Below are positions 1 through 64,000 of a stretch of DNA of 64,000 bases, piece after piece. The first letter of the stretch is position 1, and the number at the start of each line of letters is the position of its first letter. Both the position numbers and the translations under genes were made by a program. The stretch is from Planctomycetota bacterium. Its GTDB lineage: Bacteria; Planctomycetota; B15-G4; SIAN01. The notes beneath the pieces were generated by a model that saw nothing but the letters and a program-made list of their open reading frames with translations, ran no database searches and was not told the DNA's origin. The stretch covers positions 434,001 through 498,000 of the forward strand of contig JANQQL010000010.1 in NCBI GenBank assembly GCA_028289345.1, in the 5' to 3' direction.

Positions 1-1263
1 GTACAGGTCATTGCCGGCACGAACCGAGACCACTCCCGGCCCCGCAGAAGGGGAAGCAATCAAGAGCTCGGCAATGCCATCACCGTTCATATCCTCCGCA
101 CTCTCCAAGAAGCGTCCCAACGAGTCGCTGGCACGGGAGGCTTCGAACTCGTAGAGCACATCCCCGGAGAATCCCGAGAACAGCTGCGCCGAACCACCAC
201 CATCACTCGGAGAACCGACGAGGAAATCTGCAAAGCCGTCGCGATTCTGGTCGCCGGCCGCCGCAAGATTGCCGAGAGCGTCGCGCGCCGAGGCCCCATC
301 GATGTGAAGTAGCGTGGATCCATCCCGCCCCGAGTACAGAGTGGCGGCCCCGGAGTCGATCCCTCCGCCGTCTGCTCCGTTGGCACCGATCAGAATGTCG
401 GGAACGTCATCACCATTCGTATCTCCGACGGCCGCCACCTGAATTCCAAACCGATCCCCTGCCGAGGCACCCATCCAATGCCAAATCTTCGATCCATCTT
501 TGCCGGAATACACCCCGGCACTGCCTGCATCCGTTGCCGCAGTGTCATCGAAGGCGGCACCGATGATCAGGTCGCGCACTCCGTCTCCGTTGACGTCCAG
601 AGTCCCCGCGAGCGCCACCCCCAGGGTGTGACCGCTGTGATCACCACGAATCGTGAGAAGCACCGAAGCATCCGCCCCGGAAAACACCCAGACGGAGTCC
701 GGGCGTGATTGAGAAATGTGATTGTGAGCGGACGCAGCGAAGTCGGGGACTTGATCGCCGTTCAAGTCACCGACGGCCGCCACTCGCCAGCCGAGTTCCA
801 CGTTGTTGGCTTGGCCCTCAAGCTCGTGAATGACGGATCCGTCGGCTCCCGAGTGAACCGTCACCCGCCCACGGCGTTGTCCCCCACCCGACGCGGTGGC
901 AGCACCGACCGCGTAGTCGGCCGTTCCGTCTCCGTTCAAGTCGCCCAAACGAGCCACCGACCGCCCGAACCACTCCCCCGCCGCGCGACCAGGCACCTCA
1001 TAGAGCATCGACCCGTCTCGCCCGTCGAAGAGCGTGACGCTGCCCGACTCCATTCCCGCCGGATCGTCCTGAAACGCTCCGACCAACACGTCGGGGACGC
1101 CGTCTCCGTTGCCATCGAAGCTGGTGATGCCGATCCCGAATTGATCCCCCGCAGAGTTGCCGCGCAAAGTGTGGATCCGGTCCTGTCCCCAAGCAGATCC
1201 CGTTGAAAAGCAAACACCCCACAGACACGCCAGGTACGCCAAGACGTCACCGATTCGAAACAT
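1..1263 (-). CDS. Secreted FG-GAP repeat protein (3' end outside window)
   Basis: The 421 visible codons run off the left edge, so the C-terminus is missing. The ATG at 1263 follows a GGAG ribosome site nine bases upstream. It opens a signal peptide with a hydrophobic core (LAYLACLWGVCF) ending near AWG-Q. The rest is a ladder of FG-GAP repeats: aspartate-rich loops such as DLNGDGTADYAVGA and DVNGDGVRDLIIGA alternate with a GDxFG-like strand about every 60 residues. Such repeats form calcium-binding beta-propellers like the integrin alpha head. The product is probably exported and structural or adhesive; no enzymatic motif is visible. Two other minus-strand frames here (936-1379, 998-1228) are shadows of this gene. 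Confidence 0.85.
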   Translation of the reverse strand, partial: MFRIGDVLAYLACLWGVCFSTGSAWGQDRIHTLRGNSAGDQFGIGITSFDGNGDGVPDVLVGAFQDDPAGMESGSVTLFDGRDGSMLYEVPGRAAGEWFGRSVARLGDLNGDGTADYAVGAATASGGGQRRGRVTVHSGADGSVIHELEGQANNVELGWRVAAVGDLNGDQVPDFAASAHNHISQSRPDSVWVFSGADASVLLTIRGDHSGHTLGVALAGTLDVNGDGVRDLIIGAAFDDTAATDAGSAGVYSGKDGSKIWHWMGASAGDRFGIQVAAVGDTNGDDVPDILIGANGADGGGIDSGAATLYSGRDGSTLLHIDGASARDALGNLAAAGDQNRDGFADFLVGSPSDGGGSAQLFSGFSGDVLYEFEASRASDSLGRFLESAEDMNGDGIAELLIASPSAGPGVVSVRAGNDLY

Positions 1264-1498
1264 CGAACGATCTCCGTCAGGTTGCCGAGCGGAACTCCGG
1301 TCAACCCGGCAACTTGAGGGCCGAAACGGGAGCTGCGATGGAGAACAACGATTTCCACCCGCGACAGGCCGGCAAACATCCGGGTTGACGAGGTCGTCCG
1401 TCAAGCGCTCCCGCGCCACTTCCTCGAATTCCGACCGGCGTCAAACCAGTGGGCGAAGCGGAGCGATCCATCCAGACACAATCTTCGCCTGTGGGCCT

Positions 1499-1960
1499 TC
1501 ATGTCTCGCCGTCTGCGCGCTGCCGAACCCGTGAACGAAAACCGTCCACGCGCTGCAGGTACCAATCCGGAAAGCCGTAGTCCCGCGCGGCGTCAGCAAT
1601 CCGATCGACATACTCATCGCTCGCCGGAGCGACTTTCGGTGATGGCGCGAAGTAGCAGAGTGCCGGAGCTTTCTTGCCATCCAGGGTCTCGACAAGAACC
1701 GCCTCCGGAAGATAGGTCCCGACCCAGTCCTGGTGATAAAGAGCATCGAGCTCACCATGAGTGACCTGGCAAAGAACCCCATACACCGCATGGCGCTCGG
1801 AGCGGACCAGGTTGGCGAGCGGTTCGATCCGAAGGTCAAAACCGGGCAGACGTGCCACCTCGAGTTGGCGAGGTTCCACTCCGGCATTCTCGAGAACTCG
1901 CGAATTGATGAAGGATCCGTAGAAGAAAACGCGAACGGCGTTCGAAGGGACGACTGGCAT
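1499..1960 (-). CDS. Gamma-glutamylcyclotransferase/AIG2-like protein
   Basis: This is a 153-residue soluble protein. The N-terminal strand VRVFFYGSFINSRVL matches the YGSxxxN glutamyl-binding loop of the GGCT/AIG2-like fold, and VYGVLCQVT matches the following V(W/Y)GVLY strand. The ATG at 1960 is preferred over an in-frame start at 1996 because AAAGGAG lies seven bases upstream of it. In active cyclotransferases a catalytic Glu sits in a downstream LDxxEG motif. Here the aligned stretch reads LYHQDW, so that Glu appears absent and the reaction is uncertain. It lies 45 bases downstream of the AraC-type regulator on the same strand and could be co-transcribed with it. Confidence 0.75.
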   Translation of the reverse strand: MPVVPSNAVRVFFYGSFINSRVLENAGVEPRQLEVARLPGFDLRIEPLANLVRSERHAVYGVLCQVTHGELDALYHQDWVGTYLPEAVLVETLDGKKAPALCYFAPSPKVAPASDEYVDRIADAARDYGFPDWYLQRVDGFRSRVRQRADGET

Positions 1961-2005
1961 GATCCACTCCTTTCCGAAAGACCAAGCACCCTTCAAAGCC
2001 TACGG

Positions 2006-2899
2006 TCACCCAGAGCTCGGCTCTTGGACGGAATTGCTCTTCCGGAAACAGCCCGGGCTGACTCCGTAGGCCCGACGGAACCGCCGGCTCAAATGGCTCT
2101 GGTCGCAGAACCCGTGATCAAGGGCGATCTGAACCAGCGGCTTCGCCGTCCGAAGATCTCTCCTCGCGGCTTCCAACCGGAGCTGAAATTGGTACGCGTG
2201 AGGAGGGAGCCCGGTCGCTTTTCGAAACGCGCGGGTCAGATGGAAGGGGCTGAGCCCCGTCACTTCCGCGAGTTCCTTCAGTGCCACCGGCTGCGCGTAG
2301 CGCTCTTGCAGATAGCGACGTCCTCGGGCGATGGCCGCGGGCTCCGGTCGACGTTGCGTGCGGTCAAGGCCATTGGATGGATGCCGTCGAAACAACGCTT
2401 CGATCGCCTCGAAAAGCAGAGTCTCCCGCTCCAAGGGAGTCGACGCGCGGCAAAGACATCGATACGCCGAATCCAGCGCATGCCAGACCTCGGGGTCTTC
2501 CAACGTGGTGTTCCGGAAGAATGGCATCCGGCCCGACTTTCGATCTGCCCACAGGAGAATTGTTTCGACGAGTCTCGGGCTGACGTAGAAGTCCCGATAG
2601 ACCCAGCCGAGATCCTTCTGGGCGGGCTCTCCGGTATGCACTTCTCCTGGATTCAAAAGGTTCAATCCACCCGGCTGAGCCCAGTGGATCCTGTTTCCCG
2701 TTCGAAAGCGGCCGAGGCCGGCATCGTTGAGACCGATGGTGTAGCTCGGATGGGAATGCCGGGAAAAAGAGTGAGTGGAAAGCCGCGCAGAGAACAGTTC
2801 CAGACCATGGATCCCTGGGGCCGACCAGAGGCAAGCTTCGTTCGGCTTGGCCTCTGGCGGCGGATGCCCCCTGCGTCGGCGGGGATTCTTCGTTGGCAC
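2006..2899 (-). CDS. AraC-family transcriptional regulator
   Basis: The 297-residue product has two parts. The N-terminal half is a cupin-like sensing region (HSHPSYTIGLNDAG, then NPGEVHTG). The C-terminal half is an AraC double helix-turn-helix: ALKELAEVTGLSPFHLTRAF, followed by IALDHGFCDQSHLSRRF and a YGVSPG ending. This order is typical of AraC regulators that bind a small ligand through the cupin. The open frame extends upstream to 3193 but overlaps the preceding gene there, so I place the start at the GTG at 2899. No strong ribosome site is visible, so the start is uncertain. The effector is unknown; the GGCT-like gene directly downstream is a candidate target. Confidence 0.85.
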   Translation of the reverse strand: MPTKNPRRRRGHPPPEAKPNEACLWSAPGIHGLELFSARLSTHSFSRHSHPSYTIGLNDAGLGRFRTGNRIHWAQPGGLNLLNPGEVHTGEPAQKDLGWVYRDFYVSPRLVETILLWADRKSGRMPFFRNTTLEDPEVWHALDSAYRCLCRASTPLERETLLFEAIEALFRRHPSNGLDRTQRRPEPAAIARGRRYLQERYAQPVALKELAEVTGLSPFHLTRAFRKATGLPPHAYQFQLRLEAARRDLRTAKPLVQIALDHGFCDQSHLSRRFRRAYGVSPGCFRKSNSVQEPSSG

Positions 2900-3089
2900 T
2901 TGGATCGCCCCTTCGTCGTACGGCCGGCAAAGCCCGCCCCTCGCAACTCCCCTACGAGGACTGCCCGCCCGACAATTGGAAGATTCCGTGGCGGCGCCGA
3001 TGCCAGCTCGGCAGAAATCGGCATTCGGACCAGACGAATCGCTTCGAAGCCGCGAGAACCACGGAAACCCAGGGTCTCCGTGCCGGTGA

Positions 3090-4487
3090 CTACGGACGAA
3101 CCAGATCGGTGTCCGGGAATGCCGCGATCCAACCGAACCAGAATGCGCGGTGCGTGGGGAGTCGGGCCCGGCGCACACCAGCAGACCCCTCAAGGTCGTC
3201 TTCTTTCACCCGCCATTCCACGCCAGACCGATCCACCGCAACGTCACTTCCGTCGTAGGATTCGAAATCGACTCCCGTCCCGTCATAGACCCGGTGGGCT
3301 CCACTTCGATCGGTGAGCACGACATAAGGCTGGTCTCCGACGACTCCCCGATAGACAGAAGAGTTCGAGAGGTCGTCGACCGCGAGCACGGTGGACGACG
3401 ACGAAGAACCAAACCGAAGGACGAGCACTTCGGCTTTGTTCGGAAGCCGAGAGTCGACCTTCGGCACCGTGAACATCAGCTCATCGGTCGCAAAGTAGTC
3501 TCGATACGCGACTCCTTCCCCATAGTCGCGGCTGTGCCCGGTCTCGAGCGAGAGAACGGTGGATTCCGGGTGCCGACGACGCCACTCTCCCCACGTCGTG
3601 GTGAGCACCGGACGGGTTCTCAGTCGAATCCCGCTCCCCACCAGCGGACCGACGACCGGCTCTCCCTGGAGGGTCGACCAAAGCGACTCAGTCGCGGCGT
3701 CATACATGAGCTTGTTCGAGCGATAAAGAAAACCGCTCGTTCCGAGTTCGTGATTCACCCCGGCGAACTCCGTTTCGTAGACGATCATCGACCCGCACAG
3801 GGTGCAGTAGACACCGCACACGGAAACCGATTCCTTCCCGTCCCCCACCGAGTCGGTGAACATTTCGTGCCACGCCAGCACACGCTTGGGGTAGGCACGA
3901 GCTTCCCCATCGACTTCCAGGCCGAACACGACGTTCGAGTCGTCCAGGTAGGTCGCCTCCTTCGCCGGGATCATCTCCGGGTTCCGCAGCGGCGGAATTC
4001 CGTCCCGCTTGACGCCTCCCCAGCGGATCTCATCCAGTCGAATGCGCGCTTGGTCCGTGAAATCGTCGAAGTAGCTCTCGAAACGGGGATCGATCAATCG
4101 ATAGAGCTGGGCCTTGAAGCCGGCGTACTCGGGATGGAAGGCGATCTCCTGCGACCACACCCAGCGAAACGCGGCTTCGAAATCCGTTCCCAAGGTCTCT
4201 CCGGACTTCTTCTCGAGAAGTTCAAAGATGCTGGCTCGACGGCTCAGGCCACAAAACCGGGCGGTCTCGATCAGGAATGGAAAGAACGAAGGCTGCCAAC
4301 GCTCAGAAACGCTTTGCAGGCCTGCCTCGAACTCCGCTTCCTCGGCCAGAACCAGTCCAAGGAACTCGGCCGCAGGCGACCAATCACGTTCGACCGGAGT
4401 TCGGGGCAACGCCGCCGCCGCTTGAGCCACGACCGCGGCGCAAAGTGAGAAAACAACGAATCTCAATTGGGAAAGGGAAGGAGTCAT
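3090..4487 (-). CDS. Secreted DUF3179 domain protein
   Basis: This 465-residue protein has an N-terminal signal peptide (FVVFSLCAAVVAQAAAALP) after the ATG at 4487. The hallmark DUF3179 segment lies in the second half: NVVFGLEVDGEARAYP, VLAWHEM, and the cysteine cluster CGVYCTLCGSMIVYET, followed by GTSGFLYRSNKLMYD. This family is widespread, exported or membrane-associated, and biochemically uncharacterised. The paired Cys and His residues suggest a metal or redox site, but that is inference. The first 200 residues are helical and not recognised. It lies 190 bases upstream of the AraC gene on the same strand. A long opposite-strand frame (3150-4448) is a shadow. Confidence 0.85.
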   Translation of the reverse strand: MTPSLSQLRFVVFSLCAAVVAQAAAALPRTPVERDWSPAAEFLGLVLAEEAEFEAGLQSVSERWQPSFFPFLIETARFCGLSRRASIFELLEKKSGETLGTDFEAAFRWVWSQEIAFHPEYAGFKAQLYRLIDPRFESYFDDFTDQARIRLDEIRWGGVKRDGIPPLRNPEMIPAKEATYLDDSNVVFGLEVDGEARAYPKRVLAWHEMFTDSVGDGKESVSVCGVYCTLCGSMIVYETEFAGVNHELGTSGFLYRSNKLMYDAATESLWSTLQGEPVVGPLVGSGIRLRTRPVLTTTWGEWRRRHPESTVLSLETGHSRDYGEGVAYRDYFATDELMFTVPKVDSRLPNKAEVLVLRFGSSSSSTVLAVDDLSNSSVYRGVVGDQPYVVLTDRSGAHRVYDGTGVDFESYDGSDVAVDRSGVEWRVKEDDLEGSAGVRRARLPTHRAFWFGWIAAFPDTDLVRP

Positions 4488-4992
4488 GCCTTCTTGTACG
4501 CAAAGGGCGGAGCCATGTGACTTTCCGATCGCCGACTCCCGCACTTCCGATCGAACGCCGTCCGGACCCGCGGGAACCGGAAGCACCCTTGTCAGCGCCA
4601 AGGCGGATCCTCTTCCGATTCAAGCGGGCTCCATGAGCCGAACGCTCCTTCCGTCCCCCTCAGTCGCCGTTTGAAGAGCCCTCGGAGAGCCGATTGAGAG
4701 ATTCTCGTTTTCGCCGAGGACCGCAGACGAATCGGCGGATTCATGGACGAAGACAGAGGGGGAAAAGTCCGACCGGGCACCGAAGGCCCCTCTCCACCGC
4801 CGACTCGGGCACTGATTTTCAGGAACCGTCAGCCTCTCTACGGGAGTCCAAAAGAGATAGTTCGCCTCCGGCACAATCCCACAATGTGAGAACCCGGGAG
4901 CAGAAACGCGGCGAATCTTCCGCACCAATGCTAGAACGATCGGTGGCTGGCCGACTCGGCTTGGTTCTCTGTGCCCCGCGAAAGGAATTCCG

Positions 4993-6198
4993 ATGAAGGT
5001 CCCTCTCCTCGCTCTCTGCTTGCTTGGCATCGCCGCGTCCCCGGCCATGTCCCAAAGAGCGAAGTGCGGCGCCGCGGAGCCCGACATGTCGCTGGTGCGA
5101 GACCAGCTCGAAGCTCTGGCCGACTGCGGTTACTTGACGAACTCTCCGCAGCCGGAGTACGAGCCGAGCTTCTACTACGCGATCCCCGTGGTGTTCCACG
5201 TGATCATGAACAACTCCGGAGATGGCTTTCTGAGCGAAGACACCATTCAAGATCAAATCGACGTGTTGAACGAAGACTTGCAGGCTCTGCCGGGATCTCC
5301 GGGAGCCCCCGGAAACAATGCGGAGATTCTGTTCTACCTGGCAACCGAAGATCCCAACGGGACCCCGACCAACGGGATCACCTACACCACCAACAACAGC
5401 TGGTACAACGACTCTGGCAACTACTGGACCTCGCTTCACTGGGACACGACCCGCTACCTGAACGTCTACACCAATTCGCCGCCGTGCTGCTTCGGCTACG
5501 TGCAAGACTTCCCGTCCAACGGGGTCGCTGGAGATGCCGATGACCGAGTCGTTCTGTGGTGGGAGGCGGTAGGAAAAGAACCCACCAGCGGCTGGCCACT
5601 CAACATGGGACGGACCGGAACCCATGAAGTCGGCCACTACCTCGGCCTCTATCACACCTTCTGTGGAGGGTGCGGTTCCGCCGTGAACTGCGACTCGACG
5701 GGAGATTTGATCTGCGACACCAATGGACAAGCCAGCGACACGTCCGGATGTCCCGGAACCAGTACGTCGTGTGGAAACTCGGACCCCATCCACAACTACA
5801 TGGACTATTCCGACGATCACTGCCTCTGGGAATTCACCCCCGAGCAGGTGAATCGCATGCGCTGCACGCTCGAGAACTGGCGGATCGATGTTCGTGAACG
5901 CGTCGACTTGGGTTTGCACGTCAACTCCAACACCGTGGAAGACGGTGACACCCTGAGTGTCATCACCCGCGGAGGGGCTCCCGGAGCGCTGGGCATGCTC
6001 GTCGCGGTAAACGTGAACGGGACGCCGACTTTCATCCGTCTCGACGTGGGTCCGTTCGATGTTCTCGGGCGACGAACCTTCGCCGGGCCGGTCAGCTCCG
6101 CGCTCGCGGGTTTGGTCCTGACCTTCCAGACCTTCGGTTACCGGGAACTCGGCGGCAAACTCGGGTTCTCCAACCGGGGAAAGATCACCTTTCAATAG
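4993..6198 (+). CDS. Secreted M43 (pappalysin-type) zinc metalloprotease
   Basis: The 401-residue protein starts at the ATG 4993 with AAGGA seven bases upstream. It has a cleavable signal peptide (LLALCLLGIAASPAMS-Q). The zinc site is HEVGHYLGLYH at residues 211-221 (His211, Glu212, His215, His221). A Met-turn NYMDYSDDHC follows at about 268-277, with Met270. Several cysteine pairs around the active site (CGGCG, CD...CD) fit an exported M43B enzyme. Residues from about 300 onward form a C-terminal beta domain ending in SN-rich sequence, which resembles the tails of other secreted proteins in this window. The substrate is unknown; extracellular protein degradation is likely. A 491-codon antisense frame (4819-6294) is a shadow. 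Confidence 0.92.
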   Translation: MKVPLLALCLLGIAASPAMSQRAKCGAAEPDMSLVRDQLEALADCGYLTNSPQPEYEPSFYYAIPVVFHVIMNNSGDGFLSEDTIQDQIDVLNEDLQALPGSPGAPGNNAEILFYLATEDPNGTPTNGITYTTNNSWYNDSGNYWTSLHWDTTRYLNVYTNSPPCCFGYVQDFPSNGVAGDADDRVVLWWEAVGKEPTSGWPLNMGRTGTHEVGHYLGLYHTFCGGCGSAVNCDSTGDLICDTNGQASDTSGCPGTSTSCGNSDPIHNYMDYSDDHCLWEFTPEQVNRMRCTLENWRIDVRERVDLGLHVNSNTVEDGDTLSVITRGGAPGALGMLVAVNVNGTPTFIRLDVGPFDVLGRRTFAGPVSSALAGLVLTFQTFGYRELGGKLGFSNRGKITFQ

Positions 6199-6431
6199 TC
6201 CTCGGTGATCCGGGTCCATCCCATCCGTCGATGGCGGATCGGCAACTTGGCAGGATGCCCACCCATCCTGGACGCCGCGAGTCTCGAAGGGCAACGCCCT
6301 TTCCGAGGAAGCCCTTCACTGAAGAGATTCACCACGGTCTGACCGCGCTCCTCGAAGGATCCCCCCCGTCTCGAGCACGCTTGACCAGTGAGTGAACCGG
6401 AAAAGCAACTCACCGAGTACTCTGAGGAAGC

Positions 6432-7727
6432 GTGCTCCTTCCCACATCTCTCCCTCGAGTTTCTCCCATGTCCGCCATTCCCGCGTTGATGCTTTGCTTG
6501 CTGTGGGCCCTCTCGGATCCGGCGAGTCCTGGGGCGGCGACGAGCGGCGCCCTGCGATCGCTCGCGAACGAGACCGCGAACTTTCAAGGGGTTTGGGAAA
6601 CCACCTACGGAGAACTCATCCTGCGACAAGCCGGGGACCAGGTGTCCGGCGAGTATCCGGGGTGTTCCGACTTTCAGGGAACGGTGAACGGTCGGCGCTT
6701 GGAGTTTCAGTATCGGGAAGTCAGCGTCAAGGGCAACGGCTGGTTCGAACTCGCCGAGGACCAGGATCAGATCGCGGGTCATTGGCAAGACGATCGGCAG
6801 CGACAAGGCCCATGGATCGGCAAACTTGTTCGCCGAGAGCTTCCCGAGGAGAGATTCGAAGGCTTGTGGGACACCAAGTTCGGCCCCCTGCGCCTGGTCC
6901 AAGATGGCAACCAGGTCCTCGGCTACTACTCCACCGGAGGCGAGTCGAGGTTGCAGGGCACCGTGGATGAAAACGGTCGGCTTGCGTTCCAGTACGAAGA
7001 GTCGGCAGACCGTGGCGAAGGCTGGTTCGAGCGAGCCGACGATGGAAAGCGCTTGGAGGGATCCTGGCGATCCGAGCAACCATCGGAGTGGCGCCCCTGG
7101 ACCGGGCGTCGGGTTTCGAGAAGCGGCAAGACTTGGCTGGTCATTCTCGAAGCGCATTGGGAATCGAGTCTTGGCTCGGAGCCGTACGCCTTCGGAGAGA
7201 TGCTGAGTCAGTACTTCGAAATGGAGTCGGCTCGCCACGTGGAAGTACGCCACCGCTACTTCCACGACGCCGAAGACTTCCGCCGTTTGAGCCGAGAAGT
7301 CATCTATCTGAACGGCCCCGTCGTGCTGTTGGTCTCCTCCCATGGAACGAAACAGGGAATCTCCGTGAACGGGACGACCATCGGCGCTCGTTGGATCGCG
7401 GACAGCCTGACGGCCTTGCCCAACTTGCAGCTCCTTCACCTTTCCGGCTGCAACATGATGGAAGGAAGGGTGCCCCAACAGATTCTCGACTTGCTTCCCT
7501 CCGCGGAACGATTTCCGATCTCGGGCTATACGACGACGGTGGACTGGGACACCAGCGCGGTGAGCGACTTTCTCTACTTGACCCTGTTGCTCGTGCGCGG
7601 ACTCAAACCGGAGCAAGCGATCGCGCAAACCCATCTTTCCGCTCCGTTCACCTCTGCGGAGCTTGTCGCCGGATCGGAACTGATCCCGCTGGGCTTGACT
7701 CTTCTAATGCCAGAAACTCGCGAGTGA
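6432..7727 (+). CDS. Caspase-fold-like protein with two beta-rich repeats
   Basis: This 431-residue protein has a putative signal peptide, then two repeats of about 85 residues (51-131 and 142-226). Both repeats follow the pattern GxWxTxxGxLxLxQxGxxVxGxY, with FEGLWDTKFGPLRL in the second. The C-terminal 200 residues resemble a caspase/CHAT-like alpha/beta fold: a strand ending VVLLVSSHG (His304) and a strand ending LLHLSGC (Cys340). These are spaced like a His-Cys protease dyad. It is followed by an S8 protease and preceded by an M43 protease, both exported. The GTG at 6432 has GAGGA close upstream; the ATG at 6468 is an alternative. Catalysis is inferred only from the dyad. Confidence 0.75.
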   Translation: MLLPTSLPRVSPMSAIPALMLCLLWALSDPASPGAATSGALRSLANETANFQGVWETTYGELILRQAGDQVSGEYPGCSDFQGTVNGRRLEFQYREVSVKGNGWFELAEDQDQIAGHWQDDRQRQGPWIGKLVRRELPEERFEGLWDTKFGPLRLVQDGNQVLGYYSTGGESRLQGTVDENGRLAFQYEESADRGEGWFERADDGKRLEGSWRSEQPSEWRPWTGRRVSRSGKTWLVILEAHWESSLGSEPYAFGEMLSQYFEMESARHVEVRHRYFHDAEDFRRLSREVIYLNGPVVLLVSSHGTKQGISVNGTTIGARWIADSLTALPNLQLLHLSGCNMMEGRVPQQILDLLPSAERFPISGYTTTVDWDTSAVSDFLYLTLLLVRGLKPEQAIAQTHLSAPFTSAELVAGSELIPLGLTLLMPETRE

Positions 7728-7986
7728 GACTGCGGGCCCCTTGGCAGTGGCGGTGGCCCTTGCAAAGTTCGAGGTCGCTGCACCCGCGTGAACTGCGAGT
7801 TTCCCAACAAGCATCTCCGAGCCGCCCGCACACGTCGTGCCCGACTTGGCCCGTGACTCCCTTCGATCTGTCCTCCTCACCGTGACAACTCGCGGCGGTT
7901 CCGGTAGGCTCGGTCACCCGCAAGGGTCGGGTCATGGTTCGGACCTGGCATCGGTTTCCCAATTCTTTGCAAACCGAGGAGACGTC

Positions 7987-9759
7987 ATGGGATCTCTCGC
8001 TCTCGCACTTCGGCACTGTTTCTTCGCGAGTTGCATGCTGGCCACCGGGACAGGCGCTGCTTTTGCACAGCCAGGAACGTCTTTGCGCGCTTTCCTTGCC
8101 CAAAAACCGGAGCAGACGATCTTGACCTCGGACCACTCTCCCTACGAACTCGAAGTGAAGTTCATCCATGAGTCGGGAGTCCGACTGAACAACGGGCTTT
8201 TGACGAGTTCCACGCACCCGGATGCAATCAAAACGATTCAAAAATACCTGCGGGAACGAGGGGCGGACATTCGCCCCTTGCTCGATCAGCCGGTGGCCTG
8301 GCTCGACGAAATGCGAGAACGCGGCGAGAGACGCTCGGGGATCAAGCTTCATGACTTGAATCTCTTCTATCGGGTGGAAGTGCCGGCTCCGGAGTCGGAC
8401 TGGGTGTGCGATTTCCTGAATTCTTTTGAGGTCGTCGAAATCGCCTATCCCTCCGGTCGAGTCTCTGACCCTTCCACCGAGAATCTGCTTGGCTCTTCCA
8501 CTCCGGACTTCGAGGCCCAGCAGGGATACCTGGACCCGGCACCGCTCGGGGTGGACGCGGACTTTGGCCACACGTGCTCCGGCGGACGGGGCGCGGGCAT
8601 GACCATTGCGGACGTGGAAACGGGCTGGACCATCGACCACGAAGACTTCGATGGCAAGCTGACGAACAGCATCATTGGCTTGACTCCTCCCCCAGACCCC
8701 TGGAACCACGGCACCGCAGTGGTCGGCGAATTGATTGGGCAGCAGAACGGCTTTGGCGTGGTGGGGATCTGTCCGGACTCGGACGTGCTCCTGTCCTCGC
8801 ACCTGGGTTCGTTCTCCAACGTTCCCACGGCAATCATGACCGCCGCCAACGCTGTCGGCCCCGGGGATGCCGTGGTGATCGAAGTCCAATGCTTCGACGG
8901 CCCGCCTTCGCCCCACCCATGTGAGTACGCCCCCGGCATCTTTGCCACCGTTCAGACGGCAACGGCCAACGGAATCCACGTTTTCGCCGCCGCAGGCAAC
9001 GGGTTCAACGACCTGGACCAAGCCGCCTACGGAGGCGCCTTCGATCGCTCGGTGCGGGATTCAGGTGCAGTCATGGTCGCCGCCTCGGATGGCAGCACCC
9101 TGAACCATGCCAGCTTCACAAACTACGGCTCTCGAATCGACGTCCACGGCTGGGGATTCGACGTGACGACATGCGGTTACGGAGACTTGCAGACCGGCGC
9201 TGCCACCGAACAATACACCGCGGCATTCAGCGGGACCTCCAGCGCGACCCCGATCGTCACCGGCGCCGGGGTGTTGATCGAAATGATTCAGCGCAAAGCC
9301 TACGGCACCCCTCTCGACCCGTTGGCCCTTCGGGACCTTTTGACGAACACGGGAACCCCGGGCACCGACCCGATCACCATCGGTCCTCGTCCCGACGTCA
9401 AAGCCGCGCTGCGTTTCCTGGAGGTTCCGGAGATCGAAGTGACCGGTACCTTCGTCCCGGACGGCCCCATTGCCATCACGCAACGAGGAACCGCCGGAGA
9501 CTTTTACGGATTGATGCTATCGGCGGACCTGCGGGCCACTCCCCTCGACTTTCCGAAGTACGGGGAGCTGTTCCTGGACGGCACCTTCAGCTTCATCTTC
9601 ACAGGAATGCTCGGAGTGGATGGAACGTCGACGCTGAACGGATTGCTCCCCCCGGACGTCGGCGACTACTCCCTCTACATGCAAACGCTTCAAGTGTTCC
9701 AGACCAAGCCAGGCAGAGGAAGCTTTAGCAACTACTTTGCCGTCGACGTGGGAAGTTAA
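7987..9759 (+). CDS. Secreted S8 (subtilisin-like) serine protease
   Basis: The product has 590 residues, with a strong GAGGAG ribosome site before the ATG at 7987 and a signal peptide ending at AFA-Q. The catalytic triad is visible in order: Asp in MTIADVETGW, His in NHGTAVVGELIG, and Ser in FSGTSSATPIVTGAG. The oxyanion Asn lies in AAAGNGFND. The Asp motif is of the ADxExGW kind rather than the classical DTG. Residues before about 190 are probably a propeptide. The last 110 residues are a non-catalytic beta domain ending SFSNYFAVDVGS, which aligns by eye with the tail of the M43 protease at 4993. It likely acts outside the cell. Confidence 0.92.
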   Translation: MGSLALALRHCFFASCMLATGTGAAFAQPGTSLRAFLAQKPEQTILTSDHSPYELEVKFIHESGVRLNNGLLTSSTHPDAIKTIQKYLRERGADIRPLLDQPVAWLDEMRERGERRSGIKLHDLNLFYRVEVPAPESDWVCDFLNSFEVVEIAYPSGRVSDPSTENLLGSSTPDFEAQQGYLDPAPLGVDADFGHTCSGGRGAGMTIADVETGWTIDHEDFDGKLTNSIIGLTPPPDPWNHGTAVVGELIGQQNGFGVVGICPDSDVLLSSHLGSFSNVPTAIMTAANAVGPGDAVVIEVQCFDGPPSPHPCEYAPGIFATVQTATANGIHVFAAAGNGFNDLDQAAYGGAFDRSVRDSGAVMVAASDGSTLNHASFTNYGSRIDVHGWGFDVTTCGYGDLQTGAATEQYTAAFSGTSSATPIVTGAGVLIEMIQRKAYGTPLDPLALRDLLTNTGTPGTDPITIGPRPDVKAALRFLEVPEIEVTGTFVPDGPIAITQRGTAGDFYGLMLSADLRATPLDFPKYGELFLDGTFSFIFTGMLGVDGTSTLNGLLPPDVGDYSLYMQTLQVFQTKPGRGSFSNYFAVDVGS

Positions 9760-9775
9760 TCGTCCAGTCGTGTGA

Positions 9776-10753
9776 GTGAGTCGATTCTCCGGAGCAGACG
9801 GAGGAACCTTGGGGTTCACCTTCGCAAGGAGTGAGCAACTGGTGGGACTGATTGGCGGGACCGCACTGTGTGGCGGCCTGCTCCTTCCCTCGTGCCAATC
9901 CCTTGATCCCGTGGAGGCGAACGCCATCCCGAAGGAGTCGGTGTCTCTTCATTCTCCGGTGAGATCTCCGATCACCATTGGTCACTCCTACACGATCAAC
10001 TCACGCGTGTTTCACGCCAAGCGCACTCTCAACGTATGCCTCCCGTGGGGCTACGAAGGCCGGACCGAGTCTTTCCCCGTCGTGTACCTCATCGATGGCG
10101 GCGTCGACCAAGACTTCCTGCCCATCGCGGGAAAGGCGGCGGTGGCGTCCCTGTCCGGTCAGTACCGCGAGTTTCTCCTGGTCGGCGTTCAAACCGAAGA
10201 CCGCTACTTCGAATTGACGAGCCCGTCCGACGTTCCCGCTGACTGCGAGCGCATTCCCAAAAACGGCGGCTTCGACCTCTTCCTGAAGCACCTCACGGAA
10301 GAGGTGAGGCCGTTCATCGAAGAGAACTTCCGAGTCACTGACGAAGATGCAATTCTCGGAGAGAGCTTGGCCGGCTTGTTCATCACAGAGGCGTTTCTTC
10401 GCGAGCCGACCAGCTTCCAGCACTTTCTTGCCGTCAGCCCTTCACTTTGGTGGCGAGACATGGCTCTCAGCCGAGAGGCCCCGGTTCACTTGGCTGGCGG
10501 GGACTATCGCGGGCGCTCTCTATTCCTTTCGATGGCCGACGAAGGGGGCACCATGCAAGAGGGTCTCGACCAACTGGTTCACGCGCTCGAGCACGCTCCC
10601 CCCCCAGGTCTCACTTGGTGGTACTGCCCTCTCCCGGAGGAACAGCACCACACCATCTACCAGCCGGCGGTACTCCTTGGGTTCCGGCGGGCCTTCGCGT
10701 TTCCACCAAAACAACCCGACGAAAGCACGACCGCCGTCGGAAGCTCCCCCTAG
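9776..10753 (+). CDS. Lipoprotein esterase of the alpha/beta hydrolase (esterase D/Fes-like) family
   Basis: The 325-residue product begins with a signal sequence ending in a lipobox (LLLPSC), so it is probably lipid-anchored. The body matches putative esterases of the enterochelin-esterase/COG2819 type: FPVVYLIDGG, then the nucleophile elbow GESLAGLF, then VSPSLWW. The general-acid His is probably in EEQHHTIY. It starts 16 bases after the S8 protease and may share its transcript. The GTG at 9776 has no clear ribosome site; a TTG at 9809 behind GGAGG is a good alternative and keeps the lipobox. Its stop lies 10 bases from the convergent HlyD gene. The natural ester substrate is unknown. Confidence 0.8.
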   Translation: MSRFSGADGGTLGFTFARSEQLVGLIGGTALCGGLLLPSCQSLDPVEANAIPKESVSLHSPVRSPITIGHSYTINSRVFHAKRTLNVCLPWGYEGRTESFPVVYLIDGGVDQDFLPIAGKAAVASLSGQYREFLLVGVQTEDRYFELTSPSDVPADCERIPKNGGFDLFLKHLTEEVRPFIEENFRVTDEDAILGESLAGLFITEAFLREPTSFQHFLAVSPSLWWRDMALSREAPVHLAGGDYRGRSLFLSMADEGGTMQEGLDQLVHALEHAPPPGLTWWYCPLPEEQHHTIYQPAVLLGFRRAFAFPPKQPDESTTAVGSSP

Positions 10754-10763
10754 CAGACGGCTG

Positions 10764-12047
10764 TCATCCCGACGTGTCGTCCAGGAAACGCCAGACCGTC
10801 GCAAAGATTCGCTCGAGAATGCGACGGTCCGCAGTCACGATCTCGGCGTCGCCCTGCATCTCCGGTCGGTACGTCAAATCGAGTCCCGTCGAGGTTTGGA
10901 GCCCCTGAGGAAACGCGACCTTCACGCAGTATTCGTCTTCCTGGGCGACCCGGGCGATCTCCTCGACCCGTCCTCGAACGGCTCCAAACTCATGAAATGG
11001 AAACCCGTCGAACTTGACGCGAACCGACTGACCGACGCGCACCTGTCCGGACCCTGGTCGCGGAAGTGCCAAGCGTCCCACGAAGCGCTGCACGGGTCCC
11101 TCGGGGACCACGGTCAAGACTTCTTCGTTCTTCGTGACGAAGTGATGGTCCGCCCATCCTTGGGTGAATGACACTGTTCCTGCCACGGGCGCGCGCAGCG
11201 CGTGCTCATCCAACGCCAACCTCGCCGCCGCAAAGAACCTCTGCGCTGCCAGATTCAGCGAACGCTGCACTCTCTGAAACTCTTGTTCCTGGGTGCGCAG
11301 GAGCTCCACGATCTTTCGTTGCTGCTGATTGCCCTGGATTTCCGCCTGGATCACCCGGGTTCGAGCTGCCTCCAAGGATCTCTTGCTCGCCAGGAACGAC
11401 ATCTCGGCCGTCACGGAGTCCCGTTCGGACGCCAGCTCGTTCTCCTGCAACAACCTCGCCGTCTCGTGGCCACGCTTGGCAAGATCCACTTCTCGCTCCA
11501 GGAGTTCCACGTTGCGCCGCTCTTGGACCATGAGCGCCGAGTACTTTTCGACTTCCTGGCGGCCCAAACGAATGCTCGAGTCGAAGTAGTCGGAGCCGCG
11601 AAAGTCCCGATACTCCTGGTACGCATGAACCAGCTCTGCGAGCTTTGGCTGCAACGTCCCGAGGTGCCATTCCGGGTGTCCGGTCAGGGGCCACGACTCT
11701 TCGGACACACGAGCAAGGACTTCTTCCCAAGCCAGAATGGCAGCCACCACATCCTCGTAACGCCCGCGGCCTTGCACCCACGCCAGGAGTGCCCCGGTGT
11801 CCACCGGATCCCCCTCCTTCACGTGCCAACGCAACGGTCCACTGGCAGGAGCCACGACGCGAACCGGTGGATCCGGAGTCGTCACTTCGATCCGGGCGCC
11901 AATCACCTTCGGATAGCGGACTACCCAAGCTCCCAGGAAAAGGAACGCGACCGCCAGAGCGATCATCGGCCCCCCGAATCGCAGGATCCAAGGAGGCATG
12001 GCCCCAAGGATCTCCTGATAAGCCGCGCTGTTGTTTTCGATCGGCAT
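10764..12047 (-). CDS. HlyD-type membrane fusion protein of a peptide exporter
   Basis: This 427-residue adaptor has a short cytoplasmic N-terminus, one membrane segment (IALAVAFLFLGAWVV) and a lipoyl/barrel half (VVAPASGPLRWHVKEGDPV). A long coiled coil spans about 120-310, and the second barrel half (LRAPVAGTVSF) precedes a C-terminal beta domain. This is the standard order for adaptors that link a type 1 ABC exporter to an outer-membrane channel. The ATG overlaps the stop of the ABC transporter gene (TGATG), implying translational coupling. It is the last gene of the peptide cassette. No TolC-like channel is present in the window, so an unlinked one would be required. Confidence 0.92.
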   Translation of the reverse strand: MPIENNSAAYQEILGAMPPWILRFGGPMIALAVAFLFLGAWVVRYPKVIGARIEVTTPDPPVRVVAPASGPLRWHVKEGDPVDTGALLAWVQGRGRYEDVVAAILAWEEVLARVSEESWPLTGHPEWHLGTLQPKLAELVHAYQEYRDFRGSDYFDSSIRLGRQEVEKYSALMVQERRNVELLEREVDLAKRGHETARLLQENELASERDSVTAEMSFLASKRSLEAARTRVIQAEIQGNQQQRKIVELLRTQEQEFQRVQRSLNLAAQRFFAAARLALDEHALRAPVAGTVSFTQGWADHHFVTKNEEVLTVVPEGPVQRFVGRLALPRPGSGQVRVGQSVRVKFDGFPFHEFGAVRGRVEEIARVAQEDEYCVKVAFPQGLQTSTGLDLTYRPEMQGDAEIVTADRRILERIFATVWRFLDDTSG

Positions 12048-14326
12048 CAGGTTCCCAATTCGAGCTGGTTCTTGATGAGCCGGTAGTAGGACCCACGACT
12101 TCGCGTCAGGCTTTGGTGGTCCCCGCATTCCACCATTCGCCCTTCGTCGAGAACGAGGATCTGATCCGCTTTGCGAACCGTGCTCAAGCGATGGGCAATG
12201 ACAAGAACCGTTCGCCCATCGAAGAAGCGATCCAAATTCTGCATGATGATGCGCTCGTTGTTGGCATCCAGCGCGCTGGTTGCTTCATCGAAGAACACGT
12301 ACTGAGGATCTTTGTAGATGGCACGGGCAATCAAGATCCGCTGGCGCTGTCCCTGACTCAAGCCGGACCCATCGGGACCGACCTTGGTCTCGTAGCCAAG
12401 AGGCATGGCTTCGATCGTGTCGTGAATGTTCGCCATCCGGGCGGCGTGCAACAGCCGCTCCGAGTCAATCTCCTCAGTCCCGAGAGCGATGTTCTGGGCC
12501 ACGGACTCCGTGAACAGGTAGCCATCCTGAAGGACGACTCCGCAACGGGATCGCCACACTTCCGGACTCACATTGGAAAGCCGAAGGGCTCCCAGTCGGA
12601 TCTCCCCACGGGTCGGCGGATGGAACATGAGCAGCAGCTTCAGCAGAGTCGTCTTGCCACTTCCGCTGGGGCCGACGATGGCGGTAACTTTTCCCTCTGG
12701 AATCCTCAGGGACAAGTCGGTCAACACGCTTTCCCGATCTGCGCCTTGATAGCGGAACGACAGATTCTGAATCTCGATGCTCTTGTCGTGGGGCAGGGTT
12801 CGCGCCTGAAGGCGTCCGGTGGATCGTTCCTCGTCGGGGTGCTCGTGAAGCTCTGAGAGCCGTTCGAGACTTATCCTTGCATCCTGATAGGTCTGAGCGA
12901 AGTCCAAGAACTGCAGCAACGGGGCGTTGAGCTGGCCCACGATCTGCTGCAGCGCCATCATCATCCCCAGGCTGAGGTCTCCGTCGATCACCGCCTTGGC
13001 GGAGAGAAAGGTGATCAAGATGTTCTTCAACTCGTTGACCGTCGCCGCCCCCCCCTGCTGCATCTGCCCCACGGCCAGGCCTTTGGCTCGGGTCCGGAAA
13101 CGGCGCGCCTGAATCGCCTCCCACTGCCAACGTTTGCGTCGCTCTGCCTGGTTGAGCTTGATCTCCGGCATCCCGGTCAACAGCTCAATCATGTTGCTTT
13201 GCTCGTCGGCCACTTCGCTGAAACGGGCATTGTCCAAAGCCCGGCGGCGACGCATGAAAATTAGAACCCAGGAGAAAGAAACGGCACTGCCGGCGACAAA
13301 CAACAGGAAGATCGGGATGCTGTAGAAACACAACACGATTCCGTAAACCAAGACGTTGACCAGCGAGAACAAGATGTTGAGCGTCGTCGACGTCAGGAAC
13401 TGCTCAATGCGCGCCTGATCCTGCACTCGCTGCAGGAGATCTCCCAAAATGCGCGATTCGAAGAACGGCATCGGCAATCGCATGAGCTTCGCCAACAGAT
13501 CCGACAGCATCGTCAGGTTGAGGCGAACTCCAATGTGAAGCAGAACCCAACTCCGAATGAACTCCACAGAGGTCTTGCCACAGAACACCATGAGTTGAGC
13601 CAGCAGGATGGTGTAGACAAACCCGATGTTCTCGCCCTGGACTCCGACATCGACGATGGCCTGGGTCAGAAATGGAGCCACCAAGCTCAGCAGCGTTCCG
13701 ACTCCGAGGCCAAGGAGCAGCTGAAACAAGAAAGCCCGGTACTTTCGCAGGTAGGTGAACAAGAAACCCCAGCCCGAACCAGTTTCGTCCGTCGCTTCGC
13801 CGCGGTGAAAGTCCGGGGTGGGTTCCAGGGCGAGCACCAGCCCTTTCGCACCTTCTTCCCGATCGGCCCGCGCCCACGCTTTCAAAAAGGCCTCTCGAGG
13901 TACGGAACTTCTTCGGTGAGCCGGGTCGGCAATCCAGTAGCGACTTCCCCGGATCCGGTACAACACGACGAAGTGGGCTTGTCCCCAGGGAATCACGCAG
14001 GGCAGCGGGACATCCAACAAACGTTCGAAGGGCACCCGCGCTGCGAACGCCCGGAATCCCAAGGATTCGGCGGCTTCGGTCAAGCCCTGGAACGAGGCCC
14101 CGGTTCGATGAATCGACGCACGCTGGCGAACATCTCGCGCGGTGAACGTTCGCCCGTAGTGCGCGGCGATCATGCGCAGACAAGTCGGACCGCAGTCGTG
14201 CTTGTCGAGTTGACGAAAGTGAGGAAACCGACGCCGGCGCCAGAATGACTCCCTCGGCGCCACCTCTTGTTCCTGGGTGGCGCCCGCCTCGCCATTGTGC
14301 TTGCCGTTGTGTGTGGCTCGCTTCAT
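12047..14326 (-). CDS. C39 peptidase-containing ABC exporter (PCAT)
   Basis: The 759-residue protein joins three modules. Residues 34-150 are a C39 cysteine peptidase with the full active site: Gln39 and Cys45 in QLDKHDCGPTCL, His118 in GQAHFVVL, Asp134 in WIADPA. Then come six membrane helices (about 190-470). The C-terminal ATPase has Walker A GPSGSGKTT, signature LSQGQRQR, Walker B YVFFDEATSALD and an H-loop IAHRLS. Such transporters cut precursors after a double-glycine leader and export the mature peptide. The gene lies 18 bases after the VKOR fusion gene and one base into the HlyD start. The substrate is most likely the Cys-rich peptide encoded at 16097-16285. Confidence 0.95.
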   Translation of the reverse strand: MKRATHNGKHNGEAGATQEQEVAPRESFWRRRRFPHFRQLDKHDCGPTCLRMIAAHYGRTFTARDVRQRASIHRTGASFQGLTEAAESLGFRAFAARVPFERLLDVPLPCVIPWGQAHFVVLYRIRGSRYWIADPAHRRSSVPREAFLKAWARADREEGAKGLVLALEPTPDFHRGEATDETGSGWGFLFTYLRKYRAFLFQLLLGLGVGTLLSLVAPFLTQAIVDVGVQGENIGFVYTILLAQLMVFCGKTSVEFIRSWVLLHIGVRLNLTMLSDLLAKLMRLPMPFFESRILGDLLQRVQDQARIEQFLTSTTLNILFSLVNVLVYGIVLCFYSIPIFLLFVAGSAVSFSWVLIFMRRRRALDNARFSEVADEQSNMIELLTGMPEIKLNQAERRKRWQWEAIQARRFRTRAKGLAVGQMQQGGAATVNELKNILITFLSAKAVIDGDLSLGMMMALQQIVGQLNAPLLQFLDFAQTYQDARISLERLSELHEHPDEERSTGRLQARTLPHDKSIEIQNLSFRYQGADRESVLTDLSLRIPEGKVTAIVGPSGSGKTTLLKLLLMFHPPTRGEIRLGALRLSNVSPEVWRSRCGVVLQDGYLFTESVAQNIALGTEEIDSERLLHAARMANIHDTIEAMPLGYETKVGPDGSGLSQGQRQRILIARAIYKDPQYVFFDEATSALDANNERIIMQNLDRFFDGRTVLVIAHRLSTVRKADQILVLDEGRMVECGDHQSLTRSRGSYYRLIKNQLELGT

Positions 14327-14344
14327 GCCGTGGCGTTGGGGTGA

Positions 14345-16009
14345 TCAGCGAACCCCGACCGGCTTGCGTGGCGCCGATCGCAGCAAGTGCTCCAGATCCT
14401 GGAGTCGTAAAGAGCGAGGCAATCGACGATCGTTGACAAAGATCGTCGGCGTGCCCTGAACTCCGACGCACTGCGCCCAGCTTTGGGTTTTGCGAAGGGT
14501 CTCCCGTGCCTTCTCGAGAGACCCGTCGCAATCCCGAAGTGGGAAGGCGATCAGCAGCGACGAAACCGTCGCTGGCTTTTCTTGATACCAACGGTGCAGA
14601 AGAGTAAGGGCGTCCTTGGATCGCCCCTCGACGCCGAGGGCCAAGACGTGAAGCGCCAGGAGTCCCGGGTCCCCACTCTCTTCGGATCCAAGGATTCGGA
14701 ACGTGACTCGAACCTGGTGGGGATAGCGGGAAACGAGACGCTGGGCAACTTCATGGGCTTCCGCACAGTACTGGCAGACGGGACTGGTGACCAAGGTCAG
14801 CGAAAACGGGGCGTTGGTCACTCCCAAGGTCAAGTCTCCCGAGAGAGCGGGGATGACCACGGCCGACTCCTTCTCGAACAGCTGGGCCATGACGCCAGGG
14901 TCGCGGATCAGGCGAAGGAACCGGTAGCGCCACTCTTCCGCCTGACTGGCCTGCGCTTGCCACGGGCGAACCAGGACCCAGAGGAATCCAGGCAAACCAA
15001 ATCCTACGGCCATCAGGCCGACCCCCGCGCCATTCCACATTGCGAAGTTCGTGTCCTGAAGGAGCAGCCAGAGGAGCAGCTCAATCACGAACAAGGCCTG
15101 CACTGCAAGGCACAGAGGACACCACTGCCTGACCACTCGTGCCTGATAAAACACCGAGAAACAAACGTAGGGAAGAGTCGCCAACGACATCCCTCGCAGG
15201 CAACCGAGAGCCGTCACTCCTGCGGCCGCGGTCAGCCCCATCGTCACCATGCCTCCAAGGAAGTACAGCACTCCCAAGTCGGCCATGGGAACCACGCCGA
15301 ACAACTTGGAAGCCGGCGAGTTCAACACCGAGAGGCAATCCGACCGGGAACCCACTCGACACAGTTTCTGCATCCACGACGACCCGCGACCGCTGCTTTC
15401 CAACACCAGAAGGCCGCTGACGAGGATTCCCATCACCTTCACACTGAGCAGTGCCAACAACCCGGGAGATTGCCTGTACGCCAAGCACAAGAAACCCAGC
15501 CACACGGACAGGAGGGCGATTCCTCCGACCCAAAGCCCACCGGCTCGCAGGGACTCCCAGCGCTCCTTCCTTTGGTCGTCTGGATTGGGAACCACCGGCG
15601 TCTCGGGAGTGGGAGCCACAGCCAGAATGCGGCCCGACCAGCGATGGGCAAAGTCGGTCCTCGGCACCGTGGACCAACCGGACGCCGGATCGAGGAGGGT
15701 CACCTGATCGGATGCTAGCTCGTTGACAATGACGAAGCGGCCCCCGTCTTCGTGCAAGTGCGCGAGACACGGAAGAGGGATTTGGTCGAGCTGCTCCTGG
15801 GCAACTCGAAAGGCTTCCGATTCCATGCCGAAGCTCGCCAGGCTGTCGCGCGCACTCAACAAGCTCGGGAACTCGGGATGACCGCGGAGTGCATCCTGCA
15901 CGCTTCGCCGCGGCACCGAGATGTCCATCTGCCGAAGCAGATTTTGCATCGCCGTCGGTAGGTTGTCGGAATCGTCCTTCTGCTTGGACCAGACTCGTGC
16001 AGCTTTCAT
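14345..16009 (-). CDS. VKOR-thioredoxin fusion with N-terminal degenerate C39-like domain
   Basis: The 554-residue membrane protein has three parts. Residues 1-135 resemble a C39 peptidase, but the catalytic Cys position is Asn16 and the His position is Arg91; only Asp107 (TLLDPASG) remains. Residues 157-350 are a vitamin K epoxide reductase domain with several membrane helices, loop cysteines 217 and 225, and the redox centre CPLC (297-300). Residues 390-550 are a thioredoxin/DsbA-like domain with CQYC (412-415) and a cis-Pro (GTPTIF). VKOR fusions form disulfides, passing electrons to quinone. The ATG at 16009 has GGGGGTGG upstream; a GTG at 16039 is less likely. Inference: the protein binds the leader and oxidises the Cys-rich core. 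Confidence 0.9.
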   Translation of the reverse strand: MKAARVWSKQKDDSDNLPTAMQNLLRQMDISVPRRSVQDALRGHPEFPSLLSARDSLASFGMESEAFRVAQEQLDQIPLPCLAHLHEDGGRFVIVNELASDQVTLLDPASGWSTVPRTDFAHRWSGRILAVAPTPETPVVPNPDDQRKERWESLRAGGLWVGGIALLSVWLGFLCLAYRQSPGLLALLSVKVMGILVSGLLVLESSGRGSSWMQKLCRVGSRSDCLSVLNSPASKLFGVVPMADLGVLYFLGGMVTMGLTAAAGVTALGCLRGMSLATLPYVCFSVFYQARVVRQWCPLCLAVQALFVIELLLWLLLQDTNFAMWNGAGVGLMAVGFGLPGFLWVLVRPWQAQASQAEEWRYRFLRLIRDPGVMAQLFEKESAVVIPALSGDLTLGVTNAPFSLTLVTSPVCQYCAEAHEVAQRLVSRYPHQVRVTFRILGSEESGDPGLLALHVLALGVEGRSKDALTLLHRWYQEKPATVSSLLIAFPLRDCDGSLEKARETLRKTQSWAQCVGVQGTPTIFVNDRRLPRSLRLQDLEHLLRSAPRKPVGVR

Positions 16010-16096
16010 CGGCCACCCCCTCTCCACGCAATGGGTCACAGCGGAGCTTCGATCGCGAAGCCCCGCCGTGGATCGAACCTTGTCTGTGAGGGTGGG

Positions 16097-16285
16097 CTAG
16101 TGGCAGCAACACTCCACGTCGCCGGTTTGGATGTTCCGGCAACACCCGCCGCACGGGGTCTTCCAGCAGAAACCCCAGAAGTCGAAACCGTCACAGCCGC
16201 CACCACCGCGCACGGCCTTCATTTCGGTTTCGTCCAGCGGCTCGACAGCGCTCAGCTCGCGAAGATCAGCCAATGACTTACGCAT
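16097..16285 (-). CDS. Double-glycine-leader, cysteine-rich precursor peptide
   Basis: This 62-codon gene starts at an ATG with AAGGA eight bases upstream. Residues 1-28 form a leader ending LDETEMKAVRGG, which fits the double-glycine rule exactly (Leu-12, Glu-8, Met-7, Val-4, Gly-2, Gly-1). Cleavage after Gly28 would release 34 residues starting GGCDGF. The core carries eight cysteines (residues 31, 40, 45, 48, 49, 59, 60, 61) and ends CCCH, enough for four disulfides. Three aromatic residues and two Trp lie in the first half. The next three genes encode a disulfide-forming VKOR fusion, a C39 exporter and its adaptor, so this is the evident cargo. No modification enzyme for lanthionine or thiazole chemistry is nearby. 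Activity (antimicrobial, signal or metal-binding) is unknown. Confidence 0.85.
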   Translation of the reverse strand: MRKSLADLRELSAVEPLDETEMKAVRGGGGCDGFDFWGFCWKTPCGGCCRNIQTGDVECCCH

Positions 16286-16430
16286 GCTCTCGTCCTTTCA
16301 TCAATCGAATGGCGTGGCGGTTCTTGTCCTCCGTTCGGGAGGTCGCTCGATCCCCGCCCGCACCCTTCCATTCGAAAAAGAGCGGACTGACAGCTCATGG
16401 TTTTTGACAAACGTCCAACTTGTGCTCGCG

Positions 16431-16458
16431 TTGACACCCATCCCAGCCCGGGTTAACC
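16431..16458 (+). promoter_or_regulatory. Sigma70-like promoter upstream of sigma factor gene 1
   Basis: TTGACA at 16431-16436 and TTAACC at 16453-16458 are separated by 16 bases and lie 67 bases before the sigma factor ATG. The -35 box is perfect and the -10 box is only partial. It sits in the 239-base divergent region (16286-16524) between the peptide cassette and the sigma/kinase pair. I see no equally good promoter pointing toward the peptide gene, which could depend on an alternative sigma factor. Confidence 0.45.
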
Positions 16459-16524
16459 TCCTGAAGGGCCAGTCCGAACCGCGCAAAACAGCCTTCTCTC
16501 GACTTCACTGACTGCGCGAAATCC

Positions 16525-17061
16525 ATGCGGGACAAACAGTTCTCGGTTTCCACCCCCCGACTTTGGGCCGAGGTCTATCTCGAGCTCCACGCGTTGGCGA
16601 CTCAACTGCTCCGCCATCACCAGCGGACCAGTCCCCTCCACGCCACGTCCCTGCTTCACGAAACGTACTTGCGGCTGGCGAGAAATGGGCGGGGTTACGA
16701 CAACCGTGCTCATTTCCTGTCCACGGCCGCCCGGGCGATGCGTTACGTTCTCGTCGATCAAGCGCGCCATCGGCAAGCCCTCAAGAGACTCCCCGTTCCC
16801 CTCGAAAGCTCCACGGACCCGCAGGCGATGCCTGATTCAAATCTGGCGTTGCTGACCGTCCACGAGTTGCTCCATGAGCTCTCGGATCTGGATCCTCGCA
16901 AAGCCCAAGTCGTCGAACTTCGCTTCTTCGGCGGGTTGGATGTGGAAGAGGTCGCAGGAGTTCTCGGCTGCTCTCAAGCGACGGTCAAACGAGACTGGAC
17001 CTTCTCGCGCGCCTGGCTGCGTCGGCGACTCCGATCTCCCACGAGCCCCGGTCATGGGTAA
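16525..17061 (+). CDS. ECF sigma factor (Planctomycetes/Acidobacteria type), pair 1
   Basis: The 178-residue protein has sigma region 2 (LRHHQRTSPLHATSLLHETY, then RAHFLSTAARAMRYVLVDQA) and region 4 (VVELRFFGGLDVEEVAGVL, with the recognition helix CSQATVKRDW). This pattern, with ARAMRxxLVDxAR between the regions, is the ECF group common in planctomycetes. It would direct RNA polymerase to a small regulon. Its last eight bases overlap the start of the following kinase gene, so the two are translated together. It diverges from the peptide cassette. A shadow frame (16453-16776, minus) is ignored. Confidence 0.9.
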   Translation: MRDKQFSVSTPRLWAEVYLELHALATQLLRHHQRTSPLHATSLLHETYLRLARNGRGYDNRAHFLSTAARAMRYVLVDQARHRQALKRLPVPLESSTDPQAMPDSNLALLTVHELLHELSDLDPRKAQVVELRFFGGLDVEEVAGVLGCSQATVKRDWTFSRAWLRRRLRSPTSPGHG

Positions 17062-19915
17062 GTCCGACTGGCACCAGGCCGAAGAACTGTTCCATCAACT
17101 CCGGGAGATGGCGGAGCTCGATCGTGACACGGCTCTCGAAGCCACGGCCCGAAAAGACCCGGACCTTGCTCAGCAGGTACGACTCCTTCTTGTCGAGCAC
17201 GATCAGGGACAGGAGTTTCTGAGTCGACCGGCGTTCGAGGAACTCCCCCACTCCCGTTGGACACTGCCGGAGAACTGGAACTCGAGCCCCCCGCACTTTG
17301 GCCCCTACCGACTGACTCGACTCATCGGCAGCGGAGGCATGGGCGTGGTCTACGAAGCAACCCACGAAGAAACCGAGGAGCGCGTTGCCCTGAAGGCCCT
17401 TCGCAGCGGGTTGCTGGCCGACGATCGCCAGCGCCAGCTGTTCCAGCGGGAGGTGCGCTGCTTGAGCCTCCTCCAGCACCCGGGCATTCCTCGCATGCTC
17501 GACTCCGGGGAAAGTGCCGAGGGACTCACCTACTTCGTGATGGAGTTCGTCCGCGGTCGCCCTCTCGACGAGTTCGTGCGCGACCAGGGACTCTCGCGTC
17601 GTGAGCGACTTCAGCTGTTCTCCAAGCTCTGCGACATCATCCGCTACGCCCATGGAAAAGGCGTGTTGCACCGCGACCTCAAGCCCGCCAACGTTCTGGT
17701 CACGTCCAGTCAGCACTCGGAGAACGCTCCGGAACTGAAGGTCCTGGACTTCGGCTTGGCACGACGAGCGAGTGAATCGGCTCCCCATACCTCGCGACTG
17801 ACCAAGACGGGACAAGTGTTCGGCACCTTGTCCGCCATGAGCCCCGAGCAAGCGCGAGGTGACTCGAAGTCCATCGGCCCCGCGACCGATGTCTACTCAT
17901 TGGGAGTCATCCTCTACGGATTGATTACCGACCGCGAGCCCTACGACCTCACCCCCCTCCCCCTGCCGCGCGCTCTCGAAGTCGTTTGCGAGCTCGAACC
18001 TCCTCGCCCCAGCCTTCACGACCCACTCCTTCGCGGTGATCTGGATGTGCTCACCCTGAAAGCGCTGGAGAAAGACCCGGCCCATCGCTTCCCCTCGGTC
18101 GCCGAACTCCAGGCGGAAGTGGATCGGTTCTTGAGTGGAGAGCCGATCCGCACCCGTCCACCCAGTCGCCGTCGGCTGCTTCGGCAAGCCATTGTCCGTC
18201 ATCGACTGATAGCCGGATTCACGATCGCGACTCTGGTTCTTTGCACGGTGGCCTCAGGCTGGCTCTGGGTTCTTTACTCCCGTGCGCAACGGGCGGAAGC
18301 AGCCGCACGAGTCGACGCTCACAGCGCCCGCCAAGTGGCTCGCATCCTGGAAGACCTGATCTCCTCCGCCGATCCGACTCAGTCCGAGGGCCCTGATCTG
18401 TTGGTCCGCGACGTTCTTGAAGAAGCAGAAACCTGGCTCCCCGCGGAAGCGGAAGACCAACCAGAAGTCGAAGCTGCACTACGCCTGGTCATGGGACGCG
18501 CCTACACCAACCTTCGCCTGTTCGACAAAGCAGAGTTTCAAACACGCATTGGCATCGACTGCTTGCAACGGGCAGGTGGCAACAACCGACGCCTGGGCTC
18601 CGCCAAGATCCTCTTGGGAGAGATCCTCCTTCATCGTCAACAAGTCTCCGAAGCGCGCCAGATCGTTCAAGAGGTCCTCCGTTCTCCCGAACTCTCGCCA
18701 CTCAATGAGCACAACCACGCGCGAGCCGTGCGGACCATGGGTTCCATTCACGAGGAATCCGGGGAACTCGAGGCTGCCGAGGCCAAATATCGAACAGCTC
18801 TGGAGTGGTATCGCGCCCACCGCCACCGACTGATCGGCGAATTCGTGGAGATGCTTGGCACGCTCGCCGGGTTGCGCGAGCGACGCGGAGACTTCCGGGA
18901 GGCAGCGACCTTGCTGCAAGAAGCGATGGACGCCGTGAGCCAGAGTGAAACAAAGAACTCTCTCTATGTGGCATCCATTCGGCGCCGGGTGGCACTACTG
19001 CGCCACCGCTTGGGCCAGCACACCGAAGCTGAATCACTCATCCGCCGCATTCTTGCCACCGACGAAGCACGCCTCGGCCCGCGTCACGCTCAGACGCTGA
19101 TGGACCGCGACCTGCTCGCCGCAATCCTCCGCGGTCAACAGAAACACCGGGAAGCGACGGCCATTCTTCGGGAAGTGCTTCAGGCCTACGAAGAAACCAA
19201 CCCCCAAAGCTCCCTTCGATTCGAATCTCAGACCAACCTCGCCGTCATCCTGTTCGAGACCGGTCGACTCGCCGAGGCGGAGGCTCTGCTCCACGAGATC
19301 CTGGCACATCGGCTCGCCCACAATGGCGAAGGACACCTGCGGACACGAACAACCTGGATGCTGCTGGGCGAAGTTCAGCTCCGCCAACACCGCCCCGCCG
19401 ACGCCGTCGACTCGCACCTTCGCGCGATCGAGATTAACGACCAACTCTTCGGAGAAGATCACTTCGAAGGCGGAATGATGCACGCCAGCCTCGCTCACGC
19501 CTACTATCTTTTGGAAGACTTCGTCCTGGCAGAGGATCACGCAGACGAGAGCTGGCGCCGGCTCAAAGACTCCGTTCCCGAGACGCATCCGCACGCGGTG
19601 ACGTGTCTCAACCTCCTGGCTCAACTCTCATTGGAAGACCACCGGTTCGACGATGCCGTCGACTACTACCGAGAACTCCTGCGACGCATCGAAGCGTCCC
19701 CGGAGATCCCGAGCGGCCGGATTCATGAAATGCGCCTCAAACTCGCGGACGCCTTGATTCGCGGCGATCGGTGGAGCGAAGCCGATGAGATCCTCGGCAA
19801 GAGCGAAGCATGGCTTCAACAAAACCACCCCGCGCATCACCCGTCCGTCCGCTTGGCGACTGAGCTTCGTCAGTCGATCACGCATACCGTCGCAAACTTG
19901 AACACACGGGAATAG
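17054..19915 (+). CDS. Membrane Ser/Thr protein kinase with C-terminal TPR sensor, pair 1
   Basis: The 953-residue kinase has a Gly loop (IGSGGMGVVYEA), catalytic Lys (VALKAL), HRD motif VLHRDLKPANVL, DFG motif LDFGLARR and activation segment MSPEQARG. A short N-terminal region of about 80 residues (EELFHQLREMAEL) precedes it and is shared with kinase 2. One membrane segment follows (FTIATLVLCTVASGWLWVLY). The remaining 570 residues are tetratricopeptide repeats, with recurring A-x-x-L-x-x-x-L-A pairs. The kinase domain is cytoplasmic and the TPRs probably face the periplasm. The start overlaps the sigma factor stop by eight bases, so it probably controls that sigma factor by phosphorylation, as inferred for similar pairs. 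Confidence 0.93.
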   Translation: MGKSDWHQAEELFHQLREMAELDRDTALEATARKDPDLAQQVRLLLVEHDQGQEFLSRPAFEELPHSRWTLPENWNSSPPHFGPYRLTRLIGSGGMGVVYEATHEETEERVALKALRSGLLADDRQRQLFQREVRCLSLLQHPGIPRMLDSGESAEGLTYFVMEFVRGRPLDEFVRDQGLSRRERLQLFSKLCDIIRYAHGKGVLHRDLKPANVLVTSSQHSENAPELKVLDFGLARRASESAPHTSRLTKTGQVFGTLSAMSPEQARGDSKSIGPATDVYSLGVILYGLITDREPYDLTPLPLPRALEVVCELEPPRPSLHDPLLRGDLDVLTLKALEKDPAHRFPSVAELQAEVDRFLSGEPIRTRPPSRRRLLRQAIVRHRLIAGFTIATLVLCTVASGWLWVLYSRAQRAEAAARVDAHSARQVARILEDLISSADPTQSEGPDLLVRDVLEEAETWLPAEAEDQPEVEAALRLVMGRAYTNLRLFDKAEFQTRIGIDCLQRAGGNNRRLGSAKILLGEILLHRQQVSEARQIVQEVLRSPELSPLNEHNHARAVRTMGSIHEESGELEAAEAKYRTALEWYRAHRHRLIGEFVEMLGTLAGLRERRGDFREAATLLQEAMDAVSQSETKNSLYVASIRRRVALLRHRLGQHTEAESLIRRILATDEARLGPRHAQTLMDRDLLAAILRGQQKHREATAILREVLQAYEETNPQSSLRFESQTNLAVILFETGRLAEAEALLHEILAHRLAHNGEGHLRTRTTWMLLGEVQLRQHRPADAVDSHLRAIEINDQLFGEDHFEGGMMHASLAHAYYLLEDFVLAEDHADESWRRLKDSVPETHPHAVTCLNLLAQLSLEDHRFDDAVDYYRELLRRIEASPEIPSGRIHEMRLKLADALIRGDRWSEADEILGKSEAWLQQNHPAHHPSVRLATELRQSITHTVANLNTRE

Positions 19916-20196
19916 TCGACCAGAAATGCAACTCACGGCAGCTGCAAAAAACGAATAACGGCTAAGTTCATAACATCCTCAGGTGAGCAACACTCTGGGT
20001 GTCCCTCGGCGACATCGCTTCACTTACGTTTGCGACATGCTGGTCCAAACGATGGACACCTCGTCGTTCCAAGCCACTGATAGGATCGATCGCGGAGAAG
20101 AGTTCTGCCGAATCAGGCAGCCCGGTTGGCTTCTGAGCGAAGGAGAGCGAAGTGATGTTTTCGAAGGGGGACTTCTGTCAGTCACGCTGCGACTGA

Positions 20197-20420
20197 TCGC
20201 CCCAGGGATGTGGACACGGGGGATGTCCTCGGACTCACGTTCATCGACACCGCGCGTCCAAAGAAGCGCATCTCCAACCAGGGTCTGATCTCGATCGACC
20301 AGGAACTCCTGACGGGCTAGCGGCTGCAGATCGTGAACCTCAACAACACGTTCCGGGCAAACTGGCAACAAATCGTGGTCGAATCGTTCGACCACCCACG
20401 GGCAACGGGCAGTATCGGTC
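20197..20420 (+). pseudogene. Possible coding relic with internal stop
   Basis: In one plus-strand frame the translation reads VLGLTFIDTARPKKRISNQG, then an amber codon (TAG, 20318-20320), then on with LQIVNLNNTFRANWQQIVVE until a GC-rich hairpin. Both halves have protein-like composition, and the frame is continuous across the stop. Upstream, no convincing start or domain is visible. It may be the decayed 3' end of a secreted-protein gene. The whole 19916-20716 interval otherwise lacks a convincing gene. I do not recognise the family. Confidence 0.3.
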
Positions 20421-20446
20421 AGGGAGAGGCCCTCAGGCCTCTCCCT
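20421..20446. terminator. Perfect 11-bp hairpin
   Basis: AGGGAGAGGCC at 20421-20431 pairs perfectly with GGCCTCTCCCT at 20436-20446 around a four-base loop CTCA. There is no T-run after it. It directly follows the putative coding relic and may be that gene's old terminator. Confidence 0.6.
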
Positions 20447-20716
20447 GCACTGTTCTCGCTCCGACACCGCCTTGCCTTTGCCCGGTGAACCGCCACCGCC
20501 TTTCATGCGGGGATTCCTCGCAGCACCGTTCTCCGGCCAATGCCCCCCAAGCGAACCCGTTCCGCCGCGCCGGGTCTCCGGGGAGGCCCTGGTTCAGAGC
20601 AGGATCGCTCGTTAGTTTGCGCCTCCGTCGAGCACCAGCCACTCGATCCCGTCGGCGAGATCCGTAGTCGGAGACTGACTCGCCCATTTCCCCACCAAGA
20701 ACTGGAGAACGTTGTT

Positions 20717-21319
20717 GTGAAGACCGCCTTTCCTGTCACTGTTGCCCTCACTCTGTCCCTGATCTCTTGCACATCCAACCGGGTCGACTGGGTCGACTAC
20801 GGGGCAGACCCGATGCAGAACCCTCAGTACATGACCGACATGATGCAGGCGGGCGCGCCGGGCCCTCAGCATGAGATGCTCGCCAGCTATGTCGGCAACT
20901 GGGCCGTGGATGGCAAGATGTGGATGGCTCCCGGCACCGACCCGATGCCCATGGTCGCCACCGCAAAGACCGAGTCCCTGATGGGCGGCCGCTACATCGT
21001 GGAAGCCTTCAAAAGCGACTTCATGGGACAGCCCTTCGAGGGACGACTTGTCCAGGGCTACGACAACATCACCGGAAAGTTCTGGTCGATGTGGAGTGAC
21101 AGCATGAGCACGGGCTACTCGATCTCCCACGGCACCGAAACCTCGCCGGGACACATTGAATACGTTGGCACGGCGACAGACATTCTCACCCCGAGCGGCC
21201 GCTCGGTCCGCATGACGACAACCGACAACGGCGACGGGACCTACACGATGCGCATGTACGATACCCGCGAGGGCACCGAGGAATTCCAAGTCATGGAACT
21301 GAACTACAAACGCAGCTGA
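20717..21319 (+). CDS. DUF1579-type lipoprotein
   Basis: The 200-residue product begins at a GTG (20717) with GGAG nine bases upstream. It has a signal peptide ending in a lipobox (LSLISC), so it is probably a lipoprotein. The body shows DUF1579 features: HEMLASYVGNWAVDGKMWM, then a LMGGRYIVEAF strand, YDNITGKFWSMWSDSMSTG, and an MTTTDNGDGTYTMRMYD strand. The fold is expected to be a lipocalin-like beta-barrel of unknown ligand. Met-rich stretches near the start (MTDMMQ) are unusual. It is convergent with the beta-helix gene at 21381, with a large hairpin between them. Confidence 0.8.
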   Translation: MKTAFPVTVALTLSLISCTSNRVDWVDYGADPMQNPQYMTDMMQAGAPGPQHEMLASYVGNWAVDGKMWMAPGTDPMPMVATAKTESLMGGRYIVEAFKSDFMGQPFEGRLVQGYDNITGKFWSMWSDSMSTGYSISHGTETSPGHIEYVGTATDILTPSGRSVRMTTTDNGDGTYTMRMYDTREGTEEFQVMELNYKRS

Positions 21320-21335
21320 GCAAAGAAACCAAAGT

Positions 21336-21374
21336 CCGCTCGGCCGCGAGGGGGAGTGACCCGCGGCCGAGCGG
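21336..21374. terminator. Bidirectional terminator hairpin
   Basis: CCGCTCGGCCGCG (21336-21348) pairs perfectly with CGCGGCCGAGCGG (21362-21374) around a 13-base loop. It lies between two convergent genes ending at 21319 and 21381, so it can end transcription from both sides. Confidence 0.75.
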
Positions 21375-21380
21375 ATCCTC

Positions 21381-22759
21381 TCAAAGACCCGTGTCGACGA
21401 GTTGGAAGTCGTGGCAAAGGACGCCGTCGCTGTTGTGCAACAGGACCAGCAGTCCCACGGTCCCGAGTGGCGGCACGGGAAAGCCCAGGGAAAAAGTGGT
21501 CGCTGGATTGATGGCAGGCACCGGCGCAGACACAACCTGCGCCCCGTTCCCCAGAGCGAACGCCCAAAGACTCACGGTCGCTGGCACGGTCGTCCCCACC
21601 GTGATCTCCAAGAGAAGATCCCCTTGGCGGAACGTCGGCTCCAAGGAGAGCGTGCAGGTCGCCTCGAGTTCATAGGCGCCGATGTCACAGCCCGCCCCCT
21701 GACTCCGAGAGACATGGCGTTGATCCGTGCTTGCTCCACAGTTGCCAGCGGGGATGGCGTCGATGGCGGCGCTACCGCTGATGAGCGCATGGGTCATCGT
21801 GATCCCGCCGTTGTCCGTCAGTGCCCCCAACATCGGATTCACCGAGCTGAGGTCTCCGGCTGCCGCCAACGAGCCGCTGCCATCACTGTCCAAGTTGAAA
21901 CCCAAAGAAATCGGCGGGTCACCGGCGAAGTCACCTCCTCCAAGGTTGTTGGCGACGATGGTGTTCTGAAGCTCGAGGACATCCCCCACGCCGTTCACAA
22001 TCCCACCCCCCGACGGGGAAGAGTTTTGAGTCACGGTGCAATGCACGAGGAACAGCTCTCCGCCGTTGTAGATTCCTCCCGCATTGTTGCCAGCGGTGTT
22101 GCCACTGACCGTGCTGTTCGTCATCCGCATGATGCCCGCGTTGAAGACTCCCCCACTCCCAGTCGTCGCATTGTTCGAGAACACGGTGGTATTGGCCAGC
22201 GTCGCGTCTCCCGTCCAAACAACAGTGCAGCGCCGGTGCCGCTGGAGTTGTCAGACAGGGTGCAATCCGTCAATGAGATGGAATGGAAGCTGACGATTCC
22301 GCCTCCTCCTTCTGTTGCTTGGCAGAACTCCACCCGAAGGCGAAGGAGGCTGAGCTCCCCGTCATTCTTGATGCCACCCCCTTCAGTCGCGGCCCCTCGC
22401 TGAATGGTGAGGTCCTGGATGCATGCACGAACGTTTTCCACCGCAAACGCTCGTTGAGCACTACCAGCATTGAGCGTGAGTTGATCCATTCCGGGACCAA
22501 GTATGTCGAGGTCCTTGTCGATGACGATTTCCCCGCTGCTCAGAAAGATGGTCCCGATGACTTGGAAGTCGATGTCGTCTCCGGACACCGCATCGGCAAC
22601 GGCCTGACGCAAGGATCCCGGGCCGCTGTCCGCCAAGCTGGTCACACTGATCGTGGCACCGCGAACGGGGCTCGCCAGCCATCCGGTGAACAGCCAGAAT
22701 CCTGCAAGGAGTGCGAAAGAGGGTCCGCGCGGGACACCGAACTTGGGGGGAACGGACAT
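21381..22759 (-). pseudogene. Secreted right-handed beta-helix protein, interrupted by a frameshift
   Basis: The reading starts at the ATG 22759 behind AGGAG, with a signal peptide (LLAGFWLFTGWL). The opening VTSLADSGPGSLRQAV is classic for planctomycete and actinobacterial beta-helix proteins. The helix repeats continue (GGGIKNDGELSLL, GGGIVSFHSISLTDCTLSDN) to about 22225. There the frame is lost and resumes in another frame as TLANTTVFSNNATTGSGG through the C-terminal domain to 21381. One missing base (or two extra) near 22210-22235 would explain it. The tail (about 90 residues, FSLGFPVPPLGTVGLLVLL) resembles other secreted tails in the window. It is either a recent pseudogene, a programmed shift, or a sequencing error. 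Confidence 0.75.
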
Positions 22760-22974
22760 CAGCTTCTCCTGGTTCGGGCTCCGCTTCTCGGAATTCGAGG
22801 AGCCACGGGTCAATCGGCTTCCCTCCTCATCCGCGTCGGGTCCCGCGATGTGGCGCACCTTTTGGGAGTCGACGCCCCACCGAAGAACGGGGGGCGGCTG
22901 TTCGCCGTTGGTTCGCCTCTGCCCACCACCAGTTCCCACGGACCACCCGGGTCAGTGAGCCGCTCCGTGCGCGA

Positions 22975-22989
22975 CTGAGAAATTCTCAG
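22975..22989. promoter_or_regulatory. 15-base palindrome in divergent intergenic region
   Basis: CTGAGAA-A-TTCTCAG is a perfect palindrome around one base. It lies in the 373-base divergent region (22760-23132) between the beta-helix gene and the prepilin-like gene, where nothing else is recognisable. It could be an operator; function is a guess. Confidence 0.3.
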
Positions 22990-23132
22990 GAAACCTGTCC
23001 GGGAACGGCCGCAAAGATCACGTATAGAACAGCGCCCCGACACGGGACGCTCATGAATCGCCCTCTCCGGGCCAGAGGCCGCGAGTTCATGCCCCCTTTG
23101 CATTGAACCCCAGGACACCAAGGAGAATCTCC

Positions 23133-23645
<513 letters not shown>

Positions 23646-23659
23646 TCCGAACGGAACCT

Positions 23660-23696
23660 GGCTGTGGCTCTGCCTTCAGAATGCAGAGCGACAGCC
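23660..23696. terminator. Hairpin after the prepilin-like gene
   Basis: GGCTGTGGCTCTGC (23660-23673) pairs with GCAGAGCGACAGCC (23683-23696) with a single mismatch around a nine-base loop. It starts 15 bases after the stop codon. There is no T-run. Confidence 0.6.
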
Positions 23697-23806
23697 GGCG
23701 TGGTTTGGACGATCCCTGATTGCCTAAGGGCTCCTCCCTATTGAGCCGCGCCGAGGGTTCCGCCGATGGCATGATCACGCTCGATCCCTCCACTCGGGAG
23801 ACAACC

Positions 23807-24211
23807 ATGCTCTTCGGCGAATACCTTCTCGAACAAGGACTGGTCAAGGACGAGGATATTCTTACGGCGCTGGATCGCCAGCGCCGCGAGGTCCCATTCA
23901 CCGGTTTCATCGCCGCAGAAATGGGCTTGATGAATGCTCAGCAGATCCTCTCCGTGCTGCACGATCAGGTGGTGAACAAGCGCAAGTTCGTTGATTCCGC
24001 CATCTTGCTCGGCCTTCTGTCCATCGACGAAGGACAAGCCGTCCTGCGGGAACAAACCAACCGACGGGTCCCGCTCGGGGGGCTCCTGGTCGAACTCGGC
24101 TTCCTCACCAAGAGCCAAATGAAGAGGGCGCTCCGCGCTTACGTGCGTGAACAGAATGCCGTGGATGGAGACGACGCAAAAGTCGCAGCGGTGCCCACCG
24201 CGCAGCGCTGA
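23807..24211 (+). CDS. Small MshEN/GspE-N-like domain protein
   Basis: The 134-residue protein starts at the ATG 23807 with GGAG seven bases upstream. It contains two similar segments: LFGEYLLEQGLVKDEDILTA near the N-terminus and PLGGLLVELGFLTKSQMKRA near residue 100. Between them is SAILLGLLSIDEGQAVL. The pattern LGxxLLExGLIxxxxLxxAL is that of the MshEN/GspE N-terminal domain of type II secretion and pilus ATPases, some of which bind cyclic-di-GMP. Here it stands alone without an ATPase. It follows the prepilin-like gene, so a link to pilus or secretion control is plausible. An in-frame start at 23720 lacks a ribosome site. Confidence 0.65.
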   Translation: MLFGEYLLEQGLVKDEDILTALDRQRREVPFTGFIAAEMGLMNAQQILSVLHDQVVNKRKFVDSAILLGLLSIDEGQAVLREQTNRRVPLGGLLVELGFLTKSQMKRALRAYVREQNAVDGDDAKVAAVPTAQR

Positions 24212-24312
24212 TCGCCGGACAGACATCCACACGCAAAGCCTGCCCATCGATCCGGCGGAGAGACTCCCAAGCATCCACTGGATTCTTTCATCGATCGGGC
24301 TAACTTGCCGAC

Positions 24313-24882
24313 ATGGCGCGACCCCGTGAGCACGACGAGCAAGCTGCCCGTGCAGGAGCCATCCAAGCTTTCTTGAGATCAGGATATGCGGCAACTTCCC
24401 TGACCGAGCTTGAGGAAGCAACAGGCCTGGACCGGCGCCAGCTCTACAACCAGTACGGCGACAAGCGCGGGGTGTTCTTGCAGGCCCTCGACGATTTTCA
24501 AGAGCAAGCCGCCGAACGGTTTCTCTCCCTCATGGAGACCTCGAACGCCGCGGTTTCGTCCATCGCCGTGACGCTCCATGGGATGGTCGACCTCGCGGAC
24601 TCCGGCCATGGGCGGCTTGGTTGCTTGGTCTGCAACACCTCGCGAGAGCCGATCGCGGCGACCGATGCCGAGGTCCAGGAACGCGTCCAGCGGTACTTCG
24701 CTCGCATCGAAGCAGCCTACGCCAATGCCTTGAAGGGATCCTCGCTGCCAGCCCGAGCCCGCCGCCAAGAAGCACGGCACCTGCTCGCGACCCACGTCGC
24801 CCTCTGCGTGATGTGTCGAGCCGGCTCGCCCGTGGAGACACTTCGCGACGCCGTCGAAGCCGCCGTCAGACATCTCGGCTGA
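24313..24882 (+). CDS. TetR-family transcriptional regulator
   Basis: The 189-residue protein has a typical TetR N-terminal DNA-binding domain: AIQAFLRSGYAATSLTELEE, ATGLDRRQLYNQYGDKRGVF. The C-terminal ligand-binding part contains GRLGCLVCNTSREPIA, as in TetR proteins of the AcrR/YcdC kind. It lies 255 bases upstream of a haloalkane dehalogenase-like gene on the same strand and is a candidate regulator of it. No clear ribosome site precedes the ATG. The inducer is unknown. Confidence 0.9.
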   Translation: MARPREHDEQAARAGAIQAFLRSGYAATSLTELEEATGLDRRQLYNQYGDKRGVFLQALDDFQEQAAERFLSLMETSNAAVSSIAVTLHGMVDLADSGHGRLGCLVCNTSREPIAATDAEVQERVQRYFARIEAAYANALKGSSLPARARRQEARHLLATHVALCVMCRAGSPVETLRDAVEAAVRHLG

Positions 24883-25137
24883 GTCCTTGCCACGAGATTC
24901 GGCCAGCAGGTCCGAAAAGTTTTTCACCTTTCAGTGAACAATCAGTCGACGAACCCAGTACTCCTTCCCACCAAATCATCTTCCGCCCCGAACCGCGGTG
25001 GTTCGCGTCGCCGATCGCGGGACGCAACGTGACGCCAGAGGTTTCCCGAACGGCCTCGACTCGAGGTTCGCACCGCCCGCCTCAGGTCGGGAGGAGAAGG
25101 AGCCGGCAACTTTCCGTCCGAGAAAAGGAAAACCGAC

Positions 25138-26046
25138 GTGAGCAAGAGCATTGACTGGACCTTCCGTGGCACGTGGCCCCATGCACCCCAGTGGTTCGAA
25201 CACGAAAACGGCCGCATGCACTACGTCGACGTCGGTCCTCCCGACGCACAGCCCGTGGTTCTCGTGCACGGGAATCCGACGTGGGGATACGTCTACCGCC
25301 GCTTCATTGAAGCCCTGGTGACGGAGGGATACCGGGCGATCGTCATGGATCATCTCGGATTCGGCCGTTCGGAGAAACCCGACGATCCAGATCTCTACAG
25401 AGTCGCGCGCCATGGGGAACGCTGCACCCGGCTGCTCGAGTCACTCGATCTTCACGAAGCAACCGTGGTTGTCCAAGACTGGGGAGGCCCGATCGGCCTT
25501 CATTGGGCCGCCAAGCATTCCGACCGCGTTCGCGGACTCGTGGTCCTGAACACGTTTGTTCGGCGCCCCGCGGGTCCAGTAAGACTCCCCCTCCCACTCA
25601 AACTGTTCCGAACCCCCGGAGTGGGTGAGCTCATGGTCAAAGGGATGAATGCATTTGTGAAAGTGTTCCTCTTCCGAGAGGGTCTCACCCATCCCGAGCG
25701 CCTCACCACTCGGGAAAAAGCAGCCTACCTAGCACCCCATCCCCGCTGGAGAGATCGAACGGCGATGCTGGTGTTCCCCCGGGAGATCCCTTCCGGCCCG
25801 GAGGGGCCAGTCAGCGACTACGTCGACGAGATCAACCACCGTCTCGTTCCTGCGTTCCAGAACAAACCGGTGCTCATTGCCTGGCCCATGAAAGACGTTG
25901 CCTTCACACCTGACATCCTCGAGGAGATGTGGGTACCGGACTTTCCCCACGCCAACGTCCACAGGATCGACGATGCCGGTCACTACATTCAGGAAGATGC
26001 CCACGACCAGGTGATTCCCCTGCTGCTCCAACACCTGAAAGCCTGA
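25138..26046 (+). CDS. Haloalkane dehalogenase-like alpha/beta hydrolase
   Basis: The 302-residue enzyme starts at a GTG with AAGGA upstream. The motifs fit haloalkane dehalogenases: HGNPTW (Asn46, halide-stabilising, on the oxyanion loop), MDHLGFGRSEKP, and the nucleophile elbow VVQDWGGPIG, with Asp114 followed by Trp115. The catalytic His is in DDAGHYIQED near the end. The likely acid is Asp in KDVAFTPD. Asp as nucleophile with an adjacent Trp and the Asn is characteristic of the dehalogenase family and differs from ordinary esterases. The cap region (KLFRTPGVGELMVKGMN) sets substrate range, which cannot be read from sequence. It is probably cytoplasmic, since there is no signal peptide. 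Confidence 0.85.
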   Translation: MSKSIDWTFRGTWPHAPQWFEHENGRMHYVDVGPPDAQPVVLVHGNPTWGYVYRRFIEALVTEGYRAIVMDHLGFGRSEKPDDPDLYRVARHGERCTRLLESLDLHEATVVVQDWGGPIGLHWAAKHSDRVRGLVVLNTFVRRPAGPVRLPLPLKLFRTPGVGELMVKGMNAFVKVFLFREGLTHPERLTTREKAAYLAPHPRWRDRTAMLVFPREIPSGPEGPVSDYVDEINHRLVPAFQNKPVLIAWPMKDVAFTPDILEEMWVPDFPHANVHRIDDAGHYIQEDAHDQVIPLLLQHLKA

Positions 26047-26284
26047 GAGTCCGCTGCCGTGCAGTCCCTCATTGGTCGTGCGGAAGCCGGAACAGAAAGA
26101 GCCAGCGATCGACGGGTCGCCTTCGCTCTCATGAGGTCGCTTTGCCAGGCGGGATCATCAGTCCTACGTGACAGACTCCCGGGATTCGTCTAGTCTTCTC
26201 CCGCGTCCGATCCGGGACCGGGTCGTTCCCGGCGACCCGGTCGGAAGAACCTGAGAAACGCACGCCGACCGCCTGAGTGGCCCA

Positions 26285-26881
26285 ATGACGACTCCTCAAC
26301 CCGGCAACGATGTCACCATCGCGCTGCAACGGATGAAGAGTGGCGACCAAGCCGCCGCGGATGAAGTGTTTCAGATCGTCTACGAAGACCTGCGCCGCTT
26401 CGCTCGCGGTCTCTTCTTCCCTGGCGAAGCCAACACCTTGCAACCCACGGCCCTGGTCAACGATGCGTACCTTCGACTCGTTCGCCAGGTTGACGCCACC
26501 TGGGAAAGCCGTCGCCATTTCTTCGACGTCGCCGCGATGGCCATGCGCCAACTCCTGACCGATCATGCTCGGAAGAGAAAGGCCGCGAAACGAGGTGGAG
26601 ACCGCGGCCGGTTGGCGTTCGAAGACGTCGCATCCCAGCTGTTCCAACCGGCCAACAACGAGTCACAGGTCGACCTGGAAGCGCTGGACGAAGCGATGGC
26701 AGAGCTGGAACAGTTGGACGATCGTCAATCCCAGATCGTCCGACTACGTTTCTTTGCCGGGCTGGGCGTCGAAGAAGTCGCGAAACTGCTCGAAGTGTCC
26801 GAGAGGACCGTCCACCGCGACTGGCAGATGGCACGAGCTTGGCTCCACCGTAGACTGCAAGCCAACCCCTCGGATTGCTGA
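26285..26881 (+). CDS. ECF sigma factor, pair 2
   Basis: The 198-residue protein has the same layout as the sigma factor at 16525. Region 2 contains NTLQPTALVNDAYLRLVRQV and RHFFDVAAMAMRQLLTDHAR, with a basic linker KRKAAKRGGD. Region 4 contains IVRLRFFAGLGVEEVAKLL with the recognition helix VSERTVHRDW. It is followed 39 bases later by a kinase gene on the same strand. The divergence from the other two sigma factors in the recognition helix suggests separate promoters. Confidence 0.92.
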   Translation: MTTPQPGNDVTIALQRMKSGDQAAADEVFQIVYEDLRRFARGLFFPGEANTLQPTALVNDAYLRLVRQVDATWESRRHFFDVAAMAMRQLLTDHARKRKAAKRGGDRGRLAFEDVASQLFQPANNESQVDLEALDEAMAELEQLDDRQSQIVRLRFFAGLGVEEVAKLLEVSERTVHRDWQMARAWLHRRLQANPSDC

Positions 26882-26920
26882 GCCAGAGAATCCCCCGCCC
26901 CTGCAGGAATCGCGAAGACC

Positions 26921-29602
26921 TTGACGCCGGAAGACTACCAACTCGCCAAGGAGCTATTCCACGAACTTGCTCCTCTCGACGCGGACCAGCGCCGCCATCG
27001 GCTCGACGCCCTCGACGTCTCACCGTCGATCAAGCAGGAGGTCCATGCTCTGCTGTCGACCACGAGCTTCGGACCCTTCGAAGAAACCAAGATTGGAAGG
27101 ATTGGCGGGCAACTGATCGAAGAAGAAACTGGCTCGCTGCTAGATCTGAAATCGATCGGCTCGTACGAGATTCTTCGCAAGCTAGGCGAGGGCGGCATGG
27201 GGGTTGTCTTCCTAGCCCGCCGAGAAGACTCCTCCCAAGCCGTCGCGTTGAAGGTCATCCGCCCAGAGATCGGCTCGTCGGACGCCTTGCGCCGATTCCG
27301 CCGCGAAGCCGAGCTATTGCGGCGCCTGCGACATCCGGGCATTGCCGCCTTCTACGACGCGGGCGAAGCGGAAGCGGTCATGCCGGGAGGTGTCCGCGCT
27401 CAGCTCCCTTTCCTCGCCATGGAGTACATCGAAGGCCAGGCCCTGCTGGAGTTTGCCCAGCAGCAAACCATGAGCGATCACGATCGGCTGCGGCTGATGG
27501 CTCAGATCTGTGGCATTCTCCACTACGCTCATGAACAGGGCATCGTCCATCGCGACTTGAAACCGGCCAACATCCTGGTCGTCTCCGAAGGTTCGAAAGG
27601 CCTATCGGTCGGGCCGAAGGTGTTGGACTTCGGCGTCGCCCGCATCGCGAATCCGGACTCCGCGACCATGACTCGCACCGAAGCCGGCGCACTCATGGGA
27701 ACGCTTCCCTACATGAGTCCGGAGCAGGTCGCCGGCAACATCGAGACACTCGATCGTCGCTCTGACGTCTACAGCCTTGCGGTGATGCTCTTCGAACTCC
27801 TCAGTGGACAGCTTCCCTACGCGGTTCGCGGACGTCCTCTTCTGGACGTGGTTCGCATCATCCAGACAGAAGACCCGCCGCCCCTGAGCGCCCTGATCGG
27901 AGGGTTGTCCAAAGATGCTGACGCCGTCATGGCCCAGGCCCTCGAAAAAGACCCGGCTCGGCGCTACCCCACTGCCGAAGCTTTGGCAGACGATCTGGAG
28001 GCGGTGATCAAGGGACGAGCGGTGATGGCACGAGCGCCCGGAGTGGTGCGCCGGGTCAGGAAATGGTCCGCGCGCCATCCTGCTTTGGGCGCCGCCTTGT
28101 CGGTCGGTTTCGTGGCTTTGGTCGCACTGAGCTGGCTGACCTTGCAGGCAGTCTCGGCCCGAAAAGACGCCGACCGCAATGCCCAGACCGCGGAACAGAA
28201 TGCTCGACAAGCCCAGAACAAAGCAACCGAGGCTCAAGTCGCCCAAGCCCTCGCCGAAGATCGCGGTCAAGCACTCGCTGAGGAACGCCAGTCCCTTTTG
28301 CGGCTCTCGGACCTGCGCAGTCTCCAAGACCTGGAACGCGAAGAAACGGAACTTTGGCCCGCCTTCCCAGACATGGTTCCCGCTCTGGAACAGTGGCTGG
28401 CACGAGCCGAGTCGCTCCAGGAGAACCTCACGATTCACGAAGCGGTCTTGGACGAACTCCGCCGAGAGGAGTCCCCCCGAGCCCAAGCTCTTTCGGCGAC
28501 CGAGCGACGATGGTGGTCGACGACGCTGACCGCGTTGACGACCGGCCTGCGAGAACTGGCAACCACAGCCGAGGGTGTCGAGCAACGACTTCGATCGGCG
28601 AAGACCATCCGGCAGCGAACCATCGAAGACCCGGCGGATCTCTGGGAGGAGGTCATCGACTACGCCGCGGACCCGGACGGTCCCTACCGAGGCCTCGAAC
28701 TAAGCCCCCAGTTGGGGCTGTCCCCGTTGTTCGAGGATCCTGATACCGAGCTCCTGGAATTCTGGCATGTCGAAAGTGGGGACCAGCCAGAACGTGATTC
28801 GCAGAGCGGTCAGTTCCTGATGACCCCGGAGACTGGGCTCGTCTTCGTCCTCGTGCCCCATCAGGTGTTCCTCATGGGGAGTCAACCGGACCCGACCCAA
28901 CCGAATTTCTCGATGTATCACGAGGACAAATGCGGCCCTGTCCATGAAGTCGAACTCACTCCCTATTTCCTCTCCAAGTACGAGATGACGCGCGGCCAAT
29001 GGCAGCGAGCAATGGGCACCCAGCCTTCGATCTACGCACGCCACACCACCATGGAAGATCCAAGCCGTGCCTATCCGGTCGAGTCGATCACGTGGTTGTC
29101 CGGCCAGCAGGCCCTGCACCGATGGGGACTGACCTTCCCGAGCGAAGCCCAATGGGAGTGTGCCGCACGATCAGGAACCTCGACGGACTGGTGGTTTGGA
29201 AGTGATCCCGCCCGGATGGCCAGTTACGGCAACGTTGGCGACCTGTTCGCCCAGCGTGCCCGCGCGCCGCAGAATTGGGCAGTAGAACCCTGGGATGACG
29301 GCCACTACGGTCCGGCGCCACTCGGCGCCTTTCCCGCCAACGACTTCGGGTTCCACCAGATCACCGGCAACCTGCGAGAAATGTGCCTGGACCACTACGA
29401 CGGCGGATCCTACTCGAGTAGCGAACGGGTGAATCCCGTCGCCAACTTTGGGCAATTCGAAGGGGCCGGACACACCCTTCGGGATGGGGATTTCGCCTCG
29501 CTCGCAAAGTCTTCTCGCGTCTTCGAGCGCTTCTCCATCGGCGAATCAGACCAAGCGAACGCGTTCTTCGGGATCCGGCCCGCGAGAGTTCTGGATCCCT
29601 GA
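26921..29602 (+). CDS. Membrane Ser/Thr kinase with C-terminal formylglycine-enzyme-like domain, pair 2
   Basis: The product has 893 residues, starting at a TTG. The kinase has LGEGGMGVVFLA, VALKVI, IVHRDLKPANIL, LDFGVAR and YMSPEQVAG. A membrane segment (LSVGFVALVALSWLTL) follows, then a coiled coil rich in Ala, Gln and Glu (about 410-450) and a helical linker. The last 250 residues belong to the FGE-sulfatase/SUMF1 family: VFLMGSQPDP, LSKYEMTRGQWQRAMG, YPVESITWLSGQQAL, LTFPSEAQWECAARSGT, GNLREMCLDHYDG and FFGIRPARV. The active Cys of true formylglycine enzymes, expected near the end, is absent, so this is probably a binding or sensing module. It lies 39 bases after its sigma factor. Confidence 0.92.
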   Translation: MTPEDYQLAKELFHELAPLDADQRRHRLDALDVSPSIKQEVHALLSTTSFGPFEETKIGRIGGQLIEEETGSLLDLKSIGSYEILRKLGEGGMGVVFLARREDSSQAVALKVIRPEIGSSDALRRFRREAELLRRLRHPGIAAFYDAGEAEAVMPGGVRAQLPFLAMEYIEGQALLEFAQQQTMSDHDRLRLMAQICGILHYAHEQGIVHRDLKPANILVVSEGSKGLSVGPKVLDFGVARIANPDSATMTRTEAGALMGTLPYMSPEQVAGNIETLDRRSDVYSLAVMLFELLSGQLPYAVRGRPLLDVVRIIQTEDPPPLSALIGGLSKDADAVMAQALEKDPARRYPTAEALADDLEAVIKGRAVMARAPGVVRRVRKWSARHPALGAALSVGFVALVALSWLTLQAVSARKDADRNAQTAEQNARQAQNKATEAQVAQALAEDRGQALAEERQSLLRLSDLRSLQDLEREETELWPAFPDMVPALEQWLARAESLQENLTIHEAVLDELRREESPRAQALSATERRWWSTTLTALTTGLRELATTAEGVEQRLRSAKTIRQRTIEDPADLWEEVIDYAADPDGPYRGLELSPQLGLSPLFEDPDTELLEFWHVESGDQPERDSQSGQFLMTPETGLVFVLVPHQVFLMGSQPDPTQPNFSMYHEDKCGPVHEVELTPYFLSKYEMTRGQWQRAMGTQPSIYARHTTMEDPSRAYPVESITWLSGQQALHRWGLTFPSEAQWECAARSGTSTDWWFGSDPARMASYGNVGDLFAQRARAPQNWAVEPWDDGHYGPAPLGAFPANDFGFHQITGNLREMCLDHYDGGSYSSSERVNPVANFGQFEGAGHTLRDGDFASLAKSSRVFERFSIGESDQANAFFGIRPARVLDP

Positions 29603-29711
29603 CCGTGATCGGCCTCGGAGATCAGTCGTTTCGCCCGCTTCCTTCTGTCGCGTAGGACGCCGCGACCCGGCGAAAGGCATTCGACGTGGAGCACCCGCGT
29701 TGACGGCGTGG

Positions 29712-30761
29712 TCACGCCCCACCCGTTGATTCGTCGGTGGCAACGGGTTCCAGCCTCAGCAACACCCGATGGTGACCATCCGCGGACACCTCCACCGCCG
29801 ATTCGCCAGGTTGATAGCCACGCCGGGATACCTTCACCGCGTATTGACAAGCGCTGAGCGACGCAAGCTCCACCCTTCCGGCGAGGTCCGTGACGGCACG
29901 TCGATACTCTCCCTCCCCGCGTACGGTCACCCGAGCGCCTTCGATCGGCACGCCTGCCTCGTCAAGAACGGTGCACTCCAGCGCATTGAGTCCCCGAAGA
30001 AAGAAGTCGTGGCGAACTGCTTCCGCCGCAACTCCTAGCATGGCACTCCTGGGGCCGGCGGAGGACCCGGCGTGGACCCAGTACTCCCCCGGGTCAAGGC
30101 GTGGAAAGAGATACTCGCCCTCGCGGTTGGTGCGGCAGGACTTTCGCGGAACGAAGCTCTCCCCTCCATTCGAGACCAGCAAGGTCACAGACATCTGAGA
30201 CACGGGCTGACCATCGGCTCCGATCACTCGTCCGCGGATGTGGGGCCCGTGATGCATCTCGATGACCAGCGAACGGTCCAGCGGAACGGATACAAGCTTC
30301 CGGACCTCGGTCACGCGGTCGGCGGACTCGAACGTCAATCGATAGTTCCCGGGCGGTAGCTCGGCCAACGAGAAGGTCCCGTCTTCGCCGCGCAGAGTCA
30401 TCGCCCGGGCATCTTCCCTGGCCGAATCGTCATTCGCCGAGTCCTGCAGCCGTTGACAGTGGACGAAGAATCGAGGGACAACTCGTCCGCTGTCGCGATC
30501 CAGGACTCGTCCACCAATCGTGAGAACCTCGTCCCGTTTGCTCGGACTGACCAGAGGGAGTGCGGGCGAGGCAGGGCCGGCCCCAGGGGTCGATGCAATC
30601 CAAGAGGGCGGTGGATCCGCCACGGCCTCGGACTCCATTCCAGTCGTCGCTCGCGTTGGGTGGCTCTCCCGCGACGGGGACGTGGACAGGAACTGAACGG
30701 TGATCGTGGCCAATCCCCCCACCACCAGGACCCCGATCATCCCATTGACGATTCCATTCAT
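29712..30761 (-). CDS. Membrane-anchored carboxypeptidase-regulatory-like protein
   Basis: The 349-residue protein starts at the ATG 30761 with AAGGAG seven bases upstream. It has an N-terminal membrane anchor (GMIGVLVVGGLATITVQFL) and a Pro/Ser-rich spacer. Three carboxypeptidase-regulatory-like beta domains follow: IGGRVLDRDSGRVVPRFFVH, IRGRVIGADGQPVSQMSVTL, and CTVLDEAGVPIEGARVTVRG. Each has a GxYxLxxL/PPGxY-type strand (LPPGNYRLTF, LDPGEYWVHA). These domains are structural or adhesive in secreted proteins. It is divergent from the FG-GAP protein at 31061, with 299 bases between them in which I see no other feature. Confidence 0.8.
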   Translation of the reverse strand: MNGIVNGMIGVLVVGGLATITVQFLSTSPSRESHPTRATTGMESEAVADPPPSWIASTPGAGPASPALPLVSPSKRDEVLTIGGRVLDRDSGRVVPRFFVHCQRLQDSANDDSAREDARAMTLRGEDGTFSLAELPPGNYRLTFESADRVTEVRKLVSVPLDRSLVIEMHHGPHIRGRVIGADGQPVSQMSVTLLVSNGGESFVPRKSCRTNREGEYLFPRLDPGEYWVHAGSSAGPRSAMLGVAAEAVRHDFFLRGLNALECTVLDEAGVPIEGARVTVRGEGEYRRAVTDLAGRVELASLSACQYAVKVSRRGYQPGESAVEVSADGHHRVLLRLEPVATDESTGGA

Positions 30762-31060
30762 GGCTTGCTCCTTGGTTCCGACAACGTGGGACTGGGGCTG
30801 CGAAGGCGAACGTCCGCCCGTGCATCTTCGAAAGAAGCTCACCGGCTCGCCGGCTCACTGGTCCCCACGGAATCCGGTCCTTTGGGCTGCCAAGAAACTT
30901 CACTTCGGTCGGCAATCGCACAACCATCCCCGCAGCACCCCCTGGGCGCGAACAAACGCGGAGATTTTCTGGCAGCTCCCGAGATCGGAATCCGTGAGGT
31001 CTCGCACGGCCGGGCGGGTGCTCGAGCCCCCGCCCCAGAAAGAGACAAGGAGAAAGAACG

Positions 31061-34000
31061 ATGTTCGCGCGATGTGTGCTGACCACCTCCCTCTGGATGA
31101 CCTCCGGTGTCCTGGCTTCCGCCCAAGAAGTCGCGTTTCATGAACACGTGGTGGTGGGCGGCGGCAATCGCACCGCCTCCGCCGACATGAACGGCGACGG
31201 CACCCAGGACCTCGTGCGCTCCGGCGGACGTTTCCTCTACTGGAACAGCAACGACGGTCAGAATCCACCGACCTTCACCGCGGATGCCACGATTGGAGAT
31301 CTTTCCCAGGCGATCGACGACTTCGAACTCGGCGACATGGACTCCGACGGCGACATGGATGTCGTCGCTTTTGGCAGCAAGGACGGCGACGATGACGATC
31401 CCGTGGCCTGGTTTGAAAACGACGGCAGTAGCTCTCCGACGTTCACCAGACACATCATTCCTGGTGACGCGGTCTACGGAACGGACCTGGCCCTGGGCGA
31501 CGTCAACGGGGACGGACACCTCGACATCGTGACTTGTGGATACAGGGTCTACTATCGACTGAACGATGGTGCGGCGGACCCCTCTTTCACCAGGTACCAC
31601 GTGGACGATGACACGCTCTATCACGAGCGGGTGTTCCTCGTTGATTTCAACAACAACGGGCACCTGGACGTTCTTCACACGAGGCGGAACCCGATCGAGA
31701 TTCGCCTCTCCGTCAACGATGGAGCTGCCATTCCGTCGTTCGCCACCAGCAAGCTCTTCGACACCGCGAGCTTTCCCGACGTGATCCTGGCAGGCGACAT
31801 CGACAACAATGGCACGACGGACGTCTTCTACAACGACGATGGCTACTTGGTGTGTCGGCGAAAGGAATCCTCCAGCTGGCGCCTCGATGTGCTCACGTCC
31901 TACGAAGCGGACAGTGCGACCCTGGGCTCCCTCGATGGAGATGGGCGACTCGACCTGGTCATCTCGAACTATGAATCCTCCTCCTGGTTCGAGTGGGATC
32001 CGATCGACTACCGCTTCGTGGAAACGCCATTCGCAGGGGGTCGCCACGGTCAGATGGTCTGCACCGACCTCGACCAAGATGGGAAGGACGACCTCTTGAC
32101 CATCCAGGGAAACGGCACGCGCTGGTTCCAGAGCTACGACATCCTGAACCTGACGTCCCTGGCCACCGACACCTCCCTGGCGTCCGCCATCACGGCGGCT
32201 TCGAGCAATGACGAGTTGATGCTGCGACCCGGGATCCTGAGAGAACAACCGGATGTGCATTTCTTTGGCAAGAACCTGACGCTGACCTGCGCAGGAACCG
32301 AAGACGCCGTTCATGCCGCCGAGGGAACGCTCTCGATCACCGCGTATCCGATCATCTCCTCTCCGGCGGCTCTGAGCCTGGAGGGATCGATCTCCGTCGG
32401 GTTTGCGGCCTCGCCGGCGTTCACCGCGACCACGACCCTGGAGGCGAGCGGTGACATCTCGATCGCGGACAACGGCTCCATGCTGGTCTTTGCCCCCGAA
32501 TCGACCCTGCCCGGGAACATCTCCTTGGGCACCGGCTCTTCACTTCAGAGCTTCGGTAATCTCACCCTCAACGGTGGCCCGTTGAAGCTGATGCCGAAGG
32601 CCATCGGCCTGAACTCGGTCACCGACGTGGAAGCCGCCGACCTGGATGGAGACGGCGACCAGGACCTGCTAACCGTCGGTCAGAACCTGGAATGGCTCGA
32701 GGACGACGACGGCCTGTTCATCAAACGCGCCCTCCCCAACCCTCCCGGCGTTCGGGCTGCGGCCACCGGCGACCTGGACGCGGATGGTGACGTCGACTTT
32801 GCCCTCGGAAGCAACGGCGCGCTGGAGTGGTTCGAGAACGACGGAAGCGGAACCTTCACCTCGATCGCGGTCGAACCGGGTGCGACCGACGACGTCGCCA
32901 TCGTCGATGTGAACGGTGACGGCCACCTGGACATCGTGGCGGTGAGCCCCCTCGCCTGGTTCGAGAACGATGGCGGCGCCAACCCCACGTTCACGAAGCA
33001 TGGGATCGACGCGGATGGCGTTGGCCCGCTCTGCATCTTCGACATCGACAGCGATGGGGATGCGGACATCGCCTGCCAGGTCGACTTCGGCACCAAGATC
33101 CTGACCTGGTTCGAGAATGACGGGACAGGGGCCTTCTTTCGGGACCTGATCGACAACGCGGCTCTCAACATTTCCGACATCGCTGCCGGTGACCTCAGCG
33201 GCGAAGGGTACGTGGATCTGGTCGTCACCTCGGACAACATGTTCCGGTACTACGACGGACATCCGGGCCCCCAACACCACGACTTCAACTGGTGGAACAT
33301 CAACACCGCCGGCTCCCCCCGATCGGTGGAAATTGCCGAACTCAGCGGCGACGATCGCCTGGACCTGGTCGTGTCGGTGGCGGGTTCCGAGGACGAAGTG
33401 GTGCTGCTGATCAATGAAAACATCGATTGGTACGTCGCGGATTTCTCTCCCCGCCCCCTCGCCTCGGTGAACGACCCGAACACCCTGCTCCTCGCCGACC
33501 TGGGCAACGACGGGGATCTCGACCTGGTGACCTCGACCGACACCGATGACCAGGTTGTGGTCCTAGAGAACCGCTTCGACGGCATGACCTTTCAGGAGGG
33601 TGGGATCGCATCCACGGGATCGATCACGTCGAAGACCCCCTTGCAACTGGCCGATAGCTACGTGACCTCCGTGACCGAGATCGACTTTCAAGAGCAAGTG
33701 TCGGCGCAGGAATCGACGCGACTCAATGCAGATGTCCTCGGCAACGCCAGGATCATCGATGTGGACGGCAGCCTGGTTCGCGGGACTCTCACCAACAACG
33801 AGATGCTGGATCTGCAGGCCGGCACGATGACGATCGAAGGAGACCTCATCTCGAATGCCACCATTCAGAAATCCAGCAACCCCGGCGACCTGGAAGTTCT
33901 CGGAGACGTGATCCTCCATCGCCTCTCCCACATCCGCTTCGACGGCGATCAGCAGCGCCTCGTGGTCGGAGGGGCCTGGGACGTCGCGATCGATCGCCGC

Positions 34001-34423
34001 GGCCGCTTCGCTCTTTCCAACACCCAGGTGGAGATGCGACCCGACCTCACGCCGGTGCAGCACTTCGAGGTCATGAGCAAGGATCGTGGCAACGTCCGCA
34101 TCGGCCTTGACCCCGAGCGAGTCAGCAGTTTCCCGCTGCAGCAGCTGCGCATTGGATCCGGCTCGATCACGATTCTGGTCGACCACCACGACAATGATCG
34201 GGAACAGCAAGGCGCCCCCGAAGCCGTGTACGTCGACCGTCTCGTCATCGAGTCCGGGGCGACCTTGGTGAACCCCAACCACAAGATCTACTACCGGACT
34301 TTGAGCAAGCAGGGGGCGATCTCCCATCCGCACAACGTGATCAAGATCGACCCCCGCCAGGAAAAACCGGGCGAACCGAAGCCGGGATTCGGCACCGCGA
34401 CGGGGATGGCGATGGGCAACTGA
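31061..34423 (+). CDS. Large secreted FG-GAP/VCBS repeat protein
   Basis: The 1120-residue protein starts behind AAGGAG and has a signal peptide ending at ASA-Q. It has two blocks of FG-GAP/VCBS repeats (about 40-360 and 525-840). Each has calcium-type loops such as DVNGDGHLDIV, DMDSDGDMDVV and DLDQDGKDDLL, often followed by WFENDG. The linker (about 365-515) and the C-terminal 270 residues look like beta-helix or beta-solenoid sequence (GTLTNNEMLDLQAGTMTIEG). The product is probably two propellers joined by solenoids, used for surface attachment or carbohydrate and protein binding. No enzyme motif is seen. It is followed by a strong terminator. Confidence 0.88.
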   Translation: MFARCVLTTSLWMTSGVLASAQEVAFHEHVVVGGGNRTASADMNGDGTQDLVRSGGRFLYWNSNDGQNPPTFTADATIGDLSQAIDDFELGDMDSDGDMDVVAFGSKDGDDDDPVAWFENDGSSSPTFTRHIIPGDAVYGTDLALGDVNGDGHLDIVTCGYRVYYRLNDGAADPSFTRYHVDDDTLYHERVFLVDFNNNGHLDVLHTRRNPIEIRLSVNDGAAIPSFATSKLFDTASFPDVILAGDIDNNGTTDVFYNDDGYLVCRRKESSSWRLDVLTSYEADSATLGSLDGDGRLDLVISNYESSSWFEWDPIDYRFVETPFAGGRHGQMVCTDLDQDGKDDLLTIQGNGTRWFQSYDILNLTSLATDTSLASAITAASSNDELMLRPGILREQPDVHFFGKNLTLTCAGTEDAVHAAEGTLSITAYPIISSPAALSLEGSISVGFAASPAFTATTTLEASGDISIADNGSMLVFAPESTLPGNISLGTGSSLQSFGNLTLNGGPLKLMPKAIGLNSVTDVEAADLDGDGDQDLLTVGQNLEWLEDDDGLFIKRALPNPPGVRAAATGDLDADGDVDFALGSNGALEWFENDGSGTFTSIAVEPGATDDVAIVDVNGDGHLDIVAVSPLAWFENDGGANPTFTKHGIDADGVGPLCIFDIDSDGDADIACQVDFGTKILTWFENDGTGAFFRDLIDNAALNISDIAAGDLSGEGYVDLVVTSDNMFRYYDGHPGPQHHDFNWWNINTAGSPRSVEIAELSGDDRLDLVVSVAGSEDEVVLLINENIDWYVADFSPRPLASVNDPNTLLLADLGNDGDLDLVTSTDTDDQVVVLENRFDGMTFQEGGIASTGSITSKTPLQLADSYVTSVTEIDFQEQVSAQESTRLNADVLGNARIIDVDGSLVRGTLTNNEMLDLQAGTMTIEGDLISNATIQKSSNPGDLEVLGDVILHRLSHIRFDGDQQRLVVGGAWDVAIDRRGRFALSNTQVEMRPDLTPVQHFEVMSKDRGNVRIGLDPERVSSFPLQQLRIGSGSITILVDHHDNDREQQGAPEAVYVDRLVIESGATLVNPNHKIYYRTLSKQGAISHPHNVIKIDPRQEKPGEPKPGFGTATGMAMGN

Positions 34424-34445
34424 GAAACAACCGGTCTGGTTCGAT

Positions 34446-34478
34446 CGAAGGGCCGGCGCCTCCCGCGCCGGCCCTTCG
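34446..34478. terminator. Strong 14-bp terminator hairpin
   Basis: CGAAGGGCCGGCGC (34446-34459) pairs perfectly with GCGCCGGCCCTTCG (34465-34478) around the loop CTCCC. It begins 23 bases after the FG-GAP gene stop and lies before the convergent gene ending at 34534. It can serve both. Confidence 0.8.
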
Positions 34479-34533
34479 TCTCGTGATTGGCAAAGCGCCA
34501 TCGAACCCTCGTCCGAGGAGCCCCCCTTTCGGC

Positions 34534-35709
34534 TCATTCTTCAGGAAGAGGAATCCTCACGAACCGTCCGTTGGAATGGCGGATCGTCCGGGGCCCGGTC
34601 AGGGCCGAGCGAGCGATCGCTTGGAAGAAGAAGACGCTCCCTTCCGGCGTTCCCGGGAGTTCGAAGCGGCGCTGCCGGAATCCCTGATCACGGATCATTC
34701 CCAGAAACACCATCGACGCTTGGGTGGGATCCGGAAGAAGAACCCCACGTCGACTCTGTTCCGGCGAAACCATGAGCCAAACGAATTCTTCGGAGGGTCC
34801 CCGATACTCCGCGCGCAACGTCGCCGAAGGCGTTGCCAACAAGTGCAAGTTCAGAGTTCTCGCCGAACCAGGAAGTCGAATCAATCGGCCGTCGAAAACG
34901 AGTTCTGCTTCTCCCGGGACACCGCCGGGACACGAGAAGAAGGGCTCGGGAGCCACACCTCCTCGCACCTCGGTCTCTTCCAAGCGGACGACAGAGTCGC
35001 GACCCTGAACTTCAAGCCCGGTCGCCCCATTGTGATCCAAGCACACGGCGGACGCGACCCCCGGTGCGCCGTCTCCTCCCCAAATGCTGCAACCAGAGGC
35101 CTCCAGAAGCGCGTCGCGAACCACGGCGCCGGGTCCCGAGGGCAAATCGAATGCCGTGCCTCCCATGAATTCGCAACCAAATGCGTAGACCTCGCTTCGT
35201 TCCACGAGCAATCCGGCGGCACCCGCCTCGGCAACAGCGCGACTTCCCACGAAGCGGCAGTCGTGAAGAGACACCCGGGTCGAGTCTTGGACGGTGATGC
35301 CATGCACCGCGTTGACGGGCAGGTAAGGCTGATCCACCCGGACGCCCTCGACCCATACGGGTCCCTCACATTGGTCCACGTGAATGCCACCATTCAAAGC
35401 GGGGGCGATCTGCAAGTCCTTGAGCACCACTTGCTGGCGACGGCGAAGGTTGCGGATGGTCACACGCCCCTGCAACAGTGGAGTCAGGGCCGGATCCCCC
35501 GCGATCACCAAGCTCTTCCGTTCCACGGTGAACGCGCCATGGCCTGCTCCACGCACCACGATCACATCGCCGTCTGTGGCGGCATCCACCGCGATGGTCA
35601 CGGACGTGTACAGGGCTCCCGGAGTCCCGGGTGGATCCACCACCAAGACCTCCGCAAGAGTCGTGGGGGTGATCGACAAAGAAAGAAGCACGAAAATCCA
35701 TCGACGCAT
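34534..35709 (-). CDS. Secreted beta-helix repeat protein
   Basis: The 391-residue protein starts at an ATG behind GAGGTGG. It has a signal peptide (IFVLLSLSITPTTLA-E). Next is a phrase common in planctomycete parallel beta-helix proteins (YTSVTIAVDAATDGDVIVV). Helix-coil rungs follow (VTIRNLRRRQQVVLKDLQIA, ITVQDSTRVSLHDCRFVGS, LLVERSEVYAFGCEFMG). The last 120 residues form a separate beta domain ending HSNGRFVRIPLPEE, like other tails here. The fold suggests polysaccharide binding or lysis, but no catalytic residues can be assigned. It is convergent with the FG-GAP gene. Confidence 0.82.
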   Translation of the reverse strand: MRRWIFVLLSLSITPTTLAEVLVVDPPGTPGALYTSVTIAVDAATDGDVIVVRGAGHGAFTVERKSLVIAGDPALTPLLQGRVTIRNLRRRQQVVLKDLQIAPALNGGIHVDQCEGPVWVEGVRVDQPYLPVNAVHGITVQDSTRVSLHDCRFVGSRAVAEAGAAGLLVERSEVYAFGCEFMGGTAFDLPSGPGAVVRDALLEASGCSIWGGDGAPGVASAVCLDHNGATGLEVQGRDSVVRLEETEVRGGVAPEPFFSCPGGVPGEAELVFDGRLIRLPGSARTLNLHLLATPSATLRAEYRGPSEEFVWLMVSPEQSRRGVLLPDPTQASMVFLGMIRDQGFRQRRFELPGTPEGSVFFFQAIARSALTGPRTIRHSNGRFVRIPLPEE

Positions 35710-36018
35710 GAGCCACCTCGCAGTTTGTAGAGCCGTTGCGCAGTTTCCTACGACAACGACCGCCCGCCATGACGGCTGGTGTCATCCCGGCGAGCCTTGT
35801 GGTTGAACCAGAACGGGGATCTTTCGCTGGCTGGAAAGCGACTCGTCGGAATCGACTCGGGCTTGGCCTCGCCGCAAACGCCCTTCGCGAAAGTCAAGAG
35901 CGGTCTACGAACGGCGGCATCCGTCGATGGCCCGAGTGAGGTCGAGCACGGTGGAGCCCCGAATCTCAGTTCCTGAGATGGTCTCTTTCACAGCAAGCGG
36001 TTCTGGAGCGAGCGGCTC

Positions 36019-36037
36019 AGCGCCCTTCAAGGGCGCT
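36019..36037. promoter_or_regulatory. GC-rich palindrome
   Basis: AGCGCCCTT-C-AAGGGCGCT is a perfect 19-base palindrome, 46 bases before the start of the winged-helix regulator gene. It could be an operator or a small hairpin in the leader. Confidence 0.4.
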
Positions 36038-36054
36038 GATCTGGAACTTGATCT

Positions 36055-36080
36055 ATTGAATTTATTAGCAATAATTCAAT
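36055..36080. promoter_or_regulatory. AT-rich inverted repeat, probable operator of the regulator gene
   Basis: ATTGAATTTATT (36055-36066) and AATAATTCAAT (36070-36080) are inverted copies, differing by one extra T, with three bases between. The repeat ends two bases before the ATG at 36083 and stands out as AT-rich in a GC-rich region. ArsR-like proteins bind such repeats, so autoregulation is likely. No Shine-Dalgarno site is visible between the repeat and the ATG, so translation may be leaderless. Confidence 0.6.
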
Positions 36081-36082
36081 AA

Positions 36083-36664
36083 ATGAAACAACAAAAACTG
36101 AAGATTTCCTCCCGGAAGCAGGTCGAGACTCTGGCATCTCCGATCCGACAAGAAATTGTGGACTTGGTGCAAGCGACGGGCCCCTGCTCCATCGCGCGCA
36201 TGGGGGAGTTGCTCGGAAGGGCCGCCGACTCGCTGTATTTCCATATCCGCAAACTGGAGCGAGTCGGGTTGTTGATCCACGCAGGCACCCAGTCGCGGGG
36301 ACGCCGAGCCGAGGCCCTCTATGATGTTCCCGGAGAGCTCTTCCTGGATTACGACCTCAAGAGTTCACCCAGTCAGGAACGGCTCGGCCGCACGGTCGCC
36401 GCGATGCTCCGCCTCGCTCATCGGGACTTTGAGAACGCTTGCGATTCCAAGGACTCGGTTCCGAATGGCGCACGGCGCAATCTGTGGGGTGCCCGAATGA
36501 AGGCGTGGCTGAATCAAAGAGAGCTTCAAGAAGTGCGCGGGCACCTGGAAGCCATCAGTCGCTTGATGAGCCGTTCGCGCCAATCTCGAAACAGTCGCTT
36601 GCACGCAGTCACGTTCGTCCTGAACCCACTTTCGCCACAGAGCAGGAACCAGCCCTCGGACTGA
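36083..36664 (+). CDS. ArsR-like winged-helix transcriptional regulator
   Basis: The 193-residue protein has an N-terminal winged helix: LASPIRQEIVDLVQATGPCS, IARMGELLGRAADSLYFHIR, KLERVGLLIHAG. This is the ArsR/HTH_20-like pattern in which a recognition helix reads DNA next to a beta wing (RAEALYDVPGE). The C-terminal 110 residues are helical and basic at the end (SRLMSRSRQSRNSRLH) and lack metal-binding Cys pairs, so the ligand is not a metal of the ArsR type. An AT-rich inverted repeat sits immediately before the start. The nearby S41 peptidase operon on the same strand, 279 bases downstream, is a candidate target. Confidence 0.85.
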   Translation: MKQQKLKISSRKQVETLASPIRQEIVDLVQATGPCSIARMGELLGRAADSLYFHIRKLERVGLLIHAGTQSRGRRAEALYDVPGELFLDYDLKSSPSQERLGRTVAAMLRLAHRDFENACDSKDSVPNGARRNLWGARMKAWLNQRELQEVRGHLEAISRLMSRSRQSRNSRLHAVTFVLNPLSPQSRNQPSD

Positions 36665-36943
36665 ACCCTTGGACCGGAGAGATCGCTGGTGAGCCGTCGG
36701 AAGACGCCTGCCACGCTCCACTCGACCAGCAAACCACTCCCAGGAACCATGGCGCGGCCAGCGCTCCGAGGGACCAGGGCCTCCCCCGTCCCCGGCTCAC
36801 GGATTGGCAAGAACGGCACAATCTCACCTGGATTCGCGCGGCGGGTTCCCCGATCCTCTGCCAGAACTTCGCCAGTCCCGCAAGGCACGCAGATTGCCTT
36901 CCCTTCGCTCGACCCACGAGTCCGAAAGTTCCCAGGAGTCAGA

Positions 36944-38251
36944 ATGAGCCGCCACCAAAGGCCATCCCCTCGAGCCCTCGCGCGATCTGCGCTTTGGGCA
37001 TTCTTGATCGGCGCAACTCCCGGCCCCTCTTGGGCCGCGACCACCCAAGCGGTATCCGAGGACCTGCTGGCCCTCGAAACCTTCGACGCGGTCTGGACGA
37101 CCGTTCGCGATCGCCACTACGACCCGGAACACGGCGGCGTCGACTGGGACGCGGTGGGAGCAGAACTCCGGCCCCACGCAGAACGTGCCGCCTCGAAGAA
37201 CGAACTCCGAGATGTCCTGCGCCGGATGCTCGCGCGGTTGGGGCAATCCCATTTCGCGATCATCGACGCGGAACTCTTCCAAGGAGGCGCGGACACCGGG
37301 CTGGGCGATGAAGACGATCCCGTCCCCCCCGGTGAGCAGACCTGGGACACCGGTTCCGGATTCTCCGTGCGGACCGAAGCGGGCAAAGCCTACGTGGCTT
37401 CGGTGGACGCCAAGTCCAAGGTCGGACGTGCCGGAATCAAGGAAGGTTGGAGCATCGAGCAAGTCGGGGACACGCCGATCGTTGACTGCGAATACTCGGG
37501 AGATGTGACCCGGCCGATCCTGATGGAAGACGGCGAAGAGATCCAAGTCACGTTCCGTTCCCCTGCGGGCAAGACCGTTCCCGTGGACCTTTTCCTCGGC
37601 TCCAAGCGAAGTCGCACCTACCAGTTCGCAGGAATGCCGGCAACCGAGGTGGTGGCAGAGTTCGAGTGGGTCGAGTCAGACATCGGTTACTTCACCTTCA
37701 ACGGCTTCTTCGATCCGGTCCTGGTCATGAGCCAGTTCCAACGCGCCATGGGCGAGTTCATGGACGCCACGGGGATCATTCTCGACGTGCGTGGCAACGG
37801 CGGTGGGATGGGCTCGATGGCCGTGGCGATGTGCAGCTGGTTCGTCGAAGAGGAAGGCGCAGTCCTCGGGATTCTGGAAACTCGAGAGTCCCACCTCGAA
37901 GCCACGGTTCAGCCTCGCATGGACCCGTTCTTCGGTTCCCTTGCGGTGCTCATTGATGGGGCTTCCGGCTCCTCTTCCGAGATCTTCGCCGCCAACCTTC
38001 GAGACCTGGCGGGCGCTCGCCTGTTCGGCGCGCGGACCGCGGGAGCCGTCCTCCCCTCGGCCTTCGATCAGCTTCCGAACGGCGACTACCTTCAGTATGT
38101 GGTTGCCAGCTATGCCACCGGGAGTGGCGAGATTCTGGAGGGAGTCGGCGTCGCACCGGACGTCGAAACGAAGACCCGACGAACCGAAGACCCCCAAGAA
38201 GACGAAGCTCTTCAGGCGGCGATCCGCTGGATCTACGAGGTGAACTCATGA
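36944..38251 (+). CDS. Secreted S41 family (C-terminal processing) peptidase
   Basis: The 435-residue protein starts at the ATG 36944 with AGGAG six bases upstream and has a signal peptide (LWAFLIGATPGPSWA-A). The N-terminal helical domain reads FDAVWTTVRDRHYDPEHGGV, as in S41 tricorn/Ctp proteins. A PDZ-like domain follows (SGFSVRTEAGKAYVASVDAK, AGIKEGWSIEQVGDT). The protease core has GIILDVRGNGGG and the nucleophile region DGASGSSSEIFA, then GARTAGAV. This arrangement is complete, so the enzyme is likely active on periplasmic or extracellular proteins. Its last four bases overlap the next gene (ATGA). Upstream 36665-36943 contains no recognisable gene. Confidence 0.9.
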   Translation: MSRHQRPSPRALARSALWAFLIGATPGPSWAATTQAVSEDLLALETFDAVWTTVRDRHYDPEHGGVDWDAVGAELRPHAERAASKNELRDVLRRMLARLGQSHFAIIDAELFQGGADTGLGDEDDPVPPGEQTWDTGSGFSVRTEAGKAYVASVDAKSKVGRAGIKEGWSIEQVGDTPIVDCEYSGDVTRPILMEDGEEIQVTFRSPAGKTVPVDLFLGSKRSRTYQFAGMPATEVVAEFEWVESDIGYFTFNGFFDPVLVMSQFQRAMGEFMDATGIILDVRGNGGGMGSMAVAMCSWFVEEEGAVLGILETRESHLEATVQPRMDPFFGSLAVLIDGASGSSSEIFAANLRDLAGARLFGARTAGAVLPSAFDQLPNGDYLQYVVASYATGSGEILEGVGVAPDVETKTRRTEDPQEDEALQAAIRWIYEVNS

Positions 38252-39042
38252 GTCCCCTGATCAACTCTTTTGCCGGCCGCTTGTTCACCGTCCTGTTCGC
38301 TGCTGTCGCAAGCTCGACCTCGAGTCGAGCAACCGTGGCAGCCTCAGACGACCAATTCGTGGTGGACGAGGAGGCGGCCAAAGCTCTCGACCGTTTCGTC
38401 GACGTGACCGGTGGACAAGATGCCTACCGCAACCTGAAATCGAGGGTCTCTCGTGGAACCGTGTATCACTCGACGGAGAATGCTCTCGCTCTCCTCGACG
38501 TCTACGAGACCAACAGCACGTCTCGCCTGTGGCGAAGCCGCTGCGAGATGTTGGGTGAGGAGCGCGAAACCAGCGCTGGAACCCAAGCGTGGAACCACAG
38601 CCTGGCCGCAGGTCCCAGACTCCAACGGGACACTGCCCTCGACTCCCTGCTTCGTCACGCTCCTCTCGACTCTCCCACTCGTTGGCGAGATCAGTATCCA
38701 CGGGTGGAGTCCCTCGGCACCGAAGATGTGGATGGCACGCCTTGTCACGTCGTTCGACTCACCCCTCCCACCGGGGAAGCAGAGACCCGCTTCTTTTCCG
38801 TGGAAACGGGGCTGCTGCTGCGCGCGGACCGACCCTTTCCCGTCGAAGGAAATCTGATCCTGGTTCGCTTCCTCTACGACGACTACCGCGAGGTCGACGG
38901 CATCCTCGTTCCCCATCGAGTCAACGAACGGCAAGCGGATCTGAAAGAGCGACGCATGGTGTTCGAATCCATCGAGCACGACGTCCCCATCGATCCCGAG
39001 CTGTTCGAGATCCCTTGGCAGGTTCAAGAGTTGATGGAATGA
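38248..39042 (+). CDS. LolA/outer-membrane-lipoprotein-sorting-like protein
   Basis: The 264-residue protein has a signal peptide (LFTVLFAAVASSTSSRATVA). The opening helix ALDRFVDVTGGQDAYRNLKS and the pattern of antiparallel strands match the LolA/LolB-like half-barrel often found next to proteases and in metagenomic planctomycetes. The strands include PCHVVRLTPPTGEAETRFFS, ETGLLLRADRPF and NLILVRFLYDDYREVDGILV. It starts inside the stop codon of the S41 peptidase gene (ATGA overlap), so the two are made together. It may bind lipid or a hydrophobic peptide. It ends convergently 61 bases from the gene at 39104. Confidence 0.75.
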   Translation: MSPLINSFAGRLFTVLFAAVASSTSSRATVAASDDQFVVDEEAAKALDRFVDVTGGQDAYRNLKSRVSRGTVYHSTENALALLDVYETNSTSRLWRSRCEMLGEERETSAGTQAWNHSLAAGPRLQRDTALDSLLRHAPLDSPTRWRDQYPRVESLGTEDVDGTPCHVVRLTPPTGEAETRFFSVETGLLLRADRPFPVEGNLILVRFLYDDYREVDGILVPHRVNERQADLKERRMVFESIEHDVPIDPELFEIPWQVQELME

Positions 39043-39103
39043 CGGGGACCGTGGAACTTCGCGACAAGCTGCGTCGGGGAGCCCCACCCGTGCAGACCTC
39101 CCG

Positions 39104-40036
39104 TCACAGCCTCTCCGCCAAGACCGTGATCTGAGTCACCTGACAAGACGAGTCCGTGTGCTGAAGGGAAAAGGAGATCTCGGAGAGACTCGGATCTCCG
39201 ATTTGGGACTCCTCCGGAAAGAACAGAGGGTCCAGCGTGCAGTCCGGTCGTAAGGCGAGCTCGACACGCTGTCTCTTTCCGCGAACGGTCAGGCGCCCAA
39301 AGCCATCCAGCTGAATCCACTCGCCACCTGCGACGCTGACATCCCATTTCGCAATCGCGTACTCGGCGATCGGACCTGCTCCCCCGATCGGAACCAGCTG
39401 GATGTTTCCAGACAGAGATCGAGGTTGGAGGGTTTCGCCAGCGCAGACGAGGGCCTGAGCCACGGAACTCTGAAGAGAGTCGACGCGGAAAACCAAAGAG
39501 TCCGGGAATGCGTACTGACTTTCCAACAACAGCGAAACGCCGTCGCACGGCTTCCCGTCCAATGGCGCGACCATCAGATTCGAAATCGGATCGGACTCTC
39601 CGCTTGCCCAAGCATCCATGTTGAAGCCGAAGTAGGGCTGGACCTCCCCGCCGTCGAAGCTCAACCACAACCACGCTCGCTGGAGATAGGCTTCTCCCTG
39701 CGACGAGGCGGACCAGTCGCGCCAGAAAACTCCGGAACCGGTCACCTGGCGTTCTCCGTCCGGCGTTGCCGCGTACCAATTGATATCGCGAAGCACGAAC
39801 TCCCAGCGCCTCGCCACATCACTGGTGAAAAAGGCCGTCAACCCCATGACGAAGGATCCTCGCATGGCGGCGCTCTCGTCACACTGCTCGGAGAGTCCGG
39901 CTCCTTCGATCAAGCGAAGAACACCCATCTCCTCGGATTCGTGCGGACAAACAGGCTGTGCATGCGCGCTCGATGGCGCAAAGACGCTGAACAAAGCCAA
40001 CACGGCGGCCCCACCAATTTGACGATTCGCTGACAT
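39104..40036 (-). CDS. Secreted protein of unknown function
   Basis: The 310-residue protein starts at the ATG 40036, preceded by GGGTGA. It has a signal peptide (GGAAVLALFSVFAPSSAHA-Q). After that the chain is beta-rich, with four or five cysteines placed like disulfides (CPH, EQCDES, PDC, SSC). The most regular strands are WEFVLRDINWYAA and LQRAWLWLSFDGGE. I do not recognise a family. The segment QPYFGFNMDAWASG suggests a secreted beta-sandwich. It is divergent from the lipoprotein gene at 40203, sharing 166 bases. It might bind a surface polymer, but nothing in the sequence shows that. Confidence 0.7.
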   Translation of the reverse strand: MSANRQIGGAAVLALFSVFAPSSAHAQPVCPHESEEMGVLRLIEGAGLSEQCDESAAMRGSFVMGLTAFFTSDVARRWEFVLRDINWYAATPDGERQVTGSGVFWRDWSASSQGEAYLQRAWLWLSFDGGEVQPYFGFNMDAWASGESDPISNLMVAPLDGKPCDGVSLLLESQYAFPDSLVFRVDSLQSSVAQALVCAGETLQPRSLSGNIQLVPIGGAGPIAEYAIAKWDVSVAGGEWIQLDGFGRLTVRGKRQRVELALRPDCTLDPLFFPEESQIGDPSLSEISFSLQHTDSSCQVTQITVLAERL

Positions 40037-40202
40037 TGTGATCTCACCCTTTCGATTCCTGCGAGCCCGGGACGAACCGTTAGACGCTCCCTGGAAAACG
40101 GTCACGGGAGGGCTGTCCACCGCGACTCTCCTGGCCGGGGGTTTCCTCTCTCGCAACGTATGATGGATCGCCGTCGGTCCCGATTCTCTCCGAGGAACTC
40201 CC

Positions 40203-41243
40203 ATGATCCGTGCCTCTTTGCTGGGTCTTGCGGTTTCGGCCGCCGCTGGTTGTGCTCACTCCCCGATCGAAGAAAAGACTGTCTCCTGGAACCAGGAAAC
40301 CGCCTACGAGGGTTCGACCAAGCTCGGTGGCTGCACGGTCGGCGACCTGGATCCCGATCGACCGGGTCAGGAAATTGCCGTCGTGGCTGGAAATGGGGAC
40401 GTGATTCTCGTGTTCCTCGATCAGGGGGAATGGCAGTCGGAGACGGTCGATCACTTGCCGGGAGAAATGATCCAATGCGCGGCGGGAAACCTCCTTCCGG
40501 ATCATCCCGGGGACGAACTCATCACCGTCGGCATTGCCCAGGGAGGCGAAGATGACGGAGGACCAGGTTCCGCCTGGGTGTTCTTCAAGACCTCCTCCGG
40601 CTGGCAACGACAGAAGGCCTTCGAGGACTCGGCGCTGCTTCACGCCGTGTGCATGGGCCCTCCTGGGACGGCCTTCGTCGCCGGCTACTCCCACAAGGTG
40701 CATCGCCTCGAACGCGGCCCTGATGGCTGGGCTGCCGGCTGGAGTGCTGACCTCGCGGGGCCGGCCAAAGGTGCCGCGTGGAGTCAAGACGGACTCGCGA
40801 TCTGCGATGCCAATGGACGCCTCAACATTTTCGACGAAGGGGGACAAGCGATTCCGCACCGTGCTGCCTTCCCTGCCCCGCAGGCACGCATTGCGCGTGA
40901 TGGCGCTCGGGTGTTGGTTTGCGACAACGGGGGAGATCTGCGGCTCCTGAACTCCCCCACTTCGATTCCCGAGGTCATCCATCACGAATCCGACCGGCTT
41001 CGGGGTGCCGTCTTTGCCGACCTGCTTGCCGAATCCCCGGGACTCGAATGCGCCACGGCTGGCTATCGCGGCGACGTGACGCTGGTGTACCGTCACTCGA
41101 AGGGCGAGTGGCACGCCGAACCGGTGGGGCACGATTCGGACCGGTTCCACCACCTCGCCACCGGCGTGCTGCCGGGACGAGGAATCAGTCTCGTCGGTTG
41201 CGGATACTCCGGAAGGGTGACCGTCGTTTCGCGCCGCCGCTGA
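40203..41243 (+). CDS. Lipoprotein beta-propeller protein (FG-GAP-like)
   Basis: The 346-residue protein starts behind GAGGA and has a lipobox (SAAAGC), so it is probably lipid-anchored. Repeats of about 50 residues contain VGDLDPDRPGQEIAVVAGNG, AAGNLLPDHPGDELITVG and FADLLAESPGLECATAGYRG. These are short acidic loops, variants of the VCBS/FG-GAP blade without the full calcium DxDxDG motif. The product is probably a six- or seven-bladed propeller on the cell surface or in the periplasm. It lies 168 bases before the sulfatase-fold gene on the same strand, possibly in the same operon. Confidence 0.75.
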   Translation: MIRASLLGLAVSAAAGCAHSPIEEKTVSWNQETAYEGSTKLGGCTVGDLDPDRPGQEIAVVAGNGDVILVFLDQGEWQSETVDHLPGEMIQCAAGNLLPDHPGDELITVGIAQGGEDDGGPGSAWVFFKTSSGWQRQKAFEDSALLHAVCMGPPGTAFVAGYSHKVHRLERGPDGWAAGWSADLAGPAKGAAWSQDGLAICDANGRLNIFDEGGQAIPHRAAFPAPQARIARDGARVLVCDNGGDLRLLNSPTSIPEVIHHESDRLRGAVFADLLAESPGLECATAGYRGDVTLVYRHSKGEWHAEPVGHDSDRFHHLATGVLPGRGISLVGCGYSGRVTVVSRRR

Positions 41244-41411
41244 ACGGGTCATTTCCACCCGGACAAGGTTACTCATCCGCACTTCGCCTCCCAGTGTTCA
41301 CTCCTCGTTCTGTCCATCCCATGCTTTGCTGTGCGCAGCTGACTCCAAGGGGTAAGGTCGTGCGTCGAGAGCCGCTCCTGCGGCAATCTATTGGAATCAC
41401 GCAAGCGAAGC

Positions 41412-44291
41412 GTGCGAGGAGAACGACTGAGGCGTCTTTCAAAGCTTCGAAGCATTGTCTACTGCGCCATGACAACATTGTTGGCGGCCATGGGCTGTGC
41501 TCCCAGTTTCGAAGAAGCACGTCCCGTCTCGCCGACTGTCTTCCATCTCATCGATCGGCCGGATCAAGTCCTCCGCATGGAAGGGATCCTCACGCAGATT
41601 GATCCCCCGAAGACGATTCACCTGGAAGCCACGGCGGAGACGGTCGCGGCTTCCCAGGCGGTGCAAGCCCTTCCGTGGCCGGCCGTCGAGGGAACGATCC
41701 GAGTCCGACGCAATGGCTTCGATCTCCCTCGGAAAGCCCTCGACTCGGCCGACTCGGAGCCCGGGTTTCGCGAATATCCGAATCAGCGCACCTTGACACC
41801 GGATCAGTTCGAAGAGGTTACAGGGAAAGTCCGCTCGCTCACCAATCTGGCCCCCTATGTGGAACTGGCGGCAAACGAATGCGCAGTGGTCAAGATCGAC
41901 TCCTTCGCCTCGAGTCTGTCAGTCGCCGTGTCCACGAGTACATTGCCGGATCGCGACGTTTGGCTCGAGGCCGATCTCGAGGGAAAGCCGGTGCATCGAT
42001 GGAAACCCACGCCCCCTCGGGAAACCCACGAGTTTTCGGTTCCCCTGGAACCCGGTGTCCATCGTCTGAGACTGACGGCCAGAGGAAGGACGCCGTCTTC
42101 TCGAAGGATGCCACTCGTCGGGATCTTCTCCGTCTCGTTGCAATTCCCCCATGGGCACCTGGTCACGATTCCCCTGGACAGCATCGACGGAACCGCTCTG
42201 GAGTACGAGCCACGCCGTCCTCGGCAAATTGAGACGCTGCGGTGTCGAAACGAGACGACTCCCGCCCTGTTCATCGGCGGTCCCACCCGGTGGACGACTC
42301 GTCGCCCGCCGGTCCCCGACACGGACTTCGGCCCTGCGATCGCAGGTCTGTTCGAGGTGCCGACCCAAGGAGCCGAGCAACTGACCCTCTGGCAGCCGGC
42401 CGTCCGCTGCCTGGCGTTGCTGGATCGTGCCGAAACGGCCTTGGCCGATGACCTCACCCGGCATCCCGGAAACACTCCGCCTTGTTCCGATTTCGTGAAG
42501 CATCACGCGGCTCAGCGGGCACGCGCCGCCGACCGCTGGGGCCAACAAGGGATCGTCCAAGCCCGGGGGAGCGCGCGTCGACGACTCGACCCAGCCACGG
42601 TCCTGGAAAGGTGTTTCCGTCGCATGCCTCTAGAGGACGACCGTCGTGCGGGTCTGTACCTGCCCGCCCCCACCTCGATTCGGTTCCACGTCGAAAACCC
42701 CGACCGTCGCGTGCTGCGGTTTGCTTGGGGCGTCGAACAACACCAATCCCTCGTTCGGTTCCGTGTGTCATGGACGCCTCGCAATGGGCCCACCGAGACT
42801 CTGGACGAATGGGTCGCGGTTGAGGCTGGCCGCTGGTTCGAGCGAAGCGTCTCGCTCGAAAAGCAGGGATCTGCCGCGGGTGAGTTGACCTTCGAAACCG
42901 AGACCGAGGACATGGCCGAGACTGGCACGTTCGCAGGCATTGCCGAACCGCGCCTGGTCGTTGCCGCCCCCTCGTCAGCTCCAAGACCCAATCTGATCGT
43001 CTACTTGGTCGATACATTGCGAAGTGATGCCACCTCGGTGTTCGGCTGCCCGGACGAGACGACTCCGACGCTGACCAGGCTCGCCTCCGAGGGCTATGCC
43101 TTCGATGAGTTCTTTGCAACGGCCTCTTGGACTCGCCCCACCACGGCCTCGGTATTGACCGGAACCTATCCGATTTCTCACCAGGTCATGCACCGCTCGA
43201 GCGCCCTCTCGCCCGACAACATCACCCTTGCCGAGATTCTCCGCGCCTCCGGATACTCCACTTGGGCAGGGGTGACAAACGTGCAGATTTCGGCGGAGTC
43301 CGTTCGATTCGATCAAGGGTTCCATCGGTTCACGGTTCCCAAGGAGCTCCAGGCGTTCGGTTCCAAACCGACGTCGTCCTATCTCGCGGACACGGTTCAT
43401 CCGTGGATCGATGCTCACGGCGACGAACCGTTCTTTCTCTACCTGCACTCCCTCGACCCTCACCTCCCTTATGACCCACCACCGAGCACGGCCCACTTGT
43501 TTCGCGGGGAGTACGAGGGTCCCCTCGCGGGTACAACCATCGCAAGCACGAGAACAATCCTTGGGAAGGTTCCGGAGCCGTCGGACGAAGACATCCGGTA
43601 CCTTCGCGGTGTGTACCATGAGTGCGTTCGCGGACAAGACGAGCAACTCGCGGCCCTGCTCGATGCCCTACGAAACAAGGGGGTGCTCGACCGCACCATC
43701 ATTGCGGTGATCTCCGACCATGGCGAAGAATTCTACGACCATGGACAGTGGGGCCACGGCGGACGAATGTGGAATGAACAGCTTCGAGTGCCATGGGTGC
43801 TGTCCGTTCCCCGGCCTTGGAGAGGTGACCTGCCTGCGCCACCGCAACGCATCCGTGCACCCTCATCCCAGGTCGACGTGGTTCCCACGCTCCTCGACTT
43901 TCTCGACATCGACCCGGTGGGTTCCGTCGACGGAATCAGCCTCATGCCCCTCCTTCAAGGAGCCCCCGGGCCAGATCGCCTCCTCCTTGCCCACGAAGGA
44001 CTCGATCGAGACATGCAGGGTCACCACTCGACGATGCTCTACGGTGACTGGAAACTGACACGCACTCAGATTGGCGATCAAGAAACGTACCGACTGTTCG
44101 ACCTCTCTCAGGATCCACTCGAGATCTCACCGCAACCTCTGGACACCGAAGCCATGGAGCGACTTCAACAGCGATGGGAGCAGATGGAGGCAGAGTTGAA
44201 GCGGAGCGCTGAGGAAACCACCGAAGCCACCTTCGACGAAGAGCAACAGCAGCAACTCGAGGCACTGGGATACCTGGAAGACAAGCGCTGA
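41412..44291 (+). CDS. Lipoprotein of the sulfatase/alkaline phosphatase superfamily
   Basis: The product has about 959 residues from the GTG at 41412 (start uncertain). A basic n-region and a hydrophobic stretch end near AAMGC, suggesting a lipoprotein. The first half (about 40-530) is beta-rich and unrecognised. The catalytic part begins LIVYLVDTLRSDATSVFGC, with two metal-binding Asp residues. The active-site segment SWTRPTTASVLTG aligns with the C/SxPxR sulfatase motif but carries Thr574 where a formylglycine Cys or Ser would be. A second metal motif is VISDHGEEFYDH. The ending resembles sulfatases (HSTMLYGDWKL). Thr is the nucleophile of phosphoethanolamine transferases in this superfamily, so sulfatase activity should not be assumed. 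Confidence 0.8.
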   Translation: MRGERLRRLSKLRSIVYCAMTTLLAAMGCAPSFEEARPVSPTVFHLIDRPDQVLRMEGILTQIDPPKTIHLEATAETVAASQAVQALPWPAVEGTIRVRRNGFDLPRKALDSADSEPGFREYPNQRTLTPDQFEEVTGKVRSLTNLAPYVELAANECAVVKIDSFASSLSVAVSTSTLPDRDVWLEADLEGKPVHRWKPTPPRETHEFSVPLEPGVHRLRLTARGRTPSSRRMPLVGIFSVSLQFPHGHLVTIPLDSIDGTALEYEPRRPRQIETLRCRNETTPALFIGGPTRWTTRRPPVPDTDFGPAIAGLFEVPTQGAEQLTLWQPAVRCLALLDRAETALADDLTRHPGNTPPCSDFVKHHAAQRARAADRWGQQGIVQARGSARRRLDPATVLERCFRRMPLEDDRRAGLYLPAPTSIRFHVENPDRRVLRFAWGVEQHQSLVRFRVSWTPRNGPTETLDEWVAVEAGRWFERSVSLEKQGSAAGELTFETETEDMAETGTFAGIAEPRLVVAAPSSAPRPNLIVYLVDTLRSDATSVFGCPDETTPTLTRLASEGYAFDEFFATASWTRPTTASVLTGTYPISHQVMHRSSALSPDNITLAEILRASGYSTWAGVTNVQISAESVRFDQGFHRFTVPKELQAFGSKPTSSYLADTVHPWIDAHGDEPFFLYLHSLDPHLPYDPPPSTAHLFRGEYEGPLAGTTIASTRTILGKVPEPSDEDIRYLRGVYHECVRGQDEQLAALLDALRNKGVLDRTIIAVISDHGEEFYDHGQWGHGGRMWNEQLRVPWVLSVPRPWRGDLPAPPQRIRAPSSQVDVVPTLLDFLDIDPVGSVDGISLMPLLQGAPGPDRLLLAHEGLDRDMQGHHSTMLYGDWKLTRTQIGDQETYRLFDLSQDPLEISPQPLDTEAMERLQQRWEQMEAELKRSAEETTEATFDEEQQQQLEALGYLEDKR

Positions 44292-44583
44292 TCGCTTGCC
44301 CTCCCCGGCATTTCCCCCGGGCCCCCCTCGGAAACCGACTCTGCCCGATGCTTCGAGCCGTCCCCCCACCCCTTCGTGGCGCGGATCTGGCCCGACCTCT
44401 TTGTCGTTCGTCCCAGCCCACCCCCACGAATCACGTCGTTCGTCAATCTCACGGAACCCCAGCGGGAACTTGTGCGTCTCCCCCTCGCCCCACGGTGGCA
44501 CGCCCGTGGGGTCATGGAGGCAGGGATGCCGCTTTTTGAGCAGACCGGCCGCCCACGCGAGAACTCAAAAAGGAGACCGGCTC

Positions 44584-46164
44584 ATGAACAGGCTGTCTTG
44601 GATCGGGTTCGTGATGGCGAGTAGCGTCACCGGATCGTCGGTGATGGCGCAAAGTAACGCCGAAGAAGGCATTGACGTCGCCTTGATCGAGATCGACGAC
44701 CTCTCCCAGGTCGGTCGAACGGGCACCTTTCCCAACGGCGAGTCCGGGGTCTCGATGCTGACCACCTGCTGCAACTTTGGGACGACCAATGTTCGCTGGC
44801 GGGCGCCGATGGATGAAGACCACCCGATGATCGCGTTCATGATGACTCGCGAGCTGAACGGTCGTATGGAGCAGATCTCCGATTGGAGCTACGTGAAGCA
44901 CGGGTTCTTCTCCACCAACTCTCCCGGCTGTGGGAGCTGCTCTGGAGGCAGCGGGAACTTCTTGACGGTCGGCTGCTCCGACACCTACGCCGTCGGCAAC
45001 AACAGTGACCGCAACTGGCTTGGCCCGCCGGCAGAGATCGACCCCTGGTTGGGAACCTGGGATCCGGTCTGCTCTCACTTCGACCAAGGGGAGCCAGCCG
45101 TGGCGGCTCCCGCCGACTGTGACGGTAGCCGTTCGCTGACTCAGCCGATGATCAATGCACTGGGTCCGGTTCGTCATCGCATGGAAATCAGTGACGCCGA
45201 CCTGAACGAGCCCACCGCGGACTACTACTACTACTCCCAATACGTGGTCCGTCGAGAGCCGGAAAATGTCCGCCTCAACAACAGCGGGACTCGCAAGGTC
45301 AACCCCTCTTGGAACGGAACGCGTTGGAACTTCTTCGACCAGGATGCCTTGGTTTGGGGAAGTCCGCTGGATCGCTGGACGGGTGCCGAGGTCTCTTCCG
45401 TTCTCAACGGCAAGGATGATGGCCGCGTGTATCTCGGCGCGGTCGTGACCGGCCCCGATGGCAACGGCATGTATCACTATGAATACGCCATCCACAACCG
45501 GGACAACAGCCGCGGAATCGGTTCCTTCCAGATTCCGGTTTGCCCGGGTGCAACGGTTCAGAATCTGAGCTTCGGAGATTTGGACGACTTGGCGGCCAAC
45601 GATTGGTCCATGGCATTCCAAGGCGGAGCCGTGCGCTTCGAAGGCACCGCCAATCCCGTGGAATGGAACACGATCTACAACTTTTCCTTCGATTGTGACG
45701 CCGCTCCGATCTCCGACCAAGCCATCCTGATGGGACAAGCACGCGCAGGGTCAGGAGCCGACGTGTTGGTGCTGGCCGGCCAAGCGCCCCTGGGACCGTC
45801 CGGAGCCCTCGATCTGGGATTTGCCAAAGCCGGCGGCAATGGCCTCGAGCCAAGTCTTCAGCTCTGCGGCGGCTTCGGAATCGGCGAAACGGGAGACCTG
45901 ACGCTTCGCAACGCCCCGGCCTCGACCGGCACGTTCCTGCTTCTTTCCGACCAGAGCAATCCCACGCCCTACAAGAACGGGACCTTGGTTCCGATTCCGT
46001 TCTTCCTATTGCAGTTCGCCATGACCGATGCGAACGGCGAGATCACGGCCAGTGCCGGCGGCTTCGACAATACCGTGACGCTGTACGCCCAGTTCGTGGT
46101 CAGCGACCCTCTCGCCGACCGAGGGGTGTCCATGTCGAACGCGTTGGAGATCCCGGTGAACTAG
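44584..46164 (+). CDS. Secreted planctomycete protein with C-terminal tail domain
   Basis: The 526-residue protein starts at the ATG 44584 behind AAGGAG and has a signal peptide (WIGFVMASSVTGSSVMA-Q). The N-terminal two thirds has many cysteines (TCCNFG, CGSCSGG, CSDTYA) and a VGNNSDRNWLGPPAEIDPWL stretch common in planctomycete exported proteins. I do not recognise an enzymatic motif. The C-terminal 180 residues form two beta domains: an FGDLDDLAANDWSMAFQGG segment, then GNGLEPSLQLCGGFGIGETG to the end GVSMSNALEIPVN. That ending is shared with other secreted proteins in the window. It is probably extracellular. The 291-base gap before it (44292-44583) shows no gene. Confidence 0.75.
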   Translation: MNRLSWIGFVMASSVTGSSVMAQSNAEEGIDVALIEIDDLSQVGRTGTFPNGESGVSMLTTCCNFGTTNVRWRAPMDEDHPMIAFMMTRELNGRMEQISDWSYVKHGFFSTNSPGCGSCSGGSGNFLTVGCSDTYAVGNNSDRNWLGPPAEIDPWLGTWDPVCSHFDQGEPAVAAPADCDGSRSLTQPMINALGPVRHRMEISDADLNEPTADYYYYSQYVVRREPENVRLNNSGTRKVNPSWNGTRWNFFDQDALVWGSPLDRWTGAEVSSVLNGKDDGRVYLGAVVTGPDGNGMYHYEYAIHNRDNSRGIGSFQIPVCPGATVQNLSFGDLDDLAANDWSMAFQGGAVRFEGTANPVEWNTIYNFSFDCDAAPISDQAILMGQARAGSGADVLVLAGQAPLGPSGALDLGFAKAGGNGLEPSLQLCGGFGIGETGDLTLRNAPASTGTFLLLSDQSNPTPYKNGTLVPIPFFLLQFAMTDANGEITASAGGFDNTVTLYAQFVVSDPLADRGVSMSNALEIPVN

Positions 46165-46195
46165 CCCGTGCGATTCGCGCGAGTGTCGGCCGAAA

Positions 46196-46233
46196 GACGA
46201 GAGGCGGGTCCGGAATCGGACGCGCCTCTTGTC
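46196..46233. terminator. Bidirectional terminator hairpin
   Basis: GACGAGAGGCG (46196-46206) pairs with CGCCTCTTGTC (46223-46233) with one mismatch. A further inner stem TCCG/CGGA closes a four-base loop (GAAT). It lies between convergent genes ending at 46164 and 46257. Confidence 0.7.
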
Positions 46234-46256
46234 GTGGGTCTCGGCCTGCAAATGGG

Positions 46257-47483
46257 TCACTCCAGATCGAGGACGTTGCTCACACTGCGGGTCGCGAAAT
46301 CGAGAACCTGGAACGACAGCTGGCCGCAGAGGGCGGGTGGAACATCTCCAGAGAATCCCCATCGTCCTTGGGCATCCGACCGGGAGATGGCCCCGATCTG
46401 AGCGCTGGCGTCGAGACCAAGTTCCACCGACCCGTTGAAGAGCGATTGAGTCCCCCGATCCGCTCCAAAGAAAGCGACGAGGTATCCTCCGGGAGTGCCG
46501 CCGTGGGACTCGAAGGACATCAAGCCCGGGCAAGAGCCGGTCCCTTCGAAGGAAGGACCAGGCACGAAGACGTCGACGTAGTTCGTCGCCCCGACCCCTG
46601 GTTTGAGGCCACCTCCGGCACAGAAGATTCCATCCTCCAGGGTGATTGCCGGAATGCTGTGACGCGGAAGTGCCATGTTCTCGTGACGAGTCCAGATGTC
46701 CGTTTCGGTGTTGTAGATCTCGTTGATTTCCAGCGAACCGGCGATCTCGCCCCCGGCAACCATGATGCGATTGCCCCAAGTCGCGATCGCGGTAGCGCTG
46801 CGCGGACTCATCATCGGAGCGACGATCGTCCAGGTATCCGTTGCAATGTCATAGCGCTCGTTGCAGCCGATTCCGGCACCATGGAACTCGATGCGTCCGC
46901 CGATGGCGTAAACGGCGTCATCCACCAGGGCCACCGCCACGTGCTCGCGGGCGGTCGGTAGTGGCGCGCCATAGGACCAGTTGCCCGACTCGTCCAAGAT
47001 CAGCAGCGAATCCACGGGCTCATGATCTGGATCGCTGCCACCGAAGACGTAGATGCGATTGTTGTAGGTCACCGCCCGGGCCGCGCCGATGCGCTCCGGT
47101 AGCGCCGGACCGTCATCCCACGTGTCCGTAGCCGGGTCATAGACGTACACCGTGTCTCGTGCGGCAAACGTCGCGTTGTAGCCGCCAATCACATAGATCT
47201 TGCCATTCAGCACACCAGAGGCCGAATGGTCGCGTGGCTTCGGCATGGGAGCCGTCGGGGACCACTGGTCGGTCGCGATGTCATAAACCTCGCCCTTGTC
47301 CGTGGACCGGTTGGGAGCAATGAGACCGCCGAAGATGTAGATTTTCCCGTCCAACTGCTCTCCGACCGGCTCCTGACGCACATCGATCATGGGAGCGCGA
47401 GGCATCCATCGTCCACCATCGCCTGCCATTGCGGCCGCCGTCGGGAGAAGAGTCAGAAGACAGGTTTTCAGCAAGAGTCTCAT
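46257..47483 (-). CDS. Secreted kelch-repeat beta-propeller protein
   Basis: The 408-residue protein starts at the ATG 47483 with GGAG six bases upstream. It has a signal peptide (LLLKTCLLTLLPTAAAMA-G). Six kelch motifs are visible as strand-Gly-Gly pairs: GKIYIFGG, GKIYVIGG, NRIYVFGG, DAVYAIGG, NRIMVAGG, DGIFCAGG. Each is followed by a YDxATDxW-like strand, so the chain makes a six-bladed propeller. The C-terminal 100 residues are a separate beta domain with the ending RSVSNVLDLE. No catalytic residues (as in galactose oxidase) are seen. It is likely a binding or scaffold protein. Confidence 0.88.
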   Translation of the reverse strand: MRLLLKTCLLTLLPTAAAMAGDGGRWMPRAPMIDVRQEPVGEQLDGKIYIFGGLIAPNRSTDKGEVYDIATDQWSPTAPMPKPRDHSASGVLNGKIYVIGGYNATFAARDTVYVYDPATDTWDDGPALPERIGAARAVTYNNRIYVFGGSDPDHEPVDSLLILDESGNWSYGAPLPTAREHVAVALVDDAVYAIGGRIEFHGAGIGCNERYDIATDTWTIVAPMMSPRSATAIATWGNRIMVAGGEIAGSLEINEIYNTETDIWTRHENMALPRHSIPAITLEDGIFCAGGGLKPGVGATNYVDVFVPGPSFEGTGSCPGLMSFESHGGTPGGYLVAFFGADRGTQSLFNGSVELGLDASAQIGAISRSDAQGRWGFSGDVPPALCGQLSFQVLDFATRSVSNVLDLE

Positions 47484-47668
47484 GGGGCACTCCGGAAAAA
47501 CGGGAGATCGGGAAGGTGATCTCCTAGCCCGCCGTCGAACGCCCACGCGTACCGCCTCGCCGAGAGTGAGCTTTTTTCGCTCGGTTTGCCGCGTTCTGGG
47601 CGAATCGGGAAAGGACTGCCGACGCGAAACTCGTGGACTTGACGAGACACCACCGACTGCTCGCATCC

Positions 47669-48061
47669 TTACACCCGGTCTTCGCGAAACTCCGCCCGCT
47701 GTGGTTCGTGGTGAGCGCCGGTATGGCCACAGCTCTCATCGAAACGAGCGCTCGGACGAATCGCCGTTTGGCAACGGAGGATGAGTGGCCGCTCGAGAAA
47801 GGCTCCTTCGTTCTCGCAGATCTCTCGGAGAGCCTCCCATTCGCCCCCTTGGTCGAAGGGCAGGTGGCAATCGGGATCGCTGCAGCAGTAGTCCCGATCC
47901 TCGAGGAACGTCAAGACAAGGGTGATCGTTCGATCCAAGAGCACTGCATGGACGCCGTACTCGAACGAAGTCGCGAAGTCGTCATCGTCTTCAGCAAGTC
48001 CCAGATACTGCTCGAAGACATCGCTCAGGTCCTGCTCGTCCGGAGGAAGGTGGCGTCTCAT
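47669..48061 (-). CDS. Small protein of unknown function
   Basis: The 130-residue protein is acidic and soluble-looking, with no signal peptide. A CCSDPDC cluster and the stretch LPFDQGGEWEALREICENEG are its most distinctive parts. AAGGA directly abuts the ATG at 48061, which is poor spacing. The opposite frame (47633-48211) is longer in the overlap, but its composition looks like shadow sequence. I prefer this strand because neighbouring genes are minus-strand and the acidic bias is protein-like. The Cys-rich patch could bind zinc. Confidence is moderate only. Confidence 0.5.
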   Translation of the reverse strand: MRRHLPPDEQDLSDVFEQYLGLAEDDDDFATSFEYGVHAVLLDRTITLVLTFLEDRDYCCSDPDCHLPFDQGGEWEALREICENEGAFLERPLILRCQTAIRPSARFDESCGHTGAHHEPQRAEFREDRV

Positions 48062-48136
48062 TCCTTGAGTATTCCACCGCGGCCCCTCCAGAGGAAGGGA
48101 TCGAGCTCGTCATGGAGACAGGCGGAAAAAGAGCCT

Positions 48137-49675
48137 CTAGGGAAGCGTGGCCAAGAGTTCCTTCGCTTGCGCATGGCGAGGATTGAGTTCCAGCGCGCGC
48201 TCGCAGGATGACCTCACTCCGTCTTCGTCCTCCACCGCCTGGTAGGCGAGGGCCAAAGACACCCAGATGTTTGGGTCCTCGGGGAACAAATCGACTCCCA
48301 GAGAGAAGAACTCGAGGGCGTCCTCGGCGAATTCGGAATCGAGAAGGCCATTGCCGACCCAGGCGAAGTATCCACGACTGAAGTTGTACGAATCTGGTTC
48401 CTCTTCCTGCATTCGGAGGTATTCCTCAGCTGCGGCACCGCCCCCGTCTTCCTGCAAGGTTCCCAGGACCGCGATGGCCGCGGGCGGCCGGAACGCCGGC
48501 AACAGCGGATCGATGCCGACCAACGCGCTCCACGGGCGCTGCAGGTATTCCCTCAGCGCCGGCCCCGAATCTCCATTGGTCATCACCACCAGTCCATCTC
48601 GCGTCGGTGGATGGATCGCGAACAGGGCATGCCAGCCCGGGTTGTCCCCGCCGTGGCCGAACACCAAATCCCCGTCGACATCCCCTTCCGCATCAACTTC
48701 GCTCACGACCATCGGTCCGTGAGCCCAACGCCCCCCACTGTCCGGCACCGGAGTTCCCAGCGTCGCCACCGCGTCCGGGCTCATCACTCCGCGACCAGGA
48801 ACTGCCTCGGGCCCCATGTCGAAATGCGCGAAGACCAGCCGCAAGGCATCGTCGAGGGTGGTGTACGCTGCCGCCGCCGCCTCAGCGCGAAACGCTCGAT
48901 CGGGAATGGGATTTCGGACCACTCCGTGAGGTCGGGCCGTTCCCTCTTCGAGGTCCTCTTCGCGATTGAACCCTGTCCGATCCATGGCGAGTGGACCAAA
49001 GACCGTCTCTCGCATGTACTGAGCGAACGGCTTGCCTGTCAGTTCTTCACACATCAGTTGGAGCAACGTGTACCCCCCACCGCTGTAGCGATGATTTGTC
49101 CCCGGCTGGCTGATCAAGAACACCGCCCCCGCGCCATTGGTCGCTCCCGAGAGAGACTCGGTCAAAGTTGGCAGCGGCTCATCGAGACCGAAGCCCGGAT
49201 AGCCGTGGAGGGAAAGACCCGCCGTGTGACTGAGCAAGCGGCGAACGTTCACTCGACTTCGATCGAAACTCGACGAGGGAAGTTGCCAGGTCTTCACCGA
49301 CTCCGCGATCGGTGCGTCGAGGTCGGCGATTCCTTGATCGACCAGCCGCATCACGCCCCAGGCGGCCAGCATCTTGGAGACGGAACCGATGTTGAAACGG
49401 GTGTCGGTCGTGACCGGGATTTGAGCGGAGCAGTCTGCCATGCCGTACCCCTTGGCCAGGACGACCTTGCCGTCATCAATCACCCCGACCGCGGCACCCG
49501 CCACCCCGAAGCGCCCGACGGTCTCGGCGACCAACTCATCGAATCCGGCGGGTGTCGTGGGCCATTCCGGCGGAGAACCATGGGCGACGGGACCGACCAC
49601 CAACAGAAAGAGGATGGTCCGAGTGAAGACAGCGGGAACTTTCAACTGCTTGCTCGATGGCATGGCTTGGCTCAT
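48137..49675 (-). CDS. Serine hydrolase of the class C beta-lactamase/DD-peptidase superfamily with TPR tail
   Basis: The product has about 512 residues. A signal anchor (TRTILFLLVVGPVAHG) precedes the hydrolase domain. The nucleophile motif SxxK is in FNIGSVSKMLAAWG. The second motif reads YSGGGY, so the Asn of the usual YxN is missing. The third is HGG rather than KTG, as in esterases of this superfamily. The core also has LSHTAGL, typical of the group. The last 100 residues contain two or three TPR-like helices (NIWVSLALAYQAVED, ALELNPRHAQAKELL). The enzyme is probably a periplasmic esterase or peptidase rather than a true beta-lactamase. The start between 49663 and 49681 is uncertain. Confidence 0.82.
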   Translation of the reverse strand: MSQAMPSSKQLKVPAVFTRTILFLLVVGPVAHGSPPEWPTTPAGFDELVAETVGRFGVAGAAVGVIDDGKVVLAKGYGMADCSAQIPVTTDTRFNIGSVSKMLAAWGVMRLVDQGIADLDAPIAESVKTWQLPSSSFDRSRVNVRRLLSHTAGLSLHGYPGFGLDEPLPTLTESLSGATNGAGAVFLISQPGTNHRYSGGGYTLLQLMCEELTGKPFAQYMRETVFGPLAMDRTGFNREEDLEEGTARPHGVVRNPIPDRAFRAEAAAAAYTTLDDALRLVFAHFDMGPEAVPGRGVMSPDAVATLGTPVPDSGGRWAHGPMVVSEVDAEGDVDGDLVFGHGGDNPGWHALFAIHPPTRDGLVVMTNGDSGPALREYLQRPWSALVGIDPLLPAFRPPAAIAVLGTLQEDGGGAAAEEYLRMQEEEPDSYNFSRGYFAWVGNGLLDSEFAEDALEFFSLGVDLFPEDPNIWVSLALAYQAVEDEDGVRSSCERALELNPRHAQAKELLATLP

Positions 49676-49815
49676 GGACAAGAGAGAGAGGCTTTCCGTC
49701 TTGGGGTTTCTACCGCAAGGCGGGTCCGGTCGTTCAATGGCCCCTCTTGGACCCGACGATGGGTCGAGACTTCCCGAAGATCTGTCGGATCAACCTCCCT
49801 GGCCCTTTCCGCCAC

Positions 49816-51312
49816 TCAGGGAGTTGTTTTTCCATCGAGCAACGACTCCTCGATCAAGTTCCGGGGAACCTCCACCGCCCACACGGCACCGAGGTGTGCG
49901 GCGGCAGCCAGATAGAGTTGCGTCCACTCCGGATCGAACTCGGCAAGGTCGAAACAGGCCCGGGTGTACTTGATGAGGTGCTGATCACCGCGAATCGCGG
50001 CGGAAGTCGCGAGGGCTCGACGAACGGCGGGAAACTCCGCGGGTTCTGCATGCCAGACTCGCGACGCCGCGAATTCGGGAGAGGTCTGAAGTGCCCCCTC
50101 GACGCTCGAATCGCCGGCGATGTTCGCAGGGACCCATTCACAATCCAGCACCTGGTCACTCATCGAACTCCGATAGGTCGTGATCCAAACCAGGGTGGTC
50201 GCGAGCCCGAGCTTTCGCTCGATCCCGAGGCTTGCCAAACCGCATGCGGCTTGCGGCAAGGTCAGGCAGTGGCTCCAGCCGAACTTCGACTGGGTCGCGT
50301 CATGCTGAATCATGCAGTGAGCACTGACGCGCAGCACCGCACGGAACGCGGCATCGATCTGCGCGTCGGTGAGATCGTACTGCAGGAGGCGACCGAACAG
50401 GGAGTCCGGGTTGCCCGAAGCTTCTCCCGCCTCCAAGAAGCCCCGAATGCCCCCCACTCCCATCTTGTGGCGCGGAGGGTCCGCCAGGATCTCGAGAGTT
50501 TCCTGCTCGACCTCCCGCGGCGTCTTGGGAAGGCGACCCCGACCAGACAACTGCATCCCCGAAAAGCTGGTCAATCGACCACCGGGATCCGCGCTCATCA
50601 ACCGAAGTGCCGCACGAAGCAGCTCGGCCCCCACCACTCCATCCACCGTTCCATGACGCAGGAGCAACCATAGCCCGATGTGAGCATGGGACGCGGCGGT
50701 GAGGGTTGTCAGCGCGAGCGGAGCGAGAATGCGCACCAAGGGAAACACACCGAACTGTGCGGCAATCTGGATCGCCAATGACTCGACTCGAGAAACATCC
50801 CCACTAGGAAATGCCTGTTGGAGTTCTCGCCGCGCCGTTTCCAAGTCCAAGAAGCGGGACGCTGCGTTCGGCAACTCGCCGGAGGTCACCCCCGACTCGT
50901 AGGCCGCCGCGCTCGCCACGATCTGCAGCCTCGCCAGAGAGCGCTCCGCAGGATCCACCCACGGTAGGACCGCATAGCGGGCCATGAGTTCGAGGGGTGC
51001 GTGCAGCGTGAAGCTGGTCAATCCTTGTGCAGGAGGCTTCGATACGATCACTGCCGCCTGCCGATAGAGATCCGTGTCGGTCATCGAATCCAGATCTCGA
51101 GCGGCGAATTCCTCGACCACCCGGCGAGGATCAATCCCGTGAAGGCTCCTCGGGCCAGAGACAGGGACGCCGCGCTCTAAGGGTTTCTGACCCATCGCGG
51201 AAGGTGGACTGGCGCCACAGCCTGCCAAAGAAGCGGCGGAGGCCGCTGCCCCGATCTCCTTGAGGAAGTTGCGTCGCGAAGATCGGCGACGACTCGATGG
51301 GTCACGATTCAT
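49816..51312 (-). CDS. Tat-exported lipoprotein of unknown function
   Basis: The 498-residue protein begins with a twin-arginine signal (SRRNFLKEIGAAASAASLAG) ending in a lipobox Cys (LAGC), so it probably leaves folded and becomes lipid-anchored. The mature part is mainly alpha-helical (AAYESGVTSGELPNAASRFL, RLQIVASAAA). It includes HAHIGLWLLLRHG and IQHDATQSKFGWSHCLTL, with two His and Cys residues that could bind a cofactor. I do not recognise the family. Tat export often indicates a cofactor loaded in the cytoplasm, but none is proven here. It ends 140 bases before the next minus-strand gene. Confidence 0.78.
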   Translation of the reverse strand: MNRDPSSRRRSSRRNFLKEIGAAASAASLAGCGASPPSAMGQKPLERGVPVSGPRSLHGIDPRRVVEEFAARDLDSMTDTDLYRQAAVIVSKPPAQGLTSFTLHAPLELMARYAVLPWVDPAERSLARLQIVASAAAYESGVTSGELPNAASRFLDLETARRELQQAFPSGDVSRVESLAIQIAAQFGVFPLVRILAPLALTTLTAASHAHIGLWLLLRHGTVDGVVGAELLRAALRLMSADPGGRLTSFSGMQLSGRGRLPKTPREVEQETLEILADPPRHKMGVGGIRGFLEAGEASGNPDSLFGRLLQYDLTDAQIDAAFRAVLRVSAHCMIQHDATQSKFGWSHCLTLPQAACGLASLGIERKLGLATTLVWITTYRSSMSDQVLDCEWVPANIAGDSSVEGALQTSPEFAASRVWHAEPAEFPAVRRALATSAAIRGDQHLIKYTRACFDLAEFDPEWTQLYLAAAAHLGAVWAVEVPRNLIEESLLDGKTTP

Positions 51313-51730
51313 GAAGAGGTCCTGGGAAGAGGGTGGTCGTCACTCTCTGCAACGGATGCTCGTTACAGACCATCTCTTCCCCGGCGACTAACCATCCATC
51401 GTGGCACGCAAGGGGGCGGAATAGTCGTCAGCGCGGCTTCCGCAGATCGACACACTTCAGTATCTCTTGGCTCCGCAAGAGAAATCGGCCATCACACAAG
51501 GCCATGGATGCCCGCAACTTCCCACGCAATCTTCAGGAGCCGCCTTCGAAGGAATGCGGTAGACCGCTCTCGACTACCGCGATCCCGTGGAACGGCTGAC
51601 CCAAGAAGCGAGGCCCGTCGGCCGCGCCGCTCGTTGTCGCCAAGAAGACAAACCAAAGCAGCGCGACCGTCACCCGAGACAAACCAAGCTTCACGCAATG
51701 AACGGGGGTGGCTCCCAGTCGTTCCTGTTG
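51313..51730. other. Gene-less interval
   Basis: This 418-base stretch lies between the plastocyanin gene stop and the Tat lipoprotein start, both on the minus strand. Its open frames (for example 51492-51791 minus and 51508-51816 plus) are rich in Arg and Ser, with no start signal or motif. I see nothing else in it. Confidence 0.4.
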
Positions 51731-52180
51731 CTAGCGCAGCGCGCGAACGCCACAGAAGAGCAACAGGGCCCCCATCGCGATCAGTCCCCATTCGTCGAGG
51801 GTCGGAACCGGAGTGACTTCCTCCACGGTGATGCTTCCCACCATGCCCAGGGACACGTGGGGCTCACAGATGTAGCAGAAGGTTCCGGCATCGTTGAATT
51901 GAACCGTGAATGTATCGACCCCGCCCGCGATCCCGGAGTCGAAGCCACCGTTCGAAGTCGAACTCGAGCTGGTCGGACAATCGGTTTCCACAACATTGTG
52001 GAAGGCGGCCTGGAGATCCGTCCACATGATGGAATCCCCCGCTTGAATCGTGATGTTTTCGGGCACGAAGTCAAAACCGCTGGTGGTCACAATGTGGGTC
52101 GTCTGAGCTCCGGCCGGTGCCGACATCAGAACCGTCATTCCCCACACGGCCACCGCGCTTGCAAACCAGTTCTTCTTCAT
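51731..52180 (-). CDS. Plastocyanin-like copper protein with IPTL-CTERM-like sorting tail
   Basis: The 149-residue protein starts at the ATG 52180 with AAGGA nine bases upstream. It has a signal peptide (ASAVAVWGMTVLMSAPAGA-Q). The cupredoxin fold shows FVPENITIQAGDSIMWTD and the type 1 copper ligands His61 (AFHNVVE), Cys105, His108 and Met113 (CEPHVSLGM). The C-terminal 25 residues read PTLDEWG, a hydrophobic helix (LIAMGALLLFCGV), then RALR. This is the shape of the IPTL-CTERM sorting signal, which is believed to be recognised by a membrane sorting enzyme. The protein is likely an electron-transfer protein kept at the envelope. No sorting enzyme is visible in the window. Confidence 0.85.
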   Translation of the reverse strand: MKKNWFASAVAVWGMTVLMSAPAGAQTTHIVTTSGFDFVPENITIQAGDSIMWTDLQAAFHNVVETDCPTSSSSTSNGGFDSGIAGGVDTFTVQFNDAGTFCYICEPHVSLGMVGSITVEEVTPVPTLDEWGLIAMGALLLFCGVRALR

Positions 52181-52389
52181 GATTGAATTCCTTTTCCCTC
52201 GAGACCAGGCACGGTCATCCACGAATTTGCATCGACGAGAAATAACAAGTCCCACGAGATCTGTCGATGCTGTGAGCGGATGCCAGGATCAGCCCCGAGG
52301 ACCGGCGCGAAGTCGTTCCATGAGCCCCCTTTCACCGGACACGGTATGCTGCCCCGCGCGCTCCCCTTCCCCTGCTGCCGAGGAATCCC

Positions 52390-53223
52390 ATGCTCCGCCC
52401 CTCCCTTGTCGTTCTGCTGGCCTTCGTTTTCCTGAACGCCCCTGGGTGCAGCTCCGGTTTTCGTTCTTCCCGAGAAGTCACCACCAGCACGCCGGCCTCG
52501 ACCGGAGCCACGGTTGTCATTGAATCACGCAATGGAAACGTAGACGTGGTCTTCGACGAGTCGGCATCGACGATTGAATTGACGGCCAAGCTGACCTGTG
52601 CAGGGGAAACCCAGGTCGAAGCCGACGAGCGCGTGCAGGCCGCGAGCGTCATGATCGAGAGCGACGATTCCCAGGCGACGATTCGCCCGGTCTTCCCCGG
52701 CAAAGTCCGCGGCGGCGACGGCGCCAACCTCGAGGTCACCATGCCCCTTAGCGAAACGCTGGGCATCGAAACCGGCAACGGTAGGGTACAAGTCACCGGA
52801 GGAACGGGAGCGGTCACGATTCACACTTCCAACGGGGCGATTGCGATCACGGATTTCCTCGGGCGAGTGGACGCCTCCACCTCCAATGGTCGAATCACCG
52901 CCACCAACGTCGGAACCGACGCGAAGACCTCCCTGCGAACCTCCAACGGCAACATCGAAGCCACTCTTTCCGACGATGCCAGCGGGCCGGCCACCCTCGA
53001 CACCTCCAATGGCAGTGTCTCCCTGGCGGTCGGTTCCGCGTTCTCCGGTCGCGTCTCGATGTCGACCAGCAACGGCAAGGTGACGTTGCACGATCCCGCC
53101 GGACGAGCCACCTCGTCCCAGATCCACAAGAGCGAGGGCTCGGTGACGGTAGGAGCCGAAAACCACTCCTCGACCCTGAGCACCTCGAACGGCTCCGTCA
53201 CACTAGAGCTCCGCGCTCCCTGA
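52390..53223 (+). CDS. DUF4097-type lipoprotein (beta-solenoid)
   Basis: The 277-residue protein starts behind GAGGA and carries a lipobox (LNAPGC). After residue 130, short strands repeat about every 20-25 residues with a TSNGxI/V turn: TSNGAI, TSNGRI, TSNGNI, TSNGSV, TSNGKV, KSEGSV, TSNGSV. This ladder is the DUF4097 family, thought to form a beta-solenoid. It lies 232 bases before sigma factor gene 3, a neighbourhood in which DUF4097 proteins are common. Its role is unknown. It is probably anchored in a membrane. Confidence 0.85.
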   Translation: MLRPSLVVLLAFVFLNAPGCSSGFRSSREVTTSTPASTGATVVIESRNGNVDVVFDESASTIELTAKLTCAGETQVEADERVQAASVMIESDDSQATIRPVFPGKVRGGDGANLEVTMPLSETLGIETGNGRVQVTGGTGAVTIHTSNGAIAITDFLGRVDASTSNGRITATNVGTDAKTSLRTSNGNIEATLSDDASGPATLDTSNGSVSLAVGSAFSGRVSMSTSNGKVTLHDPAGRATSSQIHKSEGSVTVGAENHSSTLSTSNGSVTLELRAP

Positions 53224-53455
53224 GCGGGACTTCGTGGCGGAACTCCTCAGGAGCCCTCCCTGAAAGAGGAATCTCTGCGGGGAAAGATTTCCTGGTTGGG
53301 GATGGCGGGACGAGCCACGCATTTCTGGTCAACCGAAGGAGGAGTCGCAGGGATCGGTCCTGCGGCAATGGACGGGGAACCCTTGAGTTCCCGTTGCTCG
53401 GCGGGGGAAATCGAACCGCGCTATGATTGCCATTTTCCGCTCGTGGGCCTTTGCC

Positions 53456-54022
53456 ATGCCGTCCCGCCCCGCCAGTCGAATCTTGAAGCAGATCACTTCC
53501 GCGGAAGACACTGCCGCCGAGCAACTGCTGCCGCTGGTGTACGACGAATTGAAACGCTTGGCAGCGGCGTACATGAGTCGCGAGCGAGACGACCACACGC
53601 TTCAGCCGACGGCGCTGGTGCATGAAGCGTACTTCAAACTAGTGGACCCTGCATCCACCGGCTTCACCAGCCGCGCTCATTTCCTCGGAGTGGCGGGACG
53701 AGCCATGCGCCAAGTTCTGGTCGACCACGCTCGAAAGAAAAAGGTCGCCAAACGAGGAGGCGGTCGTCTCCGCGTCACCCTGGAAGACGCCACGGACCCA
53801 AGAGCGAATTCCTTGGACGACATTCTGGCCCTGCATGAAGCACTCGAGCGACTCGCCGACAAGGAACAGCGGCTCGCTCGGGTCGTGGAACTCCGCTACT
53901 TCGGGGGACTGACCATTCCCGAAACGGGAACCGTGTTGGGACTGTCTCACACCACCATCGAGGCCGACTGGGCATTGGCCAAAGCCTGGCTCAACAGAGA
54001 GCTGGCGACGGAGCGGCCGTGA
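53456..54022 (+). CDS. ECF sigma factor, pair 3
   Basis: The 188-residue protein has region 2 (AAEQLLPLVYDELKRLAAAY, HTLQPTALVHEAYFKL, AHFLGVAGRAMRQVLVDHAR, then KKKVAKRGG) and region 4 (VVELRYFGGLTIPETGTVL with the recognition helix LSHTTIEADW). It is the third sigma factor of this type in the window. The ATG at 53456 gives the usual N-terminus (RILKQITSAEDTAAEQLL); the ATG at 53423 is an alternative. The last four bases overlap the GTG of the kinase gene. Confidence 0.92.
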   Translation: MPSRPASRILKQITSAEDTAAEQLLPLVYDELKRLAAAYMSRERDDHTLQPTALVHEAYFKLVDPASTGFTSRAHFLGVAGRAMRQVLVDHARKKKVAKRGGGRLRVTLEDATDPRANSLDDILALHEALERLADKEQRLARVVELRYFGGLTIPETGTVLGLSHTTIEADWALAKAWLNRELATERP

Positions 54023-56751
54023 GTCCCGACTTCACGGCGGTGCGTGCGCTGTTCGAAAAGGTCCGCTTGCTCGGGCCCGCGGAACGCGAGGCGGTCCTCC
54101 ACAAGGATTGTGCCCACGATCCCGACCTCCGCGCGGAAGTCGAGTCGTTGCTGGCTCACGTCGAGAGTTCCTCGTTGGACGCCGGGCCAGTTTCCCGAGG
54201 TCAACTCGACCGCGTCCTGCAAGAAGTGAGTTCGACCCAGGCCCCCCTGCCGCGCATGCTCGACAAATACGAATTACACAGTGTCCTGGGAGAAGGCGGG
54301 ATGGGCACCGTATACCGGGCTCAGCAAACCAACCCAGACCGGGAGGTTGCTCTGAAGATCGTCCGTCCGTCGGCCGCCTCGCCCACGCTGTTGGCACGGC
54401 TTCGGCGCGAAGCCCGTCTCTTGGGCCGACTCCAGCACCCGGGCATCGCTCAGATCTTCGAAGCAGGGTCCGTCGGCGAAGGCCCTGACCTTCAGCCATT
54501 CTTCGTCATGGAACTGGTGAATGGCGACCCCCTCGACGAATTCGTGAACAAACACGCCTTGTCATTGGAAGCAAAGCTTTGGCTGATCGTCGACATTTGC
54601 GAAGCGATTCATCACGCGCATCAAAAGGGCGTGGTGCATCGAGATCTCAAGCCCGGCAACATTTTGGTGGTCCCTCATCGTCCCGAATCGAGCAGCGACG
54701 AGACGGCGGGCTCGACAACCGAAGTCGGCCGAGCAACAAGAGCGGGACAACCCAAGATCCTCGACTTCAGCATCGCTCGGGACACCGAAGAAGCTCTGCG
54801 AACGACCACGGTCCAGACCCGTGCAGGGCAGTGGATCGGAACCCTTCCCTACATGAGCCCCGAACAGGTGAGCTCCCAGAAAATCGACGGACGCTCAGAT
54901 GTCTATTCCCTGGGCGTGCTGATGTACGAGATCCTGGCCGGACGGCACCCCTACGACCTTTCGGGCAAATCGATTCCCGAAGCCGCCCAGGACATCCGAG
55001 AGAAAGAGCCCCCGCGGCTTGGCCAGCTCGAGCGACGCTGTCGGGGGGACATCGAGACCATCGTCGCCTGCGCTCTGGAAAAGGACCCGCTGCGCCGGTA
55101 CCCGTCGGCCCTCGCGCTCGGGGACGACATTCGTCGCACCATTCACCACGAGCCGATCGAAGCTCGCCCCCCCACCCGGGTCTACCAACTGCAGAAGTTT
55201 GCCCGCCGCCACGTCGGATTGATGGCCGGGGTCACGGTGGCGCTGGTCGCAGTGATCTCCGGACTGATTGGAATGACGCTTCTCACGCTGAGAGCACGCA
55301 CTGCCGAAGCAGAAGCCCGTCTGTTGGCGGAACAGGAATCGCTGCAACGCACTCAGGCGGTGCAAGCGCGCGAAGAGGCGGAACGACGCGAACAGATCTC
55401 CGGAGCCATCCACGAGTTCTTGGATCGCATGCTCGTCGCTCCGGATCCTTGGCAATCGTCCCAAGAAGGTGCTCGTGAAACCCGCGTCCAGGAAGTCCTC
55501 GATCGAGCCGGGCTCGAACTCGAGACCTTTCAAGGTCTCCCGGACGTCGAAGCGGCGGTCCGGCTGACCCTCGGCAGGACATATCGAAACCTCGGCGATT
55601 TCCCACAGGCCGAGAAACACCTCCGCCGTTCCTGGGAGATCCGGGCGCAGGAACTCGGCGAAGAGCATCCCGACACCTTGGCCTCGCGGCGAGAACTGGT
55701 TTGGTGGATGATTCGCGCGGCCCGCGTCGAAGACAGCGTCGCCGCCGCCCGATCATCATTCGAAGAACATCGCAAGGCTCTGGGCGAAGAACATCCCTCC
55801 ACCTTGGATGCGGCGCGCGCCTTCGTCGAAGCCCTTTGCGAGAATCGGGAGCTGACCGAAGCCGAACAAGTGGCGAGGTCAACGGCGGCCACGGCCCAGG
55901 CGGCGTTGTCGAAGGACGACATGGCGTTGGTTCATGGTTCCATGAGCTTGTCCAGCGTCCTGATACGCGCCGGGAAGCTGACCGAGGCCCAAAGCGTGGT
56001 CGAATCACTGATCGAACAAAGCTCCACGGTTCGTGGCCGCGATCACCCATTCACGATGAGCGCCCGCTCGCACCTGTGCTTGATCCTCTATCAGCAACGG
56101 CGATTGCAGGACCACGAATCCCTCGCTCGCGAATTGCTCGAAGATCAAACCAGGGTCCTCGGCGAGGAAGACTACGCCACGTTGATCACCATGGACGGGC
56201 TCATCAAAGCCCTGACCGACCAAGGCAAGTACCGCGAGGCGATGGCCCTTCGCAAAGACCAGATTCGGCTCGCTCGCGAGAACCTCGGAGAAGATCACTC
56301 CCTGACCCTGAACTCGATGAGTGCCCACTCGGTCTGTTTGAATCTGGCCGGCCATCCCCAACAAGCGGAGAAATGGGCGAGGGACTCCATCGCAGGTCGA
56401 CAGCGGGTCTATCCCGAGGGGCACCCCGAAATTCTGAGCGCCCAGAACTCCCTCGCGAATCTGTTCTTCCGCCGCGGGCGCTTCGAAGAAGCGGAAATTC
56501 TGCTGACCGAAATCGTCGAGCACGCTCGGCAATCCCTCGCCGAGAACCCCTGGCGCCGCGCTCAGTACGAATCGGCTCTGGGGCGCTGCCTGACCCGGCT
56601 CGGTCACTTCGAGGACGCCGAGGATTCCCTCCTGACCAGCCTCGATTCCATGCAGGAGGTGGCCGGCGACGACCACCCGTTCGTCCGTGAAACCCAGGAC
56701 TTCCTGGACGAAATGTACCGGCTTTGGGACGAGTCGCTCGCGGACGGTTGA
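54019..56751 (+). CDS. Membrane Ser/Thr protein kinase with TPR sensor, pair 3
   Basis: The 910-residue kinase has LGEGGMGTVYRA, VALKIV, VVHRDLKPGNIL and YMSPEQVSS. The DFG motif reads LDFSIAR, so the Gly is replaced by Ser. A membrane segment (LMAGVTVALVAVISGLIGMT) is followed by a coiled coil (AEAEARLLAEQESLQ) and about ten TPR-like repeats of the TPR_12 type (EEHPDTLASRRELVWWMIRA, EEHPSTLDAARAFVEAL). It overlaps its sigma factor by four bases (GTGA). It is similar in layout to the kinase at 17054 but has its own TPR sequence. It probably senses an extracytoplasmic signal and controls its sigma factor. Confidence 0.93.
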   Translation: MSPDFTAVRALFEKVRLLGPAEREAVLHKDCAHDPDLRAEVESLLAHVESSSLDAGPVSRGQLDRVLQEVSSTQAPLPRMLDKYELHSVLGEGGMGTVYRAQQTNPDREVALKIVRPSAASPTLLARLRREARLLGRLQHPGIAQIFEAGSVGEGPDLQPFFVMELVNGDPLDEFVNKHALSLEAKLWLIVDICEAIHHAHQKGVVHRDLKPGNILVVPHRPESSSDETAGSTTEVGRATRAGQPKILDFSIARDTEEALRTTTVQTRAGQWIGTLPYMSPEQVSSQKIDGRSDVYSLGVLMYEILAGRHPYDLSGKSIPEAAQDIREKEPPRLGQLERRCRGDIETIVACALEKDPLRRYPSALALGDDIRRTIHHEPIEARPPTRVYQLQKFARRHVGLMAGVTVALVAVISGLIGMTLLTLRARTAEAEARLLAEQESLQRTQAVQAREEAERREQISGAIHEFLDRMLVAPDPWQSSQEGARETRVQEVLDRAGLELETFQGLPDVEAAVRLTLGRTYRNLGDFPQAEKHLRRSWEIRAQELGEEHPDTLASRRELVWWMIRAARVEDSVAAARSSFEEHRKALGEEHPSTLDAARAFVEALCENRELTEAEQVARSTAATAQAALSKDDMALVHGSMSLSSVLIRAGKLTEAQSVVESLIEQSSTVRGRDHPFTMSARSHLCLILYQQRRLQDHESLARELLEDQTRVLGEEDYATLITMDGLIKALTDQGKYREAMALRKDQIRLARENLGEDHSLTLNSMSAHSVCLNLAGHPQQAEKWARDSIAGRQRVYPEGHPEILSAQNSLANLFFRRGRFEEAEILLTEIVEHARQSLAENPWRRAQYESALGRCLTRLGHFEDAEDSLLTSLDSMQEVAGDDHPFVRETQDFLDEMYRLWDESLADG

Positions 56752-56766
56752 CTCGCTTGGGGAACC

Positions 56767-57960
56767 CTACGCCTCGCTGCGCAACAACGCCTCCAGCACG
56801 TAGGACTCCGCGGTCCGCCGCGGTCCGGGCAACCCCATGGCGGCGCGGTGACGCGCCGCGAGTCGTCTCCGGCGGAACGAAGAGTACATCGCCTTGGGCT
56901 CCCCTTCGGGTCGCCGGACTTTCTCTTCGGGAACGCCGAGGATCTCCGCCACCTCTTTGGAATCCACGCTGGCTCGGTTGGAGCGGCGCATCTCTTCGCG
57001 AATGTGTTGCAAGTTTTCCCATGGGAGCTCGAAGAGGAACTCCTCGAAGGATTGGACCACCCCATCTTCGTCAAAGCGTTCTTGGAGAATCTGGAGGAAG
57101 CGCAGGTCCATCCGCCGGAAGAGCAACTCGAACAGTTCGCTCGCCCCCATCAAAGTGCCGAATCGAAGAGCCGCCCGAGCGCGGGCGGACCATGCCGAAC
57201 GCAAGACAGGACAGAATCGATCCGTCGAAAAGTGCGGACGGCCGTCCCAAAGATCGACCGCTGCACTCACAGCTTTCTTGCACAACTCCTGATCCGTGTC
57301 CGCCGAGGCGACGAACGTCCCGTAGAGTTCTTCGGCAAGACGGGTGAACACCGCCTCTTCCACCGCCTCTTGGATCACCGAAACCAGCGCGCGGGCGTCC
57401 GGTTCTTCGCGATCGCGAACGGTGTACAGCAACGAGCTGAAGAAGTGCACCTTGGCGATCCCGTACGAACGGGACAACACCGCTTTGGTCGGAAGCACCC
57501 ACTCGAATCCGGATTCACCCCGATTGCGCAAGACTTCGATCAGCGTCGCTTCGGACCGCTCTCGATCAGCCAGTTTGCCGCGCTCCCGCAATGGTGGGTA
57601 CGAATCCCACGCGTCCACGATCTTGGCGAGTCGTGCAATGCCCTCCCGAAAGCAGGTCGCCAGCTCCCTCGCCCAAGCACCCTGGGGCTGGGAGATGTGT
57701 GCTTCCATGTTGCGCACGAGACTGAGTTCGTGCTCTGTGAAAAGCCGCTTCAACTCGCTCACTGGTCCTTCCAACAGCCGGCCCTCCCCCAAGATCGTCG
57801 TCACCAAATCATAAGCGGTCGGCGGGACAGTGAGTGTGCGCCGCCAGCCAATTGCGGAGAGAACCACCGCGGGGTCGCCAACGGGCACTTTTCCGGCTCT
57901 GTCAAGCGGCCTAGTTCGGATCTGCGCCACGCTCGAGAAAGGGGAGAGAGGCCCCTTCAC
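56767..57960 (-). CDS. Cytoplasmic protein of unknown function
   Basis: The 397-residue protein starts at a GTG (57960) without a good ribosome site. It is helical, charged and has no signal or membrane segment. Recognisable patches are WARELATCFREGIARLAKIV, FGTLMGASELFELLFRRMDL, and a short C-terminal helix-turn-helix-like stretch (SKEVAEILGVPEEKVRR). I do not recognise the family. It is convergent with the kinase of pair 3, with only 15 bases between stops. The opposite frame (56848-57969) is a shadow. A role in regulation is possible because of the HTH-like patch. Confidence 0.65.
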   Translation of the reverse strand: MKGPLSPFSSVAQIRTRPLDRAGKVPVGDPAVVLSAIGWRRTLTVPPTAYDLVTTILGEGRLLEGPVSELKRLFTEHELSLVRNMEAHISQPQGAWARELATCFREGIARLAKIVDAWDSYPPLRERGKLADRERSEATLIEVLRNRGESGFEWVLPTKAVLSRSYGIAKVHFFSSLLYTVRDREEPDARALVSVIQEAVEEAVFTRLAEELYGTFVASADTDQELCKKAVSAAVDLWDGRPHFSTDRFCPVLRSAWSARARAALRFGTLMGASELFELLFRRMDLRFLQILQERFDEDGVVQSFEEFLFELPWENLQHIREEMRRSNRASVDSKEVAEILGVPEEKVRRPEGEPKAMYSSFRRRRLAARHRAAMGLPGPRRTAESYVLEALLRSEA

Positions 57961-58402
57961 GTGGGATGAGGGAGGGATCGCGGAGCCTCAAGAGTGGACG
58001 ATGGCTGGACGTCGTCAGTCCCAGGACGACCGTGTCCCTCTCCGCCGAACTCCGACGCGACTCTGGGTGCCGACGTCGGCCCCCCGAGATTCCACAAAGG
58101 CACCGTTTCGAAACTCAACCGAAGAGGACCATCCCGTCGGCGAGCGCATGGAGAGGGAACGAGCACGGGCAACGAAAGAAGCATGCCCGAAGTGTTCGAG
58201 GGACCAAGGCGGTCCGAGAGCCAGCTGAGTGCAGGACAGATTCCCGATGGGGACAGGCGTCACCGAGCGCGAACGAGTGCCATTTTTTTGAATGATCTTG
58301 GTTTCTCTTCGAGCCACTGCTCGAGACGACGCAGGAACTCTCTTCGCGAGCTAGGATGGCCGTCCCTTCCTTGTCAACATTTCTCATGGACGGAGATGCG
58401 TT
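57961..58402. other. Divergent intergenic interval
   Basis: This 442-base stretch lies between divergent genes at 57960 (minus) and 58403 (plus) and presumably holds both promoters. Frames inside it are Arg/Ser-rich shadows. I see no repeat or RNA feature. Confidence 0.35.
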
Positions 58403-59272
58403 GTGTCACTCATCCACGCGACCACCTTGATCCAGCTCTTGTCCTTCTTGCCCGTGACAAACAAGGACTCCCTCGATTCCTCGTTGCGACAAGAGGCAGA
58501 AGCCGCTTTGGCGCAGCAAGACTGGAGCCGCGCTTCGGAACTTTTCTTCGAGTACCTCCTGGATCAACCCGAAGATGGCGATGCTCACTACTGTCTGGGT
58601 CTCGCTCTTCTCCAAAGCCGGGAACTCGAAACCGCGAAGGAGTCTCTCCTCGAAGCGTTCCAGCGAAACACGCGAAAAGCGGAGAGCGCCTACAACCTCG
58701 CCTGCTGCGCTTCCCTTTCCGGAAGTCCGACGGAGGCCATGGACTGGCTTCGGGAGTCAATCCGAACCGGGAACCAACAATGGCCTCTCGCGTGGTACGA
58801 CCCCGACCTTCGGGCACTCCAACATCATGCGGAGTTCGTGCAGTTGGTTTCGCCTCTCCAAGGCCACTATCGCGACTTCGACTTCTGGGTCGGCGAGTGG
58901 ACGGTGTTCGACGCGACGGGAAGGCAAGTCGGCACCAACTCCATTCAGTTCGTGGAAGGCGGAGCGGGCCTGCTCGAACGCTGGGTCAGCACTCAAGGCA
59001 CGACAGGGACAAGCATGTCGTACTTCGACCCGGTTCCGCAGCGGTGGACACAAAGCTGGCTGACCGCGAGGGAGGTGTCCGTCGCGTCGGGAGGCATGGA
59101 AGGAAGGAGCATGGTGCTCGCCAGTCGTAGCCCCGAGGGAATCCTGACCAGTCGAACCACCTGGACCCCCTTGGAAGACGGAAGAGTTCGCCAACATTGG
59201 GAGAAGACCGCGGACGGCGGAAAGACGTGGCAAACAGAGTTCGACGGCTACTACTCGAGGAACGAGAACTAA
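58403..59272 (+). CDS. TPR protein with C-terminal DUF1579-like domain
   Basis: The 289-residue protein starts at a GTG with GGAG nine bases upstream. Residues 25-130 are TPR-like (QDWSRASELFFEYLLDQPED, AHYCLGLALLQSRELETA, SAYNLACCASLSG). Residues 155-285 match the FDFWVGEW family: YRDFDFWVGEWTVFDATGRQ, ERWVSTQGTTGTSMSYFD, RTTWTPLEDGRVRQHWE, and a DGGKTWQTEFDGYY ending. The domain is common after peptidase or esterase parts in planctomycetes and is probably a small-molecule or lipid-binding barrel. The signal sequence is weak, so location is uncertain. It is convergent with the CHAT gene. Confidence 0.78.
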   Translation: MSLIHATTLIQLLSFLPVTNKDSLDSSLRQEAEAALAQQDWSRASELFFEYLLDQPEDGDAHYCLGLALLQSRELETAKESLLEAFQRNTRKAESAYNLACCASLSGSPTEAMDWLRESIRTGNQQWPLAWYDPDLRALQHHAEFVQLVSPLQGHYRDFDFWVGEWTVFDATGRQVGTNSIQFVEGGAGLLERWVSTQGTTGTSMSYFDPVPQRWTQSWLTAREVSVASGGMEGRSMVLASRSPEGILTSRTTWTPLEDGRVRQHWEKTADGGKTWQTEFDGYYSRNEN

Positions 59273-59316
59273 GAGACCGGTGACTCGCAGACGGGGTCAT
59301 GGGAGCGCAGGGTCGC

Positions 59317-62300
59317 TCACTTTCCACAATGCACCCACGCCGCCCACTCTCGAACGGTGTAGCGCGGGCGACCGCGTCGATCGACGGCTTGACGCAGGGC
59401 TCGGCGTGACTCGCTCCAGGCATCCGCGACGGAACGCTGGTGATTCCAGAGGAGGTCGTAGAACTTCTCCATGAACATCCGCGTGGCCCGCTCGGGAACC
59501 GGCCACAAGGACGTCAGTGTTTCCTTCACCCCGGCCATCAGCAACGCTTGACGCAACGACGCGACCGACAGTCCATCCCGCTGCATCCCGACACCGGTTT
59601 CGCAGGCGGACAGAGTGACCAGCTCGCAACCTTGCAGGTTCCATGCGGCCAGTTCTTCCGCTCGCAGGATGCCTGGTCGACGGTGCAAGTGGTCGGGAGA
59701 CTGGTTGGCTCCGGTCAAAGCCAGGCCCGTGAACGTCATCGGCGAGAGGTAGACCGACTCGGGAAGGGAAGAAAACAGTGCCGTGGATTCGTCTCCGACC
59801 GGCCCTTCCCCGCGGAAACCATGGGTGGCGAGATGGACATAGGACGCCACCTCCGCGCGCCTCCGCACCGACTCCTTGTCGGCCTGGGAGCCGGTCAACA
59901 CCCAAGCTCTCTCCTCTCGTGAGTCTTGGAACAGCCGCGAGATCTCGCCGACCTCCAGCTCGGATTCGGGCAAGGAAACAAAGCGGAGTTCCCTGGATCT
60001 TCCCATGCGGTTGGAAGAGGCTTGTTCTCCCGCATAGTTCAGTCCGCCCACCGCCAACAGCTCTCCGCTGCGGCTCGCCGGAGAAAGCAGCTCCTCGCCT
60101 TGGGTCAGCCAAGAAAGAGGGAAGTGGGTCGAGCAAACCGTCACTCGGTACTCGTCCATCACCCGTCGCTTCTCGTCCGTCGGAAGGGCATCAAGAGGAA
60201 TCCGATGAAGGTCGCCATCCAAGGAGAACTGCCAAGAGCGAGCGTTGGGATGGGCGGACAGCAGCGGGCGCAGCACCACTTCATTCAGCGCTTGCCCAAG
60301 AGTCTGCTCGTCTTCGGCCTCAGTGAGAACCGCCTGCAGCCAGGCATCAACGTTTCGGCGAATCTCCCGACTCGGTCCCAGGTGAAACAAGCGGATAGGC
60401 CCCTGCGATTCGACGGTCAACGCATAGTCGCGATCGCCGCCACCGTTCGGGCCAAGCGCCCGCAAGTAGGTCACGAGCACCGAGTCCTTGGGCAAGCCTC
60501 GAAACCAAGACGCACGGTCCGGCAACGCGATCCATGGCGCACGGGTCGGGTTGGCCCAGGGTTTCATGAGTTCGCGTAGCAGTGCATCTCGACGCTGAAC
60601 CGACGTGGACAGGCTGGTGCGGTCGTTCGCCTCTGCGGCCGCAGCAATCTCTTCGGTGAGAGCCCTCAGCTCTTGGCGGATCTCCACCCCCTCCTCCCGG
60701 ACGCCGGCCCGGCGAGCAATGGCCGCGGACCACAAGGGCGCGGCTCGAATCAAGGCCAGGGATCTCCAAACCAATCCCAGAGCACTCTGCCGTTCCTCCC
60801 CCTCGGGAAGGGTCGCGAGGAGGGGAAGAAGTCGCCGCAACTCTTTCATGTGACCGGCCGCGTGGGCTTCCACTGCTCGAGGCGACTGAAACGGAATCCA
60901 ACGAGACAACCGTTCTTGGCGCACTCGCAAACAACGCTCGATGGATTCCAGACATCGAGCCGGGTGTTCCTTGCCCCACACCAACGCCGCATCGGTCAAC
61001 AAGCTCGGGGTGACGGTGGCCTCGTTCGGAGTGAACTCCAACAGCTCACCGAGCATCTCTCGTGCTTCCTCGGTGTCGCCGGCATCCACCAACAAAGACG
61101 CCAGCCGGGCTTGCAGGTTGCGGCGCAACGACCCCGGAGGCGCGAGCTGAACCAGTTCGCGCAATTCAGCAATGGCATCATCATCCCCCAACAGGTGTCG
61201 AACCAACGCGTACTCCCGACGCAGCAACAAGGCCAGCGGAGCGTCTCTTGGCATGCCCGCGGGCTGGTCCTCGAGAGCTTGGGCAAGCATGTCGGCCGCC
61301 GCTTCCAGCTCTTCCAGGCGCATCAGCGCTCCCGCAAGATTGACCCGTGCAATCAGCACGGCGGGGTGGTCCGCCGGCACTCGCACCAACCAAGTGTCCA
61401 GCGCCTCCTCGAACAGCTCAGCCGCTTGCCAGTGGTCCCCGAAGTAGCGCCAGGTGTTCCCGAGATTGTTGAGCGCCCCACCCAACGGCAAGACTGGCAC
61501 CTGTCTTCGGCGCAGGGTCTCAACCAGCTCTTCTTGAATCTCGCGCGCTTGCTGGAGAAGCCCCATGTCCGCCAAGCACGCCGCCAAGTTGGCGAGCAGG
61601 ATCAACATGTCTTCGCTTCGAGAGAGGCCCTGGCGCTCCGACTCCTCCTCCAAGAGCTCCTCAAGCAAGGTCCGGGCGGACTCGAGATCCCCCACTTCGG
61701 CCAGAAGCGTGGCGTAGTTCATGCGCAGCTGGTTCTGGTCTTTTTCAGTACCGGGTCGGGGACCCGAGTCCTGCAAGGCCACACGATACGACTGCAGCGC
61801 CTCCGACAGTCGCCCGGCCGTTTGGAGAGCGTTGGCGAGACCACCATGGGCTCGACGGGTCAGGTAGTGAGTCGTGGGAAGCCAATCGTCGTACCGTGCA
61901 CTGGCTTTTCGAAAGGCAGTGATCGACTCGGCCAGGGCGCCGCCGTCCATCGCGACCAGCCCCTGTCGGTAGCAGATTTGGGCGATCGCCAGGCTTCGTG
62001 GGAACGGCAGGGCTTGGACGGCGGTATCGATGGCGCTCCACGCGACCTGCCACTCGCCGGGGGGCAGATCCACCGGCGCCGGCAATCCCTCGAGTTGATC
62101 CAAGATCTGATCGACGTCGGCGACCGGAGGCCCCGGGACAAGCTCGAGGTTGACCGAGCACTCGGAGGGCTCTCCCGCAAACCGAACGGCCACTCTCACG
62201 ACGCGAGGCGTCCTCACGGCAACCATGGCAAACCCCGGCTCCGTCGAGGGCTCCCAATCAGGTGTGCCCCGCGCGATCAGCACCGTGGGCTCTGGGATCT

Positions 62301-62508
62301 CGGTTTCCGCGACCTCCATGCAGAGATGAGCAGGAGCCGGACACTGAACCGCGAAGCGCATCTGCCAAGTGCCGTCCCGCAACGGCTCTCCCACCCCTTG
62401 ACCGAGGTTCACCGTCGCCTGCGGATGGTCGAAGTCCAGGACGAGTGGCGCTGGGTCTTCGGCCGCAGACCAGAACCCGAAGCAAGTCAGCAGGAGCAGA
62501 CTCTTCAT
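59317..62508 (-). CDS. Secreted TPR-CHAT protease-like protein
   Basis: The 1063-residue protein starts at the ATG 62508 with AAGGA nine bases upstream and a signal peptide (LLLLTCFGFWSAAED). Residues 130-650 are TPR repeats (SESRRAL-like pairs, LAQALEDQPAG, LIARVNLAGALMRLEELEAA). The last 350 residues are a CHAT domain: SRELRFVSLPESELEVGEIS, then YVHLATHGF (His896) and LVTLSACETG (Cys969), followed by ALLMAGVKETLTSLWPV. The His-Cys dyad is that of caspase-related CHAT peptidases, some of which cut gasdermin-like or other partners. The TPRs presumably sense the trigger. No gasdermin or obvious substrate gene is adjacent. A 625-codon antisense frame (60673-62550) is a shadow. Confidence 0.92.
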   Translation of the reverse strand: MKSLLLLTCFGFWSAAEDPAPLVLDFDHPQATVNLGQGVGEPLRDGTWQMRFAVQCPAPAHLCMEVAETEIPEPTVLIARGTPDWEPSTEPGFAMVAVRTPRVVRVAVRFAGEPSECSVNLELVPGPPVADVDQILDQLEGLPAPVDLPPGEWQVAWSAIDTAVQALPFPRSLAIAQICYRQGLVAMDGGALAESITAFRKASARYDDWLPTTHYLTRRAHGGLANALQTAGRLSEALQSYRVALQDSGPRPGTEKDQNQLRMNYATLLAEVGDLESARTLLEELLEEESERQGLSRSEDMLILLANLAACLADMGLLQQAREIQEELVETLRRRQVPVLPLGGALNNLGNTWRYFGDHWQAAELFEEALDTWLVRVPADHPAVLIARVNLAGALMRLEELEAAADMLAQALEDQPAGMPRDAPLALLLRREYALVRHLLGDDDAIAELRELVQLAPPGSLRRNLQARLASLLVDAGDTEEAREMLGELLEFTPNEATVTPSLLTDAALVWGKEHPARCLESIERCLRVRQERLSRWIPFQSPRAVEAHAAGHMKELRRLLPLLATLPEGEERQSALGLVWRSLALIRAAPLWSAAIARRAGVREEGVEIRQELRALTEEIAAAAEANDRTSLSTSVQRRDALLRELMKPWANPTRAPWIALPDRASWFRGLPKDSVLVTYLRALGPNGGGDRDYALTVESQGPIRLFHLGPSREIRRNVDAWLQAVLTEAEDEQTLGQALNEVVLRPLLSAHPNARSWQFSLDGDLHRIPLDALPTDEKRRVMDEYRVTVCSTHFPLSWLTQGEELLSPASRSGELLAVGGLNYAGEQASSNRMGRSRELRFVSLPESELEVGEISRLFQDSREERAWVLTGSQADKESVRRRAEVASYVHLATHGFRGEGPVGDESTALFSSLPESVYLSPMTFTGLALTGANQSPDHLHRRPGILRAEELAAWNLQGCELVTLSACETGVGMQRDGLSVASLRQALLMAGVKETLTSLWPVPERATRMFMEKFYDLLWNHQRSVADAWSESRRALRQAVDRRGRPRYTVREWAAWVHCGK

Positions 62509-62938
62509 CGGGCGGGTCCTTCGCGGCTCGGCTCGCGAAGCTTCGATTGACTGGCGGAAGGAGGAATCACCGAACCTCGGTTTGAGATCATGGCTCCGGG
62601 GGATGCGCTCCGCCAATGCTAGCAGGCCGTGAAAGAAGTCTTTCGACGCCCGATCAGACCTTCCGCCTCGATTTTCGGTTTCGAATCCTCGACGAATCCA
62701 CCGAATCGCCTCTGGTCGGACCCCTTGACGGGTTTCGTCCCAGCCGGCGGCCCGGATGGTGGCAAGCAAGGGAACTCGTCGAACTCTCGACGATGGCTGA
62801 ATCGCAAGGTTTCGATCGGCAACGGACCGCCCTCTTCCCCAGCCGGCAAACCGGTCGGATTCAGAAAGCCCTGGGTGGCAACCAGCCGTGTCCGAATGCT
62901 CCAGACCACGGCCACATTCCCCCGCTGGTCGGATCCAC
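62509..62938. other. Intergenic interval
   Basis: This 430-base stretch lies between two minus-strand genes and contains the probable promoter of the CHAT gene. An in-frame extension of the CHAT frame to 62769 is possible but has no ribosome site. Nothing else is recognised. Confidence 0.35.
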
Positions 62939-64000
62939 TCAGAACCCCATCACGATTTCCAGACCGTTGGTCGTGGACAGACCGCGGGCCGCACCCGTGT
63001 CTCGAATGATGACTTGCACGTTCATCTGGACTCCCGCGAAGGCGGGATCGTTGATGTCGTAAGGGATCGTCAGATTCCCAGCTCCCGGACCGGATCCAGC
63101 AAGCAGAAGAGCCACTCGGTAGAGCGGCCCCGCGAGCAAGAAGTCGCAACCCCGCAGATTCACGGAGTCTCGCCCAGTGAATCCGAGAAACACATAGCTG
63201 AGCGCGCCGCCAAGCGCGTGGTCCACCTGAAGAACCATGCGCTCCCCGACGACCGCGCAACCATCCATCGACAGCGTGGGAATCTGATTCGCGGACCCGG
63301 GACAGCCGAACCCGTACGGTTCGACTCCATCGCCACAATCATCGGTGGCCAACGCAGCCACCAGGTTGAGGCCAAACTTGGCGTTGTCGTTCATCGTCCC
63401 ATAGTCGGCAGCCGGAGAACCAACCACACAGGTATCGCCAAGAACAACTAGGGAGCCCCCATGCAAGCGATGCTCCTCATCGTTGGCGTGGTACAGCGCA
63501 CTCGACTCGCCAACATCGTTCTGCGCCGCCTCCGGGACATCGCTGGTCGCCGTCAATCGACCAATTCCTCCGGCATGGTGAATCGTCGTGGCCGTCCCGA
63601 AGGGGCCCACGAAAAGGTCGCTGGTCCCGGTCGACAGAAATCCTGAGGCGGGTCCCGTGGTCGGCACGCCAAGCATCGTTCCGATCGTGTCGTGGCTCGT
63701 GGTGTCTTGCATGAGCAGCAGGTCGAGCCCTCGGCGTGCCTGATCCACGATCGTCTGGGGATTCTGCGTTTCCGTGTCCCTCCAGAAGGGCGAAACGAAG
63801 CCGTCGAGAAAGCCCATGCTGGAGGGCGAAATGGCTCCCGTATCGACGGTGCGAATCCGAACGGGCACCGTCCCGGTCGCGCCGAAGCGATCTGGATCAT
63901 CGAGTGCCGCCCGGAAGTCGGCCAACACCGGTCCCTCCCAAGTCCAGCTCCCGCTCGACGGCGCAATCAGATGGTCGGGCCCACTGATCCAGTACGTGTT
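62939..64000 (-). CDS. Secreted protein with planctomycete tail domain (5' end outside window)
   Basis: The visible 353 codons run from the right edge to the stop at 62939, so the N-terminus and signal are missing. The visible first half (WISGPDHLIAPSSGSWTWEG, FLSTGTSDLFVGPFGTATTI, YGTMNDNAKFGLNLVAAL) is not recognised. The C-terminal 130 residues begin GFGCPGSANQIPTLS and end RGLSTTNGLEIVMGF. The GxGCPGS linker and SN-type ending are typical of exported planctomycete proteins and match other tails in this window. It is probably extracellular or bound to the surface. Confidence 0.75.
   Translation of the reverse strand, partial: NTYWISGPDHLIAPSSGSWTWEGPVLADFRAALDDPDRFGATGTVPVRIRTVDTGAISPSSMGFLDGFVSPFWRDTETQNPQTIVDQARRGLDLLLMQDTTSHDTIGTMLGVPTTGPASGFLSTGTSDLFVGPFGTATTIHHAGGIGRLTATSDVPEAAQNDVGESSALYHANDEEHRLHGGSLVVLGDTCVVGSPAADYGTMNDNAKFGLNLVAALATDDCGDGVEPYGFGCPGSANQIPTLSMDGCAVVGERMVLQVDHALGGALSYVFLGFTGRDSVNLRGCDFLLAGPLYRVALLLAGSGPGAGNLTIPYDINDPAFAGVQMNVQVIIRDTGAARGLSTTNGLEIVMGF

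Follow-up and report, generated by a model that had tools for sequence, protein, structure and literature searches.

We describe here a cassette of four genes that, judged on its sequence, is most probably an operon for the maturation and export of a disulfide-containing peptide. It encodes a small precursor with a double-glycine leader, a membrane-embedded thiol oxidase, an exporter with a C39 domain and an HlyD adaptor, and it lies in a 64,000-nucleotide stretch of planctomycete DNA (referred to below as the window). From comparisons across genomes the cassette appears to belong to a widespread, little-described Bacteroidota system.

The cassette and its precursor peptide

All four genes are complete and were found on the minus strand between 10764 and 16285, in the tight order given by a preliminary description of this DNA (Table 1). 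The precursor and oxidase genes are separated by 87 bp and the oxidase and exporter genes by 18 bp, after which the HlyD ATG overlaps the exporter TGA. The genes on either side are on the plus strand, so that the cassette is self-contained, and this arrangement together with the close spacing makes it likely that the four genes form a single minus-strand operon. Control by the adjoining ECF sigma gene was considered and set aside: there are some 95 matches to PF07638 in the genome, and adjacency to one of them is therefore weak evidence of regulation. The family assignments made previously were recovered by Pfam (C39, VKOR, Thioredoxin_4, ABC and HlyD_3), with NCBIfam in agreement, and the catalytic Q, C, H and D of the exporter are all present, as had been stated. 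Likewise, no lanthionine synthetase was found among the cassette or neighbouring proteins scanned, in line with the earlier claim that a lanthipeptide enzyme is absent. There is no radical-SAM gene among the four cassette genes, no immunity gene is evident at the cassette, and outer-membrane factors are encoded in the same genome.

Table 1. Positions of the cassette features in the window.
Feature	Position	Strand	Basis
Precursor gene, 62 aa, double-glycine leader and eight-cysteine core	16097..16285	-	Sequence
Leader MRKSLADLRELSAVEPLDETEMKAVRGG, 28 codons, L-12 E-8 M-7 V-4 G-2 G-1	16202..16285	-	Sequence
Core GGCDGFDFWGFCWKTPCGGCCRNIQTGDVECCCH, 34 residues, eight cysteines	16100..16201	-	Sequence
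Shine-Dalgarno-like AAAGGACGAGAGC (AAAGGACGAGAG) ahead of precursor ATG	16286..16298	-	Sequence
Degenerate-C39/VKOR/thioredoxin membrane oxidase, 554 aa	14345..16009	-	Pfam, homologues, AlphaFold pLDDT 87.6
C39-like domain, residues 7-135, without the catalytic Cys and His	15605..15991	-	PF03412 1.4e-15
VKOR domain, residues 186-312, C217, C225, S231, C297PLC300	15074..15454	-	PF07884 1.8e-13
DsbA-like thioredoxin domain, residues 391-543, C412QYC415, cis-Pro motif T520P521	14381..14839	-	PF13462 6.9e-10
ABC exporter with C39 peptidase domain, intact in catalytic Q, C, H and D	12047..14326	-	Pfam, residue alignment
HlyD-family periplasmic adaptor, 427 aa	10764..12047	-	PF13437, TIGR01843

Every leader residue listed earlier for the 62-residue precursor, from Leu-12 to Gly-1, is present in the sequence; we infer the exact position of cleavage inside the GGGG run. 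A Pfam search placed the precursor in no family, and its match to TIGR04149 was weak (18.2 bits, under the curated cut-off of 25). A search of the core against solved structures in the PDB gave no convincing relative, the only matches being to antibodies and due to chance. We also ran a leader profile, built solely from Bacteroidota and Oxalobacteraceae cargo, over the 8.4-Mb genome. The window precursor was its sole match at E ≤ 10, weak in itself at 13.7 bits (E 1.15), and the score of the window leader was reached by 0 of 1000 leader shuffles. The other weak precursor matches in this genome were discarded, one (L002) because it falls within an unrelated ORF and four more (L003 to L006) as chance going by their scores. 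We conclude that only the leader and the export and oxidation machinery are conserved, and that the core is unique in sequence. The weakness of the match to this independent profile and the uniqueness of the core both count against the reading of the cassette given above.

A three-domain oxidase and its cysteine-rich cargo

The oxidase, which probably starts at the ATG at 16009 (a GTG ORF begins at 16039), had been described as a VKOR-thioredoxin fusion. Both domains are indeed there, and an N-terminal Peptidase_C39 domain (PF03412, 1.4e-15) had been overlooked. The four VKOR cysteines, the thioredoxin active-site cysteines and the cis-Pro motif are invariant in 28 homologues. In contrast, the catalytic cysteine of C39 is found in 0 of 45 fusion proteins as against 34 of 34 alignable exporter C39 domains. 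It can be seen from an AlphaFold model that the degenerate domain is close in structure to C39 proteases, among them LahT in its complex with a leader (6mpz), for which the TM score is 0.82-0.83 at 2.2-2.4 Å. The groove of the LahT C39 protease holds leader positions -4, -7 and -12 (PMC6363468), which in the window leader are V, M and L. The literature that we searched, mostly outside subscription journals, gave no description of a C39/VKOR/thioredoxin fusion, and the combination of this oxidase with a double-glycine cysteine peptide carries no formal name there.

The cargo of the fusion was characterised across genomes. Double-glycine-leader peptides with at least four cysteines, on the same strand, were present at 35 of 48 fusion loci compared with 0 of 24 C39-exporter loci that lack the fusion (Fisher 5e-10), the 35 being a lower bound since the search pattern overlooked L043, L061 and L064, which reading by eye adds. 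When the loci without the fusion were limited to those with Bacteroidota-type exporters, such peptides were found at 0 of 13 (Fisher 1.6e-6); they occurred on the opposite strand at only three of the 48 fusion loci. These counts also serve as the check for cysteine-free cargo: cysteine cargo goes with the fusion, and none was seen where the fusion is missing. The number of cysteines in the cargo was even in 48 of 53 peptides (p 7e-10), or 30 of 34 when one was taken per locus; six was the commonest number, and the core sequences vary freely. TlpA-like WCxxC oxidoreductases were encoded at 24 of the 48 fusion loci and at none of the 24 control loci. In two Chitinophaga loci (L044 and L064) the cargo consists of LDLa modules (PF00057, above cut-off), and LDLa domains require three disulfides. 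The cargo in the planctomycete G005 has an unrelated Nif11 leader (TIGR03798, 46 bits) and a core with four cysteines. Taken together, the cargo association, the even cysteine counts, the TlpA-like partners, the LDLa cargo and the G005 locus are strong genomic evidence for a disulfide-making fusion, and the proposal that the fusion would install disulfides in exported cargo is well supported on genomic grounds. Gene content and cargo association thus agree with the original suggestion of a cysteine-rich core processed and exported by C39 and served by a dedicated oxidase.

The genome that contains the window has a second cassette (L017) made up of a precursor (MKKLTLDELRALPGTTELSQNEMTSFRGA/SGSCEDMCEEERQGCLSCGGRPHQCDNIYNICIQYNC), fusion and exporter, in which the cysteine precursor sits directly upstream of its oxidase and HlyD is represented only by an N-terminal stub. 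This second pairing of cysteine precursor and oxidase favours the reading of the window cassette as a disulfide-peptide operon, whereas the seven cysteines of its precursor, an odd number, speak against it. A third VKOR in this genome (L020) has no C39 domain and is probably a general oxidase.

A potential explanation for the cysteines that would not invoke disulfides is that they bind metal or form thioether links of the lanthipeptide or sactipeptide kind. Eight cysteines in a 34-residue core, some of them clustered as CC or CCC, would suit such a product, the leaders weakly match TIGR04149, a family named for radical-SAM RiPPs, and LanC-like or radical-SAM genes do occur at some Bacteroidota fusion loci. 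However, the cassette has no such enzyme, radical-SAM-like ORFs were seen at only four fusion loci, the enzyme that recurs from locus to locus is a thiol oxidase, and the bias to even cysteine numbers and the LDLa cargo suit disulfides. We consider this explanation very unlikely.

The side of the membrane and the order of steps

The topology of the fusion was assessed from hydropathy and charge counts in 28 aligned fusions and 11 classical planctomycete VKORs. Six hydrophobic helices were recognised in the fusions (in four fusions the third is less pronounced), one more at the N-terminal end than in classical VKOR-thioredoxin proteins, and an even count should leave the C39-like and thioredoxin domains on the same side as the VKOR site. 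In the fusions the density of K/R was 0.18 on the side that bears the active site and 0.035 across the membrane from it, whereas in the classical VKORs it was 0.08 and 0.18, respectively. The two groups are completely separated in this charge bias (U = 0), with p-values that are indicative only, as the 28 homologues share ancestry and independence is therefore overstated, and with opposite-side loops that are short. The arrangement of a classical periplasm-facing VKOR (N-terminus in, five transmembrane helices, positive loops opposite the active site) is thus, by prediction, not the one seen here. From the extra helix and the reversed charge bias, the active site, the thioredoxin domain and the C39-like domain are predicted to be cytoplasmic, and the difficulty of translocating a 140-residue N-terminal domain that has no signal peptide also favours a cytoplasmic active site. 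The chemistry of the original proposal stands, but its mechanism was incomplete: two features that change what the mechanism is likely to be, the additional membrane helix and the inactive C39 domain, had been overlooked.

We consider it slightly the more probable outcome, on these predictions, that oxidation takes place on the cytoplasmic face with the leader still attached. In the mechanism that we propose, the amphipathic leader of the precursor would be recognised twice: by the degenerate C39 domain at the front of the oxidase, which would bind it without cutting, and by the exporter's own active C39 domain. Electrons would pass from the core cysteines to the CQYC of the thioredoxin domain, on to C217/C225 and C297PLC300 and so to quinone, yielding up to four disulfides in the core. 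The exporter would then cut after the double glycine, and the core would be secreted with the help of HlyD and of a channel in the outer membrane whose gene lies elsewhere. The full sequence of events, in which an inverted VKOR faces the cytoplasm and the dead C39 domain holds the leader during oxidation before the live one cuts and exports, is put forward tentatively, as something a little short of an even chance. An inverted VKOR is reportedly known from Aeropyrum pernix. Oxidation before export would oblige the exporter to pass a folded peptide, which weighs against the operon working in this way.

Characterised VKORs and DsbA-like domains usually face the periplasm, and well-characterised bacterial VKOR-thioredoxin proteins are generally known to operate there. 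The peptide might, then, be cut and exported in the reduced state and oxidised in the periplasm by an enzyme of classical topology, the C39-like domain acting as a periplasmic chaperone or as a contact for the exporter. The TlpA-like neighbours in Bacteroidota, with their signal-like N-termini, fit this order of events and suggest that some disulfide handling is periplasmic. Against it, the N-terminal domain of about 140 residues would have to be translocated without a signal peptide, nearly all positive charges would end up outside, and a leader-binding domain in the periplasm would seldom encounter a leader that is cut on the cytoplasmic side. We regard periplasmic oxidation as a serious possibility, though on balance an improbable one.

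Distribution and relation to known systems

A full-length fusion was present in only two of 294 planctomycete genomes, the one analysed here (with two copies) and G005, and it was absent from the remaining 13 genomes of the same order. When 84,980 species genomes were scanned, about 50 fusion loci came to light, nearly all in Bacteroidota and one in Oxalobacteraceae. This distribution rules out a planctomycete-specific system, which is how the cassette had first been presented. The window has a three-domain fusion with intact VKOR and thioredoxin cysteines and an inactive C39 domain, an adjoining double-glycine-leader peptide with at least four cysteines, and a Bacteroidota-type C39 exporter with HlyD. 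In trees, the two oxidase copies are sisters (100/98) and fall together with Agaribacillus, a species of Bacteroidota (98/94), and the window exporter falls within a Bacteroidota-type clade (100/100). A recent transfer visible as a shift in GC was looked for and not seen, GC being 58-63% throughout. The G334 locus, with an exporter and HlyD of like type, was dismissed as it has no fusion and no cysteine peptide was seen there.

The closest characterised system is that of the bacteroidetocins (class IIf), and the window cassette is not one of these. Both have a double-glycine cysteine peptide, a C39-ABC exporter, and membrane-protein and thiol-oxidoreductase functions. In bacteroidetocins deletion of the genes for the five-TM protein and the thiol oxidoreductase lowers activity, disulfides were inferred from a gel shift, and no evident immunity gene was reported either (PMC6671954). 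A bacteroidetocin-type locus that had moved into a planctomycete would account for the double-glycine leader, the C39-ABC exporter and the five-TM and oxidoreductase functions that accompany those four-cysteine peptides (PMC6671954). However, bacteroidetocin leaders are of 15-16 residues and their cores of 42 with four cysteines, compared with 28 and 34 with eight cysteines in the window; their four-gene region has no HlyD; the separate oxidoreductase and five-TM genes are replaced here by one gene for a three-domain fusion; and no sequence resemblance was established. Such an origin is extremely unlikely.

Other likenesses are partial. The Bacteroidota precursors of TIGR04149 have a leader of the same type (L-12, S-11, E-8, M-7, K-6, V/I-4, GG), but the family name assumes radical-SAM modification, which is rare at fusion loci and absent in the window, and the window precursor scores below cut-off. 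Classical VKOR-thioredoxin oxidases of the Synechococcus type (PDB 3kp9, 4nv6) share the four VKOR cysteines and the thioredoxin CxxC, whereas the fusion adds an N-terminal C39-like domain and a membrane helix and has the reversed charge bias. PCAT/AMS exporters (LahT, PCAT1) match the window exporter in architecture and active C39 domain; the N-terminal domain of the oxidase has the same fold but neither the Cys and His nor the ABC part. Nif11-leader RiPP precursors (TIGR03798) provide the leader type of the G005 cargo, with four cysteines; that leader is long, and the sole maturase found beside it is the fusion.

The product of the window cassette is probably, at a guess, a secreted antagonistic or signalling peptide. 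Beyond this case, one recognisable maturation enzyme links many poorly annotated cysteine-rich double-glycine-leader peptides of Bacteroidota, gut species included, and the fusion is a simple marker by which further such peptides can be located. What is new is the predicted formation of disulfides in the cytoplasm, guided by the leader and ahead of export. If the cytoplasmic reading is true, it would be an unexpected natural intracellular route to disulfide-rich peptides, useful for their production, and disulfides would count as a leader-directed intracellular RiPP modification in many Bacteroidota and some Planctomycetota.

Neighbours of the two cassettes in the window's own genome

Both the window cassette and the second cassette of this genome (L017) adjoin an ECF sigma gene and a Ser/Thr kinase gene with TPRs, although Pfam places the two sigma factors in separate families. 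The HlyD of the second cassette is reduced to a short N-terminal stub, and its adaptor may have been lost or may be common to both cassettes.

VKOR-only proteins and a stand-alone C39 peptidase

The VKOR-only proteins are of the fusion-family type and have its extra first helix without C39 or thioredoxin domains; no peptide cluster was visible around their genes. The stand-alone C39 peptidase of planctomycete G005 has the catalytic Cys and His. Immediately upstream lies a leader-like peptide, LSDLEMDELRGN, with a Cys cluster close to its C-terminus.

Cargo and modification genes at other loci

An animal-type, three-disulfide LDL-receptor class A module is apparently the cargo of a bacterial C39 system in Chitinophaga. 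At L031, L056 and L058, multiple distinct Cys precursors with near-identical leaders are arranged in tandem next to a single fusion gene, a pattern like that of a cargo family that has diversified. LanC-like proteins adjoin the fusion at L053 and seven further Bacteroidota loci, and some Bacteroidales fusion loci additionally have radical-SAM or glycosyltransferase genes, which suggests that the peptides are modified further.

Positions of the features discussed
Feature	Position	Strand	Context
Double-glycine-leader peptide, LDL-receptor class A core	L044:8736-9527		Chitinophaga; PF00057 above cut-off
Same	L064:8678-9506		Chitinophaga; PF00057 above cut-off
HlyD stub, 3' of exporter	L017:6500-6850	minus	Second own cassette
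ECF sigma gene, then kinase	window 16525-19915	plus	Adjoins window cassette
Same	L017:3366-6528	minus	Adjoins second own cassette
Tandem Cys precursors	L031:6013-12604		Hydrotalea; single fusion gene
VKOR-only proteins	L068:4994-5710, L069:6836-7528		Culturomica and Odoribacter
C39 peptidase, leader-like peptide 5' of it	L019:2812-3841	minus	G005
LanC-like protein	L053:10960-12030		Bacteroidota fusion locus

Follow-up and report, generated by a model that had tools for sequence, protein, structure and literature searches.

The window (the whole 64,000-nucleotide stretch of DNA analysed here, from a Planctomycetota bacterium) carries at positions 14345–16009 of its minus strand a genuine gene encoding a fusion protein of 554 amino acids, with an ATG at 16009 preceded by the ribosome-binding site GGAGAGGGGG and a further in-frame GTG upstream of it at 16039. 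The neighbouring genes lie on the same strand, and the gene order as transcribed is precursor peptide, fusion protein, peptidase-containing ABC exporter (PCAT) and HlyD adaptor. The features of the locus are as follows.

16202–16285 (−): leader part of the precursor, with L(−12), E(−8), M(−7), V(−4), G(−2) and G(−1), compared with the PCAT substrate consensus (PMC6959990)
16097–16285 (−): precursor peptide of 62 amino acids, with a leader of residues 1–28 ending ...LDETEMKAVRGG and a 34-residue core with 8 Cys (translation, leader motif match, ribosome-binding site before the ATG)
14345–16009 (−): C39-like/VKOR/thioredoxin fusion protein, 554 amino acids (Pfam, AlphaFold2 model, alignments)
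15605–16009 (−): catalytically dead C39-like domain, residues 1–135, with Asn16, Arg91 and Asp107 (alignment, AlphaFold2, structure matches)
15479–15541 (−): additional membrane-spanning helix (TM A) that five-helix VKORs lack, with residues 157–177 as its hydrophobic core (AlphaFold2 helix 143–177; hydropathy of 63 relatives)
14960–15466 (−): VKOR five-helix part, residues 182–350, with C217/C225 and C297-P-L-C300 (Pfam, alignment, AlphaFold2)
14375–14827 (−): DsbA/ScsC/BdbD-like thioredoxin domain, with CQYC at 412–415 (Pfam, AlphaFold2, structure matches)
12047–14326 (−): PCAT, with the C39 site Q/C/H/D intact (Pfam, alignment)
10764–12128 (−): HlyD-family periplasmic adaptor (Pfam)

The locus has the make-up of a double-glycine leader peptide/PCAT system, in which a precursor with the motif L(−12)xxxE(−8)[LM](−7)xxxxGG lies beside a PCAT with an intact C39 domain. 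Divergent from the operon, at 16525–19915 on the plus strand, lie an ECF-type sigma factor-like open reading frame and then a long one with a Ser/Thr kinase domain and repeats, as judged by eye. In the fusion, Pfam assigns Peptidase_C39 to residues 17–145 (E 1.4e-15), VKOR to 196–322 (E 1.9e-13) and Thioredoxin_4 to 401–553 (E 7e-10), ranges that are numbered from the GTG at 16039 and equal the ATG numbering plus 10; all other residues are numbered from the ATG. The AlphaFold2 model of the full-length fusion has a pLDDT of 89. Its middle part has the loop Cys pair and the CxxC motif in a membrane bundle that define a VKOR, and its thioredoxin part is DsbA-like, a thioredoxin fold containing a helical insert, with CQYC, GTPT at the TxP loop and structural matches to ScsC and BdbD. 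The CPLC (297–300) and CQYC redox centres named in a preliminary description of this DNA are present and, like the loop pair C217/C225, are conserved across the family in the alignment. The protein is a membrane enzyme that probably forms disulfides in a small exported peptide.

The N-terminal domain had been described beforehand as C39-like, with the catalytic Cys replaced by Asn16, the His by Arg91 and only Asp107 kept, and this is confirmed by an alignment of 91 fusions with 58 exporter C39 domains, PCAT1 and LahT, in which Gln10 occupies the oxyanion Gln column of the window fusion. The Cys-His-Asp plus Gln set of an active C39 peptidase is therefore broken in the window domain by Asn16 and Arg91, and a survey of the fusions for loss of the catalytic Cys, as proposed earlier, found it retained in 0/91 (Asn in 73), with His in 1/91, Gln in 3/91 and a variable Asp column (Asp in 38), whereas all four catalytic residues are retained in 58/58 exporters. 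Decay or chance in one gene is ruled out, because the Cys loss, usually with Asn in its place, holds across about 90 relatives; likewise, the comparison of fusions with exporters at the catalytic columns rules out a mis-annotated active protease. Modelled alone, the domain adopts a confident C39 fold (pLDDT 89), and its closest PDB matches in Foldseek come from structures of the PCAT1 and LahT peptidase domains in complex with substrate or leader; LahT 6MPZ gives a TM-score of 0.70–0.75 and an rmsd of 2.3 Å. The C39-like domain of HlyB (PDB 3ZUA) is among the structure matches too, and the EpsAB domain 4g54 matches less well. A C39-like domain (CLD) proper is a C39 fold that lacks the catalytic Cys and His and still binds substrate; the domain in the window has the fold, has lost these residues and conserves the docking segment, which makes it a candidate CLD.

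This docking segment, the leader-groove segment at residues 44–57 (HPEFPSLLSARDSL), coincides with the best-conserved patch of the dead domain, H-P-x-Y/F-P-S-L-L-x-x-S-D-x-L, in which H is present in 89/91 fusions, P in 88, S in 86 and D in 87, and a patch so nearly invariant means that the domain has not simply decayed. It aligns with the leader-docking segment of PCAT1 that contains A55 and I59, two residues that form a hydrophobic knot with L(−7) and L(−12) of the leader (PMC6959990). At these columns most fusions have Leu (65/91) and Ser (75/91), and so do most exporters of the same loci (L 47/58, S 45/58); the window fusion has Leu50 and Arg54, of which only Leu50 is hydrophobic. Judged by these alignments, the dead C39-like domain still looks able to hold a precursor leader. 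The segment also differs from that of the exporters in a His-Pro, a Pro and a conserved Asn specific to dead domains, so another ligand is possible. The domain could also serve to dock on or regulate the exporter, for instance by pairing with or displacing its peptidase domain, with substrate specificity arising from proximity and not from leader binding. Tight linkage to PCATs is in keeping with such a module, as are the conserved His-Pro and Asn that exporters lack, but the segment conserved in the dead domain is the leader groove in exporters, and several loci have a fusion and a leader peptide with no PCAT nearby (though an exporter could be elsewhere), which leaves this explanation a slim chance.

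Six membrane helices are present in the AlphaFold2 model (A, 143–177, followed by 182–205, 242–263, 268–293, 298–316 and 327–368), and by hydropathy each of them lies above threshold in 61–63 of 63 relatives. The preliminary description had not counted the membrane helices. Four residues separate helix A from helix 1, and the two thus form a hairpin. In a VKOR, which has five helices, the N-side of helix 1 lies across the membrane from the redox centres; the extra helix A therefore returns the C39-like domain to the side that holds the Cys loop, CPLC and the thioredoxin. The AlphaFold2 model is blind to inside versus outside. By the excess of K plus R residues on the catalytic side over the opposite side, a statistical rule applied with script-set loop boundaries, the fusions have a mean of +7.8 and are positive in 63/63, with positive charges on the catalytic side and almost none opposite; the value is +7 for the window fusion, +12 for its paralogue in the source genome and +9 for a further fusion from the same phylum. 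Ordinary VKORs of this phylum, whose loci were read directly because an HMM based on the fusions missed most of them, have a mean of −3.0 and are negative in 21/28 (p 5e-14 versus fusions); several score zero or above, in at least one case from a wrong reading frame. The solved cyanobacterial VKOR has the ordinary charge pattern in its readable part. No hydrophobic N-terminal signal was found in 62/63 fusions. A periplasm-facing VKOR-thioredoxin enzyme is expected to have five helices and its N-terminus inside, and the fusions instead have six helices and a reversed charge bias. A cytoplasm-facing oxidase is favoured because the charge bias is reversed and a signal peptide is missing, and the sequence data suggest that the C39-like domain, the leader and the redox centres would all be on the cytoplasmic side, with the VKOR inverted. 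The cytoplasm is normally reducing, which counts against an oxidase that faces it.

With the ordinary orientation, VKOR, thioredoxin and, by the six-helix count, the N-terminal domain would all be periplasmic, and the C39-like domain would bind the exported core or the exporter in place of the leader. The known bacterial VKOR-thioredoxin enzymes are oriented towards the periplasm, and the EpsAB domain offers a precedent for a C39-like domain in a periplasmic protein. This arrangement is nonetheless considered unlikely: it runs against the charge pattern of every one of the fusions measured, requires translocation of a folded N-terminal domain of ~140 residues without a signal peptide, and leaves the docking segment with no leader to meet, because the exporter C39 domain cuts in the cytoplasm. 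It would also put leader and domain on opposite sides of the membrane, which the preliminary description had named as fatal to its proposal, and the charge pattern and missing signal peptide point to a shared cytoplasmic side. In a mixed topology, the one pictured in the preliminary description, a cytoplasmic C39-like domain would hold the leader while periplasmic redox centres oxidise the emerging core. A cytoplasmic N-terminus is indeed expected without a signal peptide, and the periplasm is the usual site of disulfide formation; an odd number of spanning helices would be required, however, and both the AlphaFold2 model and the hydropathy of 63 sequences give six, the first two joined by a four-residue turn, so that with the charge pattern violated as well this topology is distinctly unlikely. 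The preliminary description had proposed a leader-holding oxidase coupled to export, of which the supported part is a dead domain that keeps its docking segment beside a Cys-rich double-glycine precursor, conserved as such in about 90 relatives, and oxidation of the core outside is made unlikely by the six helices. The sixth helix and the probable inversion rescue the idea and change it from a leader inside with the core oxidised outside to oxidation before or at export.

About 90 C39-like/VKOR/thioredoxin fusions were found, mostly in Bacteroidota. A genome scan with a four-sequence alignment as query gave 185 relatives, of which the best 80 were kept, nearly all from Bacteroidota (to which the top-scoring loci are biased) and one from Elusimicrobiota; a scan of genome contigs queried with the two fusion sequences of the source genome gave no matches. 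In the same phylum, a fusion is present in 2/392 genomes at E 1e-15, the source genome and G018. The second copy in the source genome consists of a precursor (L012:3331-3531, minus strand) with a leader ending in GA and 7 core Cys, a fusion (L025:8058-9773, minus strand) that is the sister of the window fusion with 98% support in the tree, and a PCAT (L025:5848-8097, minus strand), and no HlyD gene was found beside it by profile. In addition, a tblastn search of plasmids gave full-length relatives in four genera of Bacteroidota (Spirosoma, Hymenobacter, Emticicia and Aureibacter), annotated as 'vitamin K epoxide reductase family protein'; a peptidase-type ABC exporter and HlyD are near every one of them. 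It also gave a split version on a Parabacteroides plasmid. The split, either a frameshift or natural, comes after the extra helix and before VKOR helix 1 in this plasmid (L023:6427-7972) and at the identical place in a Runella genome (L167:950-2661). A 388-residue 'short' VKOR in one Runella genome was ruled out as an ordinary VKOR, being a split or frameshifted fusion. Among 40 VKOR matches in 23 Bacteroidota genomes, each picked for holding a fusion, all are fusion-length frames but one, which is a split fusion. The Elusimicrobiota fusion (Endomicrobiellum, L068:494-2122, plus strand) groups with a Bacteroidales fusion with 100% support, which suggests transfer between the two groups.

A PCAT is present in 47/55 full-length fusion loci, and 8/55 have none within about 9 kb. 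In Pedobacter sp. L105, the fusion is followed not by a full exporter but by a C39 domain on its own, whose DCGPTC and NHF motifs are intact (L094:10590-11015, plus strand). Loci of the Sediminibacterium type (L085, L107 and L109) have two or more near-identical fusion genes in tandem within about 10 kb. In Emticicia and Hymenobacter loci (L020:9504-10847, L021 and L024:9434-10570), genes for TlpA-like disulfide reductases lie between fusion and exporter, which suggests additional redox steps after export.

The fusion loci were scanned for short open reading frames with a leader motif blind to cysteine, and 85 were found on the fusion strand versus 4 on the opposite strand. After deduplication, 79 of 82 peptides near fusions have at least 2 core Cys, and in 77 of these 79 the number is even, mostly 6, 4 or 8; no Cys was found in the leaders of the 82. 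The control, a small one, comprised 17 exporters without a nearby fusion in Bacteroidota genomes that also hold fusions, and 12 of its 15 peptides have no Cys and 2/15 have at least 2 core Cys (Fisher p 1e-11, a guide only, since the counts are linked by descent). The source-genome precursors have 8 and 7 core Cys, the 7 being an exception to the even numbers. A precursor in G018 (L005:947-1363, plus strand), directly upstream of the fusion, has a long, possibly Nif11-like leader, a GG site and 4 core Cys.

Taken together, the fusion is best read as a leader-gated, dedicated disulfide-forming enzyme for the double-glycine peptide, cytoplasmic in its activity through an inverted VKOR and acting before export, to which we assign a probability of roughly 0.58. 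The cytoplasmic dead C39-like domain would dock the leader helix of the precursor without cleavage, and the core cysteines would be oxidised by the tethered DsbA-like thioredoxin, which the attached VKOR, inverted so that its redox sites face the cytoplasm, would re-oxidise, with the electrons passing to membrane quinone. The precursor would then be handed to the adjoining exporter, whose live C39 domain would cut off the leader, and the core, folded or partly oxidised, would leave via the PCAT/HlyD channel. Because the cavity of PCAT1 is large (15,000 cubic angstroms; PMC6959990), a small disulfide-bonded peptide may pass the exporter. A leader reader that does not cut would act as the filter sparing general proteins that a cytoplasmic oxidase would need. 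The wider claim, that naturally inverted VKORs are widespread and form cytoplasmic disulfides, with a dead protease domain admitting only leader-bearing precursors to oxidation before export, is held at slightly better than even.

The dead domain shares with the C39 domains of the PCAT1 and LahT peptidases their fold and, by alignment, the leader-docking segment, but it has lost Cys, His and, in most relatives, Gln, and is fused to a redox enzyme, not to an ABC exporter. The HlyB C39-like domain, which binds substrate, is also a dead C39 fold; however, it belongs to an exporter and serves a C-terminal signal, whereas that of the fusion is attached to an oxidase, has double-glycine leaders as neighbours and best matches the PCAT type. 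The Synechococcus VKOR-thioredoxin (PDB 3KP9/4NV6) and ordinary bacterial VKORs have the same VKOR bundle, loop Cys pair, CxxC and fused thioredoxin, and differ in that they have five helices, lack a C39-like domain and show the reverse charge bias. An inward-facing VKOR reportedly exists in Aeropyrum pernix, a natural precedent for cytoplasmic disulfide formation; that enzyme is archaeal, and we know of no C39-like domain or dedicated leader peptide associated with it. The loci of bacteroidetocins (class IIf bacteriocins) similarly combine a double-glycine Cys peptide, a thiol oxidoreductase and a peptidase-type ABC exporter in one operon, and deletion of the 'thiol oxidoreductase' gene attenuates activity (PMC6671954). 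Compared by gene content only, that oxidoreductase is described without a C39-like domain or VKOR, and the loci, typified by a peptide whose leader is short, also carry a separate five-helix protein (PMC6671954). The fusion architecture is already visible in databases by domain names, and the open-access literature gave no account of a dead domain of this kind, of an inverted orientation of these enzymes or of their link to even Cys numbers, the nearest being the bacteroidetocin 'thiol oxidoreductase'.

If the proposed reading is true, disulfides would be formed safely in the reducing cytoplasm by an oxidase tethered to a leader reader, so that only one peptide is oxidised. Leader-guided modification is known for lanthipeptides and other RiPPs, and it would extend to disulfide formation. 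The fusions would also add a second natural example of a VKOR that faces the cytoplasm. Bacteroides has been reported to be without general disulfide machinery (PMC6671954), and the enzyme would help to explain how disulfide-rich peptides occur in Bacteroidota despite this. For genome mining, the fusion also provides a simple marker of disulfide-rich secreted peptides.
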